A stretch of 64,000 bases of DNA, from assembly GCF_002159625.1 (NCBI RefSeq), contig NZ_NFIZ01000013.1:1-64000 (forward strand), written 5' to 3'. Of this stretch, positions 1-64,000 are shown in pieces. Each line of letters begins with the position of its first letter. Position 1 is the stretch's first letter. The position numbers were made by a program, and so were the translations under genes. The stretch comes from Olsenella sp. An285 (GTDB lineage: Bacteria; Actinomycetota; Coriobacteriia; Coriobacteriales; Atopobiaceae). The notes under the pieces are model-generated. The model made no database searches and was not told the DNA's origin. It was given only the letters and a program-made list of their open reading frames with translations.

Positions 1-2
1 TC

Positions 3-47
3 GCCGCGCAGGTCGTTCGCGTCGCCGCGTCGCTGCGCGGGGATTAA
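3..47 (+). CDS. Possible C-terminal end of a gene entering from the left
   Basis: Fourteen codons (AAQVVRVAASLRGD) run open from the window edge to a TAA at 45-47. A GC-rich hairpin (CGCCCC at 62-67 pairing with GGGGCG at 72-77) follows within 15 bases and could terminate it. This would make it a plus-strand gene converging on the minus-strand gene ending at 382. The fragment is too short for any family call, and chance readthrough in GC-rich DNA cannot be excluded. Confidence 0.22.
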   Translation, partial: AAQVVRVAASLRGD

Positions 48-77
48 CTATACGCACCCCGCGCCCCTCCGGGGGCG

Positions 78-102
78 TGAATCGGGAGGTTCACGATTCC
101 TA
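78..102. repeat. Alternative short hairpins
   Basis: The segment reads as two mutually exclusive inverted repeats: CGTGAA pairing with TTCACG, or GAATCG pairing with CGATTC. They share bases, so only one can form at a time. It lies between the possible gene end at 47 and a small minus-strand ORF. No function can be assigned. Confidence 0.25.
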
Positions 103-210
103 CACAAACCGCCCTTTCAAAGGGATCGCTCCGGGTGCACGCTGCGAGATTTCGTCCGTATCTGCCAGCTTCTCCTTGGCGTCAAAGACCCCGCGCCTGA
201 AACCAGCCAT
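100..210 (-). CDS. Small ORF, 36 aa, unknown
   Basis: An ATG at 210 opens a 36-codon frame ending at 100. The peptide is charged (MAGFRRGVFD..., ...DEISQRAPG) and looks more protein-like than random GC-rich translation, but there is no good Shine-Dalgarno sequence. It lies 14 bp downstream of another small ORF (225-371) in the same direction, after the phosphohexomutase gene. The two may be leftovers of one decayed gene. I recognise no family. Confidence 0.2.
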   Translation of the reverse strand: MAGFRRGVFDAKEKLADTDEISQRAPGAIPLKGRFV

Positions 211-224
211 GTCGGCTCTTCTCG

Positions 225-371
225 CTATCCCTGCCTTACGACAAGTCTGAGGAAGGCGCCGCCCCTCTTCCATATTTGTATGTGCTCCTGGGCATTAGAT
301 TCGCGCCACTTCGCACCTATGTACTCCTCGTGTCCGCCCCTCAGGAGAGTGATGTGATCGGAGCTTCGCAT
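225..371 (-). CDS. Small ORF, 48 aa, unknown
   Basis: An ATG at 371 starts a 48-aa frame (MRSSDHITLLRGG..., ending ...LRLVVRQG). It begins 10 bp after the phosphohexomutase stop codon. No clear ribosome binding site is seen. The composition is less GC-driven than the surrounding antisense frames. With the next small ORF it fills the stretch between position 48 and the first confident gene. It may be a gene remnant. Confidence 0.2.
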   Translation of the reverse strand: MRSSDHITLLRGGHEEYIGAKWRESNAQEHIQIWKRGGAFLRLVVRQG

Positions 372-381
372 GGGAGCGACG

Positions 382-1785
382 CTAGACGTCAGCTCTGACG
401 AGGTCACAGGCGGCGGAGAGGAGGGCGTCTCGGGAAACGCAGTCCGACGCCTCCGCATAGACCCTCACGACCGAGCTGGTTCGCGAGGGGCGGATGAGCA
501 CCCATGCGTCGTCGTCGAACTGCGCCCTGAGGCCGTCCGCGTGTGACACCTCCACGGGAACGCGCCCGGCCAGGGTGCCAGGGTTGAGTCCGGGAAGCAC
601 GTTTCTGAATGCCTGGCTCACCGCGGGATCAAGGCGAAGATCGCGCCTCGCATAGGACATCGTCCCTATGATCGCCTCGAGCTCCGACGTCATGGTAGAC
701 ATCGTCTTGCCGGAGCGTGCCAACATCTCGACGGCGAGAAGGCAGACCAGGATTCCGTCACGTTCCCTCAGGTGGGCGGGCACGCACACGCCGCCGTACT
801 CCTCGACACCCATTATCACGTCAGCGTCGAGCGTCTCTCGATATATGCGAGAGAAGCCAACGGGCACCTGGGTGGTCTCGCACCCAAGGCGCGACGCCTC
901 GCGCGCGATGCACGCCGAGCAGGTGAGCGTGGTGACGACGCGCCCATGGGCGCCGTGGCTCATCACCAGGTTGCCCAGAAGCATGGGCACCAGCACGCGC
1001 GCGGGCAAAAGCTCGCCCTTCTCGTCCACGACAGACGCGCGGTCAGCATCGCCGTCGAGAAGCAGCCCCATGTCCGCCTCGTGGGCGATGACGGCCTGCT
1101 CGCAGGCATCCGCCCACGGGTCGCGGGGGTCGGGATGAATCCCCCCAAAGTCCTCCCTCGGCTCGACATGCATCTCGACGACCTCGCAGCCGAGGTCGCT
1201 GAGGAGCCTTGCCAGGTGCGTCGTCCCCGCCCCGCACATGGCGTCCACGACGATGCGCGGGCGGCGCCGGGCGATGGAGTCCCCGTCAACGAACGCCGCA
1301 AGGTCTGCGAGATAGGCGCTCACGAGGTCGCACTCCTCGAACGCGCCGCGTGACGTGGTGGGCGCGAGCGAGACCGCCTGCTCGACCTGGTCGAGGAAGC
1401 TCCTGGGGACGGGACCGCCGTCGCGCCCCCTCACGAGAAGCCCGCCGTACTCGCAGGAGAGCTCGCTGGCCGTGATGATCACGGCGCCGTACGCGCTCTC
1501 GTCGCGCGAGCAGCACCACGCCACGGCCGGTGTGGGGCACGGGCCGTCGGAGACCTTCACGACGAGGCCATAGGACGCGATGACGCTGGCGGCGAGCTGA
1601 GCAAACCCACGAGAACCGTGACGGGTGTCGTAGCCAACGTAGATCGTCCCGCCGGGAGCGGCATCGGCCCAGATGAGCCCAAGGGCGTCCGCCACACGGG
1701 CCACGCCATCGGCGTCGAACCCGTCATCGAAGCGCGCCTTCCAGCCATCCACGCCAAAGCGGATGATGTCAGACCTTCTATCCAA
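382..1785 (-). CDS. Phosphohexomutase (phosphoglucomutase/phosphomannomutase family)
   Basis: This protein interconverts hexose 1- and 6-phosphates in the family scheme; next to galU it would feed UDP-glucose synthesis. The TTG start at 1785 sits inside the last codons of galU (8-nt overlap), which supports translational coupling and gives 467 aa, the usual family size. The Mg loop DGDADR, a sugar loop GVEEYGG and the C-terminal phosphate loop RPSRTSS are present. The active-site serine motif reads TASELS instead of the usual TASHNP, so the catalytic Ser is kept but the following His-Asn-Pro is lost. Substrate preference (glucose, mannose or glucosamine) cannot be told from sequence alone. 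Confidence 0.8.
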   Translation of the reverse strand: MDRRSDIIRFGVDGWKARFDDGFDADGVARVADALGLIWADAAPGGTIYVGYDTRHGSRGFAQLAASVIASYGLVVKVSDGPCPTPAVAWCCSRDESAYGAVIITASELSCEYGGLLVRGRDGGPVPRSFLDQVEQAVSLAPTTSRGAFEECDLVSAYLADLAAFVDGDSIARRRPRIVVDAMCGAGTTHLARLLSDLGCEVVEMHVEPREDFGGIHPDPRDPWADACEQAVIAHEADMGLLLDGDADRASVVDEKGELLPARVLVPMLLGNLVMSHGAHGRVVTTLTCSACIAREASRLGCETTQVPVGFSRIYRETLDADVIMGVEEYGGVCVPAHLRERDGILVCLLAVEMLARSGKTMSTMTSELEAIIGTMSYARRDLRLDPAVSQAFRNVLPGLNPGTLAGRVPVEVSHADGLRAQFDDDAWVLIRPSRTSSVVRVYAEASDCVSRDALLSAACDLVRADV

Positions 1786-2683
1786 CGAAGCGCTCGCCCC
1801 TCTCGCCAAGCGCCTCGAGGAAAGCGTCGACCTGGCTCGGATCGTCAAGCGCCATGCGGGCGTTGGTTGCGGCCCATGCGGCGGGGGTGCCGGTGTCGCA
1901 GCCCTCCGTGGGGTCGACGACCAGCGCGTACATCTCCTCCTCGGCAAGGAGGCGCTCCATGGCGTCGGTCAGCTGGATCTCGTTGCCCGCGCCGGGCCCC
2001 TGCGTCGCCAGGAGCTCCATGATGCGCGGGGAGAGCAGATAGCGACCGACGATGAACAGGTGGGAGGGCGCCTCCTCGGGCTTGGGCTTCTCGACGAGGC
2101 CGGTCACCTTCCAGACGGCCCCCTCCTGCTCGCCCTCGGCGTTCGTGCCGGGCAGGCAGCCGACGCACTCGCCGGCGATGATGCCGTAACGGCTCACCTG
2201 GTCCTCGGGAACCGGCGCCACGGCAATGACCGACGCGCCGCCGTGTGCCTTGGAGACCTCCGCCATGCGCACGCACATTTGTCTTCCGGGCACGAAGTAG
2301 TCGCCAAGGAGGACGAAGAAGGGCTCGCCGTCGATCTCGTCCGCACCCTGGAGAACCGCGTGGCCAAGGCCGCGCGCCTCATCCTGATAGACGAAGGAGA
2401 CGGGGAGCGTGGACGCCGCATGGACACGGGCGGCCTCCTCCTTCTTGCCACGCTCGCGGAGCATGGTCTCGAAGGCGTGGTCCACGGAGAAGTAGGACTC
2501 GATCTGGGGCTTCTCGTGCGAGTTGATGATGACCACCCCGTCGACGCCCTCAGGCTCGAGGGCCTCCTCGACCACATACTGAATCACGGGCTTGTCGAGA
2601 ACGGGGAGCAGCTCCTTGGGGGTGCACTTGGTGGCGGGAAGGAAGCGCGTGCCAAGTCCGGCGGCGGGAATGAGTGCCTTCAT
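1778..2683 (-). CDS. galU: UTP-glucose-1-phosphate uridylyltransferase
   Basis: GalU makes UDP-glucose and pyrophosphate from UTP and glucose 1-phosphate. The 301-aa product begins MKALIPAAGLGTRFLPATK, the nucleotidyltransferase G-x-G-T-R-x-L-P signature, and carries the KPVIQYVVEEA segment typical of GalU. The start at 2683 places this motif at the N-terminus as usual; the upstream in-frame extension has no family character. It overlaps the downstream phosphohexomutase start by 8 nt, so the two probably form a UDP-glucose supply operon. Confidence 0.93.
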   Translation of the reverse strand: MKALIPAAGLGTRFLPATKCTPKELLPVLDKPVIQYVVEEALEPEGVDGVVIINSHEKPQIESYFSVDHAFETMLRERGKKEEAARVHAASTLPVSFVYQDEARGLGHAVLQGADEIDGEPFFVLLGDYFVPGRQMCVRMAEVSKAHGGASVIAVAPVPEDQVSRYGIIAGECVGCLPGTNAEGEQEGAVWKVTGLVEKPKPEEAPSHLFIVGRYLLSPRIMELLATQGPGAGNEIQLTDAMERLLAEEEMYALVVDPTEGCDTGTPAAWAATNARMALDDPSQVDAFLEALGERGERFVG

Positions 2684-2796
2684 CAAAGGTCCCTTCGAGT
2701 AGGTAATCGTGTCGCCGCGGGGCACGCCCGGCGGCACAAGAAACATACCCCATTGACCGGGACTCAATTCTTACTTAACCGCCAGCGGACAGAGAA

Positions 2797-2825
2797 GCGC
2801 GCCCTCCGCAACGGGAAGGGCGCGC
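2797..2825 (-). terminator. Hairpin terminator after the DtxR-like gene
   Basis: A 9-bp stem (GCGCGCCCT with AGGGCGCGC) lies 45 bp past the stop of the DtxR-like gene. On the minus strand it is followed by a pyrimidine-rich TTCTCTGTCC stretch rather than a clean U run. It separates the murA-regulator transcript from galU. Confidence 0.55.
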
Positions 2826-2869
2826 CGCCACAACGTATCCACATAGCTTGTCGGGACAAACGCTCGGAA

Positions 2870-3295
2870 CTAGTCAGAGATCTCGATCCCCTGACGCTCG
2901 AGATAGCCGATGAGCCGCTCCATCGTGTCAGCGGAGAGGACGTGCTCCATGAGGCAGGCCTCCTCGTCGGCCTTCTGCGGGTCGACCCCGAGGTCCTTCT
3001 CGAGAAAGAGGCGAAGGGCGCGGTGGGAGCGCCACACCAGGGCGGCGTACTTCTCGCCCTCGCTGGTGAGGGTCACCCTGCCGTAGCGACTCTGCTCGAC
3101 CATGCCCGTCTCCTTGAGCATGGAGAGCGCCTTGTTCACGCTCGCCTTGGAGACCCCGAGCCTGTCGGCAACGTCAACGGACCTGACGGTCCCGTCGCCA
3201 GCAGAGCCCTCGGTGGCAAGGCGATAGATCGCCTCGAGGTAGTCCTCCCCCGCCCTCGTGAGGGAGTGGTCCTCCTGAACGCCGGTGTTGATCAT
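2870..3295 (-). CDS. DtxR/MntR-family metal-dependent repressor
   Basis: This 141-aa protein has the N-terminal winged helix (about residues 12-75, ADRLGVSKASVNKALSML recognition region) and the dimerisation/metal-binding domain, but no SH3-like third domain, so it has MntR-like length. Metal ligands appear mixed: EDYLEAIY puts Asp18 where MntR has Asp8, while EACLMEH puts Cys114 where DtxR/IdeR has Cys102, followed by Glu117 and His118. It follows murA by 24 bp and probably shares its transcript. Regulated genes are not evident in the window. Iron or manganese could be the co-repressor. Confidence 0.85.
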   Translation of the reverse strand: MINTGVQEDHSLTRAGEDYLEAIYRLATEGSAGDGTVRSVDVADRLGVSKASVNKALSMLKETGMVEQSRYGRVTLTSEGEKYAALVWRSHRALRLFLEKDLGVDPQKADEEACLMEHVLSADTMERLIGYLERQGIEISD

Positions 3296-3319
3296 GCGAG
3301 CCTCCTTCCCGTGGGCAAT

Positions 3320-4600
3320 CTACAGGTCGTCTTCCTCGTCGGGAATCGTCGTGCGGGACACGCATGCACCAAGAGAGGCGAGCTTCTCGACAAAGCCCTC
3401 GTAGCCGCGGTCGATGTGATGGATGGCAGAGACCGTCGTGACGCCATCCGCCACGAGGCCCGCCATCACCAGGGCGGCACCGCCGCGAAGATCGGGAGAC
3501 TTGACCTGAGCTCCGGAGAAGCGCTCCACGCCATGGACGATGGCGTGGTGACCCTCGATGACGATGTCCGCGCCCATGCGCGAGAGCTCGCTCGCGAGCA
3601 TGAAGCGGTTCTCGAAGATGTTCTCCGTGATGATGCAGCTACCCTTGGCAAGGGCGAGCAGGCACATGGTCTGGGCCTGCATGTCCGTGGGGAAGCCGGG
3701 GAAGGGCAGCGTCTGGATGTCGGTGGGGCGCAGCGGCCTGTCGCGCCACGCGGTGCAGGAGCGGGTGCCGCGCTCGAGGGAGATGCCCATCTGCTCGTAC
3801 TTCTTGAGGACGAGGCCGAGGTGCGCGGGCGAGAAGCCCGTGACGGTCACCGGCTCGCCCACGAGCGCGCCGATGGCGAGGAACGTGCCGGCCTCGATGC
3901 GGTCGCCCACCACCTCGTGCGTGACGGGGTGAAGCTCGGAGACGCCCTCGATCTCTATGACGGGGGAGCCGGCGCCCTTGATCTTGGCGCCCATCTCGTT
4001 GAGCATGTTCGCGAGGTCCACGATCTCGGGCTCCCGCGCGGCGTTGTCGATGGTGGTCGTCCCCTTGGCGAAGACCGACGCCATCATGAGGTTCTCCGTG
4101 GCGCCCACGCTCGCAAAGGAGAGGGTGACGGTGTCACCGACAAGGCCGTTGGGGGCGGTGGCGTAGATGTTGCCGTGGTCGACCTTGAACTCCACCCCCA
4201 GGGCCTCGAGGCCGAGGATGTGCATGTCGATCTTGCGGGCGCCGATGTTGCAGCCGCCCGGCATGGCGACGATCGCCTTCCCAAAGCGGGAGAGCAGGGG
4301 GCCGAGAACGGCCGTCGACGCACGCATCTGCGCCACGAGGTGGTACGGCGTCTCCCAGGAGTCCACCGCAGAGGTGTCGATCTTGAGCTCGTGCTCGTTT
4401 ACGACCTCGATGCTCGCGCCGATGTTCTTGAGCACCTTGCCCATCACGTGGACGTCGGCGATGTTGGGGACGTTGGTGAGCGTAGTGACGCCGGGAGCCA
4501 TAATGGTCGCGGCCATGAGCTTGAGGGCCGAGTTCTTGGCCCCCTCAACGTGCACCTCGCCGGTTACGCGGTGCCCGCCCTCGATCTGAATAACCTCCAT
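3320..4600 (-). CDS. murA: UDP-N-acetylglucosamine 1-carboxyvinyltransferase
   Basis: MurA transfers enolpyruvate from PEP to UDP-GlcNAc, the first committed cytoplasmic step of peptidoglycan synthesis. The 426-aa protein starts MEVIQIEGGHRVTGEVHVEG with the KNSALKLMAA substrate segment and has MRASTAVLGPLLSRFG followed by PGGCNIG, whose Cys is the fosfomycin-sensitive active-site residue. The length is normal. It lies 12 bp downstream of atpC, an order also known from other actinobacteria and clostridia. Confidence 0.95.
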   Translation of the reverse strand: MEVIQIEGGHRVTGEVHVEGAKNSALKLMAATIMAPGVTTLTNVPNIADVHVMGKVLKNIGASIEVVNEHELKIDTSAVDSWETPYHLVAQMRASTAVLGPLLSRFGKAIVAMPGGCNIGARKIDMHILGLEALGVEFKVDHGNIYATAPNGLVGDTVTLSFASVGATENLMMASVFAKGTTTIDNAAREPEIVDLANMLNEMGAKIKGAGSPVIEIEGVSELHPVTHEVVGDRIEAGTFLAIGALVGEPVTVTGFSPAHLGLVLKKYEQMGISLERGTRSCTAWRDRPLRPTDIQTLPFPGFPTDMQAQTMCLLALAKGSCIITENIFENRFMLASELSRMGADIVIEGHHAIVHGVERFSGAQVKSPDLRGGAALVMAGLVADGVTTVSAIHHIDRGYEGFVEKLASLGACVSRTTIPDEEDDL

Positions 4601-4612
4601 GAAGCCTCCGTG

Positions 4613-5047
4613 CTAGCGGGTGCCCGCTGCCGAGCTCCCCGTGACCTGCTTGAGAAGAAGGTTACACCACCTTACCTTGTTCTCGAAATAGGCGCGGCGG
4701 TGGTTCCCCTCCTCTATGCGGTCGAGCTCCTCGAGAGCCTCGTCGCGCGTCTCCCTCACCTTCTCGGGATCGATGTCGTCCGCGCGACGGGCGTGATCGG
4801 CCAGGATGATGACCTCGTCGTTGTCTATCTCGGCATAGCCGCCGGACACGACGACGTCGTACTCTCCCCCGCCGTCCTCGGCCCTGCGCGTTATGCGCAC
4901 GACGCCGTCGCCGAGCGCCACGATCTCGGACGCGTGGCCGGGCCACACGCCGAGCTCGCCGGCGTAGGTCACGAGGACGAGGCTGGCGACAGGCCCCTCA
5001 AAGAGGGACCTGTCGGGTCGTACGAACTGACAGGTGAGCTCAGCCAT
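4613..5047 (-). CDS. atpC: ATP synthase F1 epsilon subunit
   Basis: Epsilon joins the central stalk gamma subunit to the c-ring and can inhibit ATP hydrolysis. The 144-aa product starts MAELTCQFVRPDRSLFEGPV and contains the N-terminal beta-sandwich motif GELGVWPGHA followed by a helical C-terminal domain rich in Glu/Arg. The start at 5047 is chosen because it begins the family core; the upstream in-frame extension overlaps atpD and has no family character. It is the last atp gene, 7 bp after atpD. Confidence 0.92.
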   Translation of the reverse strand: MAELTCQFVRPDRSLFEGPVASLVLVTYAGELGVWPGHASEIVALGDGVVRITRRAEDGGGEYDVVVSGGYAEIDNDEVIILADHARRADDIDPEKVRETRDEALEELDRIEEGNHRRAYFENKVRWCNLLLKQVTGSSAAGTR

Positions 5048-5054
5048 GACGCTC

Positions 5055-7450
<2,396 letters not shown>

Positions 7451-7453
7451 GCC

Positions 7454-9096
<1,643 letters not shown>

Positions 9097-9100
<4 letters not shown>

Positions 9101-9570
9101 TTCTCCTCACCTCCAATGAACGAAGCGGAAAGCGTCTTGCGGATGTTTGCGAGCTGGGCGCGGACGGAGGCGTCGTAGCGCTTGCCACGCACCTCGAGCA
9201 TGATGCCGCCGATGATCGACGGGTCCACGCGCTCGACGAGGTAGACGGGCAGCCCGAGGTCCTTCTGGGCCTTTGTCCGGACCTTGGCGCGGAGGTCGTC
9301 GTCCATGGGCACGGCGGTGGTCACGGTGACCGAGACCGTCACGTCCTGTGCGTCGAGGAGCTCCTTGTAGTGCTTGGCTACCTGCTCCACGAGGTCGAGG
9401 TCGTCCTCGCGTTGCATGGCCGCGAGGGTCTCCAGGACCTCAGGCGAGAACTTTCGCGCGTGCTGCCACTGCACGAGGTCGGCGTTGGCGCGGCCCTCGG
9501 CGCGGGCGGCCTCCATGAGAGCCCTGGTGTACGCCTCGACCTTATCGGCGTCGACGTGCTTAGTTGCCAT
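9097..9570 (-). CDS. atpH: ATP synthase F1 delta subunit
   Basis: Delta links the peripheral b stalk to the top of F1. The 157-aa protein ([14 protein letters not shown] start) has the C-terminal family segment with [23 protein letters not shown]. The start at 9570 overlaps the atpF end by 11 nt. It is separate here, not fused to subunit b as in mycobacteria. Confidence 0.9.
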
Positions 9571-10171
9571 CTGACTTGCCCACTTCCGCGAGGTACTTCT
9601 CGGCGAGCTTGCGCTGGTCCGCATCGCTCAGGCTCTCGCCGATGATCTTGGTGGCGATTTCGACGGAGAGGTCGACGACGGAGCCGGAGAGCTCGATCAT
9701 GGCCTTGTGGCGCTCGGAGTCAACGGCCCCGTGAGCCTTGGCGATGACGTCGGCGGCCTCGCGCTGGGCCTTGGCGAGGATGCGCACGCGCTCCTCCTCG
9801 GCCTCCTTCTTGGCCTTGGCGACGATGGACTCGGCCTCGCGCTGGGCCTCGAGGATCTTGGACTCGTAGGCGCGAGCCTCCTCCGCGGCCTCAACCTTGG
9901 AGCGCTCGGCGGCATCGAGGTCGGACTGGATCTTCTCCTGGCGCTTCTCCATCATCTGCAGGACGGACGGCCACACGAGCTTGGCCAGGACGACCCAGAT
10001 GATGAGGAAGGCTATGAGCGCCGGAATGAACTCGGCGGGCTTGGGGATGAGGATGTCAGCCCCGACCGCCGACTCTTCGGCCAGCGCCACGCAGGGCGTC
10101 GCCACGAGCGACGCAAGGGCGCCTCCCGCTGCGAGCCCGCCGGCGACGAGCCTTCTCGGTGTGTTCTTCAT
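9560..10171 (-). CDS. atpF: ATP synthase F0 b subunit with a signal-peptide-like leader
   Basis: The 203-aa peripheral stalk protein has a membrane helix FIPALIAFLIIWVVLAKLVW at about residues 47-66 and then a long Glu/Lys/Ala coiled coil. Unlike textbook b subunits, an extra N-terminal segment (MKNTPRRLVAGGLAAGG..., ending VALAEES) has the basic n-region, hydrophobic core and A-x-A site of a type I signal peptide. The start at 10171 gives this leader; no later Met lies before the membrane helix. It lies between atpE and atpH as usual. Confidence 0.92.
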   Translation of the reverse strand: MKNTPRRLVAGGLAAGGALASLVATPCVALAEESAVGADILIPKPAEFIPALIAFLIIWVVLAKLVWPSVLQMMEKRQEKIQSDLDAAERSKVEAAEEARAYESKILEAQREAESIVAKAKKEAEEERVRILAKAQREAADVIAKAHGAVDSERHKAMIELSGSVVDLSVEIATKIIGESLSDADQRKLAEKYLAEVGKSDGN

Positions 10172-10199
10172 GCTTGCCTCCAACTCGCTCGACGACAGC

Positions 10200-10403
10200 C
10201 TACTTGACGATGAGGCTGACGACGAAGCCGATGAGGGCGAGGGCCTCGACGAAGGCCGAGCCCAGGATGAAGACCGTGAACAGACGGCCCTGGACCTCGG
10301 GCTGGCGAGCCATGCCCTGCGCGACGCCACTTGCGGCGAGGCCAATGCCGATGCCGGCGCCGATAACGCCAAGACCATAACCAACGACACCGAGAGCTCC
10401 CAC
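10200..10403 (-). CDS. atpE: ATP synthase F0 c subunit, proton type
   Basis: This 67-aa hairpin protein forms the rotor ring. Two glycine/alanine-rich helices flank the polar loop ARQPE (residues 32-36). The ion-binding carboxylate is Glu53 in AFVEALAL. The residue matching the sodium-ligating Gln32 of Ilyobacter c is Ile, and Glu53 is followed by Ala rather than Ser/Thr, so the sodium-coordinating set is absent and proton coupling is inferred. Confidence 0.95.
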   Translation of the reverse strand: MGALGVVGYGLGVIGAGIGIGLAASGVAQGMARQPEVQGRLFTVFILGSAFVEALALIGFVVSLIVK

Positions 10404-10506
10404 AATTCCTCCTTTGTCATTCGCGTCCGCCCTTGTCGCGGCGCGAGCTTAACGCCAAACGTTCTATGCACGGCGGGCAATCGCCCGCGGGTTGCCCGGA
10501 AGGGGA

Positions 10507-11316
10507 CTATTCCTCGTCGGACTCCGCAATCTGGATGTAGACGGCGGAAAGCAGCGCGAAGACGTACGCCTGGATGGCGGCGACCATGATCTCGACCACG
10601 TAGATGACGAGCAGGATGCCCACCCAGAGCACGGACGCGCCCGCCTGCACGGCGGTGGCGAGGGAGAACGCCTCGATCATGGGCTCGAAGAACAGCGACG
10701 CGAGAATCGCGAAGGTGCCCATGACGACGTGGCCGGCGAAGAGGTTGCAGAAGAGTCGCACGGCCAGCGTGATGAGGCGCAGGATGGTCGAGAAGACCTC
10801 GATGAGCCACACGAGGGCGTTGAGCGGGAAGGCGACGCCCGCCGGAGCGAGGCTCTTGGCGTAACCGAGCGCGCCGTGCTTCTTGACGCCGCAGACGATG
10901 AAGTAGACGAACGAGCAGATGGCGAGGGCCGCCGTCGTGGAGATGGTGCCCGTGCCGGGCTTGCAGCCCGGGATGATGCCCACGATGTTGTTGACAAGCA
11001 CCACGAGGAAGATCGTGGCGATGAACGGGAAGTGGCGCTTCCAGGACTCACCGAGCAGGCCCTTGCACATGTCGTCGCGGACGAACTCGACGACGTACTC
11101 GACGCCGTTCACGAACGTGCCCTGGGGCACGAGGCTTGCCGCCTGCTTCTTCTTGAAGATGAAGAGCAAGACGAGAAGCAGGATGACGGCGACCGCAAAC
11201 CAGAACGAGTACTGCGTGAAGCCAAAAGAGTCGAGGCTGCCGACGATGGGCTGCGAGGTGAAGCTCGCTACCAGCTCGTTGACCTCCTCGCCCAGGCTGT
11301 CCAGAGGATTGCCCAC
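10507..11316 (-). CDS. atpB: ATP synthase F0 a subunit
   Basis: This stator subunit forms the proton half-channels. A GTG start at 11316, preceded by AAAGGA, gives 269 aa. The essential arginine lies in the TLAVRLFCNLFAGH helix, and the C-terminal helix is intact (VQAYVFALL-like region, AIQAYVFALLSAVYI). Several membrane helices are evident. A run of three lysines (IFKKKQ) ends the first helix. It lies 103 bp upstream of atpE. Confidence 0.93.
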   Translation of the reverse strand: MGNPLDSLGEEVNELVASFTSQPIVGSLDSFGFTQYSFWFAVAVILLLVLLFIFKKKQAASLVPQGTFVNGVEYVVEFVRDDMCKGLLGESWKRHFPFIATIFLVVLVNNIVGIIPGCKPGTGTISTTAALAICSFVYFIVCGVKKHGALGYAKSLAPAGVAFPLNALVWLIEVFSTILRLITLAVRLFCNLFAGHVVMGTFAILASLFFEPMIEAFSLATAVQAGASVLWVGILLVIYVVEIMVAAIQAYVFALLSAVYIQIAESDEE

Positions 11317-11336
11317 GCTATGTCCTTTCCCCCCGG

Positions 11337-11624
11337 CTAGGCCCTGCCGTTGGCAGCGCGCCAGCCCCTCACCGCCTCGACCGCCCAGAAGAGCAGGAAC
11401 GAGCCGACCATCGCACAACCGAACTCGAGGAATCCGGCGTTCGTGGCAGTGTACACCACGAGCAGGACGGCCGTGAGCGTGAGGAGCGACATCCCAACCG
11501 CGGCGATGCCGGCGGCGAGGCTGACGCTCCCTCCCCTCAGGACGCGCTCGTAGAGGGCAGCCGGGGCAACGCACCCCATGAGCCCGAAGAGCGCTCCGAA
11601 GACGATGGCAACCGGAAGGTCCAT
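11337..11624 (-). CDS. atpI: AtpI-like small membrane protein
   Basis: A 95-aa protein begins MDLPVAIVFGALFGLMG and has three to four hydrophobic segments. It lies 20 bp upstream of atpB, where a small AtpI-type protein (proposed c-ring assembly or Mg uptake factor) is normally found. The identity rests on position and topology, because this family is poorly conserved. The start at 11624 was chosen over longer in-frame options, which would precede the first membrane helix with a poor sequence. Confidence 0.6.
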   Translation of the reverse strand: MDLPVAIVFGALFGLMGCVAPAALYERVLRGGSVSLAAGIAAVGMSLLTLTAVLLVVYTATNAGFLEFGCAMVGSFLLFWAVEAVRGWRAANGRA

Positions 11625-11739
11625 GTCACCGTCTCCCGTCCGTGCGATATAGAAACACGAGAAGTCTAGAGCAACCGTCAGAAACGTCAAGGGGACGCGA
11701 GCGCGCCCCCCATTCGACATAAAGACAAGATAAAGACGT

Positions 11740-11785
11740 GGGACAGGGGGACGGGGGCTTTGTCACAGCTCCATCCCCCTGTCCC
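11740..11785. repeat. Intergenic inverted repeat (GGGGAC family)
   Basis: Perfect 12-bp arms GGGACAGGGGGA and TCCCCCTGTCCC flank a 22-nt loop that contains TTTGTCAC. It begins right after the upp stop codon region (upp ends at 11792) and may end the upp transcript. There is no U run. It belongs to the dispersed family seen throughout the window. Confidence 0.85.
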
Positions 11786-11791
11786 GCAATG

Positions 11792-12439
11792 CTACTTGGT
11801 GCCGTAGATGCGGTCGCCGGCGTCTCCCAGGCCCGGCAGGATGTAGGCGCGCTCGTTGAGGCAGCGGTCGAGCGAGCAGGTGTAGAGGCGCACGTCCGGA
11901 TCAAAGTCCAGCACCGTGCGCACGCCCTCGGGGGCGGAGACGAGAGTGAGGCAGCGGATGTCGCGCACGCCGGCCTCGCGCAGGAACTGGATGGCGGCGG
12001 TGAGCGAGCCGCCCGTGGCGAGCATGGGATCGACCACGAGGCACGTGCGGCTCTGGATGTCTTCCGGGAACTTGCAGTAGTACTGGTGCGGCTCGTGCGT
12101 CACCTCGTCGCGATACATTCCCACGTGCCCCACCTTCGCCGACGGGACGAGCTGGAGGATGCCGTCCACCATGCCCAGGCCAGCGCGCAGGATGGGGATG
12201 ATGGCGACCGTCTTGCCGGAGACGCGCTTGCACGTCGTGGTCTCGAGCGGAGTCTCCACCTCCACGTCCTCGAGCGGGAAGTCGCGCATGGCCTCGTAGC
12301 CCTCGAAGATGGCGAGCTCGGTCACGAGCTCGCGGAACTGCTTGGTACCGGTGCTCTTGTCACGCAGGATGTGCAGCTTGTGCTGCACGAGAGGGTGGTC
12401 GATGACCGTGAAGCGGCTCGGGTCGAACTCTTCTGCCAT
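11792..12439 (-). CDS. upp: Uracil phosphoribosyltransferase
   Basis: Upp salvages uracil to UMP with PRPP. The 215-aa protein has the PRPP loop [17 protein letters not shown] and the uracil-binding C-terminal [22 protein letters not shown] is also conserved. It lies downstream of glyA with only a family repeat between them, so co-transcription is possible unless the repeat terminates. Confidence 0.96.
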
Positions 12440-12455
12440 TGGGGTCTCCTTTCTT

Positions 12456-12500
12456 GTGACGGGGGACGAAGCGGTGACAGAGCCTCCGTCCCCCAGTCAC
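12456..12500. repeat. Intergenic inverted repeat between glyA and upp
   Basis: The left arm GTGACGGGGGACG pairs with the right arm CGTCCCCCAGTCAC with one bulge; the loop carries a second GTGACAG. The 45-bp unit lies 9 bp from the glyA stop and 16 bp from the upp start, nearly filling the gap. Confidence 0.82.
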
Positions 12501-12509
12501 GATCTGGAC

Positions 12510-13763
12510 CTACAACTCGGGGTAGAGGGGGTGGGCGGCGAGGAGCTCGCGCACCTCGAGGGCGGTGCGGTCGGCGAGCTGCTCGTTGTCGACGTTGGTC
12601 ACGACGTCGCCGATGAGCTGACCGATGCGCTCGCACTCCTGCTCGGAGAAGCCGCGCGTCGTGGCGGCGGCGGAGCCCACGCGAATGCCGCTCGTGACAA
12701 AGGGCGAGCGCCTCTCCCCGGGGATGGTGTTCTTGTTGACGGTGATGCCCACCGCGTCGAGCGCGCGCTCGGCGTCGCGCCCGGTGACCTCGCCGGCAGG
12801 CGTGAGGTCGACGAGCAGCAGGTGGTTGTCCGTGCCACCGGAGACCAGGCGCAGGCCGCGGGACTCCATGCCGCGTCCAAGCGCCTTGGCGTTGGCGAGG
12901 ATGGCATCCGCGTAGTCCGCGAACTCCGGCCTCAGCGCCTCGCCAAAGGCAACGGCCTTGCCGGCGATCACGTGCTCGAGCGGGCCGCCCTGGCTTCCGG
13001 GGAACACCGCGGAGTCGAGCCGCTTTGCGATCTCCGGGTCGTTGGAGAGGATGAGGCCGCCACGCGGTCCGCGCAGGGTCTTGTGCGTGGTCGTGGTGGT
13101 CACGTCCGCGCAGGGGACCGGCGAGGGGTGGCGCCCCGTGGCCACGAGGCCGGCGATGTGCGCCATGTCCACCATGAGATAGGCGCCCACGGAATGAGCG
13201 ATCTCCGCAAAGCGCTCGAAGTCGATGGTGCGGGGGTAGGCGGAGGCTCCGGCGATGATGACCTTGGGCTTCTCTGCCTGAGCGAGCGCCGCGACGGCAT
13301 CGTAGTCTATGCGCTCGGTCTGGGCGTCGACGCCGTAGGAGACGATCCGGTAGAGCTTGCCGGAGAAGTTTGCCGGCGAACCATGCGTGAGGTGCCCGCC
13401 GTTGTCGAGCGCCATGCCCATGACCGTGTCGCCGGGCTGGGCGAGGGCGGCGAGGGCGGCGTAGTTTGCCTGCGCCCCGGAGTGCGGCTGCACGTTGGCA
13501 AAGCCGGCGCCAAAGAGCTTCTTCGCGCGGTCGCGAGCGAGGTTCTCCGCCTCGTCGACCGCCCAGCAGCCCCCGTAGTAGCGCTTGCCGGGGAGGCCCT
13601 CCGCGTACTTGTTGGTAAGGGGCGAGCCCACCGCCTCCAGAACGGCCATCGAGACGAAGTTCTCCGAGGCAATGAGCTCGATGGAGGAACGCTGCCGGCG
13701 GAGCTCGTCGTCAATGGCCGAGAAGACCTCGGGGTCGGACTCTCTCAGGTGCTCGCAGAACAT
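12510..13763 (-). CDS. glyA: Serine hydroxymethyltransferase
   Basis: GlyA converts serine and tetrahydrofolate to glycine and methylene-THF using PLP. The 417-aa protein has [12 protein letters not shown] near the N-terminus, RYYGGC, and the PLP lysine in [14 protein letters not shown]. The length is standard. The folP-folK fusion 7 kb away supplies the cofactor pathway. Confidence 0.97.
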
Positions 13764-13787
13764 GGGAACCCCCTCTTCTTTGAAAGG

Positions 13788-13835
13788 AGCCCGCCCTCGG
13801 CGGGCGCGCGAGGTGCTGCATCATAAATGTAGCAC
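13788..13835 (-). promoter_or_regulatory. glyA leader with two inverted repeats
   Basis: Upstream of glyA a GCCCGCC/GGCGGGC hairpin (13788-13804) is followed by an inverted repeat GTGCTGCAT...ATGTAGCAC (13813-13835). The second contains TTTATGATG, which could serve as a -10 region on the minus strand. It may be an operator or leader hairpin; it does not match the tetrahydrofolate riboswitch core as I remember it. Confidence 0.35.
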
Positions 13836-13921
13836 GGAGCGCGAGGCGCCCCTCCTCCCCGATTTGCGGACGACGCAATCTGGAAGCGAGCGAGAAACAC
13901 TCGGGTCGCGACCGGCGCGGG

Positions 13922-14569
13922 CTAGGCTCCCGCAGCGAGAAGAACCTCGGCCTCGGAAATGGCGCCCTCGCGCAGCACGCGCGGAAGCGCCCCCGTGGCG
14001 TCCACGATGGTCGAGGCGACGCCCACCGTGGCAGGGCCCGCGTCCACCACAAGGTCGACCGCCTCCGCGACGGCGGGCTCGAGGCTCGCCCCGGAGGTGG
14101 CGGAGGGGGCGCCGTGGACGTTGGCGCTCGTCTGGGCGACGGGGCACCCAAGGGCGCGCACGATGGCGCGGTCGAGCTCGGACCCGGGTACGCGCAGCGC
14201 GATGGTGCCCCCTCCCGGAGCTGGCTGCGCATACTCCGCGGGCACGAGATCGGACGCCCGCACCACCAGCGTGAGCGCGCCGGGCCAGTAGCGCTCGGCC
14301 AGCCGGAGCGCCCATGCGGGGACATCCTTTCCGTAGAGGGCCAGGTCGGACGCATCCGCCACGAACCACGGAAGCGTCTGCGCCCTGTCGCGCCTCTTGA
14401 CCTCGAAGATTCGCTCGTGCCCCGGGTTGTTCGGAGTCGCGGCGCAGCAGATGCCGTAGACGGAGTCCGTGGGGAGCACGGCCACACCGCCGCTCCCGAG
14501 GCTCCGCGCCACGCGATCGACCAGCAGGGGGTCTGCGGCGTCAAGGCCGTCTGCGAACAGGATTTCCAC
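13922..14569 (-). CDS. tsaC: Threonylcarbamoyl-AMP synthase (YrdC/Sua5 family)
   Basis: This protein makes the threonylcarbamoyl adenylate used for the t6A37 tRNA modification. The 215-aa product from GTG 14569 has the family core: VAVLPTDSVYGICC near the start, RDRAQTLPWFV, the WPGALTLVV motif and PVAQTSANVHG. Its AGGAGG lies in the last codons of prmC and the GTG is 2 bp past the prmC stop, so translation is coupled. Confidence 0.9.
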   Translation of the reverse strand: MEILFADGLDAADPLLVDRVARSLGSGGVAVLPTDSVYGICCAATPNNPGHERIFEVKRRDRAQTLPWFVADASDLALYGKDVPAWALRLAERYWPGALTLVVRASDLVPAEYAQPAPGGGTIALRVPGSELDRAIVRALGCPVAQTSANVHGAPSATSGASLEPAVAEAVDLVVDAGPATVGVASTIVDATGALPRVLREGAISEAEVLLAAGA

Positions 14570-14571
14570 GG

Positions 14572-15507
14572 CTACTCCTCCTTGTCCAGCGCGCGCCTTG
14601 CCACGAGGACGCGAGGCCTGTGCGTGAGGTCCTCGCGGATCTCCACGGAGGCCCAACCGTCGCGCTCCCGAACGAGCGCGGCGGCGTCTTCGAGCGAGCC
14701 CTCGAAGAGCTCGACGCAGAGCATGCCGCCCGCCTCGAGGGCGGCGGGCGCCAGGTCGAGCAGGCGGCGGAACACGTCCAGCCCGTCCTCCCCGCCGTCG
14801 AGCGCAAGCTCGGGCTCGAAGTCTGCCACCTCGGCCGGGACCTCCTCGCGAAGCACGCGCGTGGGGATGTAGGGAGGGTTGGACACGAGCACGGAGAAGC
14901 CCCCCATGAGCTCAGGATCCACCCCCTCGGCGAGGTCGCACTCCACGATGTCGACGGCATCCTCGAGCCCGAGCGCCTCACGGTTGCGCGTGGCGAGCTC
15001 CACGGCGCGCTCGGAGAGATCGGTGGCGGTCACGTGCGTTCCGGGGCGCTCGGAGGCAACGGAGAGCGCGATGCAGCCGGTGCCGGTGCCCACCTCGAGC
15101 ACGCGCACGCACCTCTGGGCCTCGCCCTCCGTCGCGCCGCCCCCCTGGCGGGCCAGCGCCTCGTCCACCCCCTCGAGGGCGGCGTCAACGAGAATCTCCG
15201 TCTCTGGCCGCGGGATGAGCACGCCGCGCTCGCAGCGCAGCACGATGTGGCGGAACGGCATCTCGCCGGTCACGTACTGCAGGGGCTCGCCGGACGCGCG
15301 CCGTTCGATGGCCGCGTGCATGGCAGCGAGCTCGTCTGCCTCCAGCGGCTTGTCAAAGTTGACGTAGAGCTCCACGCGCGAGAGCCCGCAGACGTTGGCG
15401 AGCAGCCACTCGGCAGAGAGCCGAGGATGCTCGTCGCCCTTGCGCTCGAGGTAGCCGCTCGTCCAGTCGAGCACGCGCTTGATTGTCCAGAGGTCACCGC
15501 GCGACAT
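14572..15507 (-). CDS. prmC: Release factor glutamine methyltransferase
   Basis: PrmC methylates the GGQ glutamine of release factors using SAM. The protein has an N-terminal helical domain, LEVGTGTGCIALS (SAM loop) and the catalytic NPPYIP motif at about two thirds. I chose the second ATG (15507) because GGAGG lies 6 nt before it; the first ATG (15513) sits directly on that sequence. It follows prfA, its substrate gene, after the palindromic element. Confidence 0.93.
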   Translation of the reverse strand: MSRGDLWTIKRVLDWTSGYLERKGDEHPRLSAEWLLANVCGLSRVELYVNFDKPLEADELAAMHAAIERRASGEPLQYVTGEMPFRHIVLRCERGVLIPRPETEILVDAALEGVDEALARQGGGATEGEAQRCVRVLEVGTGTGCIALSVASERPGTHVTATDLSERAVELATRNREALGLEDAVDIVECDLAEGVDPELMGGFSVLVSNPPYIPTRVLREEVPAEVADFEPELALDGGEDGLDVFRRLLDLAPAALEAGGMLCVELFEGSLEDAAALVRERDGWASVEIREDLTHRPRVLVARRALDKEE

Positions 15508-15610
15508 CCGCATCCTCCGCTCCTAGGTCTTGCAGGGTCACTGCATCATAGCTCAGTATCCGCGAGCCGCCCGCATCGGGGGACACGCGCCACTCGAGCG
15601 TCTCCCCGCA

Positions 15611-15843
15611 CTGCAGATAACGCGCTCGGGCCGGCTGGCGGGCAGTCCCGCTGCAAAACTGCCCTTCGGGCCGGTGGTTTTTGACGGAGCGCCTCGCCCT
15701 CGACGGCCTAGATCACAACGTTCTGCCTGGATTATGAAAATGACCTCCATGAGTGGGGCGCCGAAGAGCCCAAAATCCACTGACCCGAAGGCCCGTTTTG
15801 CGGCGGGGCCTCTCACCAGCCGGCCCGAGCGCGTTATCTGCAG
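15611..15843. mobile_element. 233-bp palindromic MITE-like element
   Basis: The ends are perfect 28-bp inverted repeats: 15611-15638 (CTGCAGATAACGCGCTCGGG...) and 15816-15843. The similarity continues inwards imperfectly for tens of bases (for example GCAAAAC, CCTTCGGG and GTGG-TTTTTG blocks on each arm), leaving a centre of about 50 bp. The whole unit could fold into one long hairpin. Both strands contain short open frames (a DNALGPAG-type peptide appears twice, once per arm), which I read as repeat sequence, not genes. It fills the prmC-prfA gap. Confidence 0.8.
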
Positions 15844-15849
15844 AAGAAT

Positions 15850-15885
15850 CTGGGCCGCCAGCCTCGCGGAAGGCTGACGGCCCAG
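15850..15885 (-). terminator. prfA terminator hairpin
   Basis: A 15-bp stem with one mismatch (CTGGGCCGCCAGCCT with AGGCTGACGGCCCAG) is followed on the minus strand by ATTCTTCTG. It lies 24 bp after the prfA stop, next to the outer end of the palindromic element. Confidence 0.7.
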
Positions 15886-15909
15886 AAGAAGCTGATGCCA
15901 GATGAGGCG

Positions 15910-16974
<1,065 letters not shown>

Positions 16975-17105
16975 GGGAATCTCCTTATGTGTTGCGTAAC
17001 TGGGCATGCGTGTTGGGGCGCGGGGCGCCCAGGGCACAGCTAGAGCATGTCAAACCGCAGGTACACGGAGCCTCCCTCGAGATTGGGTCACGTTAGCCCT
17101 GTAAT

Positions 17106-17127
17106 CATACCCCGACCGTCGGGTATG
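17106..17127. promoter_or_regulatory. 22-bp inverted repeat between divergent genes
   Basis: CATACCC and GGGTATG face each other across CGACCGTC. The dyad lies 34 bp upstream of the plus-strand membrane protein and 132 bp upstream of prfA. An operator for either gene is possible. Confidence 0.35.
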
Positions 17128-17160
17128 CGACACTTAGTGCCAGCGAATGAAGGAGAAACC

Positions 17161-18603
17161 ATGGCAGAGCCCGAAGACATGCCCCTGGAGCCCGAGCAGG
17201 CGGGGCCAGAGCCATCGAAAGGGCCGGGGGACGACGCCCCCGGCACGACTCCGGACGACACCATCGCCGGAGAGACCGCGGAGCTCCCCGGTCACGAGGA
17301 CGCCCCTACGGAGAGGCGCCCGCCCGTTGCCGCCGCCGACGCGCCGCAGCCCGAGGGCGAGCCGCCCCGCCTTCGCGACGTGACGGGCACCATCGGTGAC
17401 TACCTGCGCTCGCGCCTCACGGCGCTGGCCGGGGCCGTCCGAGCGCACCGTCTTGCCGCCGCGCTGGTGGCAGTGGCAGCGATCGCAGCCGTCGTTGCCG
17501 CAGTCGCCCTCGCCACGAGCGCGCCGTCCCTCCCCTCGGAGGAGCTCGTGTCCGACGACGCGGCGGCGCGGCTCGAGACGCCCGCCTACTCGAGCGGATC
17601 CTTCGGTCGGGACGACATCATCGTCCCCCGCGAGGTGGACGTGCGCTCAATCGCGCGCGACGGGAGCACGGGCGAGGCGGTCGCGGACGTGATGGTCACG
17701 TACTCCGGCAGCCACGGCATCAGCGCCGAGAAGGCCGCCACGCTGCGCTACTCCGCCACGGGCGGCGCATGGGCGCTCGTGGGCGAGCCGGAGAACGTGC
17801 GCGTCTCCTGGCACACGACCGAGGGCGTGGACGAGGAGCGGGTCATCAAGAACGCCGGGTCCATCCTCGAGCGAGCCGACCGCGCCCTCGGGCAGGACGA
17901 CGCCGAAGGCCCCACGCTCTCCGAGCTCTATGCGGGCGCGAGCGTCCAGGCGGAGGCGAGCGCCCCCGACGTCGAGTCCCAGACGCAGGTTGTCGAGCTG
18001 CTCTTCACGCGCGAGAGCGCATACGAGCGATACGAGTGCCGCATGGCGGTCTCGTTTGCCTTCCGCTCCGCCTCCGGACAGTGGGAGATCGAGGGCGTGA
18101 GCGTGGAGGACGGAGCGAGGGAGCGGAGCCTCGAGCCCCTCGTCGGCACGTGGACGGGCACCTTCCAGAGCCAGGAGGCAGATGGCGAGAAGTGCCTCGC
18201 CGCACGTGGGGCAGGGCTCGTTGTGACCATCTCCTCGGTTCGCAGCGAGGCCGGAGTCGAGCAGGTCTCCGGCACCGTGTCCGGCGTGGCGCACTACCAC
18301 GCCGCCCCCTCCTCCGACACCGCCGCGAGCGACGGCGACACCCCGTTCTCCGACGTTCCCTTCACGGCGGCGCTCGTCGAGGAATCCGACGGCACCCTCG
18401 TCTTTGAGAGCGCGCTCCCCGAGGACGTGGGGGGCACCGTCACCCTCTCGCTCACGTTTGGCTCCGCAGACGACCCGTCCCGAGCCGTCGCGCGTGTGAC
18501 CACCACCTACGTGCACGAGGGCTCGTTCTTCTTCGTCCCCTTTGACGAGACCTTCACGTACGAGGACCTCTTCTCCCTCGTGCGCAGCGCAGACGCGGAG
18601 TAG
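17161..18603 (+). CDS. Single-pass membrane protein with large extracellular domain, unknown
   Basis: An ATG at 17161 preceded by AAGGAG gives 480 aa. Residues 1-95 are acidic and proline-rich and probably cytoplasmic. One membrane helix spans about 98-119 (LAAALVAVAAIAAVVAAVAL). The rest (about 360 aa) is beta-rich, with two cysteines that could pair (YECRMA and GEKCLAA). The segment around GTWTGTFQSQEADGEKC resembles a secreted beta-barrel, but I do not recognise a family. It is the only plus-strand gene within the minus-strand rpmE-prfA-prmC run, which suggests insertion or local rearrangement. Confidence 0.8.
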   Translation: MAEPEDMPLEPEQAGPEPSKGPGDDAPGTTPDDTIAGETAELPGHEDAPTERRPPVAAADAPQPEGEPPRLRDVTGTIGDYLRSRLTALAGAVRAHRLAAALVAVAAIAAVVAAVALATSAPSLPSEELVSDDAAARLETPAYSSGSFGRDDIIVPREVDVRSIARDGSTGEAVADVMVTYSGSHGISAEKAATLRYSATGGAWALVGEPENVRVSWHTTEGVDEERVIKNAGSILERADRALGQDDAEGPTLSELYAGASVQAEASAPDVESQTQVVELLFTRESAYERYECRMAVSFAFRSASGQWEIEGVSVEDGARERSLEPLVGTWTGTFQSQEADGEKCLAARGAGLVVTISSVRSEAGVEQVSGTVSGVAHYHAAPSSDTAASDGDTPFSDVPFTAALVEESDGTLVFESALPEDVGGTVTLSLTFGSADDPSRAVARVTTTYVHEGSFFFVPFDETFTYEDLFSLVRSADAE

Positions 18604-18646
18604 GCTCCGCACCGCAATTGGCAGCCTAAGACAATCGACACAGGAA

Positions 18647-18680
18647 GGCGCCCCGTCCCTCATGCGAGGAGCGGGGCGCC
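18647..18680. terminator. Bidirectional terminator hairpin
   Basis: GGCGCCCCG and CGGGGCGCC form a 9-bp GC stem midway between the convergent membrane-protein gene and rpmE, so it can serve both. There is no strong U run in either direction. Confidence 0.55.
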
Positions 18681-18708
18681 TGCAATCCCGTGACTCTGTG
18701 GGTCTGGG

Positions 18709-19122
18709 CTACTCGGCCTCGGTGGCCTCGGGCTCGGCAGCGGCCTCCTCAGCGGGGGCAGCCTTGGCAGCCTCGGCCTCGGCCTTCTTGGCGTACTCGG
18801 CGGCACGCTTGGCCTTCTCGGCGGCCTTGGCCTCCTTGGCGGCCTTCTTGGCAGCGGCCTCCTCGGCAGCCTTGGCAGCCTTGGCGGCCTTGGCCTCCTG
18901 GGCCTTCTTCAGCTGAGCGGCAGCGGCGCCACCGAACTTGTCGGCGAAGCGCTGGACGCGGCCGCCGGTGTCGACGAGCTTCTGCTGGCCGGTGTAGAAC
19001 GGGTGGCACTTGTCGCAGAGGTCGACCACGATCTCCTTCTTGGTGGAGCGGGTCGTCCAGGTGTTGCCGCAGGTGCAGCGAACGGTGCACTCCACGTAGT
19101 CGGGGTGGATACCTTGCTTCAT
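18709..19122 (-). CDS. rpmE: Ribosomal protein L31, zinc type, with long Ala/Lys tail
   Basis: Residues 1-70 are a normal bacterial L31 ([22 protein letters not shown]...) with the zinc ligands C-x-C and C-x-x-C ([12 protein letters not shown]). The protein is 137 aa because of a C-terminal extension of nearly 70 residues built of Ala, Lys and Glu, predicted to be a helix. The family is normally 65-90 aa. A large A-rich tail is also seen on other high-GC actinobacterial ribosomal proteins. The Zn-type L31 may be replaced when zinc is low. Confidence 0.93.
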
Positions 19123-19318
19123 GGCAGGACTCCTCTTCTTCGGCCCTGGTTTCCGACCAGGGCAGGGGTTCGTCTCGGTTCCGACCGAGACACGATAGCC
19201 GTATGACTATATCAGAAAGCCTGTGGGGCATCTGTGAAGAATTACGCGTAAGATGAGGCGAGAAGAACCGGCGACAAGAACGAGCAGCCCTAAGCGGCGC
19301 CCACACCGGGAGGTCCCC

Positions 19319-20098
19319 ATGTTCCTCGCCATCGACGTTGGCAACACCCAGACCACGCTCGGCCTCTTTGACGAGGCCGGGACGCTCGAGCGCGGCTGGC
19401 GCATGTCCACCACCGCAAGCGACACCTCCGACATGCTGCACTCCCGCCTCTGGGGCTTCTTCATGAAGGACGGCCTCGAGCTGGGGTGCGTGACCGAGGC
19501 CGGGGTGGCGAGCGTCGTTCCCGCGCTCGAGAGGTCGTGGCGGCGCTGCCTGGGACAGCACCTCGGACACGAGCCGCTCGTCGTGAGCGCCGGGAAGAGC
19601 TACGGCATGGAGGTCGCGATGCCCAACCCACGGCAGGTGGGCGCGGACCGCATCGCCAACGCCATCGCGGCGCGCAGCACCTACGGCGCGCCGGTCATCG
19701 TGGTGGACTTTGGCACGGCCACCAACATCGACGTCGTGGACGCCTCGGGGGCCTACCGTGGCGGCGCCATCTCGCCGGGGCTCATGCTCTCCGCAAGCGC
19801 GCTCTTCTCGCGCGCGGCCAAGCTCGCAAGCATCCCCATAGAGGCTCCGGAGCACGCCCTTGGCGACGGGACCGAGGCGGCGCTCCAGTCCGGCCTCGTC
19901 ATAGGTGCCGCGGCGCAGGCCGAGGGCCTCGTCTCGCGCATCCAGGCAGAGCTTGGCGAGCCCCGCGCCACCGTGGTGGGCACGGGCGGCCTCGCACGCA
20001 CCGTGGCAAAGGCAACCGACCTCTTTGACGCCATCGATCCCGACCTCACGCTCCGCGGCATCCGCGAGATCTGGCTCTGGGAGCAGGCGCGCGTGTAG
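19319..20098 (+). CDS. coaX: Type III pantothenate kinase
   Basis: CoaX starts coenzyme A synthesis by phosphorylating pantothenate with ATP, needing a monovalent cation. The 259-aa protein opens MFLAIDVGNTQTTLGLFD (phosphate-1 motif), carries NPRQVGADRIANAIAA and the catalytic VVDFGTATNIDVV, then GGAISPGLMLS. GGGAGG lies 5 nt before the ATG. It converges on the biotin-ligase-like gene 15 bp away. Confidence 0.94.
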   Translation: MFLAIDVGNTQTTLGLFDEAGTLERGWRMSTTASDTSDMLHSRLWGFFMKDGLELGCVTEAGVASVVPALERSWRRCLGQHLGHEPLVVSAGKSYGMEVAMPNPRQVGADRIANAIAARSTYGAPVIVVDFGTATNIDVVDASGAYRGGAISPGLMLSASALFSRAAKLASIPIEAPEHALGDGTEAALQSGLVIGAAAQAEGLVSRIQAELGEPRATVVGTGGLARTVAKATDLFDAIDPDLTLRGIREIWLWEQARV

Positions 20099-20113
20099 GG
20101 ACAGGTTTGTAGC

Positions 20114-20635
20114 CTAGGCAAGCCTCAGCCGGGCCTGCTCGGGGGCGAGCTCCAGCTCCCGGCCATCCGTGAGCCGCACCGTGGCGCGGCCCCACACGTC
20201 AACGCCCGCGAGCGTCCCGCGACCGACCGCACGGCCGCCGCGCAGGACCTCGACCTCCTCGCCCATGCCGAGAAGAACGTCGAAGTAGTCCCCCAGCACG
20301 GACGCGAGCGGCCCGGCGGCACCACGGCCGGCGGCATATGCGGACTCCCAGGCGTCGGTCCCCTCCGAAGCGAAGCGCTCGAGCTCCGCCGCGTCGAGGT
20401 TCTTCTCGGCATCCCATGAGAGGGTGCAGCGCACGAAGACGCCCTCGTCGTCGTACCCGGCACGGGCCTCTATGCCCACGAGCGGCTCGCCCTCTGTCGA
20501 GACCACCTCGTGCGGCCAGGCCACACGAGCCTCGAGCGAGCGCGCCACGGCGAGCGCGCACACGTAGGGCGCGCCCGTCACGAAGCCCATGGGAACGCGC
20601 GGGCGCAGCGTCAGAGAGGTCCCCGCTACTCCCAC
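20114..20635 (-). CDS. Reduced biotin protein ligase-like protein
   Basis: The 173-aa product of a GTG start (20635, GGGGAGG upstream) matches the later part of BirA: GTSLTLRPRVPM corresponds to the strand after the ATP loop, and the C-terminal GEEVEVLRGGRAVGRGTLAGVD is the SH3-like domain with its D-x-x-G turn. The biotinyl-AMP loop GRGRRGR is missing altogether and the catalytic KWPND is replaced by VAWPHE, so the lysine is lost. It cannot be a conventional ligase. It overlaps the folP-folK end by 10 nt. Confidence 0.7.
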   Translation of the reverse strand: MGVAGTSLTLRPRVPMGFVTGAPYVCALAVARSLEARVAWPHEVVSTEGEPLVGIEARAGYDDEGVFVRCTLSWDAEKNLDAAELERFASEGTDAWESAYAAGRGAAGPLASVLGDYFDVLLGMGEEVEVLRGGRAVGRGTLAGVDVWGRATVRLTDGRELELAPEQARLRLA

Positions 20636-22122
20636 GTTACCTCCCCGAGGTCCGCCGTCACGTGGCCCACGCGCTCCTCGCGCGGGGTCACGGGCACGCC
20701 GCCGTGGGCGAGGAAGCGCTCGGGGGCGTGCATGAGGTCCTCCATGGGCACGATCACGTAGTCGCGCTCGCCGGCGCGCGGGTGCGGGAGCGTGAGGCGG
20801 GCGCCCGCGTGGCGCTCGCCCTCCACCCACACGAGGTCGCAGTCGATGGTGCGCGGACCGGTGCCGGGCTTCTTGGGTATGCGCGCGGCCTCTACGCTCT
20901 TCTCGGCCTCCGTATCCTTCTCGTCCCCCTCTGCCTTCTCGCGGATGCGACCGAGCTCGTTTTCCACCTCGAGCAGCTTGTCCATGAGCACGAGCGGGTG
21001 GAGCTCGGTCCTGATCTCGGCCACGGCGTTGGCCACGGGGGTGGCGATGCCGTAGGCGGGCTCGGTCTCGTACGCGTGGCTCACGGAGACCACGCAGGTG
21101 AGGGGAATCTCGTCTATGAGGCGCACGGCGCGGGCGATGTTGCCCACGCGGTTGCCCACGTTGGAGCCCAGGCTCACGAAGCCCTGGCGCGCGTCCTTGT
21201 GAGAGACGGACCAGTAGGCGTTCACCGCCTGGGAGACGCCCGCGACGTCGTGGACGCGCAGGATGCGGGCACCGTTCTCGATGGCGGAGATGCAGATGCC
21301 GGCAGTGGCGAAGTCGCGCTCCGCCGCCTCCGGGACGCCCGAGACGGCACCGACGAACCTCTTGCGCGACACCGCCGCGACGAGCGGGTAGCCCATGGAC
21401 GCCATGGAGCGGGTGGCGCGCTGGATGACCACGTCCTCGTCGGCAGTCTTGTCGAAGCCGGCACCCGGGTCGAGGCAGATGCGCTCGCGCGCCACGCCCG
21501 CCCTCACGAGGGTGCGCGCCTGGTCGCCCAGGAAACCCATAACCTGGCGCATGATGGGCGCCTCCTCGGGCAACGTGAAGCGACGCTGGGAGGTCACGGG
21601 ACGCGGCAGGGCCTTGCCGTTGGGGCGGCTCTGCTCGAGCATGACCTCGCGGCGCGGGGCGCGCGTGCCCAGGCCCTCCTGGTTCCAGTGCATAATGATG
21701 CAGCCACAGGAGGTGTCCGCCGCAACGTCCACCATCTCGGGGTTGGTGAAGCCCGAGACGTCGTTCACGATGGCGGCGCCCAGGCGAACGCACATGCGCG
21801 CGACGTCCGCGTGGCGCGTGTCGATGGACACCACGGCGCCGGCCTCCACGAGGGCACGGACCACGGGAACCACGCGCTCGGCCTCGACCTTTGGCGAGAC
21901 GGGGGTGTGCCCGGGACGCGTGGACTCGCCGCCCACGTCTATGATGTCCGCCCCCTGGTCGAGCATCTCCAGGCCGCGCGCAATGGCGACCTTGTGGTCG
22001 AGGTTCTCGCCGCCGTCCGAGAAGGAGTCGGGGGTGACGTTGAGGACGCCCATGATGCGCGGCCGCGCGAGCGAGACCTCGTGCTCTCCGCAGTGCCAGG
22101 TCGTGTAGTTCTCTCTCAGCAT
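20626..22122 (-). CDS. folP: Dihydropteroate synthase - HPPK fusion (FolP-FolK)
   Basis: One 498-aa protein combines two consecutive folate enzymes. Residues about 1-305 are FolP: IMGVLNVTPDSFSDGG, GGESTRPG and the SRKRFVG segment. Residues about 315-498 are FolK, 6-hydroxymethyl-dihydropterin pyrophosphokinase: FVSLGSNVGNR and GPRTIDCDLVWVEG with the paired Asp ligands. FolP has an insertion around CGCIIMHWNQEGLG and on to TSQRRFTLP. It is followed by the biotin-ligase-like gene, whose GTG overlaps its end. Confidence 0.9.
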   Translation of the reverse strand: MLRENYTTWHCGEHEVSLARPRIMGVLNVTPDSFSDGGENLDHKVAIARGLEMLDQGADIIDVGGESTRPGHTPVSPKVEAERVVPVVRALVEAGAVVSIDTRHADVARMCVRLGAAIVNDVSGFTNPEMVDVAADTSCGCIIMHWNQEGLGTRAPRREVMLEQSRPNGKALPRPVTSQRRFTLPEEAPIMRQVMGFLGDQARTLVRAGVARERICLDPGAGFDKTADEDVVIQRATRSMASMGYPLVAAVSRKRFVGAVSGVPEAAERDFATAGICISAIENGARILRVHDVAGVSQAVNAYWSVSHKDARQGFVSLGSNVGNRVGNIARAVRLIDEIPLTCVVSVSHAYETEPAYGIATPVANAVAEIRTELHPLVLMDKLLEVENELGRIREKAEGDEKDTEAEKSVEAARIPKKPGTGPRTIDCDLVWVEGERHAGARLTLPHPRAGERDYVIVPMEDLMHAPERFLAHGGVPVTPREERVGHVTADLGEVTWE

Positions 22123-22196
22123 GGCGCCCCCTCTTGCCGTACGTATTACGAACCATTGTACTCGGCCCGGCGTGCCACGGGAAACGCCTCAATGCG

Positions 22197-22266
22197 TTGC
22201 ACAAAGGGGGACGTGCCTGAAACGTGCAGAAAGTTGCACGTTTCAGGCACGTCCCCCTTTGTGCAA
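22197..22266. repeat. 70-bp near-perfect palindrome (GGGGAC family, long form)
   Basis: Two perfect 32-bp arms (TTGCACAAAGGGGGACGTGC... and its complement) surround a 6-nt loop. The outer GCACAAAGGGGGAC part resembles the other family members; the inner CTGAAACGTGCA arm is specific to this copy. It lies 7 bp from the sirtuin stop and 74 bp upstream of folP-folK. Confidence 0.9.
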
Positions 22267-22272
22267 GCCGGG

Positions 22273-23010
22273 CTAGAAATCAAACGCCGCCGCGATGTCG
22301 CAGGCGCACACGAGGTCCGCGCGGGCGTCGGCGGGCGTGGGGTCGCGGTTCACGATCACCACGTTGGAGCCCTGGAAGTAGTTCACCAGGCCCGCCGCGG
22401 GGTACACCACGAGCGAGGTGCCCCCTATGACCAGGAGGTCAGCCTCGGAGATGGCCCGCACGCTGGACAGGAGAACGCGCTCGTCCAGCTGCTCCTCGTA
22501 GAGCACCACGTCGGGCTTCACGAGGCCGCCGCACTTCTCGCAGTGTGGGACGCCCGTGGTGGCGAGGACCCACTCCGCCGAGTACGTCTTGCCACAGCGC
22601 TGGCAGACGTTGCGGTGGACCGAGCCGTGGAGCTCGTGGACCACGCGCGAGCCCGCCGCCTGGTGAAGGCCGTCGATGTTCTGCGTGACCACCGCCGCAA
22701 GACGCCCCTCTCGCTCCAGCTGCGCGAGCTTTCTGTGCGCCTGGTTGGGGCGGGCGGTGAGGCAGACCATGCGCTCGCGGTAGAAGTCGAAGAACTCCTC
22801 TGTGTGGCTCACGAAGAAGCTGTGGGAGAGCATGGTCTCCGGCGGGTAGCGAAAGTGCTGGTGGTAGAGGCCGTCGGCACTGCGGAAGTCCGGGATCCCG
22901 CTTGCGGTGGAGACACCCGCCCCGCCAAAGAAGACCGTCCTCGTTGCGGAGCCAAAGAGCCGGGAGAGCTCGGTCGCGGCCTCCCCGGGACTGGTGAGCG
23001 TACGTGACAT
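22273..23010 (-). CDS. cobB: NAD-dependent protein deacylase, sirtuin family
   Basis: Sirtuins remove acyl groups from lysine with NAD. The 245-aa product (MSRTLTSPGE, AAAGGGG upstream) has FGGAGVSTASGIPDFRS, TQNIDGLHQAAG with the catalytic His in ELHGS, and a structural zinc knuckle CQRCG...CEKCGG. IGGTSLVVYPAAG completes the fold. It is divergent from the patatin gene. Confidence 0.94.
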   Translation of the reverse strand: MSRTLTSPGEAATELSRLFGSATRTVFFGGAGVSTASGIPDFRSADGLYHQHFRYPPETMLSHSFFVSHTEEFFDFYRERMVCLTARPNQAHRKLAQLEREGRLAAVVTQNIDGLHQAAGSRVVHELHGSVHRNVCQRCGKTYSAEWVLATTGVPHCEKCGGLVKPDVVLYEEQLDERVLLSSVRAISEADLLVIGGTSLVVYPAAGLVNYFQGSNVVIVNRDPTPADARADLVCACDIAAAFDF

Positions 23011-23173
23011 GCCGACCCCTTTCCTCGCCTCTGTGGCCATGGTAGTCCATGCAGCGGCCGCATGGAGATACCGTCGGGAACGGTTGGGGCGGACGGTTTT
23101 GGGGAAGAAACAGCTTTATGCGTAACGAATGACAGTGGCGGACAGGCTGCGTCATACCAGAAGGAGGCTCGCC

Positions 23174-24127
23174 ATGGAGGAACTCACCAGCAACGTCTTT
23201 GACTGCGCTCTCGTCTTCGAGGGCGGCGGCTACCGCGCGAGCTACACCTGCGCCTTTGCGAACGTCCTCCTTGAGCGGGGCATCTACTTCGACTACGTCT
23301 GCGGTCTCTCCGCCGGCGCAAGCAACTCCGTCAACTACCTCTCCCGAGACCGCAAGCGCGTGCGCGAGGCCTTCATGACCGGCGGCGCGGCCAAGGGCCT
23401 CGTGGGCCTGCCCTCGCTCCTGCGCGGGCGCGGCTACTTCGACGCCGACTCGCTCTACGAGGGTGCGCTTCGAGACGGCACGCTCGTGTTCGACTGGGAG
23501 ACCTTCTCCGCCAACCCCGCGCGCCTGCGCATCCAGGCCTTCGAGCGCGACACCGGCAAGACGGTGCGCTTTGGGCGCGAGGACATGACCGACCCCATGC
23601 GCATGATCGACCTCGTGCGCGTGAGCTCCACGCTGCCCGGGATGATGAAGCCTATCGAGGTGGACGGGCGCGTGCTCCTGGACGGCGGCCTGGGCACGGG
23701 CGCCGGCATCCCCGTGTGCATGGCAGAGGACGACGGCTTCGACCGGTTTGTCTTTGTTGCCACGCGCCCGCGCGGGTACCGCAAGAAGAAGCCCGGCGCG
23801 CGCGACGCCCAGATGTTCAAGGCCATGGCCAAGGACCACCCCTACCTGCGCAACGCCCTGCTCACGCGCTGGGAGCGCTACAACGCCGCGATCGAGCACG
23901 TGGAGGAGCTCGCGGCGGAGGGGCGCGCCCTCATCATCTACCCGGACGAGATGCCCGTGGAGAACGCCACGGTCAACCCGCGCAAGCTCGCCGCGGCCTA
24001 CGACGCGGGCCACGCCCAGTACCTGCGCGAGATGCCGCGCGTGCGCGAGTTCCTCTTCGGCTCGCCGGACGCCGGCCCCCAGCCGGACGACCCGGACGCG
24101 GGCACCGGCTACATCACGCTGGGATAG
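23174..24127 (+). CDS. Patatin-like phospholipase
   Basis: This is a 317-aa lipid acyl hydrolase of the patatin fold. The oxyanion loop EGGGYRASYT lies at about residue 15, the nucleophile serine in GLSAGAS and the catalytic Asp in LLDGGLG, giving the Ser-Asp dyad. AAGGAGG is 6 nt before ATG 23174. No signal peptide is seen, so it is probably cytoplasmic. In gut bacteria, members close to this form often have unknown substrates. Confidence 0.87.
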   Translation: MEELTSNVFDCALVFEGGGYRASYTCAFANVLLERGIYFDYVCGLSAGASNSVNYLSRDRKRVREAFMTGGAAKGLVGLPSLLRGRGYFDADSLYEGALRDGTLVFDWETFSANPARLRIQAFERDTGKTVRFGREDMTDPMRMIDLVRVSSTLPGMMKPIEVDGRVLLDGGLGTGAGIPVCMAEDDGFDRFVFVATRPRGYRKKKPGARDAQMFKAMAKDHPYLRNALLTRWERYNAAIEHVEELAAEGRALIIYPDEMPVENATVNPRKLAAAYDAGHAQYLREMPRVREFLFGSPDAGPQPDDPDAGTGYITLG

Positions 24128-24142
24128 GAGACGCCGAGAAGA

Positions 24143-24169
24143 ACGGCCGGAGCGATGGCGGCTCCGGCC
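24143..24169 (+). terminator. Terminator after patatin gene
   Basis: A 10-bp GC stem (CGGCCGGAGC with GCTCCGGCCG) closes 15 bp after the stop and is followed by TTTATC. It follows a CGAGAAGAAC word at 24134. Confidence 0.65.
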
Positions 24170-24220
24170 GTTTATCGTGCGCGCGGTTCTTCTCGCCTCG
24201 CGGTTCTTTTTTCCCCGCGG

Positions 24221-25021
24221 CTAGAGCTCTATCGTGAGCTCCACGGGACAGTGGTCCGAGCCGTAGACCTCGGAGAGGATCGAGGCACCGGTCACGCGGT
24301 CGGCGACGTCGTTGGACACGAGGAAGTAGTCGATGCGCCAGCCGGCGTTGTTCTTGCGCGCGTTGAAGCGGTAGCTCCACCAGCTGTAGGCGCCGGTCAC
24401 GTCCGGATGGCGCGCGCGGAAGGTGTCCGTGAAGCCGGCATCGAGCAGGCGGGTGAAGCTCTCGCGCTCCTCGTCCGAGAAGCCGGCGTTGCCGCGGTTG
24501 GGACCGGGGTTCTTGAGGTCGATCTCGTTGTGGGCCACGTTGAAGTCGCCACAGGTGACCACGGGCTTCTTTGCGGCCAGGCCCACCAGGAACTCCCGGT
24601 ACGCCGCGTCCCATGCCAGGCGCGTTTCTATACGCGCGAGCTCGTTCTGGGCGTTGGGCGTGTAGACGTCCACGAACCAGTACGAGGGGAACTCGAGCGC
24701 GCAGACGCGGCCCTCGTCATCGGCCTCGGGCGCACCAATGTGGTTGATGACCTGCAGCGGCTCCTCGAGGCTGAACACGGCCGTTCCCGAGTAGCCCTTT
24801 CGCTCGGCATAGCTCCAGGTCTGGTGGTACCCGGGCAGGTCCAGACTGATCTGACCCTCCTGGAGCTTGGTCTCCTGGACGGCGAAGACGTCGGCGTTGG
24901 TCGCGGCCACGACGTCCGTGAAGCTGGGATCCTTCTTCATGACGGCGCGCAGGCCGTTGACGTTCCAGGAGACGAGGCGCAGCTCGCGCGCGGGGGCATC
25001 TGACAAGGGTCTCTCCTCCAT
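24221..25021 (-). CDS. xth: Exodeoxyribonuclease III / AP endonuclease
   Basis: This Mg-dependent 3'-5' exonuclease and abasic-site endonuclease acts in base excision repair. The 266-aa protein has VSWNVNGLRA, VQETKLQE (Mg-binding Glu), VTCGDFNVAHNEID, WRIDYFLVS and the catalytic GSDHCPVEL, in the usual order and length. Confidence 0.94.
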   Translation of the reverse strand: MEERPLSDAPARELRLVSWNVNGLRAVMKKDPSFTDVVAATNADVFAVQETKLQEGQISLDLPGYHQTWSYAERKGYSGTAVFSLEEPLQVINHIGAPEADDEGRVCALEFPSYWFVDVYTPNAQNELARIETRLAWDAAYREFLVGLAAKKPVVTCGDFNVAHNEIDLKNPGPNRGNAGFSDEERESFTRLLDAGFTDTFRARHPDVTGAYSWWSYRFNARKNNAGWRIDYFLVSNDVADRVTGASILSEVYGSDHCPVELTIEL

Positions 25022-25027
25022 CGTTCA

Positions 25028-25152
25028 TTTGCAGGGTACTTGCTGCGGGCGTTTCCGAATACCCTACAAACGTTTCGGCACAAATCCGCTGGTAGATAAA
25101 ATGATATCAAATCGGTAGTACTTAGAATGCCCTCGTGAAAGTACCCTACAAA
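25028..25152. mobile_element. 125-bp AT-richer element with 14-bp terminal inverted repeats
   Basis: The ends TTTGCAGGGTACTT (25028-25041) and AAGTACCCTACAAA (25139-25152) match in 13 of 14 positions as inverted repeats. A third copy, TACCCTACAAACG, lies inside at about 25062. The interior is clearly AT-richer (ATGATATCAAATCGG) than the surroundings. It fills the gap between the PHP gene and the exonuclease start, so it may also carry the promoter. Confidence 0.55.
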
Positions 25153-25163
25153 CGGGGGGGCGA

Positions 25164-25991
25164 CTAGAGCTCCGGCGCCGAGAGGCCCGCGTCGCGCATG
25201 GCGGCGAGGAAGGCCTCCGCAGAGCGGGTGGCGACGAGCTCCTGCGGAAAGCCGATCTCCTCGAGCATGGAGAGCGCGGAGGAGAAGCGCCCCACGTCAC
25301 AGCACACGTGCGCGTCCGTGTTCACGGCGATCTGACAGCCCAGCTCGGCGCAGACCCTTGCGATCTCCGCGCAGCTCGCCCACGTGCGGCCCTCGCGCCC
25401 GCGGGTGTCCAGGCTGTGCTCGTTGATCTCTATGAGCTTGCCACGGCGCGCGGCCTCGCCCACGACCTCCCGCACGTCGAAGGGCACGCCTGCCCGGCCC
25501 GTATGGCCGAGCATCAGCACCTTGGGCTGAGCCAGGGCGCCGAGGTACATCTCCGTGGTCTGGGCGAGCGGCGCTCCGTCGGCGAAGTTCTTGTAGTGGA
25601 CGCTTGCGATGACGTAGTCGCAACCAGCTGCGGCGCGATCGTAGAGCGTGGAGACTCGCCGCACGGGACGGCCCGTGATGTCCTCCGTGACCTCTATGTC
25701 CTGGCCAAAGAGACGCCCCTCGAGCGTGCGGACGTCCGCCTCCATACCGCGGAGCAGCGTCACGCCCTCCCAGGAGCGCGGCCAGACCCGCATGTTGATG
25801 AAGTGCTGGTAGTCGCGCAGGCTCCCGTGCGAGAGGTCGGTGTTGGGGAAGAGCATGTCCGAGAAGTGATCCGTGACGCCCAGAAGCTCCAGGCCCGCGT
25901 CGCGCGCGGCGATCACGTTCTCGCGCACCGTCGAGTAGGCGTGGCGCGAGTAGAGGGTGTGGGTGTGGGTGTCACAGCGGTTCTGGAGCAT
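25164..25991 (-). CDS. PHP-domain phosphoesterase (YcdX-like)
   Basis: The 275-aa protein has the PHP metal sites: DTHTHTLYSRHAY at residues 7-19, VTDHFS, the GMEADV Glu, IASVHYKN and TDAHVCCDVG. PHP proteins hydrolyse phosphomonoesters with a multi-metal centre. YcdX-like members of this length are single-domain. Substrate is unknown. The family repeat 26012-26040 lies upstream. Confidence 0.8.
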   Translation of the reverse strand: MLQNRCDTHTHTLYSRHAYSTVRENVIAARDAGLELLGVTDHFSDMLFPNTDLSHGSLRDYQHFINMRVWPRSWEGVTLLRGMEADVRTLEGRLFGQDIEVTEDITGRPVRRVSTLYDRAAAGCDYVIASVHYKNFADGAPLAQTTEMYLGALAQPKVLMLGHTGRAGVPFDVREVVGEAARRGKLIEINEHSLDTRGREGRTWASCAEIARVCAELGCQIAVNTDAHVCCDVGRFSSALSMLEEIGFPQELVATRSAEAFLAAMRDAGLSAPEL

Positions 25992-26011
25992 CGGTCACCT
26001 CTCCTGCATAA

Positions 26012-26040
26012 CATGACAAAGGGACTGTCCCCTTGTCATG
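26012..26040. repeat. Intergenic inverted repeat overlapping a stop codon
   Basis: CATGACAAAGGG faces CCCCTTGTCATG across ACTGT. The TGA stop of the aminotransferase (26036-26038) lies inside the right arm, so this copy supplies a stop codon. It ends the aminotransferase and lies 20 bp upstream of the PHP gene on the same strand. Confidence 0.88.
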
Positions 26041-27220
26041 CGTAGGAATCGGCGAGCTTGGCCCAGGCGGGCATGGAGCGCACGATCGTGTCGTGGGAGA
26101 CGCAGTAGCCCACGCGCACCCAGCCGGGGCAGCCGAAGGAGTCGGACGGCACGGGCAGGAGCTCGAGGGCCTTGGCACGCTCGAAGAACGCCTGGGCGTC
26201 AGGCTCGAGGGCCTTGACCCAGAGGTAGAACGCGCCCTCGGGCTCGATGAACTCATAGCCCAGCTTGGAGAGCCCCTCCGTGAGCGCGCGACGGTTCTCC
26301 GCGTAGGCCTCGACGTCGCTCGGCTCGTCCACGCAGTCCATGAGGACGCGCTGGAAGAGGGCGGGGGCGCAGACGAAGCCCAGTTTGCGGCCGGCACCCG
26401 CGACCGCCAGGACCAGATCGTCGTGCTCGGGGTTGGTGGGCGGCACCAGCACCCAGCCGATGCGCTCGCCGGGGAGCGAGAGGGACTTGGAGTAGCTGTA
26501 GCAGACGATCGTGCGGTCGTAGACGCCGGGCACCCAGGGGACCTCGGCGCCGTAGGTGATCTCGCGATAGGGCTCGTCCGCGACGAGGTAGATGGTGGTG
26601 CCAAGGCGATCCTGGGCCTCGTGCAGCACGTCCGCGAGCGCGCTCAGGTTCTCGCGGGAGTAGACCGAGCCCACGGGGTTGTTGGGCGAGTTGATGACCA
26701 CGGCCTTGGTGCGCTCGGTGACGGCGGCCGCCACGGCAGCGGCGTCGACCTGGAAGGTGGCGGCGTCCGCCATGACCTCCACGCAGGTGGCACCGGAGGT
26801 CTCGATCCAGACGCGGTACTCCGGGAAGTACGGGGCGATCACGATGACCTCGTCGCCGGGGTTCACGATCGCATGGAACGTGATGGAGAGCGAGGCCGCG
26901 GCGCCGCAGGTGAGGTAGAGGTCGTCCATGGAGGCGGCGCCCTCGCCAAAGCGCCGGGAGAGGCTCGCGGCCACCGCCTCGCGGGCGGCGGGCAGGCCGT
27001 TTGCGGGCGTGTAGCCGTGGAGCTGCGTGGCCGGCAGCGTGAGGCTCTTCTCGATGGAGGCGCGCACGGCGTCCGGCGCGGGGATGGAGGGGTTGCCCAG
27101 GGAGAAGTCGAAGACGTTCTCCGCCCCGATCTGGGCCTTGCGGGCACCGGCGTAGGCCGCGATCTCACGGATGGACGACTTCTGCGCGCCGTACGCGCGG
27201 CTGGCCTCGTTGATGGACAT
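26036..27220 (-). CDS. PLP-dependent class I/II aminotransferase
   Basis: This 394-aa fold-type I aminotransferase starts MSINEASRAYGAQKSS (AAGGGG upstream, Met at 27220). It has FSLGNPSIPAPD, INSPNNPVGSVYS, VADEPYREI and the PLP lysine in SYSKSLSLPGERIG. The family includes aspartate and aromatic aminotransferases; the substrate cannot be read from the sequence. Its stop codon is within a repeat. Confidence 0.88.
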   Translation of the reverse strand: MSINEASRAYGAQKSSIREIAAYAGARKAQIGAENVFDFSLGNPSIPAPDAVRASIEKSLTLPATQLHGYTPANGLPAAREAVAASLSRRFGEGAASMDDLYLTCGAAASLSITFHAIVNPGDEVIVIAPYFPEYRVWIETSGATCVEVMADAATFQVDAAAVAAAVTERTKAVVINSPNNPVGSVYSRENLSALADVLHEAQDRLGTTIYLVADEPYREITYGAEVPWVPGVYDRTIVCYSYSKSLSLPGERIGWVLVPPTNPEHDDLVLAVAGAGRKLGFVCAPALFQRVLMDCVDEPSDVEAYAENRRALTEGLSKLGYEFIEPEGAFYLWVKALEPDAQAFFERAKALELLPVPSDSFGCPGWVRVGYCVSHDTIVRSMPAWAKLADSYA

Positions 27221-27349
27221 GGGCGACCCCTTCCGACGTTGTTGGCTGCGCACCATTGTACGCGCGCGGCGTGCGGGGGCGAAGCCGGGCGTCAGCGGAG
27301 GAACCACAACCGCAACGTTGGGACGGGGAGCGGGTCGGGTATCCGGAAT

Positions 27350-27691
27350 CTAGCCCTTTCGCCTCTCGGGAAGCCTGGAGGGGCGCGGGAGGGGCTTGGA
27401 CTCGAGAATCTTCCAGCCAAGGAGCGTGATTCGGTACTCGTTGGCGGCGCGGCTGCCGTCCTCGCGCGTCTTGGGACTGACGGAGATGAGGCCCTTCTCG
27501 GCAAGGCTGCGGCAGGTGCGTCGCGCGGTCTGCTCGGTGATGCTGAGGCTCTGGGAGATGCCGGTCGCAGACAGGACGACGGGGCCGCCGGCATGCCTCA
27601 GCTCGACGCCAAGAAAGCCCAGGAGGGCGCGCTCGGTCTCGTTGATGGCAAACGTGATCTTGTATTCCAGCTTGCGCGCCACCGAAGACAC
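27350..27691 (-). CDS. Winged-helix DNA-binding protein
   Basis: A GTG at 27691 gives 113 aa (VSSVARKLEYKITFAINETERA...). Residues about 45-95 form a winged helix: TGISQSLSITEQTARRTCRSLAEKGLISVSPKTREDG, followed by NEYRITLLGWKILES. A 58-residue in-frame upstream extension to GTG 27865 exists but has no ribosome site and crosses an inverted repeat, so I prefer the shorter form. The start is uncertain. A MarR- or replication-initiator-like repressor is possible. Confidence 0.65.
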   Translation of the reverse strand: MSSVARKLEYKITFAINETERALLGFLGVELRHAGGPVVLSATGISQSLSITEQTARRTCRSLAEKGLISVSPKTREDGSRAANEYRITLLGWKILESKPLPRPSRLPERRKG

Positions 27692-27759
27692 CGCCCCCCA
27701 TGCGCCGGCCGGGTACCGTAGAATCCCGGGCTCGTTGGAGACGGTATCATCGCGGGTCA

Positions 27760-27782
27760 CGTTACATAACAGTACATGTGAG
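27760..27782 (-). promoter_or_regulatory. Candidate promoter/operator of the winged-helix gene
   Basis: A palindromic GTTACATAAC word and a neighbouring AGTACATGT lie about 70-90 bp upstream of the chosen start. Read on the minus strand, TGTTATGTAAC could include a -10 box. No experimental support; seen only as local dyad symmetry. Confidence 0.25.
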
Positions 27783-27800
27783 GTCTGAGCTGCCGATATT

Positions 27801-27891
27801 TTGATAGGGGCACGACCTCTGGCGGACGTCGAGAGCGTCTGTTCGGCGTCTTCTGGCCGCAGCACTTAATAATGACCGTGGCCCCTATCAA
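27801..27891. repeat. 91-bp unit bounded by TTGATAGGGGCAC inverted repeats
   Basis: TTGATAGGGGCAC at 27801 and GTGGCCCCTATCAA at 27878 are inverted copies (13 of 14). It lies between the winged-helix gene and ftsH's stop. It may be a paired operator for a looped repressor or a small mobile element. The remaining bases to 27960 are AT-rich with no further feature. Confidence 0.45.
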
Positions 27892-27960
27892 TACTCTGTA
27901 GAAACTTCCGTTCTCTCTGGTAGCTTGTTCACCATATCTACAAAGTGATAGGTTCCATCA

Positions 27961-29859
27961 TTATTTGCTCTGCTCGGCGGACTCGCCGGCGACGTACTCG
28001 TCCCAGCGGTCCTCCAACAGGGCGGTCACCGCCTCGCCCTCCACGGTCTCGCGCTCCAGAAGCACGCGCGCCATGGTGTCCATCTGGGGGCGGCGCCCGT
28101 CCAGCACCTCGCGGGCACGCTCGTGCCCCTCGCGCATGATGCGCTCGACCTCGTCGTCGATGCGCTTTGCGGTCTCGGCGGAGTAGTCCTGGTGGTTGGC
28201 GTAGTCGCGGCCGAGAAAAACCTCGTGCTGGGCCTCGCCAAAGACCTGCGCGCCCAGCTCCTCGCTCATGCCGTAGCGCGTGACCATGGTGCGCGCGAGC
28301 TTGGTGGCCCGCTCGAGGTCGTTGGAGGCGCCGGTGGTGACGTCGTCGCAGAAGAGCTCCTCTGCCGTGCGCCCGGCCAGGAGCACGGCAATCTGGTCGA
28401 GCATGCCGTCGCGCGTCTCGAGGAAGTGGTCCTCCTCCGGCACCTGCATGGTGTAGCCCAGGGCCTGCCCGCGGCTCACGATGCTGATCTTGTGGATGGG
28501 GTCGGAGTTGGCGAGCACGTGCCCCACGAGCGCGTGACCGGACTCGTGGAAGGCGATGACGCGACGCTCCTTCTCCGTGATGACGCGGCTCTTGCGCTCG
28601 GGGCCCGCCATCACGCGCTCCATGGCCTCCTCCACCTCGGCGGGACCGATCTCCTCCTTGTTGCGGCGCGCGGCGAGAAGGGCGGACTCGTTGGCGAGGT
28701 TCGCCAGGTCGGCACCCGTGAAGCCTGGCGTCACCTTGGCCAGGCGCGCAAAGTCCACGCCCTCCGCAAAGGGCTTGCCCTCGGCGTGCACGCGCAGAAT
28801 CTGCTCGCGCCCGCGCACGTCCGGGCGGTCGACGGTCACGCGACGGTCAAAGCGCCCGGGGCGCAGGAGCGCCGGGTCCAGGATGTCCGGCCGGTTGGTA
28901 GCCGCGATGAGGATGACGGAGGAGTTGTCCTCGAAGCCGTCCATCTCAACGAGGAGCTGGTTGAGGGTCTGCTCTCGCTCGTCGTGGCCACCGCCCAGGC
29001 CCGCGCCGCGCTGACGGCCAACGGCGTCGATCTCGTCTATGAAGACGATGCAGGGGGCCGCCTCCTTGGCCTGCTTGAAGAGGTCGCGCACGCGCGAGGC
29101 GCCCACGCCCACGAACATCTCAACAAAGTCCGAGCCCGAGATCGAGAAGAACGGCACGCCCGCCTCGCCGGCCACCGCCTTGGCGAGCAGCGTCTTGCCC
29201 GTTCCCGGAGGGCCCACCAGCAGCACGCCGCGCGGGATGCGCGCGCCCATCTTGTGGTAGCGCTCGGGATCGGAGAGGAAGTCGCGGACCTCCTGGAGCT
29301 CCTCCACGGCCTCGTCTATGCCCGCGACGTCCGAGAACCTGACCTTGGGACGCTCCGCCTCGCTGGTGCGGGCCTTGGTCTTGGCAAAGGACATCGTCTT
29401 GTCCTGCTGGCCGGACATGCGGTTCATGTAGTAGACGAAGACGGCCACGAGGGCGAGCGTGGGAAGAACCGAGAAGAGGAACGTCTCGAGAAACGCCGAG
29501 GAGCTCGTGTCTATCTCGTAGGTCACGTCCGGGTGGGCAGCCATGAGCTCGGCCAGGGAGTCAGAGCCCACGTAGACGCTCTCGAAGTCGACGAGCGCCG
29601 TCTCGTCGTCCTTCTTCGCCTCGTCCGGCCAGTAGGCGCCCGTGAGGCCCCCGTCCTCCGTGCGGAACGTGACCTCGGCCACACGGTCGTCCTCGACGGC
29701 GCTCACGAACTCGTTGGTGGGAAGCGTGTCCACCCGACCGGGAGCGCGGAAGGAGCCCGTCATCACCATGTACAGGAGGTAGCCGGCCACAAGGGCCACG
29801 ATGATGGCGGATATGCCCACCTGGCGGGGCGGCCGGACGTTCTTATTTTCTTCGGGCAC
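27961..29859 (-). CDS. ftsH: ATP-dependent zinc metalloprotease FtsH
   Basis: FtsH degrades damaged membrane proteins and regulators. From GTG 29859 (AAGGAG, 6-nt gap) the protein has 632 aa: membrane helix 1 at about 17-35, an extracytoplasmic domain, helix 2 at about 125-145, then AAA ([42 protein letters not shown]) and the zinc site HESGH. The cluster tilS-hpt-ftsH is widely conserved. Confidence 0.96.
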
Positions 29860-29883
29860 GCATGACTCCTTCCGGCCTTGCCG

Positions 29884-29953
29884 GGCTTGACAAAGGGACT
29901 GGCACTTTGTCAAGCCGGAGGAGGCTGACAAAATACCCTGTCCCCTTTGTCAG
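29884..29953. repeat. Two tandem intergenic inverted repeats between hpt and ftsH
   Basis: The first dyad (GGCTTGACAAAG...CTTTGTCAAGCC, 29884-29916) and the second (CTGACAAA...TTTGTCAG, 29925-29953) are separated by 8 bp. The second ends 2 bp from the hpt stop. This fills the hpt-ftsH gap without breaking an otherwise conserved operon. Confidence 0.85.
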
Positions 29954-29955
29954 GG

Positions 29956-30507
29956 TTACTTCTGGTAGACCTCGGGCTTGAGGATGCCGATGTAGGACAA
30001 GTTGCGGTAGCGCTCGGCAAAGTCGAGGCCGTAGCCCACGATGAACTCGTCGGGCACGTGCGCGCCCACGTAGCGCGGCTTGACCGCAGGCGCGTTGCCG
30101 GGGACGTCCTTCACGAGGAAGGCCGCGACCTCAACGGAGGCCGGACCGCGGTTCTCGAGCATGCGCATGAGGTAGGAGAGCGTGAGGCCGGAGTCGAGGA
30201 TGTCCTCGACGATGAGCACGTCGCGCCCCTCGATCTTGGTGTCGAGGTCCTTGACGATGCGCACCACGCCCGAGCTCTTGGCGCCGTCACCGTAGCTGGA
30301 GACCGCCATGAAGTCGATGCCGATGGGGCAGTCGACGGCGCGCATGAGGTCCGCCATGAAGACCACGGCGCCGCGCAGAACGGCCACGACCAGCGGGTTC
30401 TTATCGGCATAGTCCTTGGTGATCTCCGCCCCCATGCGGGCGACGATGCCCCGGATGTCCTCCTCGCTGAGCAGGATGTCCTGTACGTCGGGGTGCAGCG
30501 TCTCCAT
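29956..30507 (-). CDS. hpt: Hypoxanthine phosphoribosyltransferase
   Basis: Hpt salvages hypoxanthine/guanine using PRPP. The 183-aa protein (METLHPDVQDILLSEED) has VAVLRGAVVFMADL, the PRPP loop VLIVEDILDSGLTLSYL and the C-terminal GYGLDFAERYRNLSYIG. A GAAGGGGAG lies ahead of ATG 30507. Confidence 0.95.
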   Translation of the reverse strand: METLHPDVQDILLSEEDIRGIVARMGAEITKDYADKNPLVVAVLRGAVVFMADLMRAVDCPIGIDFMAVSSYGDGAKSSGVVRIVKDLDTKIEGRDVLIVEDILDSGLTLSYLMRMLENRGPASVEVAAFLVKDVPGNAPAVKPRYVGAHVPDEFIVGYGLDFAERYRNLSYIGILKPEVYQK

Positions 30508-30570
30508 TGCGCTCCCCTTCCCGGACGCCGCGGGGCGTCCCTCGTGACCGCTTGTCTGCATAAGGATAGC

Positions 30571-32085
30571 TCAGGAGGGGTGGGCGGCGGTAACGAGGCT
30601 CAGCTCGAGCGCCCATCTGGTGGAGGGGACGCACTTCGCGCGCTCGTCAGCCCTGAGCGGCGCCACCCAGAGGATCGCGCCCGTGGGAGACGCGTGCACG
30701 ACGGGCACGTCCGCGCGCTCGGGGCGCGGCAGGTGCGCCTCGCCCAGGAGGTCGGACAGCTTCTTTGACTGGCCGTGCATCCCCAGCGGGCAGAGCACCT
30801 CGCCCGCGCGCGGGCCGTCCACCCAGAGCCGTCCTCCCCTCATGGGGTCCACGCCGGCAGCACGCGCGTCCAGGAGGACGGACTCGCCCGCCCACTCGAG
30901 CCCGTGGGCGCGAGCGCGCGCGACGGGGTCCGTGCCCTGCGGGACCTCTACAAGACGTGCCGTGAGCACGCGGCCGTCCGGGAGCTCCAGCCGGCCGGGG
31001 ACCTCAAGCCAGCGGGCGATGGGCTCCCGGTGCGCGGACCTCGAGCGGATGCTGAGCACACCGTGCTCCACGCGGGCCTCCCCGCCCAGGGGGACGTTCA
31101 CCGCGCCCTCGCCGTCCGCGACCGCCCGCAGGACCGAGGCAACGTGCCGGGCCTCGAGCCGGGCCTCGGGAAACACGGCGAGAAGGGCCATGCGCACCAC
31201 GCGGCGCGCAACGGCCACCTCCAGGGCGGCGAGCCGCGCGGCGTCGAGCACGAGCGCGCCCTCCTTGCGGGAGCGCGTGAGGTCGCGAAGGGCGCGCGCG
31301 GCGACGGACGTGAGGTAGGCGTCCTCGTCCGAAAGGATGTCGCAGGTGGTGGCAAGACTCGAGACCACGCGCGGGTTGCGGCGCAGCGCCACGGGCATGA
31401 CCTCGTGGCGCACGTAGGCGCGCAGGTAGTGGGTGTCCGCGTTGGTGGCGTCCTCGCGCCAGACGATCCCGCGCATGCGCAGGAGGTCGCAGAGCTCCTT
31501 GTGCGTCCGGTCCAGGAGCGGGCGCACGATGCGATTGCGGCGGCGGGGTATTGATGAGAGCCCCGCGGCGCCCGAGCCGCGTATCGCGTTCATGAAGAAG
31601 GTCTCGGCACGGTCGTCCGCCGTGTGCGCGGTGAGGATGCGGGCCGCGGAGCGCGGCGTGCCAAACTCGGCGGAGAGCTCGTTCGCCAGCCGCGCCGCCT
31701 CCGCATAGCGCGCCTCGCGTCCGGCGTTCTCCACGTTGCCGTCCGCCGCAGCCGCTGCCTCGGCCACGTCCACGCGCCGGATGGTGCAGGGGATGCCGTA
31801 GCGGGCGGAGAGGTCGCGCACGAACTCCTCGTCCTCCTCGGCGTCCAGACCGCGCAGGCCGTGGTTGACGTGCAGCACGTGCAGGCGCTCGCGGGCTATG
31901 CGCGCCGTGCCGCGACCGTCGTCAATGTCCAGGCTCGAGGTGGCGGCAAGGACGAGAAGGGCCGTCGAGTCCGCGCCGCCCGAGACCATGAGCACCACCG
32001 GGGCGGCGTGCTCCTCCCCCGCCGGGCCGCCCGGCCGAGAGAAGCGCGACCTCGACGACGCGTATCTGCGGGAAACGCTTGGCAT
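30571..32085 (-). CDS. tilS: tRNA(Ile)-lysidine synthase
   Basis: TilS adds lysine to C34 of tRNA-Ile(CAU), changing it to read AUA. The 504-aa product (MPSVSRRYASSRS, GGAGGGCATC before ATG 32085) has the PP-loop SGGADSTALLVL, HVNHGLRG and ILTAHTADDRAETF, followed by a long C-terminal region with LCPLGMHGQSKKLSDLLGEA. It is divergent from the metallo-hydrolase gene, with 64 bp between starts. Confidence 0.92.
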   Translation of the reverse strand: MPSVSRRYASSRSRFSRPGGPAGEEHAAPVVLMVSGGADSTALLVLAATSSLDIDDGRGTARIARERLHVLHVNHGLRGLDAEEDEEFVRDLSARYGIPCTIRRVDVAEAAAAADGNVENAGREARYAEAARLANELSAEFGTPRSAARILTAHTADDRAETFFMNAIRGSGAAGLSSIPRRRNRIVRPLLDRTHKELCDLLRMRGIVWREDATNADTHYLRAYVRHEVMPVALRRNPRVVSSLATTCDILSDEDAYLTSVAARALRDLTRSRKEGALVLDAARLAALEVAVARRVVRMALLAVFPEARLEARHVASVLRAVADGEGAVNVPLGGEARVEHGVLSIRSRSAHREPIARWLEVPGRLELPDGRVLTARLVEVPQGTDPVARARAHGLEWAGESVLLDARAAGVDPMRGGRLWVDGPRAGEVLCPLGMHGQSKKLSDLLGEAHLPRPERADVPVVHASPTGAILWVAPLRADERAKCVPSTRWALELSLVTAAHPS

Positions 32086-32149
32086 GATGCCCTCCAGCGG
32101 CTGCGCTACTATGCTGCGAGTCAAAGTTTACGACAGCGGAGGGACCGCC

Positions 32150-32962
32150 ATGACGCCCGAGATTCACCTGCACGTCCTCGCCAGCGGCTCGAGGGGAAAC
32201 GCCGCCGTGGTCGAGGGCCCCGAGGGAAGCGTGCTCGTGGACTGCGGCATCTCCCGTCGCGCCCTTCTGGGGCGCGCGGACGAGCTGGGCGTGGACATGG
32301 GGCGCGTGACGGCGGTGCTGCTCACGCACGAGCACTCGGACCACGTGGGCGGGCTCACCGTGTTCTGCAACCACTTCGAGGGCGAGCTCCTCTGCACGGC
32401 GGGTACCGCCGGAGCGAGGAGCTACCTCACGAACCTGCCGTTCACGCTCGTGGGACACTCGGAGGTCTTCGAGCTCGCGGGCATGCGCGTCCGGACCTTC
32501 CCCACCTCGCACGACGTGGCGGACCCCATGGGCTTTCGCTTCTCCACGGCAGGTGACGCGCTCGGCTTCTGCACGGACACGGGGGAGCTGGGGCCCGAGG
32601 CGCTGGACGCCCTCGCCGACGTGCGAATCCTCGCGCTGGAGTCCAACCACGACGCGCGCATGCTCGCCACGGGGGACTACCCCGGCCACCTCAAGGCTCG
32701 CGTGGCGGGCCCCACCGGCCATCTCTCCAACGAGCAGGCGGCCGAGGCGCTCCGCGCCCTTGTGGGGGATGACACGGAGACCGTGGTTGCCATGCACCTC
32801 TCGCAGGAGAACAACCGGCCGAGCCTCTGCGTGCGCACGCTCGCGGAGGCGGTGGGCGCCGAGGTCGTGACCGGCGACGACGGTCGCCCCGAGGCGCGCA
32901 CTCCCGACGGGCACCTCTCGATCTGCTGCGCCGCCCAGGACTGGCCGCTCAGCGTGTGGTAA
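32150..32962 (+). CDS. WalJ/YycJ-type metallo-beta-lactamase-fold hydrolase
   Basis: The 270-aa protein starts at ATG 32150 with GGAGGGACC upstream. ASGSRGNAAVVEG and LLTHEHSDHVGGL (H-x-H-x-D-H metal ligands) match the WalJ group, proposed to be a 5'-3' exonuclease or a wall-signalling partner in firmicutes; the SHDVADPMGF segment adds another metal ligand. No walRK genes are near. Confidence 0.88.
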   Translation: MTPEIHLHVLASGSRGNAAVVEGPEGSVLVDCGISRRALLGRADELGVDMGRVTAVLLTHEHSDHVGGLTVFCNHFEGELLCTAGTAGARSYLTNLPFTLVGHSEVFELAGMRVRTFPTSHDVADPMGFRFSTAGDALGFCTDTGELGPEALDALADVRILALESNHDARMLATGDYPGHLKARVAGPTGHLSNEQAAEALRALVGDDTETVVAMHLSQENNRPSLCVRTLAEAVGAEVVTGDDGRPEARTPDGHLSICCAAQDWPLSVW

Positions 32963-32964
32963 CC

Positions 32965-32999
32965 GGGACAGGGTGACGGTACCCCCCGTCCCCCTGTCC
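32965..32999. repeat. Intergenic inverted repeat after walJ-like gene
   Basis: GGGACAGGGTGACGG and CCGTCCCCCTGTCC pair with one mismatch. It starts 3 bp after the stop. With the neighbouring hsp20 terminator it forms the convergent boundary. Confidence 0.8.
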
Positions 33000-33032
33000 A
33001 AAAAGCGGGCCGACGCCCTGCGGCGCCGGCCC
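33000..33032 (-). terminator. hsp20 intrinsic terminator
   Basis: A GGGCCG/CGGCCC stem (33007-33032, with internal GCC/GGC pairing) is followed on the minus strand by five T (33000-33004). This is a good intrinsic terminator shape for hsp20, whose stop is at 33065. Confidence 0.75.
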
Positions 33033-33035
33033 AAC

Positions 33036-33064
33036 GTGACAGTTTGACCTGAGCAATCTGTCAA
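33036..33064. repeat. TGACAG-GACCTGAGC inverted repeat, copy 1
   Basis: TGACAGTTTG faces CAATCTGTCA around the core GACCTGAGC. It abuts the hsp20 stop codon directly. A second copy with the same core lies at 61483-61513, also touching a stop. Confidence 0.85.
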
Positions 33065-33496
33065 CTAGTCGATGGAGACCTTGGTGACGTTGGCCTTCTC
33101 CTGCTGCTTGGGGACGTTCACGGTGAGAACGCCGCCCTCGAGCTTGGCGGAGAGGCCGGCGACGGCCGCGTCCTTGAGGTAGACGCCGCGCGTGGCGCTC
33201 CAGTCGGAAGTCTCCTTGTAGAGGTAGTTCTTGCCCTTCTCCTCCTCGGTCTCCTTCTTCTCGACGGAGATGGAGAGACGACCCTCGTTGAGCTCGACGT
33301 CGATCTCCTCGCGCTTGACGCCCGGGAGCTCCGCGGAGACCACGTACTTGTCGCCCGCGTCCTCGACGTTCATCTTGAAGCTGCTGGCGGTGGAGGAGAG
33401 CGGTGCGAAGGGCGCGTCGAAGAAGCTGTCCAGCGCGTCAAACGGCCAGTTGCGAAGCGCGCGAGAGTAACGATCGTAGGGAACCATGCTTGCCAT
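33065..33496 (-). CDS. Small heat shock protein Hsp20 family
   Basis: This alpha-crystallin-type holdase chaperone binds unfolding proteins. The 143-aa product (MASMVPYDRYSR, AAGGAG 8 nt before ATG 33496) has the conserved core from FKMNVEDAGDKYVVSAELPGVKREEI through SISVEKKETEEE to GGVLTVNVPKQ (the G-x-L-x-V-x-V motif shape). It carries the shared heat-shock operator upstream. Confidence 0.93.
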   Translation of the reverse strand: MASMVPYDRYSRALRNWPFDALDSFFDAPFAPLSSTASSFKMNVEDAGDKYVVSAELPGVKREEIDVELNEGRLSISVEKKETEEEKGKNYLYKETSDWSATRGVYLKDAAVAGLSAKLEGGVLTVNVPKQQEKANVTKVSID

Positions 33497-33552
33497 AGTG
33501 ACCACTCCTTCTGTTGTGCGGCGCCTGGGTGGCGCCTGTCGTTCATAGGTAG

Positions 33553-33645
33553 TTGTTCCCCGCCAGCTCGGCTTTATTCACTCGATGCCTATTTTTCTGA
33601 GCGACATATACTCACCATATCTAAGTGTCTTTGGCTTAGATATGG
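33553..33645 (-). promoter_or_regulatory. hsp20 promoter with heat-shock operator and conserved leader
   Basis: The operator is a perfect dyad, CCATATCTAAG and CTTAGATATGG (33615-33645), with a 9-nt centre. The candidate -10 TATATG (minus strand) lies at 33605-33610. A leader block at 33553-33576 (minus strand, TAAAGCC...GGGGAACAA) matches 19 of 24 bases in the clpB leader. The same half-site arrangement occurs at clpB and dnaK. The dyad also lies upstream of the plus-strand gene at 33766. Confidence 0.65.
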
Positions 33646-33765
33646 CAAACGAAAACGCTCTTTGGTTTCCTGCGGTTTGAGATATTCGCCTTTGGAGAAG
33701 CGACATAACGCGGTCCTGCTCTATCATGTGGCCGTTGCTGTTTGTAATCGCTACCGGAGGCAGGC

Positions 33766-34200
33766 ATGGCCAACGAGACCGATCAGGAGCGCGCCGTAAC
33801 GGAATCCCCCTCCGCACCGGAGTCCGGGGCTGCCCCGGCACCGGCGCCCTACGTGCGCCAGCGTCCCCCGCACCGCACCGTCGAGCCCATCGACGACCTT
33901 GCCGAGGACGAGGAGGCCAGCATCCCGGTGACGCACGACTCGGGCTACACCGTCCGCGGAAGCGCCCTCTCGGGCCGCGCCTACAAGCGGTCGCGCGCGG
34001 AGGGAAAGCAGCTGAGGCGGGACCTCCACTACGGTCAGTACCTCGAGATTCCCAAGGGCAGGCGCGACATCTTCGTCTCTCGCGAGCGCAAGACGCGCGT
34101 GAAGACGTTCATCGCGCTCGTGGCCGTGCTGGCGCTTCTGGCCGTGGTCGCCTACTTTGCCTGGGGCTACATGCAGACCAACTGGGGCTCCACCGGCTAG
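33766..34200 (+). CDS. C-terminal single-pass membrane protein, unknown
   Basis: The 144-aa protein (ATG 33766, GGAGGC upstream) has a charged Pro/Glu N-terminus, a basic segment RGSALSGRAYKRSRAEGKQLRRD, then a membrane helix at about 113-133 (TFIALVAVLALLAVVAYFAWGY) and ends QTNWGSTG. It is predicted as N-in with a short outside tail. I do not recognise a family. It diverges from hsp20. Confidence 0.75.
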   Translation: MANETDQERAVTESPSAPESGAAPAPAPYVRQRPPHRTVEPIDDLAEDEEASIPVTHDSGYTVRGSALSGRAYKRSRAEGKQLRRDLHYGQYLEIPKGRRDIFVSRERKTRVKTFIALVAVLALLAVVAYFAWGYMQTNWGSTG

Positions 34201-34273
34201 GCCCGCGCGCAGGAGGGGCTGGCGAGAAGAACGGGCGAGAAGAGCGACCGCCCGGCGCCCCCCGTGTGCCGCG

Positions 34274-34420
34274 CTACGACCAGGGGTCGCGCTCGAAGAG
34301 CGGCTCTGGGTCGGGGCGCCTGTCCGAGTAGGGGTCGTACCCGTCGTCGTCCTCGTTCTCGGGACGGACGAACTCGTCGTCCGTCGTGGCGCCCTGCTTC
34401 TTCTCCGGCTTCTTGTCCAT
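34274..34420 (-). CDS. Small acidic ORF, 48 aa
   Basis: ATG 34420 lies 5 bp after the PASTA-protein stop (overlapping GGGGTGA ribosome site), so it is translationally coupled. The peptide MDKKPEKKQGATTDDEF... ends in DPYSDRRPDPEP and FERDPWS. Its low Leu/Ala, Asp-rich composition and non-random length argue for a real gene. Function is unknown; it may belong to the PASTA protein's operon. Confidence 0.6.
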   Translation of the reverse strand: MDKKPEKKQGATTDDEFVRPENEDDDGYDPYSDRRPDPEPLFERDPWS

Positions 34421-34425
34421 GACGA

Positions 34426-36156
34426 TCACCCCGTGTACTGGTCGATGTAAGCAATGTAGTCGCAGACGGAGCCCCCGAAGGGTCTCAGGTCGACCGCCTC
34501 GAAGTGGGAGGTCGGCGCGGCGAGCGCCACCACGCGCGTGACCTCGTCGTAGCCGCCAATGATGACGGCCCAGGTGTAGCCGCCCTGGCGTCCGTAGCCG
34601 CAGATGAAGTGACGGTTGGGCTCGGGCTCCTCTTCGGGGGCCTCCTCGGCGTCCTTCTCGTCCTCCGCGTCCTTCTCGTCTTCTGCGGCCTCCTGGGCGT
34701 CAGGCCGCTCCTCCTCGGAGCCCTCCTCGGACTCCGGCTCCGGCACAGGCTCGGGCTCCGGCATCACGATGTCGTCCTGCGTGCAGGTGTCCAGCAGCCC
34801 GTCGAGCCCGCAGGCGGCCATGACCGCTCGCACGCCGGACTCGTTCTCGACGGCCGCCCCCTCGGGGAGCGTTCCGGAGGAGAACGCATAGCGCACGCCG
34901 CCCACGCCCGCCCCCGTGGCGAGCACGTCGGCCTGCGAGCCTCCCGCGTAGTGACCGGTCTCGGGCTCGTTGGTCAGCCGCAGAAGCTCCCCGGACTCAC
35001 CGGTGTACGCCACGTTGGCGTTGCCCCCGGACGCGTAGATCTCGCCGTAGCTCAGGACGAAGCCCTCCTCGTCAAGGTATCCGGGCAGCGCCTGGGGAAC
35101 GGCGTCGAAGTAGGCCAGGAGGTCGTACGGGTCGCTCGGGAGCGGGGTCGCCACGCTCAGGACAATCGTCGCGCCCGGCTCGACCTCGGCGCCCACGCCC
35201 GGGTTCGCTTGGACCACGCTGTTTGCCCGCGCATCCGAGCGGACGTAGGTGACGCTGGAGGCAAGGCCGCCGGAGGAGAGCCGCTCCTGGGCCTCGTCAA
35301 GCGGGAGCCCCAGCACGTCGGGCACGGTGTAGGCGCGCGCGACCACGAGGGAGATCTGGTCCTCCGGGCGGAAGGGCTCGCCCTCCGCCGGGTCCACCGC
35401 AAGGACGGTGCCCGCCGCCTCGTCGGAGTTCTGGTAGGAGATGGAGATGCTCTGGGCGCCGGCCTCGTTGAGGGCGTCCTGGGCGTCCCGCACGTCCATG
35501 CCCACCACCTGCGGGACGGTGCGCTGCACCGCCACCCCCAGCGTGACGCCCTCCGTCGGGTCCGCGCGCGTGCCCTCCAGCGGCATGCAGGTGAGGACCG
35601 TGTCGATGGCGTCGTCCGCCGGCACGGGCTCGATGCTCACCACGAAGCCGAGCGCCTCCAGCGCGCGCACCGCCTCCCCCTGCGTCTTGCCCACCACGGC
35701 CGGGATGGTCTTGCCGCCCCAGATCTCCTGGTCGTAGGTGTACCAGGCAATGCCTCCCGCCACGGCGAGAAGAACGACCACCAGCAGCGCCACCGCCCAG
35801 CGCGGCAGGCGCCTCCTGCGCTCGGGCAGACTCTGCACGGGCGACTCTATGGTGACGGGCGCCTGGGCCGACGCGAGGTCCTCGATGGAGGCGGGAGCGT
35901 AGTAGGGGCTGTCCATCACGTCGAGGCCGTCGGGCGCCGTCTCGGGCGCCGCGGCAGCTCGCGAGGAGGGGACCACGATGGTGGGGAGGTCGTCGGGGGC
36001 GACGGCGCGGGTCTCGGCGGCGTCCGCCAGCTGCGTGGCGTCCGGGTCCGTCTCGGGTCCGGCCAGGCGCGTGGCGTCCGGGTCTGCGCCGGGCTGCTCC
36101 TCCGGCGGCAGGGAGACGGTCGCATCCGGGAGGTTCTTCTCGTCCTGAGCCGCCAT
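34426..36156 (-). CDS. PASTA-domain membrane protein without a kinase domain
   Basis: The 576-aa protein has a 119-residue cytoplasmic tail, one membrane helix (about 120-139) and three PASTA repeats (starting near IPAVVGKTQG, VPQVVGMDVR and VPDVLGLPLD), then a globular C-terminal region with an acidic Glu/Asp/Pro linker. PASTA domains bind peptidoglycan fragments, usually as the sensor of Ser/Thr kinases such as PknB. Here the kinase is absent. The tail has two DPDAT-(R/Q)-LA motifs that resemble kinase/FHA recognition sites. Confidence 0.85.
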   Translation of the reverse strand: MAAQDEKNLPDATVSLPPEEQPGADPDATRLAGPETDPDATQLADAAETRAVAPDDLPTIVVPSSRAAAAPETAPDGLDVMDSPYYAPASIEDLASAQAPVTIESPVQSLPERRRRLPRWAVALLVVVLLAVAGGIAWYTYDQEIWGGKTIPAVVGKTQGEAVRALEALGFVVSIEPVPADDAIDTVLTCMPLEGTRADPTEGVTLGVAVQRTVPQVVGMDVRDAQDALNEAGAQSISISYQNSDEAAGTVLAVDPAEGEPFRPEDQISLVVARAYTVPDVLGLPLDEAQERLSSGGLASSVTYVRSDARANSVVQANPGVGAEVEPGATIVLSVATPLPSDPYDLLAYFDAVPQALPGYLDEEGFVLSYGEIYASGGNANVAYTGESGELLRLTNEPETGHYAGGSQADVLATGAGVGGVRYAFSSGTLPEGAAVENESGVRAVMAACGLDGLLDTCTQDDIVMPEPEPVPEPESEEGSEEERPDAQEAAEDEKDAEDEKDAEEAPEEEPEPNRHFICGYGRQGGYTWAVIIGGYDEVTRVVALAAPTSHFEAVDLRPFGGSVCDYIAYIDQYTG

Positions 36157-36197
36157 GCTGCCCCCAACCTGTCGTTGAACGTACCCCTATCGTACCG

Positions 36198-36234
36198 AAA
36201 AAAGGGGGCGAGGGAACTACCTCCCTCGCCCCCT
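36198..36234 (-). terminator. clpB intrinsic terminator
   Basis: A perfect 13-bp stem (AGGGGGCGAGGGA with TCCCTCGCCCCCT, 36203-36234) is followed on the minus strand by a six-T tract at 36198-36203. It lies 17 bp past the clpB stop. Confidence 0.9.
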
Positions 36235-36251
36235 GAAAGATCTGCGACGCG

Positions 36252-38921
<2,670 letters not shown>

Positions 38922-38961
38922 GGTTGCCCCCTTCTTGGGTTTCGTTGTTTATCAACGTCTA

Positions 38962-39015
38962 TTGTTCCCCGGGAGCTGGGGCTTATACGCAAATCTAAGC
39001 GTATACATAGTAGAT
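38962..39015 (-). promoter_or_regulatory. clpB promoter with heat-shock operator and conserved leader
   Basis: CTTAGAT (minus strand, 38993-38999) with the opposing half ATCTACT at 39009-39015 and a 9-nt centre matches the hsp20 operator geometry. A -10 TATAAG at 38982-38987 follows 5 bp later. The leader 38962-38985 (minus strand, TAAGCCCCAGC...GGGGAACAA) resembles that of hsp20. Confidence 0.6.
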
Positions 39016-39095
39016 TTTCTGCGTGCTGGCGAGAAGGACGAACGGGGGCGCTGGCGGCGAGGGCCTCCATGCGCGACCCACCTCGGCAACTTCCA

Positions 39096-39205
39096 TTTTT
39101 CTGTACATTGTCAGCCCTTCTCGAGTGGGCGAGAAGAACGGTGCCCTTTTGAGCTGGCAATATATGTTATTGAACTTCTTCAGCCGAGCGCAATATACAG
39201 AAAAA
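39096..39205. mobile_element. 110-bp inverted-repeat unit between clpB and hspR
   Basis: TTTTTCTGTACATTG (39096-39110) and CAATATACAGAAAAA (39191-39205) are inverted copies (14 of 15). The interior is AT-rich (GGCAATATATGTTATTG) and has an extra CTTCTCG/CGAGAAG hairpin. With the clpB promoter this accounts for most of the 350-bp gap. I see no ORF in it. Confidence 0.5.
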
Positions 39206-39271
39206 CGAGAGAACGGGGCAGCAGGAGGGACGGGCGCACTTACGAATCGCAGCTCGTTCGATGGCGCGCCG

Positions 39272-39736
39272 CTACCCCTCGTTCTTCTCGCTAGGCGCGC
39301 CGTTGAGAAGGAGGCGGCGCATGACCTGCTCGGGGCTTCCCTGCCCGTCGTAGCGGGCGAGCGCGGTAATCTTCTCCTGCATGCGGAACTCGTGGACCTC
39401 GTCCTCAAGCTGACGCACGCGGCGGCGCAGCTCCTCGAGCTCGTCCTCGCGCTCGAGCATGCGCTCGCGCATGTCGAGGATGCGCACCACGCCGGCGAGG
39501 TTGATGCCCTCGTCCGTGAGCTTGGAGATGAGGTTCAGCCGGTCGATGTCCGACTGGGAGTAGAGGCGCGTGTTGCCGCGCGAGCGCCCGGGCGTCACGA
39601 GACCCTTCTGCTCGTAGACGCGCAGGGTCTGCGGGTGCATGCCCGTGAGCTCGGCGGCAACGCTGATCATGTAGAGAGGCTTGTTGCGGTCCGACCCGCG
39701 GCCGGGCTCCCTTCCCTCGCTATCGCTTCGCGCCAT
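39272..39736 (-). CDS. hspR: MerR-family heat-shock repressor HspR
   Basis: HspR represses dnaK operons in actinobacteria. The 154-aa protein ([12 protein letters not shown], overlapping dnaJ by 17 nt) has the MerR helix-turn-helix ([33 protein letters not shown]), [13 protein letters not shown] and a leucine-rich coiled coil. It is the last gene of the dnaK-grpE-dnaJ operon and would autoregulate it. The operators described at dnaK, clpB and hsp20 are its candidate targets. Confidence 0.93.
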
Positions 39737-40688
39737 AGCGGCTGACCTCCTCGCGGTAGTCGCGCGCGTCGTCGGCGCGCAGGGCCTCGAGCGCCTCGCG
39801 CTCCTGCTTGGTGAGCAGCGTGGGCACCTTCACGCGCACGGTCACGTAGAGCGCGCCGCGAGAGCCCTTGCGCTTGACATTGGGGGCTCCCAGGTCGCGG
39901 AAGCGGAAGGTCTTTCCGTCCTGCGTGCCGGCGGGCACCTTGAGGCGGACCTCCGTGCCGTCGGGCGTGGGCACCTCCACGGTGGCGCCGAGCGCGGCCT
40001 CGTACATGCTGATGGGCAGGTCCATGCGAACGTCCGCGCCGTCGCGCTTGAAGAGCGGGTGCTCGGCCACGTGCGTGGTGATCACGAGGTCGCCACGGTC
40101 GCCGCCGTTGGTGCCGTACTCGCCGCGGCCGCGGTAGCGCAGCTTGCCGCCGTCCACCGCACCCGCCGGGATCTTAATCGTGAGCGTCTGCTCCTCGCCC
40201 GTGGAGGGCACGCGGTAGGTTGCCTTGCGGGTTGCCCCTCGGAAGGCCTCCTCCGCCGTAACGTCCACGGACATGGTGAGGTCGCTGCCCTTGGTGGGGC
40301 GGTTGCTCGCGGCGCGCGCGCCGGCGGCCCCGCCAAAGATGGACGAGAAGTCAAAGCCGCCGAAGCCGCCCTCGCCGCGCATGTTGTTGAAGATGTCGGA
40401 CCAGTCGCCGCCCACGTTGGTGGTGTAGGTGTAGCGGCCGCGCCCGCCCGAGCCGCCAAAATCGGCCCCGGGGATGCCGCCGAACATGAGCAGCTGGTCG
40501 TACTCGCGGCGCTTCTGGGGGTCGGAGAGGGTGGTATACGCCTCGCTAACCTCCTTGAACTTGGCCTCGTCCCCGCCGGCGTCCGGGTGGTACTTCGCGG
40601 CGAGCTTGCGGAAGGCCTTCTTTATCTCGTCGTCAGAGGCGTCGCGCTTGACGCCCAGTACGTCGTAGTAGCTTCGCTTGTTTGCCAT
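39720..40688 (-). CDS. dnaJ: DnaJ/CbpA-type J-domain co-chaperone lacking the zinc finger
   Basis: The 322-aa protein has the J domain ([33 protein letters not shown] with HPD), a Gly/Phe-rich linker (residues about 70-110) and C-terminal substrate domains ([30 protein letters not shown]). The four C-x-x-C-x-G-x-G zinc repeats are absent, so it is type II. No second dnaJ is in the window. Confidence 0.93.
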
Positions 40689-40711
40689 GTCGCACGAGCC
40701 TCCTTTCTGTT

Positions 40712-40776
40712 AGTTGGGGACAGTCCCCAATTCACATAAAACTTTTGTGCAAATTGGGGACTGTCCCCAATTTGCA
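40712..40776. repeat. Tandem double-hairpin repeat between grpE and dnaJ
   Basis: Two dyads, TTGGGGACAGTCCCCAA (40714-40730) and TGCAAATTGGGGA-CTG-TCCCCAATTTGCA (40748-40776), are joined by CACATAAAACTTTTGTG, itself an inverted pair. The 65-bp unit is very similar to that at 58759-58829. It lies inside the dnaK operon between grpE and dnaJ. Confidence 0.88.
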
Positions 40777-40778
40777 GA

Positions 40779-41522
40779 CTACTCGTCGGTGGGACGCTTG
40801 GGGCCGCCGTAGGTCACCGTGACCATGGCGGTGCGGATGACCTTGTCGCCCATGCGATAGCCCTTCTGGTAGACCTGGGCGACGGTTTCGTCGTAGGCGT
40901 CCTTGTCCTCAACACGGCCGACGGCCTGGTGGGCCAGCGGCTCGAAGGGCTCGCCGGCGGGGTCGATGGGCTCGACGCCCTCCTTCTCCAGCACCCCGAG
41001 CATCTTGGCATGCACCGCGGAGACACCGTCCACGAACTGCTGGAACTGGGTGTCGCCGTCGGTGGCCCCGGCGTGCTCGATGGCGCGCTCGATGTCGTCG
41101 ATCACGGGAAGCAGGTTGGTCACCAGCTTCTCGGCCGCGCGCTCCTTCTCCGCCAGGCGCTCGGCGGCAGTGCGGCGGCGGAAGTTCTCCCAGTCCGCCT
41201 GGAGGCGCAGCATGCGCTCCGTGGCGTCCGCGGCCTCCTTCTTGGCGGCCTCGATCTGGTCCTCCACGTCCGCGAGCTTCTTCTGGAGCTCGTCGCGCTC
41301 CTCGCGGATCTTGCTCGCGTCGGCGGCAAGCTCGCGCTCTGCGGCCTCCTCACCGGCGCGGATGGCAGCCTCCACGCGAGCGCGCTCCTCAGCCTCCTCG
41401 TCCGTCTCCTCGGCGTCCACGACCTCGGGCTCGCCGGCCTCGGCCTCAGGGGCGTCCTCGACGGCGGTCTCGGGCTCCATGGCCTCGTTCTTCTCGTCCT
41501 CAACCTCGATGGGCACCTTCAC
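40779..41522 (-). CDS. grpE: Nucleotide exchange factor GrpE
   Basis: GrpE removes ADP from DnaK. From GTG 41522 the protein has 247 aa: an unusually long acidic N-terminus (about 90 residues rich in Glu/Ala), the coiled coil, LQADWENFRRRTAAER and the C-terminal YQKGYRMGDKVIRTAMVTV. GAGGAGG precedes the start. It lies downstream of dnaK after two hairpins. Confidence 0.94.
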   Translation of the reverse strand: MKVPIEVEDEKNEAMEPETAVEDAPEAEAGEPEVVDAEETDEEAEERARVEAAIRAGEEAAERELAADASKIREERDELQKKLADVEDQIEAAKKEAADATERMLRLQADWENFRRRTAAERLAEKERAAEKLVTNLLPVIDDIERAIEHAGATDGDTQFQQFVDGVSAVHAKMLGVLEKEGVEPIDPAGEPFEPLAHQAVGRVEDKDAYDETVAQVYQKGYRMGDKVIRTAMVTVTYGGPKRPTDE

Positions 41523-41587
41523 GTCACCCTCCTCGACTGTGTCAGTGGCTCACGCGGGGTCATCCCCCCTGAGTCACGCTATCCGGA

Positions 41588-41617
41588 AGGGGCGGCCGCG
41601 TAGCCGTGGCCGCCCCT
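41588..41617 (-). terminator. Hairpin between dnaK and grpE
   Basis: AGGGGCGGCC and GGCCGCCCCT form a 10-bp stem 30 bp past the dnaK stop, without a U run; a second weaker dyad with GTGACTCA and TGAGCCAC arms lies around 41545-41578. It may be an attenuator or RNA-processing point giving more dnaK than grpE. Confidence 0.5.
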
Positions 41618-41648
41618 CGCTTGAATCCGTTAGTACGGCCAGCCCGAA

Positions 41649-43628
<1,980 letters not shown>

Positions 43629-43649
43629 TTATCCCCCATGCGCTTCGAT

Positions 43650-43682
43650 TCTATACATTATCTAAGTCTCCACATATGAGAT
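43650..43682 (-). promoter_or_regulatory. dnaK promoter with heat-shock operator
   Basis: CTTAGAT (minus strand, 43660-43666) and the opposing half ATCTCAT (43676-43682) are separated by 9 nt, as at hsp20 and clpB. TATAGA at 43650-43655 is the candidate -10. An outer dyad TCTCCACA...TGTGGAGA (43667-43698) overlaps the left half. The leader to the ATG at 43553 is about 90 nt. Confidence 0.6.
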
Positions 43683-43704
43683 TTTTTGAGTGTGGAGACA
43701 ACGA

Positions 43705-43742
43705 CGGGCCCGGGAGCGCGGTCGCGCCGCTTCCCAGGCCCG
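43705..43742 (-). terminator. Hairpin after the YfcE-like gene
   Basis: CGGGCC and GGCCCG close a GC-rich imperfect stem with GGGAGCG/CGCTTCCC in the middle. It follows the phosphodiesterase stop (43766) and precedes the dnaK promoter on the same strand. Confidence 0.5.
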
Positions 43743-43765
43743 CGAGGGTTGCGTCGCTGCCGCTG

Positions 43766-44314
43766 TTACAGCAGGCGATGCTCGAAGCGGCCGTCCTCGT
43801 AGACGCCGAAGCTGGCCGTGCCGTCCTTGGGGATGCCCGCCGAACCGGGGTTGAAGACCCAAGCGCCGTGCTCCTCGTTCTTCTCGCTCACCTTGATGTG
43901 GGTGTGACCGTAGACCAGGGCGGAGCGCTCGGGCAGCGCGGGCCATGCGTCCACGCTGTTGTGGTAGCCGGGACCGTAGACGTGCCCGTGCGTGAGGAAG
44001 AGCGTGAGGGGGCCGCCCTCCGCCGTGGGATCGACCAGGATGTTGTGGTCCGCCATGCAGGGGAACTTGAGGACCATCTGATCGACCTCGGCCTCGCAGT
44101 TGCCGCGCACGGCGATCACGTGGTCGGCAATGGAGTTGAGCATCTCGATCACGCGCTTGGGCGCATAGTCCGCGGGGAGGTCGTTGCGCGGGCCGTGATA
44201 AAGCAGGTCGCCCAGGAGGACCACGCGATCCGGGGACTCCGCCTCGATGGCGGACATGAGACGCGCACAGGCGTCGGCGGCGCCGTGGATGTCGGAGGCG
44301 ATAACGAGCTTCAT
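43766..44314 (-). CDS. yfcE: YfcE/MJ0936-type metallophosphodiesterase
   Basis: The 182-aa calcineurin-like phosphodiesterase starts MKLVIASDIHGAADA (AAAGGA upstream). Metal ligands appear in SDIHG, LLGDLL, VRGNCE, THGHVYG and GHTHI in the expected order. YfcE proteins hydrolyse small phosphodiesters in vitro. The 87-bp repeat lies immediately upstream (36 bp from the start). Confidence 0.93.
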   Translation of the reverse strand: MKLVIASDIHGAADACARLMSAIEAESPDRVVLLGDLLYHGPRNDLPADYAPKRVIEMLNSIADHVIAVRGNCEAEVDQMVLKFPCMADHNILVDPTAEGGPLTLFLTHGHVYGPGYHNSVDAWPALPERSALVYGHTHIKVSEKNEEHGAWVFNPGSAGIPKDGTASFGVYEDGRFEHRLL

Positions 44315-44349
44315 GGGCAGTCCTTTCGACGCGGTCTTCCGGAGGGCCT

Positions 44350-44436
44350 GGAAATTAGTTCGCATTGGTTTCCTGAAATAACTGTGTTACCCCAGTTGGT
44401 ACTCTCAGCTGAATAATCCAAAGTACGTTAATATCC
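44350..44436. mobile_element. 87-bp element, copy 1
   Basis: It starts GGAAATTAG and ends TTAATATCC; the core TTGGTTTCCTGAAATAAC, TGTTACCCC and GTTGG is the same as in the copy at 62249-62335, and both are exactly 87 bp. Here the left terminal repeat has diverged, so the ends pair only partly. It lies between the YfcE-like and CbiK-like genes. Confidence 0.8.
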
Positions 44437-44470
44437 GGAGGCGCGGCGAGACGCGCCGGCCGAGCCCATT

Positions 44471-45190
44471 CTATCCCACCAAAATCGGCTCCGCGGCGAG
44501 CGCGTGCGCGATCACGAGGGCCCGGACGGCGGGCAGCTCCGCGAGGGAATGCGGCCAGGTGGCGACGTCAAGGCCGGCGCCCTCGAGCCGCGCGCGCAGG
44601 TCCACCAGCACGTCATGGCGGGCATGATGGCCAAGAGCCATGAGGAAGGGGCCAAGAAGGACCCGCCGCCCGGGACACCCCCGCAGGCGCGCCACCAGAC
44701 GGTCGGGCGCGTCCACCAGCACGTCGTCCCGACCGCGGGCGTTCAGCGCGGCCTCCAGCCGGGCGAGGGCGGCCTCGAGCTCGGCGCCGCGATGGCCCGC
44801 CAACGCCACGATGCGCCCGGGCTCCGCGGGCAGCACGGCATCGAGCGCACGGGCAACGACAGCCAGGTCCTCGGCGCTCGCGAGCAGGGGCGGAGCAAGC
44901 CGAAGCTCGTCAAAGGTGGTCGCGGTATCGCGCAGCGCGCCCGTCGCCTCGTGCTGCAGGCGGCCGTCGGCCACGTGCGTGGTTGCCACGAGCGCCCGCC
45001 GCACCCCTCGCTCGCGCACATTCGCCAGCACCTCGGGCAGCAAGGCGCCCACAGGTCGCCCGCCCGTGCGGGCGCGCAGGACAACGTCGGCACCGATCGC
45101 GTCCGTCAGCGCATCAACCAGGGCAGCAATGCCCTCGTCCCCACGCTCTCCGGAAAGGCACCCAGCTATGACAAGCACATAACGTGACAA
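44471..45190 (-). CDS. CbiK-like chelatase-family protein, divergent
   Basis: The 239-aa protein follows the plan of the anaerobic cobaltochelatase CbiK: RALVATTHVADGRLQHEA near residue 70, APPLLASAEDL, and a second half with LLGPFLMALGHHARHDVLVDL that matches the CbiK metal-binding helix. The HGTEH active-site segment of CbiK reads LAGHRGAEL here, so one ligand region differs. CbiK/SirB enzymes insert Co or Fe into sirohydrochlorin. TTG 45190 lies in a repeat; GTG 45178 is an alternative. Neighbours are a NifX-like gene and a siroheme-domain flavoprotein. Confidence 0.55.
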   Translation of the reverse strand: MSRYVLVIAGCLSGERGDEGIAALVDALTDAIGADVVLRARTGGRPVGALLPEVLANVRERGVRRALVATTHVADGRLQHEATGALRDTATTFDELRLAPPLLASAEDLAVVARALDAVLPAEPGRIVALAGHRGAELEAALARLEAALNARGRDDVLVDAPDRLVARLRGCPGRRVLLGPFLMALGHHARHDVLVDLRARLEGAGLDVATWPHSLAELPAVRALVIAHALAAEPILVG

Positions 45191-45209
45191 AGGGACTGTC
45201 CCCCTGTCA
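45185..45209. repeat. Intergenic inverted repeat, operon-internal copy
   Basis: TGACAAAGGG and CCCCCTGTCA face each other across ACTGT. It fills the gap between the NifX-like stop (45211) and the chelatase start, and overlaps the TTG start at 45190, so its AGGGGG could act as the ribosome site. Confidence 0.85.
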
Positions 45210-45210
45210 A

Positions 45211-45573
45211 CTAGTGATGGCAGGCGTGCTCCTCGCCCATGACGGGAAGGGTGCCGGCGGCGGCCATCTGAGCGACGTCGCCCACGCCCGGGGTCTGGTT
45301 CTCAAAGAAGACGGTGATGCCCGCCTGCGCAAAGCCCATCATGGGGCGCATGCCCATGCCGGCGGCAACGATGGCGTCGATGCCGTTCTGGGCAAGAAGG
45401 GCCACGGGGCGCATGCAGCCGCCCTCCTCGTGGGGCGGGTTGTCGATGACGCTCACGGCACCGACCTTGCCGTCCTCGACGTCAACCACGGTAAAGCAGT
45501 CGCAGTGGCCAAAGTGGCCGGAGCGCTCGCAGTCCAGACCGCCCTTGCCAAGGGTGGGGATGGCAACCTTCAT
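45211..45573 (-). CDS. NifX/NifB-associated (dinitrogenase Fe-Mo cofactor) family protein
   Basis: The 120-aa protein (MKVAIPTLGKGGLDCERSGHFG; GAGGAG upstream) has the family fold found in NifX, NafY and MTH1175-type proteins, which carry metal clusters. Likely ligands are CERSGHFGHCDCF near the start, MGMRPMMGF, and a His/Cys tail (EEHACHH). No nif genes are nearby. In anaerobes such stand-alone members are thought to handle Fe-S or metal-sulfur intermediates. Confidence 0.85.
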   Translation of the reverse strand: MKVAIPTLGKGGLDCERSGHFGHCDCFTVVDVEDGKVGAVSVIDNPPHEEGGCMRPVALLAQNGIDAIVAAGMGMRPMMGFAQAGITVFFENQTPGVGDVAQMAAAGTLPVMGEEHACHH

Positions 45574-45762
45574 GGGATTCTCCTCTCGCTGCGGGCGGAG
45601 CTCCAGCCGGCCCGCGGTGTTTGACGAGGTCATTCTAGCCCACCGGCCGGGACAAATCCCTCACCGCTGTCGCAAATCCCAAGAGGACGGGACCCGCAAG
45701 GGCCTACCATGGTGTTATGCGCGCCGCGAAGTCGGCGCAAGACTGCCAGGAGAGGGGCGCCC
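45574..45762. promoter_or_regulatory. Divergent intergenic region, sulfur locus
   Basis: The 189-bp gap separates the divergent NifX-like and flavoprotein genes, so it should hold both promoters. A weak GCCGGCCCG/CGGGACAAA pattern occurs, but I see no clear -10/-35 pair or dyad. CCAGGAGAGGG before 45763 is the ribosome site of the flavoprotein. Confidence 0.4.
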
Positions 45763-48342
45763 ATGAGGTACCTGATTGTTGGCGGCGTTGCCGCCGGAAC
45801 CAAGGTCGCGGCCAAGCTCAAGCGCTGCGACCGTTCGGCCGAGGTCGTGGTTGTCACCAAGAGCGAGGACATCAGCTACGCGGGCTGCGGCCTGCCCTAC
45901 TACATTGGCGGCGACATCCAGACCCGCGGCGAGCTCATCGTCAACACGCCGGCTGCCTACGAGGGCCTCACCGGCGTCGAGGTGCGCACGGGTACGGAGG
46001 CGGTGGCGCTCGACGCGAGCGCCCACGAGGTCACGGTGCGCGAGAAGGACGGCACGTCCCATGCCGAGAAGTACGACAAGCTGGTCATAGCCACCGGCGC
46101 CTCGCCGATCGTGCCCGCGAGCATCCCCGGCACGGACCTGCCGGGCGTCTTCACCGTGCGCACCCCGGACGACGCCGAGGCCATCCGCAGCTACGCCGAG
46201 GCCGGCGCGCGCCGCGCCGTGGTGGTGGGCGCGGGCTTCATCGGCCTGGAGGTCGCCGAGAACCTGCTCGCGAGAGGTCTCTCCGTCACCGTCATAGACG
46301 CGATGCCGCAGATCATGCCCAACGTCTTTGACGCCGAGATGGCCGGCTTCGCCCAGCGCCAGCTCAAGGCAGCCGGCGTGCGCGTGATGACGTCCTGTCC
46401 GCTGGCGGCCATCAAGGGCGACGGCAAGGTCGAGGGCGTGGAGACCGGCACGGGAACGCTGCCGGCAGACCTTGTAATCCTCTCCATCGGCATCCGGCCC
46501 AACACCGCGTGGCTCGAGGGCTCCGGCGTGGAGCTCGACCACGGCTGCGTGGTGGTGGACGAGCTCTCCGCCACCAACCTGCCGGACGTCTACGCCGCCG
46601 GCGACTGCGCCGAGGTGCGCAGCGCCATCACCGGCCAGCCGCAGTGGAGCGCCATGGGGTCGACCGCCAACATCGCCGGACGCGCGCTCGCCCGCACGCT
46701 CACGGGCACGCCCACCGCGTACCCCGGCGTACTGGGCACCGGCGTCGTGCGCCTGCTCCCCACGCTCAACGGCGGGCGCACCGGCCTCACGGAGGCCGCG
46801 GCGCGCGAGGCGGGCATGGACCCCGTGAGCATCGTCTGCGTGGTTGACGACAAGGCGCACTACTACCCCGGCTCCTCGAGCTTCTTCATCAAGCTGATCG
46901 CCGAGCGCGCGACGCACCGCCTGCTGGGCGTGCAGGTGCTCGGCGCCGGCGCGGTGGACAAGGTGGTAGACGTGGTGGTAGCCGCGCTCTACCAGAAGCT
47001 CGCCGTCGAGGACCTCGACCTGATGGACCTCTCCTACGCGCCGCCCTTCTCGACCGCCATCCACCCGCTGGTCACGGCCGGCTACATCCTGGAGAACAAG
47101 CTCGCGGGCGAGCTCGAGAGCTTCACGCCCGCCGAGTACGCCGCCGGCGCCGCGTCCGACTACGCGGTGATCGACGTGCTGCCTGTGGCCACAATCCCCG
47201 GCGCGGAGTGGGTGGACCTCACCAAGATCGGCCCGGACGGCCTGCCCGGCCACACCAAGGACGAGAAGCTCCTGCTGGTATGCGCCAAGGGCAAGCGCGG
47301 CTACTTCGCGCAGAACCGCCTCAAGGCCGCGGGCTACACGGCGACGCGCGTGCTCGAGGGCGGCGTGACGTTCAACGAGGTCAAGGTGCCGCGCCCGGCC
47401 GGAGCCAAGCTCCCCGCAGCAGAGATCAAGCGTCTCAAGGGTCTGGGATGCCTGCAGGACAAGCGCTATGACGACGTCTTCAACATCCGCGTGATCACGC
47501 GCAACGGCAAGCTGACCTCGGCCGAGCAGAAGGTCGTGGCCGAGGCCGCAGAGCGCTTTGGCTCCGGCGAGGTCACGATGACCACGCGCCTCACGCTGGA
47601 AATCCAGGGCGTGAAGTACGAAAACATCGATGCGTGCATCGCCTTCCTGCAGGACGCGGGGCTCGACGCCGGCGGCACCGGCTCCAAGGTGCGCCCGGTG
47701 GTGAGCTGCAAGGGCACCACGTGCCAGTACGGCCTCATCGACACCTTCGACCTCTCCGAGAAGCTGCACGAGCGCTTCTACGTGGGGTACCACGGCGTGG
47801 AGCTGCCGCACAAGTTCAAGATCGCGGTGGGCGGCTGCCCCAACATGTGCGTCAAGCCCGACCTCAACGACCTCGGCATCGTCGGGCAGCGCGTGCCGCA
47901 GATCGATCTCGAGAAGTGCCGCGCATGCAAGGTCTGCCAGGTCGTGAAGGCCTGCCCCATGGGCGACGCCCAGATCGGGCCGGACGGCAAGATCACCATC
48001 GACGACTCCGCCTGCAACCACTGCGGCCGCTGCGTGGGCGCCTGCCCGTTTGGCGCCGTGACCGAGGGGCTCGCAGGTTACAAGGCCTACATCGGCGGGC
48101 GCTGGGGCAAAAAGACGGCTCACGGGCGCGCGCTGGACAAGATCTTCACCACGGAGGACGAGGTCATGGACGTGGTGGAGCGCGCCATCCTCTTCTTCCG
48201 CGACGAGGGCCAGAGCGGCGAGCGCTTTGCCGACACCGTGACGCGCCTCGGTTTTGACTACGTGCAGGAGAAGCTGCTGACGGCGCCCATCGACAAGGAG
48301 GCCATCCTCAACAAGAACGTAGTTGGCGGCGCCACCTGCTAA
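45763..48342 (+). CDS. CoA-disulfide reductase - rhodanese - sulfite reductase - ferredoxin fusion
   Basis: One 859-aa polypeptide joins four modules. Residues 1-450: FAD/NAD flavoprotein of the CoA-disulfide reductase/NADH:persulfide class (MRYLIVGGVAAGTKVA, redox Cys42 in YAGCGLPYY, VVVGAGFIGLE). About 450-545: rhodanese with Cys507 in VCAKGKRG. About 570-700: sulfite/nitrite reductase domain with Cys649 and Cys654 (SCKGTTC) and Cys692 and Cys696 (GGCPNMC), the siroheme-4Fe4S pattern. About 710-770: two 4Fe4S clusters (CRACKVCQVVKACP, CNHCGRCVGACP). It could pass NADH electrons to persulfide, sulfite or polysulfide. The first Cys pair is C-x4-C, one residue shorter than the C-x5-C I remember for siroheme enzymes. 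Confidence 0.85.
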   Translation: MRYLIVGGVAAGTKVAAKLKRCDRSAEVVVVTKSEDISYAGCGLPYYIGGDIQTRGELIVNTPAAYEGLTGVEVRTGTEAVALDASAHEVTVREKDGTSHAEKYDKLVIATGASPIVPASIPGTDLPGVFTVRTPDDAEAIRSYAEAGARRAVVVGAGFIGLEVAENLLARGLSVTVIDAMPQIMPNVFDAEMAGFAQRQLKAAGVRVMTSCPLAAIKGDGKVEGVETGTGTLPADLVILSIGIRPNTAWLEGSGVELDHGCVVVDELSATNLPDVYAAGDCAEVRSAITGQPQWSAMGSTANIAGRALARTLTGTPTAYPGVLGTGVVRLLPTLNGGRTGLTEAAAREAGMDPVSIVCVVDDKAHYYPGSSSFFIKLIAERATHRLLGVQVLGAGAVDKVVDVVVAALYQKLAVEDLDLMDLSYAPPFSTAIHPLVTAGYILENKLAGELESFTPAEYAAGAASDYAVIDVLPVATIPGAEWVDLTKIGPDGLPGHTKDEKLLLVCAKGKRGYFAQNRLKAAGYTATRVLEGGVTFNEVKVPRPAGAKLPAAEIKRLKGLGCLQDKRYDDVFNIRVITRNGKLTSAEQKVVAEAAERFGSGEVTMTTRLTLEIQGVKYENIDACIAFLQDAGLDAGGTGSKVRPVVSCKGTTCQYGLIDTFDLSEKLHERFYVGYHGVELPHKFKIAVGGCPNMCVKPDLNDLGIVGQRVPQIDLEKCRACKVCQVVKACPMGDAQIGPDGKITIDDSACNHCGRCVGACPFGAVTEGLAGYKAYIGGRWGKKTAHGRALDKIFTTEDEVMDVVERAILFFRDEGQSGERFADTVTRLGFDYVQEKLLTAPIDKEAILNKNVVGGATC

Positions 48343-48343
48343 C

Positions 48344-48370
48344 TTGACAAGGGGACAGTCCCTTTGTCAA
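48344..48370. repeat. Intergenic inverted repeat after the flavoprotein
   Basis: TTGACAAGGGGAC and GTCCCTTTGTCAA pair across A with one offset. It begins 2 bp after the TAA stop of the fusion gene. Confidence 0.88.
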
Positions 48371-48418
48371 CCCGCGCAGCTTCGGCCGGGCTCGGACGTG
48401 AGCGTCCGGGCCCGGCAC

Positions 48419-48546
48419 CAGGTTGAGGCCGTCCTGATCAAGCGGGAAGTCGAGCAGCCCCATCGTGAGGATGCCGTCATCGTCCATATACGGCTTCATC
48501 ACCTTGTTCACAATGACGATCTTCCCAAAGCTGTTGCCAATGAGAC
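48419..48546 (-). pseudogene. Remnant of an AAA/DUF4143-type ATPase C-terminus
   Basis: A 42-residue minus-strand stretch (NSFGKIVIVNKVMKPYMDD, GILTMGLLDFPLDQDGLNL) resembles the conserved C-terminal end of AAA_14/DUF4143 ATPases as I remember them. Upstream sequence continues only in shifting frames and has no start; the natural stop seems lost. It lies next to an intact member (48671-50011), suggesting an older, decayed copy. It accounts for most of the 48371-48670 gap. Confidence 0.4.
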
Positions 48547-48670
48547 ACGGGGGCGCTTTCTGTCGATATGGCTGCTTCGCGAAACAGCTGTAGCGCTCAC
48601 TTCATAACGAAATGGCATCCCGGTTTAGAGCCATAACTGAGATAGGCATCGGAGTCGGGCGCGCCGAGTG

Positions 48671-50011
48671 CTACGACTCTCTCAGCATAAACATTGTCAT
48701 GTATATTGGCAGGTAGGTAACCTTGCCATCGTGCTCGACGTTTCTCTCGCAGAGGACGCATGCGTGGTCGAGACCGTAGTTCTCAACTCCGAGCACCCTC
48801 GTAAGCGCGCTATGCCGCTTGTAGGTCTTTCCGGACTTGACCTCTATGGGCAGGACCCTCCCCCCGGGCCATTCAGCGAGGAAATCCAGCTCTCCCATCT
48901 TTCGGCTTCGGAAGTAATAGAGGTGCCTGTCGGGAGACGGCGAGCAAAGCCCATGCGCGACGAGCTCCTGTGCCACGTAGTTCTCGTATATTGATCCGTA
49001 GTTGACGTCCTCCCTGCTGAAAAGCAGATCCCTGACGACCTCCATTCCACACGCGCGCGCAAGAAGCCCCACGTCGGACATGAAGAGCTTGAAGTACGAT
49101 GCATTCGTCGAAAGCTCGAGCGGGTACCGAGGCTCTGCAACATTTTGTGTCGAAAGGGCCACGCCCGCATCCACGAGCCAGGAGAAATCATTGTCGTATC
49201 TGTCGAAGCGCGGCGTGCCTTCGATGTGAGACGCGATGAAGCGCTTGCTCTGGGTGTTGAGTTCCGCAGGCACGAGGTCGAACACGCGTCGCACAACGCG
49301 CGCCCGGTTCCCAGCGTATTTGCTGATGTCGCGACGATAAAGATTGATGATGTCGTTCTGTATGCGCTGAACGCGCCTGAGGTCGTTGCTTTCCACATAC
49401 GCCTGGACTGCGTCCGGCATCCCCCCGACAACTAGGTAGACGTGAAGCGTCTGCAACAACCTTGCGTGCACAAACTCGTCGACGGAGCGAATCCGCTCAA
49501 AGGCGGCTCGCACCTCTGCGATGACGGCGTCCGCAACCCCCTGAGCCCAGCAAAACTCCTCGAAGTCGAGGGGGAACATCTCGACCTCGCTCAGATACCC
49601 AACGGGCATGGAGCGGATATCCTTGAGCTCCACTCCCAGCAACGAGCCAGAGATCACGAAATCAAAGTCCTTGCCATAGCGGTCTACCAGGAACTTGAGA
49701 GCAGTGACAATCTCGGGGCACTCCTGTGCCTCGTCGATGAACACAAGTGTCTCGCCAGGAACCAGATCGTCTTTCGCGAAGGCGGTGATGCGAAGAAATA
49801 GAGTTGCCGCGTCCGGCGCGCTAGCAAGGGCATCTCGGAAGTCGGGTTGCTCAATGAGATTCAGCTCTACGAAATGTCTGTAGCATTCGCGCGCGAACTG
49901 CCTAATGAGATAGGTCTTTCCGACCTGGCGAGCGCCTGTGACAAGAAGGGCTTGGGACGTCTTGAGGCGCTTCCACTCCTTCATGGCTTCGAGTGCTTTT
50001 CTCCGCAGCAA
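48671..50011 (-). CDS. AAA ATPase with DUF4143 domain
   Basis: The 446-aa protein (TTG 50011, GAGG 7 nt upstream) has the AAA_14 ATPase (Walker A GARQVGKTYL, Walker B LVFIDEAQECPE) and a C-terminal DUF4143 domain with ELDFLAEWPGGRVLPIEVKSGK, a restriction-endonuclease-like D...E-V-K pattern. Such single-gene proteins are very common in gut bacteria and may act as accessory, possibly defence or toxin-like, factors. GC is lower than in the core genes. A 33-bp-period array lies upstream. Confidence 0.88.
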   Translation of the reverse strand: MLRRKALEAMKEWKRLKTSQALLVTGARQVGKTYLIRQFARECYRHFVELNLIEQPDFRDALASAPDAATLFLRITAFAKDDLVPGETLVFIDEAQECPEIVTALKFLVDRYGKDFDFVISGSLLGVELKDIRSMPVGYLSEVEMFPLDFEEFCWAQGVADAVIAEVRAAFERIRSVDEFVHARLLQTLHVYLVVGGMPDAVQAYVESNDLRRVQRIQNDIINLYRRDISKYAGNRARVVRRVFDLVPAELNTQSKRFIASHIEGTPRFDRYDNDFSWLVDAGVALSTQNVAEPRYPLELSTNASYFKLFMSDVGLLARACGMEVVRDLLFSREDVNYGSIYENYVAQELVAHGLCSPSPDRHLYYFRSRKMGELDFLAEWPGGRVLPIEVKSGKTYKRHSALTRVLGVENYGLDHACVLCERNVEHDGKVTYLPIYMTMFMLRES

Positions 50012-50038
50012 GACACACCTCGATTACCCGACGGGATG

Positions 50039-50150
50039 CAAGTTACAAGCCAAGTATTGCCCCTATCATGACAATTTGCAACCCGTTATTCTTGGTCTAG
50101 TTGACAACTTACAAACCTGTTATTGTGCTCAAATTGGCAACTTGCAAGCC
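50039..50150. repeat. Four direct repeats with exact 33-bp period
   Basis: CAAGTTACAAGCC (50039), CAATTTGCAACCC (50072), CAACTTACAAACC (50105) and CAACTTGCAAGCC (50138) start exactly 33 bp apart; the consensus is CAA-N-TT-R-CAA-N-CC. Between them the spacers partly agree (TATT near the centre of the first three). The array is AT-rich and begins 28 bp upstream of the AAA ATPase start codon. It is iteron-like and could bind a multimer on one DNA face. Confidence 0.85.
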
Positions 50151-50221
50151 ATTGATACGACGGCGGAATATAGCACCGTTACGGAAGTTTCAGTATTCGA
50201 AATAGTTGTCCCGTGAGTCAG

Positions 50222-51346
50222 TTACTTCAGGTCTCTGGAGGGATCGGGTTGTCCTTCAGTGTATTGATCGGCGCTAGCTGAGCGTTTTTCGCTGTCCCTC
50301 TTGAGCGACCCGAGCAATGACCCGAATGCATCACCAGCAGCACGGCCTACGTTCTGAGCAGTCTCAGCTACCGCAGCTCCAGCATTCCCGGCAACTTCAG
50401 ATACCGCTGCACCGGCAGCCGTCGCACCAGATGAAATCGTGACCCCGGCGGCCTTTAGCGCGGCAACTCCCGCCTCTCCCGCTTTCTCAATTGCCTCAGA
50501 GCGCTCCCTAGCCGCAAGCTCTGCCCTGATCACTGCAATATCTGGATAGAGTTCCTCATCAATCCCGGACAGCGGGAGAGAGCGGAGATAGCGACGCAAG
50601 CGTTCTGCGCCCGGCTTGAACGAGGCATAGGTTATACCACCGGAAATAACACCACCTATCACCGGCACAATCTTGCTTGCACCCTTAGCAAACGTCTGCT
50701 TCGTCATGCTGACGCCCAAATAGCGCAGCACTTTCTTCATCGGATTGTAGAAGAAGGTTTTGGTAAGGGCCTGTCGTTCAATCTGTTTTGCAACACTCTG
50801 CTGGGCTGCGGTTGCAGCAAACTTGGTAACGCTGTTGGCCACACCACCAACCTCGAGCATCACGCCCATGAGAACCACGAGACGAGTCACCGTCTCATCG
50901 TCAACTTCGTCATCCTCGTTCAAAAACGATTGCCATCCGTATAAGTAGGCAAGCTTCTGCTCAACCCGCATAACGTGACCAAAGTACTGAGCCAAATCGG
51001 CTGGGATGGTCCCCACCATTGCAACCCCTCCGGGAAGCCCGGCGAGAAAAGAGATTGCCGCGCACTTTTTTGTCTCGTAATCGATGACGTCAAGTGCCAA
51101 AGAGTCAATTTCCGAGGGAGAGACGCCGGCTTCAAGAGGGGTTGTCTTAACCGCGAGCTTCACATCAATCCGCGGAAACCGTTTCCTTAACTCCGCCCTG
51201 AGGAAAGCACCTCTGTTAATCTTCACTCCCGTCAGGCTCGCTGCACGAGCCATGACCCTTCTCGCGAGCGCTTCCGCCTCCTCGTCGGAGGGAGACTCAT
51301 TCCGGACAGCCATTTCGGTGGATAGGGACTTGCCTTTGTCCGCCAT
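50222..51346 (-). CDS. EcsC-family protein
   Basis: The 374-aa protein has the EcsC core: ISFLAGLPGGVAMVGTIPADLAQYFGHVMRVEQKLAYLYGW, then Ala-rich helices. No classic transmembrane segment is obvious except amphipathic Gly-rich stretches. Its C-terminal 70 residues are Ala/Gly-rich repeats (GAAVSEVAGNAGAAVAET). EcsC proteins occur near ABC exporters but have no proven activity. It lies 81 bp downstream of the DUF4230 gene on the same strand. Confidence 0.75.
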   Translation of the reverse strand: MADKGKSLSTEMAVRNESPSDEEAEALARRVMARAASLTGVKINRGAFLRAELRKRFPRIDVKLAVKTTPLEAGVSPSEIDSLALDVIDYETKKCAAISFLAGLPGGVAMVGTIPADLAQYFGHVMRVEQKLAYLYGWQSFLNEDDEVDDETVTRLVVLMGVMLEVGGVANSVTKFAATAAQQSVAKQIERQALTKTFFYNPMKKVLRYLGVSMTKQTFAKGASKIVPVIGGVISGGITYASFKPGAERLRRYLRSLPLSGIDEELYPDIAVIRAELAARERSEAIEKAGEAGVAALKAAGVTISSGATAAGAAVSEVAGNAGAAVAETAQNVGRAAGDAFGSLLGSLKRDSEKRSASADQYTEGQPDPSRDLK

Positions 51347-51427
51347 CGTCTATCCGCCCTTCGTTAGCACTTGGCGTTCGTCTTCATTATTGCAGCTGGC
51401 CATTGCCATCCTGGAGCAAATAACGGG

Positions 51428-52078
51428 CTACTCCCCCGAATTATCGGCCGGCGCGTCGCGCCAGACATAGCTGATGGCCACTTTATCGCCAAGGGCGGCG
51501 TAGAAAAGCTGGGAGAGCTGCGCCTCGGCCTGCTCCTGAGCCTCATCGAGCAATCCACCCTCAGTCGCCTGCGCCTCACTCTGTTCGACGCACCAGCGCT
51601 GGAACTCGTCAACGTCACCCACTTGAATTGGATTGAGAACGTTGTTGTTCTCTTCAAGTACCCCAGACGTCTCCATGTCGGGCGTATTGGAGATGATGTA
51701 CGCAGGATCAAGGGTAATCGTCACACGGTCGCCCTGATCGTCAATCTCCGCCGTCTCTAGATTCACGCCGGCCTTTATCGTTCCTGCGTAGCGATACCAG
51801 AAGCTGTTGCTGGTAAAGGGCAGGTCAAATAGGCCGAAGAAGGAATTGGAATCGGATTGCTTGTCGACAATGTTGTAGTCCTGCGAGACGGAAACCAGCT
51901 CGTTTTGCTCAACGATTCGTCCGAAAACGACCGATGCGTTCTCGGGAACCTCCTTGTCAGGCGGATTGTAATTAGCAAAGAACAGCGTCCCCACGATGCC
52001 GACAATCAGACCTACGGCCGCGCAGGCACCCCCGACCTTGGCGAGCTTGATCTTCGCATCCGAAATCTTGATTGCCAT
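51428..52078 (-). CDS. DUF4230-family membrane-anchored protein
   Basis: The 216-aa protein has an N-terminal membrane helix (about residues 14-34, VGGACAAVGLIVGIVGTLFF), then ASVVFGRIVEQNELVSVSQDYNIVDK and AGTIKAGVNLETAEI, typical of DUF4230. The bulk is probably outside. Function of the family is unknown. It diverges from a small XRE gene with a palindrome between them. Confidence 0.75.
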   Translation of the reverse strand: MAIKISDAKIKLAKVGGACAAVGLIVGIVGTLFFANYNPPDKEVPENASVVFGRIVEQNELVSVSQDYNIVDKQSDSNSFFGLFDLPFTSNSFWYRYAGTIKAGVNLETAEIDDQGDRVTITLDPAYIISNTPDMETSGVLEENNNVLNPIQVGDVDEFQRWCVEQSEAQATEGGLLDEAQEQAEAQLSQLFYAALGDKVAISYVWRDAPADNSGE

Positions 52079-52110
52079 AGTTACCCCTCACCCGTCTTTG
52101 CCTCGTAGTG

Positions 52111-52126
52111 GCTCTCTATAGAGAGC
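52111..52126. promoter_or_regulatory. Perfect 16-bp palindrome between DUF4230 and XRE genes
   Basis: GCTCTCTATAGAGAGC is fully self-complementary and lies 33 bp upstream of one start and 35 bp upstream of the other. This is an ideal operator position for the 71-aa XRE protein. Confidence 0.7.
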
Positions 52127-52160
52127 ATGACCTGATGGTAGCGCTTCTATCCTTGCCTGC

Positions 52161-52376
52161 ATGGACAACGCGAAGGAGAAAAAGGCCATCGGGTCCCGAA
52201 TCCGCGCCGAGCGCGATGCTCACGGCATCTCTCAGCGCCAGCTCGCGCTCATGACGGGCACGAGCCGCTCCTACCTCTGGAAGATCGAGACAGGAGCGGC
52301 TGACGTGGGCCTCGACGTTCTTATCCGCATTGCCCGGGCTCTTGGCGTGCGGGTTCGGGACCTCATCGAGTTCTAG
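52161..52376 (+). CDS. Small XRE-family HTH regulator
   Basis: The 71-aa protein is a single Cro/CI-type HTH domain (RIRAERDAHGISQRQLALMTGTSRSYLWKIETG). It ends in RVRDLIEF. ATG 52161 has no strong Shine-Dalgarno. It converges on the lipoprotein gene (3-bp gap) and diverges from DUF4230. Confidence 0.87.
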   Translation: MDNAKEKKAIGSRIRAERDAHGISQRQLALMTGTSRSYLWKIETGAADVGLDVLIRIARALGVRVRDLIEF

Positions 52377-52379
52377 GAC

Positions 52380-53441
52380 CTACGCAACCTCGGCGAGGTT
52401 TTCGTAGATTCTCGCGGTAACCTCCGCATAGTAGGCAGCATCCGCCGGAGAGAGGTCGGAGGTATCCACCTCGCTCATCGTACCCATGCTCTCCGTGTAC
52501 TGAGCCATCAAGTTGGAGTACTGAGCGATTAGCTCAGTCGAGGTGGGGTTCTCCCCATATGCCTTGATGAACTCGACGTACTCGTTGAAGAAGGACTCAT
52601 AGCCATCCATCATCGCCTTGAACTCAGGGTCCACGCCGGAAGCATCCGACGAGTCCGCAGCGGCCGGCTCGGCGTCACCAGCCGCAGACTCTGCGCTTTC
52701 GACCGTCCCGCCATTCTCCACTACCTGAACAGGGGCGAAGACACCCTCGACGTCAAAGTCGTTAGAGTAGAACGCGCTGCGCACATCCGAGTAATCGCTG
52801 TAGACATCTGACCTGGTGTCCGACCATGCGTCGTAGACATCGCTGCGTGCGTCCGACCAGGCATCGTAGGCGTCGCTATGAGCTTCGGACCACTCATCAT
52901 AGGGTGTCACATCGTAGGCGTCCTGAATGACGCCGTCATAGTAGGCGTCATACATCTCGTCAAACGCGTCCTCGTATATCTCGTCGTAGTAGTCTTCGAA
53001 TGCGTCCTCATATACGGAGTCGTAGTACTCCTCGGTTGCCTTGTCGAGCTCGCGGTCGTCCGTAACGTCAACACTGTCGACGACCAGCTTGTAATACTCC
53101 CTGCCACTCTCAACGGCACGAGCACCCAGCGCCTCGGTCTCACTCACCGCTAGGTCGTACCACTGCTGTATTTTGTCTACGCTCGCCAAGTAGTCCTCGT
53201 AGGTCTCTCCCACCTCGGCAAACAGCTTTTCCTGCTCGTCAAGCAGTTTCTTGCTCGTACTGGAGAAATCTGCTTGCACGTCCTGGATAAAAGCCTCCAG
53301 ACTGTTTGCGGGAGCAGCCTGTTCCTGCTGAGGGGGCGCGTCAGTCGTCCCAGGCTGTGTCGTTTCCCCACCACTGCCACCGCACGCGCCCAGTGACAGA
53401 GCGGCCGCCATGGCAACAACGCATGCGAATCCCTTTTTCAC
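52380..53441 (-). CDS. Lipoprotein with Asp/Tyr-rich tandem repeats
   Basis: GTG 53441 (GAGAGG 8 nt upstream) gives 353 aa with a lipoprotein signal (VKKGFACVVAMAAALSLGAC, lipobox L-G-A-C). The mature protein has a helical region (about 45-130), then acidic Tyr/Asp/Glu repeats: EYYDSVYEDAFEDYYDE, DAFDEMYDAYYDG, and three SDxRSDVYDAWSD-like units. Such repeats could bind Ca2+ or peptidoglycan, but this is inference. It sits 30 bp downstream of the four-helix membrane gene, likely one transcript. Confidence 0.8.
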   Translation of the reverse strand: MKKGFACVVAMAAALSLGACGGSGGETTQPGTTDAPPQQEQAAPANSLEAFIQDVQADFSSTSKKLLDEQEKLFAEVGETYEDYLASVDKIQQWYDLAVSETEALGARAVESGREYYKLVVDSVDVTDDRELDKATEEYYDSVYEDAFEDYYDEIYEDAFDEMYDAYYDGVIQDAYDVTPYDEWSEAHSDAYDAWSDARSDVYDAWSDTRSDVYSDYSDVRSAFYSNDFDVEGVFAPVQVVENGGTVESAESAAGDAEPAAADSSDASGVDPEFKAMMDGYESFFNEYVEFIKAYGENPTSTELIAQYSNLMAQYTESMGTMSEVDTSDLSPADAAYYAEVTARIYENLAEVA

Positions 53442-53470
53442 GTTCGTCACCCTCTCTTTGTTACGGGCGC

Positions 53471-54022
53471 CTACGCCCTCTTTGACTGCCTGCGCAGCAC
53501 GATCTGCCAGATAGCAAGCGCGACCGCCGCGATACCGGCCGCGAGATACACCCACCGGGCAACGCCCCAGTCGTAGCTGGTGCTGGGAATCACGCCACGG
53601 TCCTCGAAGTCCCAGCTCAAAAGGAGCGACAGCGCCACCGTAAGCACGGAGAACACGACTACCGGGATGGGCTTGCGCACCAGCGCGAAGAGCAGCGTCA
53701 ACACGCCCAGAACTCCCGCGGCAGCCGTGAGCGCCGTGTACAGCATCGAGAATGCCTCGCTCATTCCCAGCTCTCCCGACGAGCTGTAGATGCGCACGTA
53801 CTCAAAGAGGGAGATGTCGGCAAGGTCCTGGTTGCTCATGCCGAGCGTCTCGGAATAGGGGTTGAGCGACATCGAGCTCAAACCATCGCGAAACTCCTGG
53901 CTTCCGGCCGCGTACGGCAGGAAGAAGGCAGCTACGAGAAGGACGGCGGCAACAATGGTAGCCGCCGCGGCAATCGTACTGAGCTGCTTGGTCTTCTCGA
54001 CTCCTGAGCCTTCGGTCTGCAT
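53471..54022 (-). CDS. Four-helix membrane protein, unknown
   Basis: The 183-aa protein (AAAGGAGG before ATG 54022) has four predicted helices: about 18-40 (IAAAATIVAAVLLVAAFFLPY), 88-112, 116-134 and 146-170. A polar outside loop (GSQEFRDGLSSMSLNPYSETLGMSNQD) follows helix 1. Arginine-rich C-terminus RRQSKRA is cytoplasmic. No family recognised. It carries the shared 21-bp operator upstream. Confidence 0.75.
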   Translation of the reverse strand: MQTEGSGVEKTKQLSTIAAAATIVAAVLLVAAFFLPYAAGSQEFRDGLSSMSLNPYSETLGMSNQDLADISLFEYVRIYSSSGELGMSEAFSMLYTALTAAAGVLGVLTLLFALVRKPIPVVVFSVLTVALSLLLSWDFEDRGVIPSTSYDWGVARWVYLAAGIAAVALAIWQIVLRRQSKRA

Positions 54023-54074
54023 TTGAGCCTCCTTTCAGCGGAACGAGACCCATTCTGAAAAGGAGGCGAATGCA

Positions 54075-54095
54075 ATTCCTCAGTTGGCAACTGAA
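54075..54095 (-). promoter_or_regulatory. Operator, copy A (kinase module)
   Basis: A 21-bp motif, on the minus strand TTCAGTT-G-CCAACTGA-GGAAT, contains the dyad TCAGTT/AACTGA. It is 53 bp upstream of the four-helix gene start and 35 bp past the kinase stop. It differs at one base from copy B at 55860-55880. Confidence 0.75.
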
Positions 54096-54129
54096 TTATG
54101 CGAACGGCGGATGGTCGTGCCCGATCGCG

Positions 54130-55794
54130 TTACCACGCCTGGGCGTAGACCTCGTAGGTAGCGTAATCGGGGGCACCGTGGGCCGAAATCTCAAACGAGG
54201 TAGACTCCCCAACGGCGGGCCTGTCAGCAAAACCCACCGATCCAAAGACGATTGCACCGGACTCGTCACGCAGCAGCAGAGACAGGGCAACCTGGCTGCC
54301 TATGCCCGACTCGTCATCCTCTAGAGTAGTGACCTCGCCGACGAAATCGGTGCCCCCAAAGCTGTCAGAAACGGGATTGACCCCAGTAACCTCAAAGGCT
54401 GCCTTGGAATAGAAGGTCGTACTTAGCTGGTAGTCCTCAATAGGCGTTGGCTTGAACTCAACCCTTGCGGGAGACTTACCTGCATCGCCGGCCAGATCGC
54501 CCCAATAGATGGTCTCCCCGGGAGCTATGGATGAGAGAGTGTGGTCCTGGGAGAAGAGGACGTTGCCCGCCTCGTCGCGACCCGTGACGGTGTACGAGGG
54601 AAACTCGACTGATGCGTCTCCGGGATTGCTGAGAGCAATCCCGTAGTGCACGAACCCCTGCGCGTCGACGGACCAGCCGGACTCGACGATCTCGAGTTCG
54701 GGGGCGCTCTCGACGGGCGCGACGCCGGATGCGGGACCGTCGGCCGTCGTGTCGTCCGCAACCGGGGCCTCACCCGAGCCCTCGGCCCCATCCGAGCCCG
54801 GGGCTGGCTCGCTTGCGGCGGGCGTACCCGAGCCCTCCGCGACGCCGCCGTTCTTCTCGCCGCCGACAATCCCCTCGTTGAAGAGAATGAGCACCACGGC
54901 AACGGCAAAGGCCGCGAGCGCCATGAGCGCCACGAGGATCTTGGTCGGGTTCAGGTAGTGACGGTAGTCCTGGAGCTGGATGTCGGGCTCCGCCGTGCGG
55001 GGCGTCTCCGGGACGGACGCCGCGGGCTCTGGTCCCTTCTCGCCGTTGAGCGCCGCCGCCAGGGCCGTCACGGTCTGATAGCGGGCACTCGGCTCCATGG
55101 CCGTCGCGCGGGCGACAAGCTCGCGCATTGCCGGCGACACGACCGCCGTGTCCGCAAGCGCGGCCTCGTACTTCTCCGCCTCTGCCGGAGAGACGCCCGT
55201 GAGCAGGTAGCCGAGCATGCGGCCGAGGGAGTAGACGTCGGAGCGAGCGTCCGTCTGCGCGAAGCCGTACTGCTCGGGGGAGGCAAATCCGTAGGTCCCG
55301 AGCTGCGTGGTGTCGCGCGTGGCGCCCTCCACGCGAAAGCGCGCGATGCCCAGGTCGATGAGGTGCGCCCCGTCCGCCGCCACGATCACGTTGGTGGGAG
55401 AGACGTCGCGGTGGACGATGCCGTGCTCGTGGAGCGCGCCCACGGCCTCACAGAGCTGGAGGACCAGCTGGCGCGCGTCCTTCTCGGCAAGTCGGCCGCG
55501 AGCGGTCACGAGCTGCTCGAGGTTCTCGCCGGGCACGTAGTCGCACACGATGACGAACTCGTCGGGCATCTCGTAGGTCGCTTCAACGTGGGGAAGGCGA
55601 GCGCACTCGCACTCGACGAGCGTCGCCCAGACGCCACGACGGGCGAGCTTGGAGGGTATCCGCTTGCGCACGAAGGGGCCGGAGCCCTCGAGCGTCACGA
55701 GCTCGGTCGTCCCGCCCGCGCCCTGCGCGAGAACGCGCTCGACGCGATAGGCGTCGTCGATGCCCATGGCATGTATGACTTGCTCGTCGTTCAA
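54130..55794 (-). CDS. Transmembrane Ser/Thr protein kinase with extracellular beta domain
   Basis: The 554-aa protein (TTG 55794, GAGGG about 9 nt upstream) has a eukaryotic-like kinase: glycine loop in AQGAGGTTELV, catalytic Lys44, HRDVSPTN (Asp130, Asn135), DLG instead of DFG (Asp147) and ASPEQYG activation end. A membrane helix at about 280-302 precedes a Ser/Pro/Gly linker and a C-terminal beta-sandwich-like domain (residues 370-554; VHYGIALSNPGDASVEF motif, FxLYD-like). It has no PASTA repeats. It looks like the sensor of the accessory module. Confidence 0.85.
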   Translation of the reverse strand: MNDEQVIHAMGIDDAYRVERVLAQGAGGTTELVTLEGSGPFVRKRIPSKLARRGVWATLVECECARLPHVEATYEMPDEFVIVCDYVPGENLEQLVTARGRLAEKDARQLVLQLCEAVGALHEHGIVHRDVSPTNVIVAADGAHLIDLGIARFRVEGATRDTTQLGTYGFASPEQYGFAQTDARSDVYSLGRMLGYLLTGVSPAEAEKYEAALADTAVVSPAMRELVARATAMEPSARYQTVTALAAALNGEKGPEPAASVPETPRTAEPDIQLQDYRHYLNPTKILVALMALAAFAVAVVLILFNEGIVGGEKNGGVAEGSGTPAASEPAPGSDGAEGSGEAPVADDTTADGPASGVAPVESAPELEIVESGWSVDAQGFVHYGIALSNPGDASVEFPSYTVTGRDEAGNVLFSQDHTLSSIAPGETIYWGDLAGDAGKSPARVEFKPTPIEDYQLSTTFYSKAAFEVTGVNPVSDSFGGTDFVGEVTTLEDDESGIGSQVALSLLLRDESGAIVFGSVGFADRPAVGESTSFEISAHGAPDYATYEVYAQAW

Positions 55795-55849
55795 GGCCGC
55801 CGCCCTCAGTCGAGACCGCTCGTAAGACCATAGTACAGGCTATATTCAG

Positions 55850-55880
55850 TCAGTAACTGATTCCTCAGTTGGGAACTGAA
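55850..55880 (-). promoter_or_regulatory. Operator, copy B, upstream of the kinase
   Basis: Two dyads lie side by side: TCAGT-A-ACTGA (55850-55860) and TCAGTT-GGG-AACTGA (55864-55878). The 21-bp motif at 55860-55880 matches copy A in 20 of 21 positions. It is 66 bp upstream of the kinase start. TACTAT on the minus strand downstream of it is a possible -10. Confidence 0.75.
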
Positions 55881-55933
55881 AAGAGCGTAACGAGAAGGAC
55901 GTGGGGGGCTGCCCCCCGCCGGCGGCACGTGGC

Positions 55934-56395
55934 CTAGGAGCGCAGCGGGCCCGTCCCGAAGAGGGTCTTCTCGCCCAGGCGGTAGAGCTCGTCGTCCGTC
56001 TGCGAGCGCGTGAAGCCGTGCTCGACGCACCAGATGATCACCGCGTCGCGACGGACCTTGGGCCAGAGCTCGGAGACGCCGTCCAGGCGAAGCAGGCGCT
56101 GGGTCTCGCGCAGGCTGCAGCCGAGGCCGAGGGCGAGCATGAGGGCGTTGTCGCGGCCGAGGCGGCTCTTGCCGGTAAAGACGTCGTAGACGAAAGTGCC
56201 GTTGAGGCCGGAGGCGCGGATCACGTCCGCGCGCTTGAGTCCCTTCTCGGCGAGAAGCCCACGCAGGTAGTCGGGCAGCTCGCGGTCGAGCGTGAGATCC
56301 TGGTCGAGATAGGCCTCGGGCGACTGCGCGGCAAGCAGCCGCTCGAGAAGCTCCTCGGTCAGGCGCTCCTGTGGCGCCTCGCCCTTCTCTGCCAC
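55934..56395 (-). CDS. HTH-domain protein paired with the kinase
   Basis: GTG 56395 (GGGAGG 4 nt upstream) gives 153 aa with a central XRE-like HTH (about residues 45-100: LPDYLRGLLAEKGLKRADVIRASGLNG, TFVYDVFTGKSRLGRDNAL). The C-terminal half (SELWPKVRRDAVIIWCVEHGFTRSQTDDELYRLGE) is a helical domain often found beside such kinases. It is the leading candidate to bind the shared operators. It lies 139 bp upstream of the kinase on the same strand. Confidence 0.82.
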   Translation of the reverse strand: MAEKGEAPQERLTEELLERLLAAQSPEAYLDQDLTLDRELPDYLRGLLAEKGLKRADVIRASGLNGTFVYDVFTGKSRLGRDNALMLALGLGCSLRETQRLLRLDGVSELWPKVRRDAVIIWCVEHGFTRSQTDDELYRLGEKTLFGTGPLRS

Positions 56396-56412
56396 GATGC
56401 CTCCCAACTTTT

Positions 56413-56443
56413 AACAGGTTTTATCTGCGGTTTTGTACCTGTT
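56413..56443 (-). promoter_or_regulatory. Inverted repeat upstream of the HTH gene
   Basis: AACAGGT (56413-56419) and ACCTGTT (56437-56443) face each other 18 bp upstream of the HTH start. Its sequence differs from the TCAGTT operators, so the regulator may control itself through a different site. Confidence 0.4.
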
Positions 56444-56456
56444 CCCTTTTGAGGGG

Positions 56457-57422
56457 TCAGAACTTGTCGACGTGGCCGGTGGCGCGGCGGCGCAGGTCTG
56501 CGATCGCGGCCGGGATCTCGTCCAGGTCGTACGGCGTCATCTGGTAGACCCAGTTGAGCCAGTTGCGGTAGAGCAGGTTGGCGTGCGCGCGCCAGGTGAA
56601 GAGCGGCTGCTTCTCCGGGTCGTCGTCCGGGAAGTAGTTCTCGGGCACGCGGATGGGCAGGCCCTTGTGGAAGTCGCGCCAGAACTCGTCCGCCAGGGTG
56701 TCGCGGCCGTACTCGAAGTGACCGGTCACGTAGACCTCGTGGAAGTCGCGCGTGGCAAGAAGCGACGGGCCGCTCGTAAAGCCCTCGGAAAGCACGCAGA
56801 GCTCCGGGTGGTTTGCCAGCTCGGCGGTGTCGATCGCGGCGTGACGGGAGTGCGGCATGTAGTGCACCTCGTCGAAGCCGTTGGTGAGGAAGCTGTACTC
56901 GTCGCAGAGACGCTGCTTGAAGACGCCGAAGAGCTTGGCGCCCAGCTGGCGCTTGGGGATGCCGTAGAGGTGCCAGAGGCCGCCCAGCGCCGCCCAGCAG
57001 AGGTACATCGTGGAGAAGACGTGCTCCTGGCTCCAGTCCACGATCTCGCAGAACTCGTCCCAGTAGTCCACGTCGGCGTAGTCCAGGTGCTCCACCGGGG
57101 CGCCCGTGATGATGAGGCCGTCGTAGTTCTTGTCGCGGAAGGCGTCGAAGGTGTCGTAGAACTTGACCAGGTGGTCCTGGGAGACGTGCGTGGACTCGTG
57201 GGTGGAGACGCGCATGAAGTCGCAGCTCACCTGCAGCGGAGACTTGGAGATGAGGCGCAGGATCTGGGTCTCGGTCTCGATCTTGGTGGGCATGAGGTTC
57301 AAGATCGCCACCTTGAGGGGGCGGATCTCCTGGTGGCTGGCGACCTCCTCCTCCAGCGCGAAGATGCGCTCCTGCTGGAGGATCTTCTTCGCGGGCAGGC
57401 CGTCGGGGATGTTGATGGGCAT
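56457..57422 (-). CDS. metA: Homoserine O-acetyltransferase, MetA type
   Basis: MetA activates homoserine in methionine synthesis. The 321-aa protein (MPINIPDGLPAKKILQQER) has the nucleophile Cys in MYLCWAALGG and the Glu/His pair in GHFEYG. APVEHLDYADVDYW carries Glu at the position that is Glu in acetyl-CoA users and Gly in succinyl-CoA users such as E. coli, so acetyltransferase activity is predicted. Confidence 0.93.
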   Translation of the reverse strand: MPINIPDGLPAKKILQQERIFALEEEVASHQEIRPLKVAILNLMPTKIETETQILRLISKSPLQVSCDFMRVSTHESTHVSQDHLVKFYDTFDAFRDKNYDGLIITGAPVEHLDYADVDYWDEFCEIVDWSQEHVFSTMYLCWAALGGLWHLYGIPKRQLGAKLFGVFKQRLCDEYSFLTNGFDEVHYMPHSRHAAIDTAELANHPELCVLSEGFTSGPSLLATRDFHEVYVTGHFEYGRDTLADEFWRDFHKGLPIRVPENYFPDDDPEKQPLFTWRAHANLLYRNWLNWVYQMTPYDLDEIPAAIADLRRRATGHVDKF

Positions 57423-57452
57423 GCGGACTCCGTTTCTGCGTCGTAACCTGTC

Positions 57453-57486
57453 CAGTATAACCACGTCAGGCCGCATGCTCTATACT
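57453..57486. promoter_or_regulatory. Back-to-back promoters for metA and the helicase
   Basis: TATACT at 57481-57486 lies 8 bp before the helicase ATG at 57494, so the transcript may start at or just upstream of the ATG (leaderless). On the minus strand an extended -10 (TGG-TTATACT) at 57453-57458 serves metA, whose leader is about 25 nt. Confidence 0.5.
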
Positions 57487-57493
57487 TGTCCCC

Positions 57494-58756
57494 ATGACTA
57501 CTTCATTTGCCGAGCTCGGGCTAAACGAGCAGATCCTCGCCGGGGTGACCGCCCTCGGCTTCACCACGCCGACCCCCGTCCAGGCCCAGGCCATCCCCGT
57601 GGTGCTCACAGGCCGTGACATCGTTGCCTCCGCGCAGACGGGCACGGGCAAGACAGCCGCCTTCGCGCTGCCCACGCTGCAGCTCGTGGCGGGCGCAAAG
57701 GGCAAGGGGCCGCACGCGCTCGTGGTCACGCCCACGCGCGAGCTGGCGGCGCAGATCGAGAACGTCGTGAGCGTCGTGTGCAAGGAGACCGGCCAGCGCG
57801 CCGTCATCGTCATGGGCGGGACCAAGTTCGACCGCCAGATCAAGGAGCTCGAGCGGGGATGCGACCTCTTGGTGGCCACGCCCGGGCGCCTCATCGACCT
57901 CATGGAGCACAAGCACGTGAGCCTCGCGCAGGTGCGCGTGCTCGTGCTGGACGAGGCCGACCGCATGCTGGACATGGGCTTCTGGCCGAGCGTGCGCCGC
58001 ATCATGCACGCGCTTCCCAAGGAGCACCAGACGCTGCTCTTCTCCGCCACCATCCCGCCGTCGATCAAGTCCACGATCGACGCGCTGCTCACGGACCCCG
58101 CTACCGTTGAGATCTCCCGCGTGGGGGAGACGGCGGACACCGTGGAGGAGCACCTCTGCCCCATCACGCAGGGCCAGAAGACCGAGCTTCTGCGCGCGCT
58201 TCTGGAGACCGGCGGCGCCGCTGGCGAGAAGCCCGAGCGCGTGCTCGTGTTCTGCCGCACCAAGCACCGCGTGGACGACGTCTCCAAGACCCTCAAGTCC
58301 GCCGGCGTGAAGGTCGACGTCATGCACGCCGACCGCCCGCAGGCCGCGCGCGCCCGCGCACTGGAAAAGTTCCGCGACGGCAAGGTCCAGGTGCTCGTGG
58401 CGACCGACGTCATGAGCCGCGGCATCGACGTCTCCGGGATCGACGCGGTCGTGAACTTCGACGTCCCCATGGACCCGGAGGACTACGTGCACCGCATCGG
58501 GCGCACGGGACGCGCCGGCGCCACCGGTCACGCCTACACCTTCGTGGCGCCGGACGAGATCAGCCCCCTGCGCGAGATCGAGTACTTCACCAAGAAGCTC
58601 GTGCCCGTGTGGGACCTCCCCGGCTTCACCTACGACGCCGGGCGCATCGTCCCGCAGGCGGATCGCGCGACCAAGCGCTCCACCCGCACCATGTTCGCCG
58701 GCTCGCGTCAGCGCGGCCGCGGCTTCGGCGGCGGGCGCTACGGCCGCCACTACTAG
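57494..58756 (+). CDS. DEAD-box RNA helicase
   Basis: The 420-aa protein has the Q motif (FTTPTPVQAQAIP), SAQTGTGKTAAFALPT, VVTPTRELAAQ, VLDEADRMLDMGF, LFSATIPP and the C-terminal HRIGRTGRAG. A short Arg/Gly tail (GSRQRGRGFGGGRYGRHY) suggests an RNA-binding end as in RhlE/DeaD. No Shine-Dalgarno is visible upstream, in line with a possible leaderless transcript. Confidence 0.94.
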   Translation: MTTSFAELGLNEQILAGVTALGFTTPTPVQAQAIPVVLTGRDIVASAQTGTGKTAAFALPTLQLVAGAKGKGPHALVVTPTRELAAQIENVVSVVCKETGQRAVIVMGGTKFDRQIKELERGCDLLVATPGRLIDLMEHKHVSLAQVRVLVLDEADRMLDMGFWPSVRRIMHALPKEHQTLLFSATIPPSIKSTIDALLTDPATVEISRVGETADTVEEHLCPITQGQKTELLRALLETGGAAGEKPERVLVFCRTKHRVDDVSKTLKSAGVKVDVMHADRPQAARARALEKFRDGKVQVLVATDVMSRGIDVSGIDAVVNFDVPMDPEDYVHRIGRTGRAGATGHAYTFVAPDEISPLREIEYFTKKLVPVWDLPGFTYDAGRIVPQADRATKRSTRTMFAGSRQRGRGFGGGRYGRHY

Positions 58757-58758
58757 TC

Positions 58759-58829
58759 TGTGAGTTGGGGACAGTCCCCAACTCACATAAATGATTTGTG
58801 TAAATCGGGGACTGTCCCCAATTTACACA
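58759..58829. repeat. Tandem double-hairpin repeat between helicase and methyltransferase
   Basis: TGTGAGTTGGGGA-CAG-TCCCCAACTCACA (58759-58787) and TGTGTAAAT...ATTTACACA (58797-58829) are joined by TAAATGATT. The unit matches the 40712-40776 copy closely. It starts 3 bp after the helicase stop and ends 12 bp before the rRNA methyltransferase GTG. Confidence 0.88.
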
Positions 58830-58841
58830 CTGGAGGACAAC

Positions 58842-60104
58842 GTGAAGCAGGCACGCCCCTATCCGCGCCTCACCGTCACCCGCAAGGCGGCGCGCTCGCT
58901 CGCCGGTGGTCACCCGTGGGTCTTCGAGGGCGAGGTGCTCTCCGCCGAGCCCGCCCAGAACGGCGACGTTGTGGACGTCTTCGAGGAGAACGGCACGTGG
59001 CAGGGGGCGGGGCTCCTCTCGCAGGAGTCGAAGATCCGCGTGCGCGTGGTCACCCGCAACGCCAACGACCGCATTGACGAGTCGTTCTGGCGCCGTCGCG
59101 CCACTTGGGCGTGGCAGCACCGCGTGACCGCCATGGGGTCGCGCGGGCTTCCCGGCGCTGAGCCCGACACCACGTGCTGCCGCGTGGTGTTCTCGGAGGC
59201 CGACGGCTTTCCCGGCCTCGTGGCGGACCGCTACGAGAACGTGCTGGTGACGCAGGTCGGCACCGTGGGCATGGAGCGCCTGCGTCCCGTGGTCTACGGT
59301 GCGCTGGTGGAGGCCCTTGCCGCGGACGGGCAGCAGATCGACGCCATATACGAGAGAAACGACGGCCCCTCGCGCGCCAAGGAGGGCCTGCAGCAGTACA
59401 AGGGCTGGTGGGACGGCCTGGCCGCCCCCGACTCGGCGCGCATCGTCGTGCGCGAGAACGGCCTCTCCTTCGATCTTGACATCGAGAACAGCCAGAAGAC
59501 GGGCTTCTTCCTCGACCAGAAGTACAACCGCCGAGCCGTGCGCGAGCTGGCGCGCGGGAGGCGCGTGCTCGACTGCTTCTGCCACGTGGGGCCCTTCGGC
59601 CTCAACGCGGCGGTGGGTGGCGCCGAGCTCGTGCGCTGCGTGGACGTGAGCCAGACGGCGATTGACCTCGCACGCGAGAACGCCCAGCTCAACGGCCTTG
59701 CAGATCGCATGGCATTCACCTGCGCCAACGTGCTCGACTACCTGCCCGAGCTCCGTGCGAGCCGCACCCGCCTGCGCGAGGAGGGCGGCCCCTTCGACCT
59801 CATCGTGCTGGACCCACCGGCCTTCACCAAGAGCCGCGGCACCGTCGGCCACGCTGCGCGCGGCTACCGCGAGATCAACTACGAGGCCCTTCGCCTGCTG
59901 CCCCGCGGCGGCTACCTCGCCACGTGCAGCTGCTCGCACTTCACGACGCGCGACCTTCTGGCCAAGGCCATCGCCGAGGCCGCACACCAGGCAAACGTGC
60001 AGCTCAAGCAGGTCGAGGAGCGCCAGCAGGCGCCCGACCACCCCATCCTCTGGGGCTTTCCCGAGAGCCACTACCTGGACTTCTTCATCTTCCAGGTGGT
60101 GTAG
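58842..60104 (+). CDS. rlmI: RlmI-like 23S rRNA (cytosine-C5) methyltransferase
   Basis: From GTG 58842 (GGAGG, 5-nt gap) the protein has 420 aa: an N-terminal PUA domain (about 1-85, RKAARSLAGGHPWVFEGEV), a SAM-dependent core with VLDCFCHVGPFGLNA, FDLIVLDPPAFTKSRG and the catalytic CSCSHFTTRDLL. The family methylates C1962 of 23S rRNA in E. coli; the exact position here is inferred. Confidence 0.88.
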   Translation: MKQARPYPRLTVTRKAARSLAGGHPWVFEGEVLSAEPAQNGDVVDVFEENGTWQGAGLLSQESKIRVRVVTRNANDRIDESFWRRRATWAWQHRVTAMGSRGLPGAEPDTTCCRVVFSEADGFPGLVADRYENVLVTQVGTVGMERLRPVVYGALVEALAADGQQIDAIYERNDGPSRAKEGLQQYKGWWDGLAAPDSARIVVRENGLSFDLDIENSQKTGFFLDQKYNRRAVRELARGRRVLDCFCHVGPFGLNAAVGGAELVRCVDVSQTAIDLARENAQLNGLADRMAFTCANVLDYLPELRASRTRLREEGGPFDLIVLDPPAFTKSRGTVGHAARGYREINYEALRLLPRGGYLATCSCSHFTTRDLLAKAIAEAAHQANVQLKQVEERQQAPDHPILWGFPESHYLDFFIFQVV

Positions 60105-60164
60105 CGACCGCGCACGCCTGATAGCCTGACAATCTGATGATCGACGAAGGCTCGTCGAATGATC

Positions 60165-60288
60165 CTAAGAACGAGTTGCATCCTCATTTCGTTCTTAGAG
60201 CTTTTGTGACTTCCCTAAGAACGGCAACGTGTTCTTAGGGAGGCCAATACAATTCTAAGAACGATTTGATGTTTCAATCTGTTCTTAG
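60165..60288. promoter_or_regulatory. Three stacked CTAAGAAC/GTTCTTAG dyads upstream of fic
   Basis: Dyads occupy 60165-60198, 60213-60240 (perfect 10-bp arms CCCTAAGAAC/GTTCTTAGGG, 8-nt loop) and 60255-60288. All six half-sites share CTAAGAAC. They cover the last 130 bp before the ATG at 60297 and so fill the promoter. This could be an autoregulatory operator for the HTH tail of the Fic protein. Confidence 0.85.
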
Positions 60289-60296
60289 GGGAAACC

Positions 60297-61469
60297 ATGC
60301 TCGACAACATTCACCCGGGAAGGCAGGGAAGGCTTCGGAGCAACCTCTCAGGCGAACTTGAGTATCATTCATTTCTCCCCTCGCGCCTCCAGGACTGTCT
60401 CCCCCTTGCGCTGGACGAGGGGACCCGACGAGCAATATCCGACTGCCGCGGCATACTTGGCGAGATGCAGGGCATGGCGCGCTTCATCCCTAATGTCGGC
60501 ATGTACCTAACCATGTATGTCCGCAAAGAGGCCCTTCTCTCGTCACAGATTGAGGGGACCCAGTGCACCTTTGATGACGTCCTCGATCCCAGCCTCACCG
60601 AAAATGCGAGCAGAGACCTCGAAGATGTAGTTAGGTATGTGGAGGCCACGGAACATGCCGTGAAGCTCCTGGACGAAATCCCCCTCTGCACGAGAATGCT
60701 GAGGCAGGTTCACCGAGTCCTTCTTGAAGGGGTTCGTGGATCCGACAGGCATCCCGGAGAGCTTCGCACGTCGCAGAACTGGGTTGGGGCGACGGGGTGC
60801 ACGCTTTCGCAGGCCGCGTACGTCCCTCCCAACGTCGATGATATGAACGAGGCTCTTTCCGACCTCGAGGTTTTTCTTAACGAAGAGACGAGTCTTGATC
60901 CAATTGTCAAGGCGGCACTCGCACACTATCAGTTTGAGACCATCCATCCGTTTCTTGACGGCAACGGCAGGATTGGCCGGCTTCTCATTACCCTTTCCCT
61001 CATGAACGATGGCATCCTGGAGCTTCCGGTACTCTATCCATCCTACGAGCTAAAGCGTCGACGCTCCACCTACTACGAATGGCTGATGCGCGTTCGCGAA
61101 GCTGGTGATTATGAGGGATGGGTCGGCTTCTTCTGCGACTGCCTTCTTCGGAGCGCCGCGGACGCCCGAGACTCCATGCGCGCCCTCGCCGAACTGCACG
61201 CCTCCTCGGAGCGCCTCATCCTCTCCTCAATGAAAAGAGGCTCAGCGAACGCCCTGCGCCTTCTGGAGCTGCTCGAGGGAAACCCCATCGTAGACGTCAA
61301 CTTCGTTGCAAGCCGCCTTGAGCTCAGCGCCTCAGGCGCCAACTCGCTCATTGGCTCGATGACGCATCTTGGGCTTCTTGTTCAAAGAGACTCGTCGCGA
61401 AAGCGATATCGCATCTTTTCTTACGAGCCCTACCTCAGAATCCTCAGATCAGGAGATGAGCCCCTATAG
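60297..61469 (+). CDS. Fic-family protein (AMPylase) with inhibitory motif and HTH
   Basis: The 390-aa protein has the Fic active motif HPFLDGNGRIGR (His217-Arg228) and, in front, the N-terminal inhibitory helix of class II Fic proteins, (S/T)-x-x-x-E-(G/N): Ser82-SQI-Glu86-Gly87. A beta-hairpin flap with LYPSYELKRRRSTYYEW follows. The C-terminus (about 310-390) is a winged helix (PIVDVNFVASRLELSASGANSLIGS). It would transfer AMP to a protein target when inhibition is relieved. GC is lower than the surroundings. Confidence 0.92.
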   Translation: MLDNIHPGRQGRLRSNLSGELEYHSFLPSRLQDCLPLALDEGTRRAISDCRGILGEMQGMARFIPNVGMYLTMYVRKEALLSSQIEGTQCTFDDVLDPSLTENASRDLEDVVRYVEATEHAVKLLDEIPLCTRMLRQVHRVLLEGVRGSDRHPGELRTSQNWVGATGCTLSQAAYVPPNVDDMNEALSDLEVFLNEETSLDPIVKAALAHYQFETIHPFLDGNGRIGRLLITLSLMNDGILELPVLYPSYELKRRRSTYYEWLMRVREAGDYEGWVGFFCDCLLRSAADARDSMRALAELHASSERLILSSMKRGSANALRLLELLEGNPIVDVNFVASRLELSASGANSLIGSMTHLGLLVQRDSSRKRYRIFSYEPYLRILRSGDEPL

Positions 61470-61482
61470 ATAAGGTGGCGCA

Positions 61483-61513
61483 CTTGACAGTTTGACCTGA
61501 GCAAACTGTCAAG
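61483..61513. repeat. TTGACAGTTT-GACCTGAGC-AAACTGTCAA repeat, copy 2
   Basis: CTTGACAGTTT and AAACTGTCAAG are perfect 11-bp arms around GACCTGAGC. It ends at 61513, directly before the tadA stop codon at 61514-61516. Copy 1 lies at 33036-33064. Confidence 0.92.
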
Positions 61514-62029
61514 TCAGGGGCGCTTGCGACGACGGGAGCGGAAGAACTCGCGCAGCAGGTCGGCCGCCTCGTCCCCCAGCACGCCCGCGCTCACCGCAAA
61601 GGCGTGGTTGAGGCGGGGGTCGCAGCTCACGTCAAAGAGCGTGCCGAGCGCGCCGCCCTTTGGGTCGGATGCCCCGTAGACGCAGCGGTCCACTCGCGCG
61701 TTCACCATGAGGCCGGCGCACATGAGGCAGGGCTCGAGTGTGACGTAGACGGTGCAGCCCGTGAGGCGCCATCGTCCCAGCTCGCGCGCCGCGGCGACCA
61801 TGGCGGAGAACTCCGCGTGCGCCGAGGGGTCGGCGTCCGTCTCGCGCCGGTTGTGGGCGCGAGAGACGACGCGCCCGTCGCACACCACAACGGCGCCGAT
61901 GGGAACCTCGCCCTCCTCCGCCGCCAGACGGGCCTCGTCCAGCGCCATGCGCATGTAGCGCTCGTCATCTGCCGCGGAGCCGCCCGCCGCCGCGCCCACC
62001 ACGGAGCCCGCGCCCTCGCCGTCCTGCAT
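61514..62029 (-). CDS. tadA: tRNA-specific adenosine deaminase
   Basis: TadA deaminates A34 to inosine in tRNA-Arg(ACG). The 171-aa product (from ATG 62029; ATG 62032 is one codon longer) has the zinc/catalytic HAEFSAMV and PCLMCAG motifs and RFGASD-like VYGASDPKGGALG. The N-terminus is extended by an Ala/Gly stretch before the family core. GGGAGG precedes. Confidence 0.92.
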   Translation of the reverse strand: MQDGEGAGSVVGAAAGGSAADDERYMRMALDEARLAAEEGEVPIGAVVVCDGRVVSRAHNRRETDADPSAHAEFSAMVAAARELGRWRLTGCTVYVTLEPCLMCAGLMVNARVDRCVYGASDPKGGALGTLFDVSCDPRLNHAFAVSAGVLGDEAADLLREFFRSRRRKRP

Positions 62030-62086
62030 CATGCCTCCCGCCCGCGCCTGCAATCCATATGGGGTAGGATACTAGTGCTCAGGCAC

Positions 62087-62179
62087 GGAGGAGTGGCAGA
62101 GCGGTTGATTGCAGCGGTCTTGAAAACCGTCGAGCGGGTAACCCCCGTTCCGAGGGTTCGAATCCCTCCTCCTCCGCCA
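62087..62179 (+). tRNA. tRNA-Ser (UGA), CCA encoded
   Basis: The acceptor arms GGAGGAG and CTCCTCC close a 93-nt cloverleaf with the long variable arm of serine tRNAs (GAGCGGGTAACCCCCGTTC region). The anticodon loop CTTGAAA (62119-62125) gives anticodon TGA at 62121-62123. The T loop GGTTCGAATCC and a genomic CCA are present. Confidence 0.97.
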
Positions 62180-62190
62180 TTTGCAACCAC

Positions 62191-62226
62191 GCGGGCCCCG
62201 GTCGGGCTTTCCCGACCGGGACCCGC
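62191..62226 (+). terminator. Terminator-like hairpin after tRNA-Ser
   Basis: GCGGGCCCCGGTCGGG and CCCGACCGGGACCCGC form a strong stem with one mismatch around CTTT, 12 bp past the tRNA. No U run follows. Confidence 0.6.
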
Positions 62227-62248
62227 GGCATGTCTGCTCAGAGTCCCC

Positions 62249-62335
62249 GGAAATTAACGTACTTTGGTTTCCTGAAATAACGCTGTTACCCCTGTTGGCA
62301 CTTAAGAGCTAGATCCAGAAAGTACGTTAATTTCC
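62249..62335. mobile_element. 87-bp element, copy 2, with intact terminal repeats
   Basis: GGAAATTAACGTACTTT (62249-62265) and AAAGTACGTTAATTTCC (62319-62335) are perfect 17-bp inverted ends. The core matches copy 1 at 44350-44436. The GH3 stop codon (TAA, 62327-62329) lies in the right end, so the element's boundary has become the end of that gene. Confidence 0.88.
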
Positions 62336-64000
62336 CGACCCCTCGAACAAGCCCCCGCCAAGGGACCCGTCAGAGCCCGCCCGTCGCGCACGTCTGCGCT
62401 CCAGCGCGCGGTGCCCCCACGCCACGACCCCGATGAGCGCCACCGCATCCGCGATACCCAGGGCGGTCCCCAGGTAGTTGACGCCCTCGCGCTTGATCGG
62501 CCGCTCGATGAGCGGGCGCCCCTCGACAGCGGCGGACTCGTTGTAGGCGAGGTTGGCCGAGCGCGCCTCCACGCTCATGTAGAGCACGTCCTTCGCCGCG
62601 CGCCGCAGGCTCGCCACGTAGCCGCGCTCCGCCGCGTCGCCGTCGGGCTCGAGCGAGTACTCGCCGCTGCGGAAGACACCGTCCATGTAGAGGTCCCCGC
62701 CGGCAAGGAGCGACTGGTCGGAGCTCATGTACTGCTGGTGGTCGGCGTAGTCCGTGATCACCGCGCCCTCGAAGCCCCACTCCCCGCGCAGGACGTCCGT
62801 GAGCAGCGCCCGACTGCCGCCCGCCCACGTGGCGCCAATGCGGTTGTACGAGGTCATGAGGCCCGTAGCCCCGCCCTCCACGGCAATCTGGAACGGCCGC
62901 AGGTAGAGCTCGCGCAGCGTCTGCTCCGTGAGCCAGGTGTAGAGCGAGTCGCGGTACGAGTCCTGGTTGTTGACCGCGAAGTGCTTGAGGAAGCAGTACG
63001 TCCCCGCGTCGCACGCTCCGCCCACCACCTGCGCCGCCAGGGTCCCGCAGACGAGCGGGTCCTCCGAGTAGTACTCGTAGTTGCGCCCGCCCACGGGCGT
63101 GCGGTGCAGGTTCGCGCAGGGCGCGTAGAGGCCGTCGACGCCCAGCACCGCCGCCTCGAGACCCAGCTGCCGCCCGTACTCGCGCGCGAGCTCCGCGTTC
63201 CAGGTCTGCGCGAGCACGCTCGGCGCCGGGTAGCCCACACCGTACGCGAGCTGGTTGAACGACCCCACCTGAGCGGGCCCGTCCACCTCCTTGGTGAGGG
63301 GCTTGCCAATGGCCTCGATCGAGCCCGTGGCCAGGTAGCCGTGCAGCGTGAGCCGCTCCATGTCGCTCACGGAGATGCGGTCGAGCACGATCTCCCAGAA
63401 GGGGCTCCCGTAGTCCGTCCCCAGCTCCACGCCCAGCTCCGTGAGCTCACCGTCCTGGAAGAGCTGCCACGTCTGGCTCCAGGCGGTAACGGAGGGCTGC
63501 ACGTCCGCCGGCCCCGAAGACTGGGCCACGAGCTCGGCGTCCTCGAGCGCCCGCTCCGCGTCATAGAGGTTGAGCTCCGCCACGGCGTCGGACATGGAGC
63601 GGTTGGCGGCCCGCGCCTCCGGGAACGTCCCGGCAAAGTCCGCGCGCGTGAGGTAGGTGATGTCCGCGCCGGAGTCCGAGCCGTCGACGGACACGCCGTC
63701 CGCCGCGGCCTCGCCCGTGAAGCGGTTGGTCACGACGGCACCGGTCTCCAAGCTCGTCTCACACGTGACGTCATCCGGGAGGTAGAGGACCGTCCGAGCG
63801 GCCGGGCACTCCGCGGCCTCGTGCGCATTGCGCCGAAGCTCCACCACGTACTCGCCGCGTTCCAGCTCGTAGCCGCAGAAGCCGTTGGCGTTGGCGTCCA
63901 GGCCGTCGTATGACGCCACGTCGTCCAGGTCAAAGGAGAGCGTCACCTCCTGGCTCCCCCCGGGCTGCAGCAGCCGGGTCTTCTCAAACGCCACCAGCAC
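62327..64000 (-). CDS. GH3 glycosidase, domain-swapped, membrane-anchored (3' part)
   Basis: At least 557 residues are visible; the start lies past the right edge. Order: fibronectin-III-like domain (LLQPGGSQEVTLSF), a linker with YLTRADFAGTFPE typical of the GH3 C-terminal-domain-first arrangement, then the GH3 catalytic barrel (DLYMDG end; KHFAVNNQ and the nucleophile Asp in GFEGAVITDY). A membrane helix at the end (ALGIADAVALIGVVAWG) is followed by Arg residues, so it is anchored by its C-terminus. Its acid/base residue would be outside the window. The stop is inside the 87-bp element. Confidence 0.87.
   Translation of the reverse strand: MLVAFEKTRLLQPGGSQEVTLSFDLDDVASYDGLDANANGFCGYELERGEYVVELRRNAHEAAECPAARTVLYLPDDVTCETSLETGAVVTNRFTGEAAADGVSVDGSDSGADITYLTRADFAGTFPEARAANRSMSDAVAELNLYDAERALEDAELVAQSSGPADVQPSVTAWSQTWQLFQDGELTELGVELGTDYGSPFWEIVLDRISVSDMERLTLHGYLATGSIEAIGKPLTKEVDGPAQVGSFNQLAYGVGYPAPSVLAQTWNAELAREYGRQLGLEAAVLGVDGLYAPCANLHRTPVGGRNYEYYSEDPLVCGTLAAQVVGGACDAGTYCFLKHFAVNNQDSYRDSLYTWLTEQTLRELYLRPFQIAVEGGATGLMTSYNRIGATWAGGSRALLTDVLRGEWGFEGAVITDYADHQQYMSSDQSLLAGGDLYMDGVFRSGEYSLEPDGDAAERGYVASLRRAAKDVLYMSVEARSANLAYNESAAVEGRPLIERPIKREGVNYLGTALGIADAVALIGVVAWGHRALERRRARRAGSDGSLGGGLFEGSGN

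Follow-up and report, generated by a model that had tools for sequence, protein, structure and literature searches.

The analyzed window is a stretch of 64,000 nucleotides from Olsenella sp. An285. On its plus strand, at positions 45,763 to 48,342, it encodes a fusion protein of 859 amino acids, in which a CoA-persulfide reductase (CoAPR; a flavoprotein and a rhodanese domain) is joined to a siroheme-type sulfite-reductase (SiR) domain with two inserted [4Fe-4S] sites. Translation probably starts at the ATG at 45,763, in agreement with an earlier sequence-only reading of this DNA. Two neighboring genes are located on the minus strand: one for a NifX-like protein of 120 amino acids (45,211 to 45,573, with a probable start at the ATG at 45,573), divergent to the fusion gene, and one for a CbiK-like chelatase of about 239 amino acids (44,471 to 45,190), the TTG start of which is uncertain. 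The sequence-only reading had placed the chelatase within 45,211 to 48,342; its gene lies outside this interval, on the same strand as the NifX-like gene. The intergenic region between the NifX-like and fusion genes (45,574 to 45,762), delimited in the sequence itself, may be a shared control region.

The four modules that had been proposed for the fusion were all recovered in a Pfam search, and every part described in the sequence-only reading is present. Domain scans were carried out on a longer reading frame of 877 amino acids, in which residue numbers are 18 higher than those given here. The flavoprotein part matches Pyr_redox_2 (210 bits) and Pyr_redox_dim (53 bits), and the C-terminal part matches NIR_SIR_ferr (46.8 bits) and NIR_SIR (101.3 bits), both above the cut-offs, as well as Fer4 models. 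The rhodanese match is borderline, its 22.1 bits falling just short of the cut-off (22.2); in the genome search it reached 25.1 bits.

The FAD- and NADH-dependent CoA-disulfide/persulfide reductase module comprises residues 1–450 (45,763 to 47,112, plus strand), with the redox-active Cys42, and was delimited by the NF007123 model and by alignment with the CoAPR structure 8a56. The rhodanese domain, delimited by Pfam and by the CoAPR fold match, occupies approximately residues 455–537 (47,125 to 47,373, plus strand) and carries Cys507 in the loop CAKGKRG. The alignment with 8a56 spans both domains, to about residue 536, and the CoAPR fold was recovered by Foldseek over 540 columns (TMt 0.90) with both catalytic cysteines, which are C42 and C508 in CoAPR according to the available part of its description (PMC9405070). 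The fusion scores below the cut-offs of both equivalog models for CoA-disulfide reductase, with 380 bits against 458 for NF007123 and 368 bits against 579 for TIGR03385. The known structures of CoAPR, CoADR-RHD, and Npsr (8a56, 3icr, 6pfz, and 3ntd) are collinear with the fusion over about 540 columns, with 31–35% identity and TMt of 0.86–0.90, and Cys42 and the rhodanese cysteine are retained; unlike these proteins, the fusion has an additional siroheme-type sulfite-reductase domain of 300 residues. C42, C507, and R512 are invariant in all 42 aligned fusion homologues.

All 50 matches listed for the whole chain in Foldseek were flavoprotein structures, with or without rhodanese, and the C-terminal domain was therefore modelled separately. 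This domain comprises residues 556–859 (47,428 to 48,339, plus strand). Its model (pLDDT 90.8) best matches the F420-dependent sulfite reductase Fsr (TMq 0.80), followed by DsrA/B, NirA, and aSiR, and all 44 matches with E ≤ 0.001 are siroheme sulfite or nitrite reductases. As modelled, the C-terminal part has the siroheme sulfite-reductase fold that had been expected from the sequence. R576, R644, K684, and K686 are invariant in the 42 aligned fusions and align with R355, R423, K460, and K462 of MjFsr, and R609, likewise invariant, aligns with R388 of MjFsr; in the available part of the Fsr study (PMC10229431), the former four residues bind sulfite and the latter is a mark of assimilatory enzymes. 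The inserted ferredoxin (residues 717–763; 47,911 to 48,051, plus strand), recognized by the Fer4 models, provides ligands for two [4Fe-4S] sites, namely Cys719, 722, 725, and 731 and Cys751, 754, 757, and 761, and all eight cysteines are invariant in the 42 sequences.

The siroheme-type cluster cysteines, Cys649, 654, 692, and 696, had been located correctly in the sequence-only reading, as had Cys507, and all five are found in every one of the 42 homologues. The spacing is not the usual one: all 42 fusions have CX4C-Xn-CX3C in place of the canonical CX5C-Xn-CX3C. Among ten non-fusion relatives compared, nine have CX5C and none has CX4C; in the tenth, which is Dsr-like, the first cluster cysteine is aligned to another residue. 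The shorter spacing could alter the cluster. A siroheme domain reducing nitrite or another compound, with sulfite not being the physiological substrate, would agree with a CX4C motif foreign to these relatives, with the matches of the NirB model to the fusion (TIGR02374, 226 bits; cut-off 578), and with the fact that siroheme reductases frequently accept both sulfite and nitrite. We consider this improbable: the sulfite-binding residues and the assimilatory arginine are all invariant, the persulfide-reductase partner indicates sulfur, and a regulator adjoining the fusions of Clostridia matches the model of YeiE, a sulfite sensor, albeit with 95 bits against a cut-off of 480.

Among the 396 genomes searched in the class, 40 have the fusion, recognized by a SiR domain of 85–100% identity that lies in an uninterrupted reading frame of 867 codons or more. 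Gut Clostridia carry the fusion at 64–70% identity. A scan of GTDB genomes gave 298 loci with a relative of the fusion, 80 of which were kept; in 78 of these, belonging to two phyla, the relative covers at least 857 of the 859 residues with at least 64% identity. The dN/dS ratio against 12 congeners is 0.17–0.28. Because the fusion is intact in so many genomes of the class and evolves at such a ratio, it is more than a chance joining.

Three known systems resemble parts of this protein. Fsr (7np8, 7npa) has the same domain with an inserted ferredoxin in its C-terminal half, as well as identical sulfite-binding residues and assimilatory arginine; it differs in having CX5C and an F420H2-oxidase half, in place of which the fusion has a CoAPR-like NADH flavoprotein of a different family. 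NirB, the NADH-dependent nitrite reductase, likewise combines an NADH flavoprotein and a siroheme domain in one chain and feeds siroheme from flavin within that chain; unlike NirB, the fusion has a rhodanese and a redox cysteine in place of a BFD domain, which is absent from the 25 Pfam families (out of 38) that were listed. AsrC, a part of the NADH-dependent asrABC system, has a Dsr-type sulfite-reductase domain with ferredoxin, as the fusion does, whereas AsrA and AsrB are replaced by the fused CoAPR and the cluster motif is CX4C; the AsrC equivalog model (TIGR02912) gives 105.1 bits, below its cut-off of 324.1.

Judged by its sequence, the fusion is probably an NADH-driven reductase of sulfite and persulfide, and perhaps of thiosulfate, in a gut bacterium. 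This protein would be cytoplasmic and would form sulfide at two active sites. FAD would be reduced by NADH, and sulfane sulfur on Cys507 or on CoA would be converted to HS- at Cys42 in the CoAPR half. The two inserted [4Fe-4S] sites would relay further electrons to the siroheme-[4Fe-4S] centre, where sulfite would be reduced to HS- with six electrons. Rhodaneses are able to cleave thiosulfate to sulfite and a persulfide, and conversion of thiosulfate to two HS- by a single chain is therefore possible. Siroheme as the bound cofactor, these sulfur compounds as substrates, and electron transfer between FAD and the clusters are all suggested by the features described above, and the modules may act as one electron chain, as had been supposed. 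We know of no flavoprotein of the CoA-disulfide-reductase type that feeds Fe-S clusters, and the FAD-to-cluster step may therefore need a further partner.

Alternatively, the two halves could share no electrons: the CoAPR half would detoxify persulfides with NADH, the SiR half would be fed by free ferredoxin, and the fusion would merely hold two sulfide-forming steps together. Both catalytic cysteines of CoAPR being retained is consistent with such an arrangement, as are the closest stand-alone relatives of the SiR domain in the class, which have 34–40% identity and, being single-domain proteins, need an outside electron supply. We nevertheless regard it as rather unlikely, given the near full-length conservation of the fusion in two phyla, the insertion of two [4Fe-4S] sites, which suggests coupling, and the precedent of Fsr, which, in the available part of its description, feeds siroheme from flavin within one chain (PMC10229431). 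The stand-alone relatives adjoin genes that were judged by eye to be assimilatory.

The two proposed steps have a counterpart in Halanaerobium, for which splitting of thiosulfate by a rhodanese and reduction of sulfite by the siroheme enzyme Asr have been proposed; in the available part of that work (PMC5497025) these are separate proteins, whereas here both steps would be carried out by one polypeptide. Gut hydrogen sulfide is usually counted via dsrAB and asrABC, and these are the enzymes named as capable of the last step in the available part of a gut sulfide survey (PMC9016944). The widely spread fusion is a further candidate.

Both neighbors match the Pfam models of their families: the NifX-like protein matches PF02579 with 66.5 bits (cut-off 26.3), and the CbiK-like protein matches PF06180 with 43.7 bits (cut-off 26.2) and 1qgo with an E-value of 9e-8. 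The equivalog model for sirohydrochlorin cobaltochelatase (NF047852) gives 40 bits for the latter, against a cut-off of 400. Of the His, Glu, and His that we take to be the metal site of the 1qgo family, both His ligands are found in 24 of 24 aligned rows, and the Glu position is variable. Compared with the 12 congeners, dN/dS is 0.01–0.18 for NifX and 0.23–0.35 for CbiK. The expected conservation of both genes beside the fusion is complete within the genus, in all 12 congener loci, and weaker beyond it: in eight loci of a second family, CbiK was found in four and NifX in one, and in Clostridia CbiK was found in one of 44 loci. Outside the genus, the fusion is accompanied by a LysR regulator, by an ABC importer, or by genes for siroheme synthesis.

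The connection of NifX and CbiK with the supply of siroheme, also suggested earlier, is supported by one congener, in which the fusion gene is followed in a single divergent row by genes for NifX, an amino acid permease, CbiK-SirC, HemC, and CobA-HemD. SirC-, HemC-, or CobA-HemD-like genes were also found near the fusion in six of eight wide loci of the second family, and CysG-HemD in two loci of Clostridia. In our reading, NifX and CbiK beside the fusion are remnants of a siroheme locus; NifX may still have a role there. The amino acid permease was found in the loci of all four HemC-bearing carriers of the class and in no other scanned locus, flanks having been fetched for part of the 36 HemC-less carriers. 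Simple gene calls are unreliable in GC-rich loci, and codon-usage scoring and tblastn were used instead; the scoring missed some genes, including the CbiK gene of the window.

The sequence-only reading had gone further, suggesting that the three genes could form a complete unit that includes the supply of its cofactor. This part was rejected, since no match for HemB (ALAD), HemC, or SUMT was found in the window genome, a draft of 95% completeness in which absence is not proof, and CbiK by itself would be unable to supply siroheme. HemB was found in none of the 41 genomes searched, and HemC in only 4 of the 40 carriers of the class, these absences likewise resting on drafts; one of the HemC-less carriers is Thermophilibacter provencensis Marseille-P2912. 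Among the 41 genomes, that of the window alone has no PF00590 match at all, and each of the remaining 40 has at least a weaker, presumably RsmI-like one; the window assembly therefore misses some genes. HemB is lacking in 6 of 33 HemC-bearing Clostridia, so draft gaps or salvage of early steps are common, and the overall pattern is not all-or-none; one further Clostridial genome has HemB and lacks HemC. That the SiR half is a relic, siroheme having been lost in HemC-less species, would suit the 36 carriers without HemC and the CX4C change, but CX4C is likewise found in HemC-retaining Clostridia, the catalytic residues are invariant, and the fusion is under the constraint given above in a mostly HemC-less genus; we consider this highly improbable.

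Instead we favor, with some confidence, a fusion that uses NADH to form sulfide at two sites and depends on siroheme, or one of its late precursors, taken up from outside, NifX and CbiK being what remains of the siroheme locus. As the earlier pathway is lacking, the host would have to import this compound, most likely via a FecCD-type ABC importer, and CbiK would probably insert iron into imported sirohydrochlorin. Such an ABC cassette adjoins the fusion in 8 of 11 HemC-less and in none of 33 HemC-bearing Clostridia (Fisher p 9e-7), and a binding protein of one type (L152) was found in 35 of 36 HemC-less and none of four HemC-bearing carriers of the class (Fisher p 5e-5), both p-values overstating the significance because related genomes are not independent. 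Of 20 loci with asrABC or a stand-alone SiR, 15 have a related cassette next to these genes, eight of them with CbiK; the 20 loci were picked from a larger set of family f1 matches that lack the fusion. In the binding-protein tree, proteins linked to the fusion, SiR, and asr group together with weak support (81/71), and the tree, in which the E. coli rows form very long branches, is taken only as a hint. The cargo may be siroheme or a late precursor.

The exceptions are several. The cassette is absent from three HemC-less Clostridial loci (L093, L102, and L109) and from 4 of 18 HemC-less asrABC or SiR loci, and it adjoins asrABC in one HemC-bearing genome. CbiK accompanies the cassette in one of eight Clostridial loci. 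Genome G195 (one contig, 99% complete) contains the fusion, NifX, and CbiK, and neither HemC, an L152-type binding protein, nor a FecCD permease was found in it. Genome G351 is counted among the 35, yet its binding-protein match holds a TGA, and no FecCD permease was found there. The L152-type protein is also present in 57 of 356 fusion-less genomes and may therefore carry something other than siroheme; its assignment as siroheme-specific was not firmly upheld. A related A3-type protein is not exclusive either: 82 of the 396 genomes in the class carry it, many of which belong to family f2 (probably Eggerthellaceae), and the window genome is not among them.

Transporters of the PF01497/FecCD type carry siderophores, heme, and B12. 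The cassettes, with CbiK as a de-chelatase, might accordingly serve uptake of iron, heme, or cobamide, lying near siroheme enzymes since those need iron, and siroheme would then come by an unknown route. The cassette permease resembles BtuC best, one binding protein from Clostridia gives a weak match to the IsdE model (41 bits), and both binding-protein types occur widely, all of which gives this explanation a real though less than even chance. It accounts poorly for the repeated linkage to three siroheme enzymes (the fusion, AsrC, and stand-alone SiR) and for the anti-correlation of the cassettes with HemC, and uptake of heme or cobamide leaves the siroheme source of HemC-less cells unexplained.

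More broadly, and only tentatively, siroheme or sirohydrochlorin may be traded in the gut, with many Coriobacteriia and some Clostridia importing it for their sulfite reductases and the fusion acting as a one-chain thiosulfate-to-sulfide reductase. These bacteria would have lost siroheme synthesis and kept the fusion, AsrABC, or stand-alone SiR, with import by a FecCD-type transporter and iron insertion by CbiK in part of the species. If the host cannot make siroheme, its sulfide formation would depend on a cofactor from other community members. Known precursor salvagers, in the available part of PMC6461909, are bacteria without the early steps that use outside precursors for cobamides, with ALA tested in three species; here, a sulfite reductase would be served by siroheme itself or by a precursor from late in the pathway. 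Searches by phrase, and by title and abstract start among the matches listed, gave no paper on siroheme uptake or transport. The candidate importers named here are open to simple binding experiments; in the window genome, the putative cassette is located on contig C23, unlinked to the fusion.

The open reading frame at positions 45763-48342 of the forward strand encodes a product of 859 residues. Pfam matches to Pyr_redox_2, a dimerisation domain and the NIR_SIR fold in both its halves were found in this fusion, together with Fer4 sites and a borderline rhodanese. All modules claimed in the sequence-only reading are present. The whole-chain AlphaFold model, with homologues as input, has a pLDDT of 83, and its top structural match is the CoA-persulfide reductase (CoAPR; TMt 0.90). 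The model of the C-terminal domain (pLDDT 90.8) is closest to Fsr (TMq 0.80), and its 44 matches at E ≤ 0.001 are without exception sulfite or nitrite reductases of the siroheme type, which agrees with the fold expected earlier for this part. By the features tested, the fusion belongs neither to the AsrC, NirB or CoA-disulfide-reductase equivalogs nor to Fsr.

Cys42, Cys507, eight ferredoxin cysteines, R576, R609, R644, K684, and K686 are invariant in 42 aligned fusions. The last five residues align with R355, R388, R423, K460, and K462 of MjFsr, respectively; R388 is an assimilatory trait, and the other four serve in sulfite binding and are shared throughout the sulfite reductases (PMC10229431). 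The canonical cluster motif of sulfite reductases is CX5C-Xn-CX3C (PMC10229431). CX4C in place of CX5C was found in all 42 fusions; CX5C was found in 9 of 10 non-fusion relatives, the remaining Dsr-like row having no first cysteine. By its residues, the C-terminal domain is assigned to the sulfite-reductase family, with one non-canonical motif.

In NirB, a flavoprotein feeds siroheme within one polypeptide. The same is described for Fsr (PMC10229431). In CoAPR, both cysteines are catalytically required and the rhodanese cysteine is persulfidated in cells (PMC9405070). The fusion most likely carries out NADH-driven sulfide formation, in which NADH would most likely reduce FAD, the CoAPR half would free HS− from persulfide sulfur, and electrons would pass through the Fe-S clusters to siroheme, where sulfite would be reduced to HS−. 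The rhodanese and sulfite-reductase steps together could reduce thiosulfate in one chain; thiosulfate reduction in Halanaerobium has been proposed to proceed via separate rhodanese and Asr proteins (PMC5497025). The enzyme is assembled from known parts in a new combination; among the papers listed by a search for CoA-disulfide reductase, rhodanese, and sulfite reductase together, none dealt with this fusion by title or abstract start.

A search with the sulfite-reductase domain against 396 genomes of the class matched 98, and 40 of these matches have 85-100% identity and lie inside an open frame no shorter than 867 codons. These 40 carriers comprise 25 of the 26 same-genus genomes and 15 genomes of a second family (Collinsella and Enorma by matching contigs; the family and class names of relatives were inferred). 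All 859 residues align in the 20 carriers taken with wide flanks. The named matches closest to the window come from Olsenella, Thermophilibacter, and other Atopobiaceae. A scan of GTDB contigs yielded 298 relatives; the best 80 of them, which were analyzed, belong to Coriobacteriia and to gut Lachnospiraceae, Oscillospiraceae, and related Clostridia, the Clostridial fusions having 64-70% identity across the entire length. In one genome (G351, locus L031), in-frame TGA codons were found, two in the fusion and one in an ABC binding protein, reflecting decay, sequence error or recoding.

The genes for NifX (45211-45573, reverse strand) and CbiK (44471-45190, reverse strand), both under purifying selection, adjoin the fusion in every one of the 12 congener loci taken with wide flanks. 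The proposed conservation of these neighbors holds within the genus and weakens beyond it: of eight second-family loci, four gave a match to CbiK and one to NifX. In the congener G281 (locus L136), the fusion is divergent from NifX, followed by an amino-acid permease, CbiK-SirC, HemC, CobA-HemD, and then YfcE and DnaK, this end matching the window. Set against this full row, the window locus is a shrunken form that has lost the permease, SirC, HemC, and CobA-HemD and kept NifX and CbiK. Siroheme genes also lie near the fusion in six of the eight loci from the second family (L044-L051), and Clostridia add two such loci (L117 and L123); together with L136, this genome context ties the fusion to siroheme. 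In 8 of 8 congener loci displayed (L033, L034, L037, L039-L043), though not in the window, a gene of ~0.8 kb, by its motif presumably a HAD-like hydrolase, lies between the fusion and NifX. An ATPase gene (AAA_14 and DUF4143; 48671-50011, reverse strand) is located directly downstream of the fusion in the window. Copies of a near-palindromic repeat, TGACAAAGGGACTGTCCC... (26014-26039, 45185-45210, and 48344-48369), flank the NifX-fusion pair. This repeat is abundant, with 99 matches in the genome at up to two mismatches (48 and 51 by strand, palindromic copies being counted twice) vs. none for the reversed control.

The sequence-only reading had also proposed that the locus supplies its own cofactor, which is contradicted by the window genome, where neither HemC nor HemB was matched. 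HemC was likewise not found in 36 of the 40 class carriers, and HemB in none of the 41 genomes searched, including the four with HemC (G050, G116, G261, and G281); the HemB model picked up 28 of 44 Clostridial carriers, and 11 of 14 control genomes were also positive. SUMT was matched at full strength (best E ≤ 1e-42) in 8 of the 41 genomes. The locus states seen ranged from HemC, CobA-HemD, SirC, and CbiK, via SirC and CbiK (e.g., L044), to CbiK alone. Loss of siroheme genes apparently did not run strictly from the upstream end, because loci L140 and L141 keep SirC and CobA-HemD with no CbiK match. The four class carriers with HemC but no HemB would depend on an external source of porphobilinogen. 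In all four, HemC, CobA-HemD, and CbiK-SirC adjoin an amino-acid permease (L136 7766-12891 in G281), a candidate porphobilinogen importer by linkage, and porphobilinogen salvage is possible there.

HemC was found in 33 of the 44 Clostridial carriers and missing in 11 (genome completeness not given). A cassette of binding protein, FecCD permease, and ATPase adjoins the fusion in 8 of 11 HemC-less vs. 0 of 33 HemC-bearing Clostridia, as counted from gene rows and from tblastn with ten queries (binding proteins and permeases); L127 has only a partial binding protein on its contig, the permease of L124 is cut by the contig end, and the flanks of several HemC-bearing loci are short. L125, the only one of the 44 Clostridial loci with CbiK, carries the fusion, CbiK, binding protein, permease, and ATPase on one strand. 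A divergent LysR regulator, with YeiE among its best models below the cut-off, adjoins the fusion in 22 of the 44 loci by tblastn (e.g., L128 7023-7850, L119, L123-L125). Another cassette type, that of window-genome locus L152 (contig C23), lies directly downstream of the fusion in G279 and in G165, whose contig ends past the permease. Its binding protein was found in 35 of 36 HemC-less carriers, including the window genome, vs. 0 of 4 HemC-bearing ones; 57 of 356 genomes that lack the fusion have it as well. The one-contig genome G195 has the fusion, NifX, and CbiK, yet no HemC, L152-type binding protein or FecCD permease.

Twenty non-fusion siroheme-enzyme loci (asrABC or stand-alone sulfite reductase) of the window's family were compared. 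In 15 of them (14 of 18 in HemC-less and 1 of 2 in HemC-bearing genomes), a binding protein is encoded within ~7 kb on the same strand, along with a FecCD permease; in L188, an extra gene lies between the two. Among the five loci without the cassette, G110 and G200 hold a related binding protein elsewhere in the genome and G096 near its second sulfite-reductase gene. CbiK is also in the row in eight of the 20 loci; in L195 (10970-14657), CbiK (Pfam CbiK, 142 bits), binding protein, FecCD, and ATPase lie 3' of a stand-alone sulfite reductase, and L196 and L197 have a similar row by tblastn. In the tree, these binding proteins cluster together with those linked to the Clostridial fusions, though support is weak (81/71). 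Occurring beside the fusion and these loci alike, a predicted siderophore/heme/B12-class importer, in part with CbiK, recurs as one module beside three kinds of siroheme enzyme, and the cells carrying it seem unable to make siroheme.

Precursor salvage is already known for cobamides (PMC6461909). Siroheme import, if shown, would be new; in the library searched, no paper on siroheme uptake, transport, import or scavenging was found, and among the papers listed by broader searches none dealt with siroheme salvage by title or abstract start. In five genomes of another family, probably Eggerthellaceae (G009, G030, G070, G138, and G175), a related binding protein lies ~6-8 kb from HemC, hinting at a general tetrapyrrole role.
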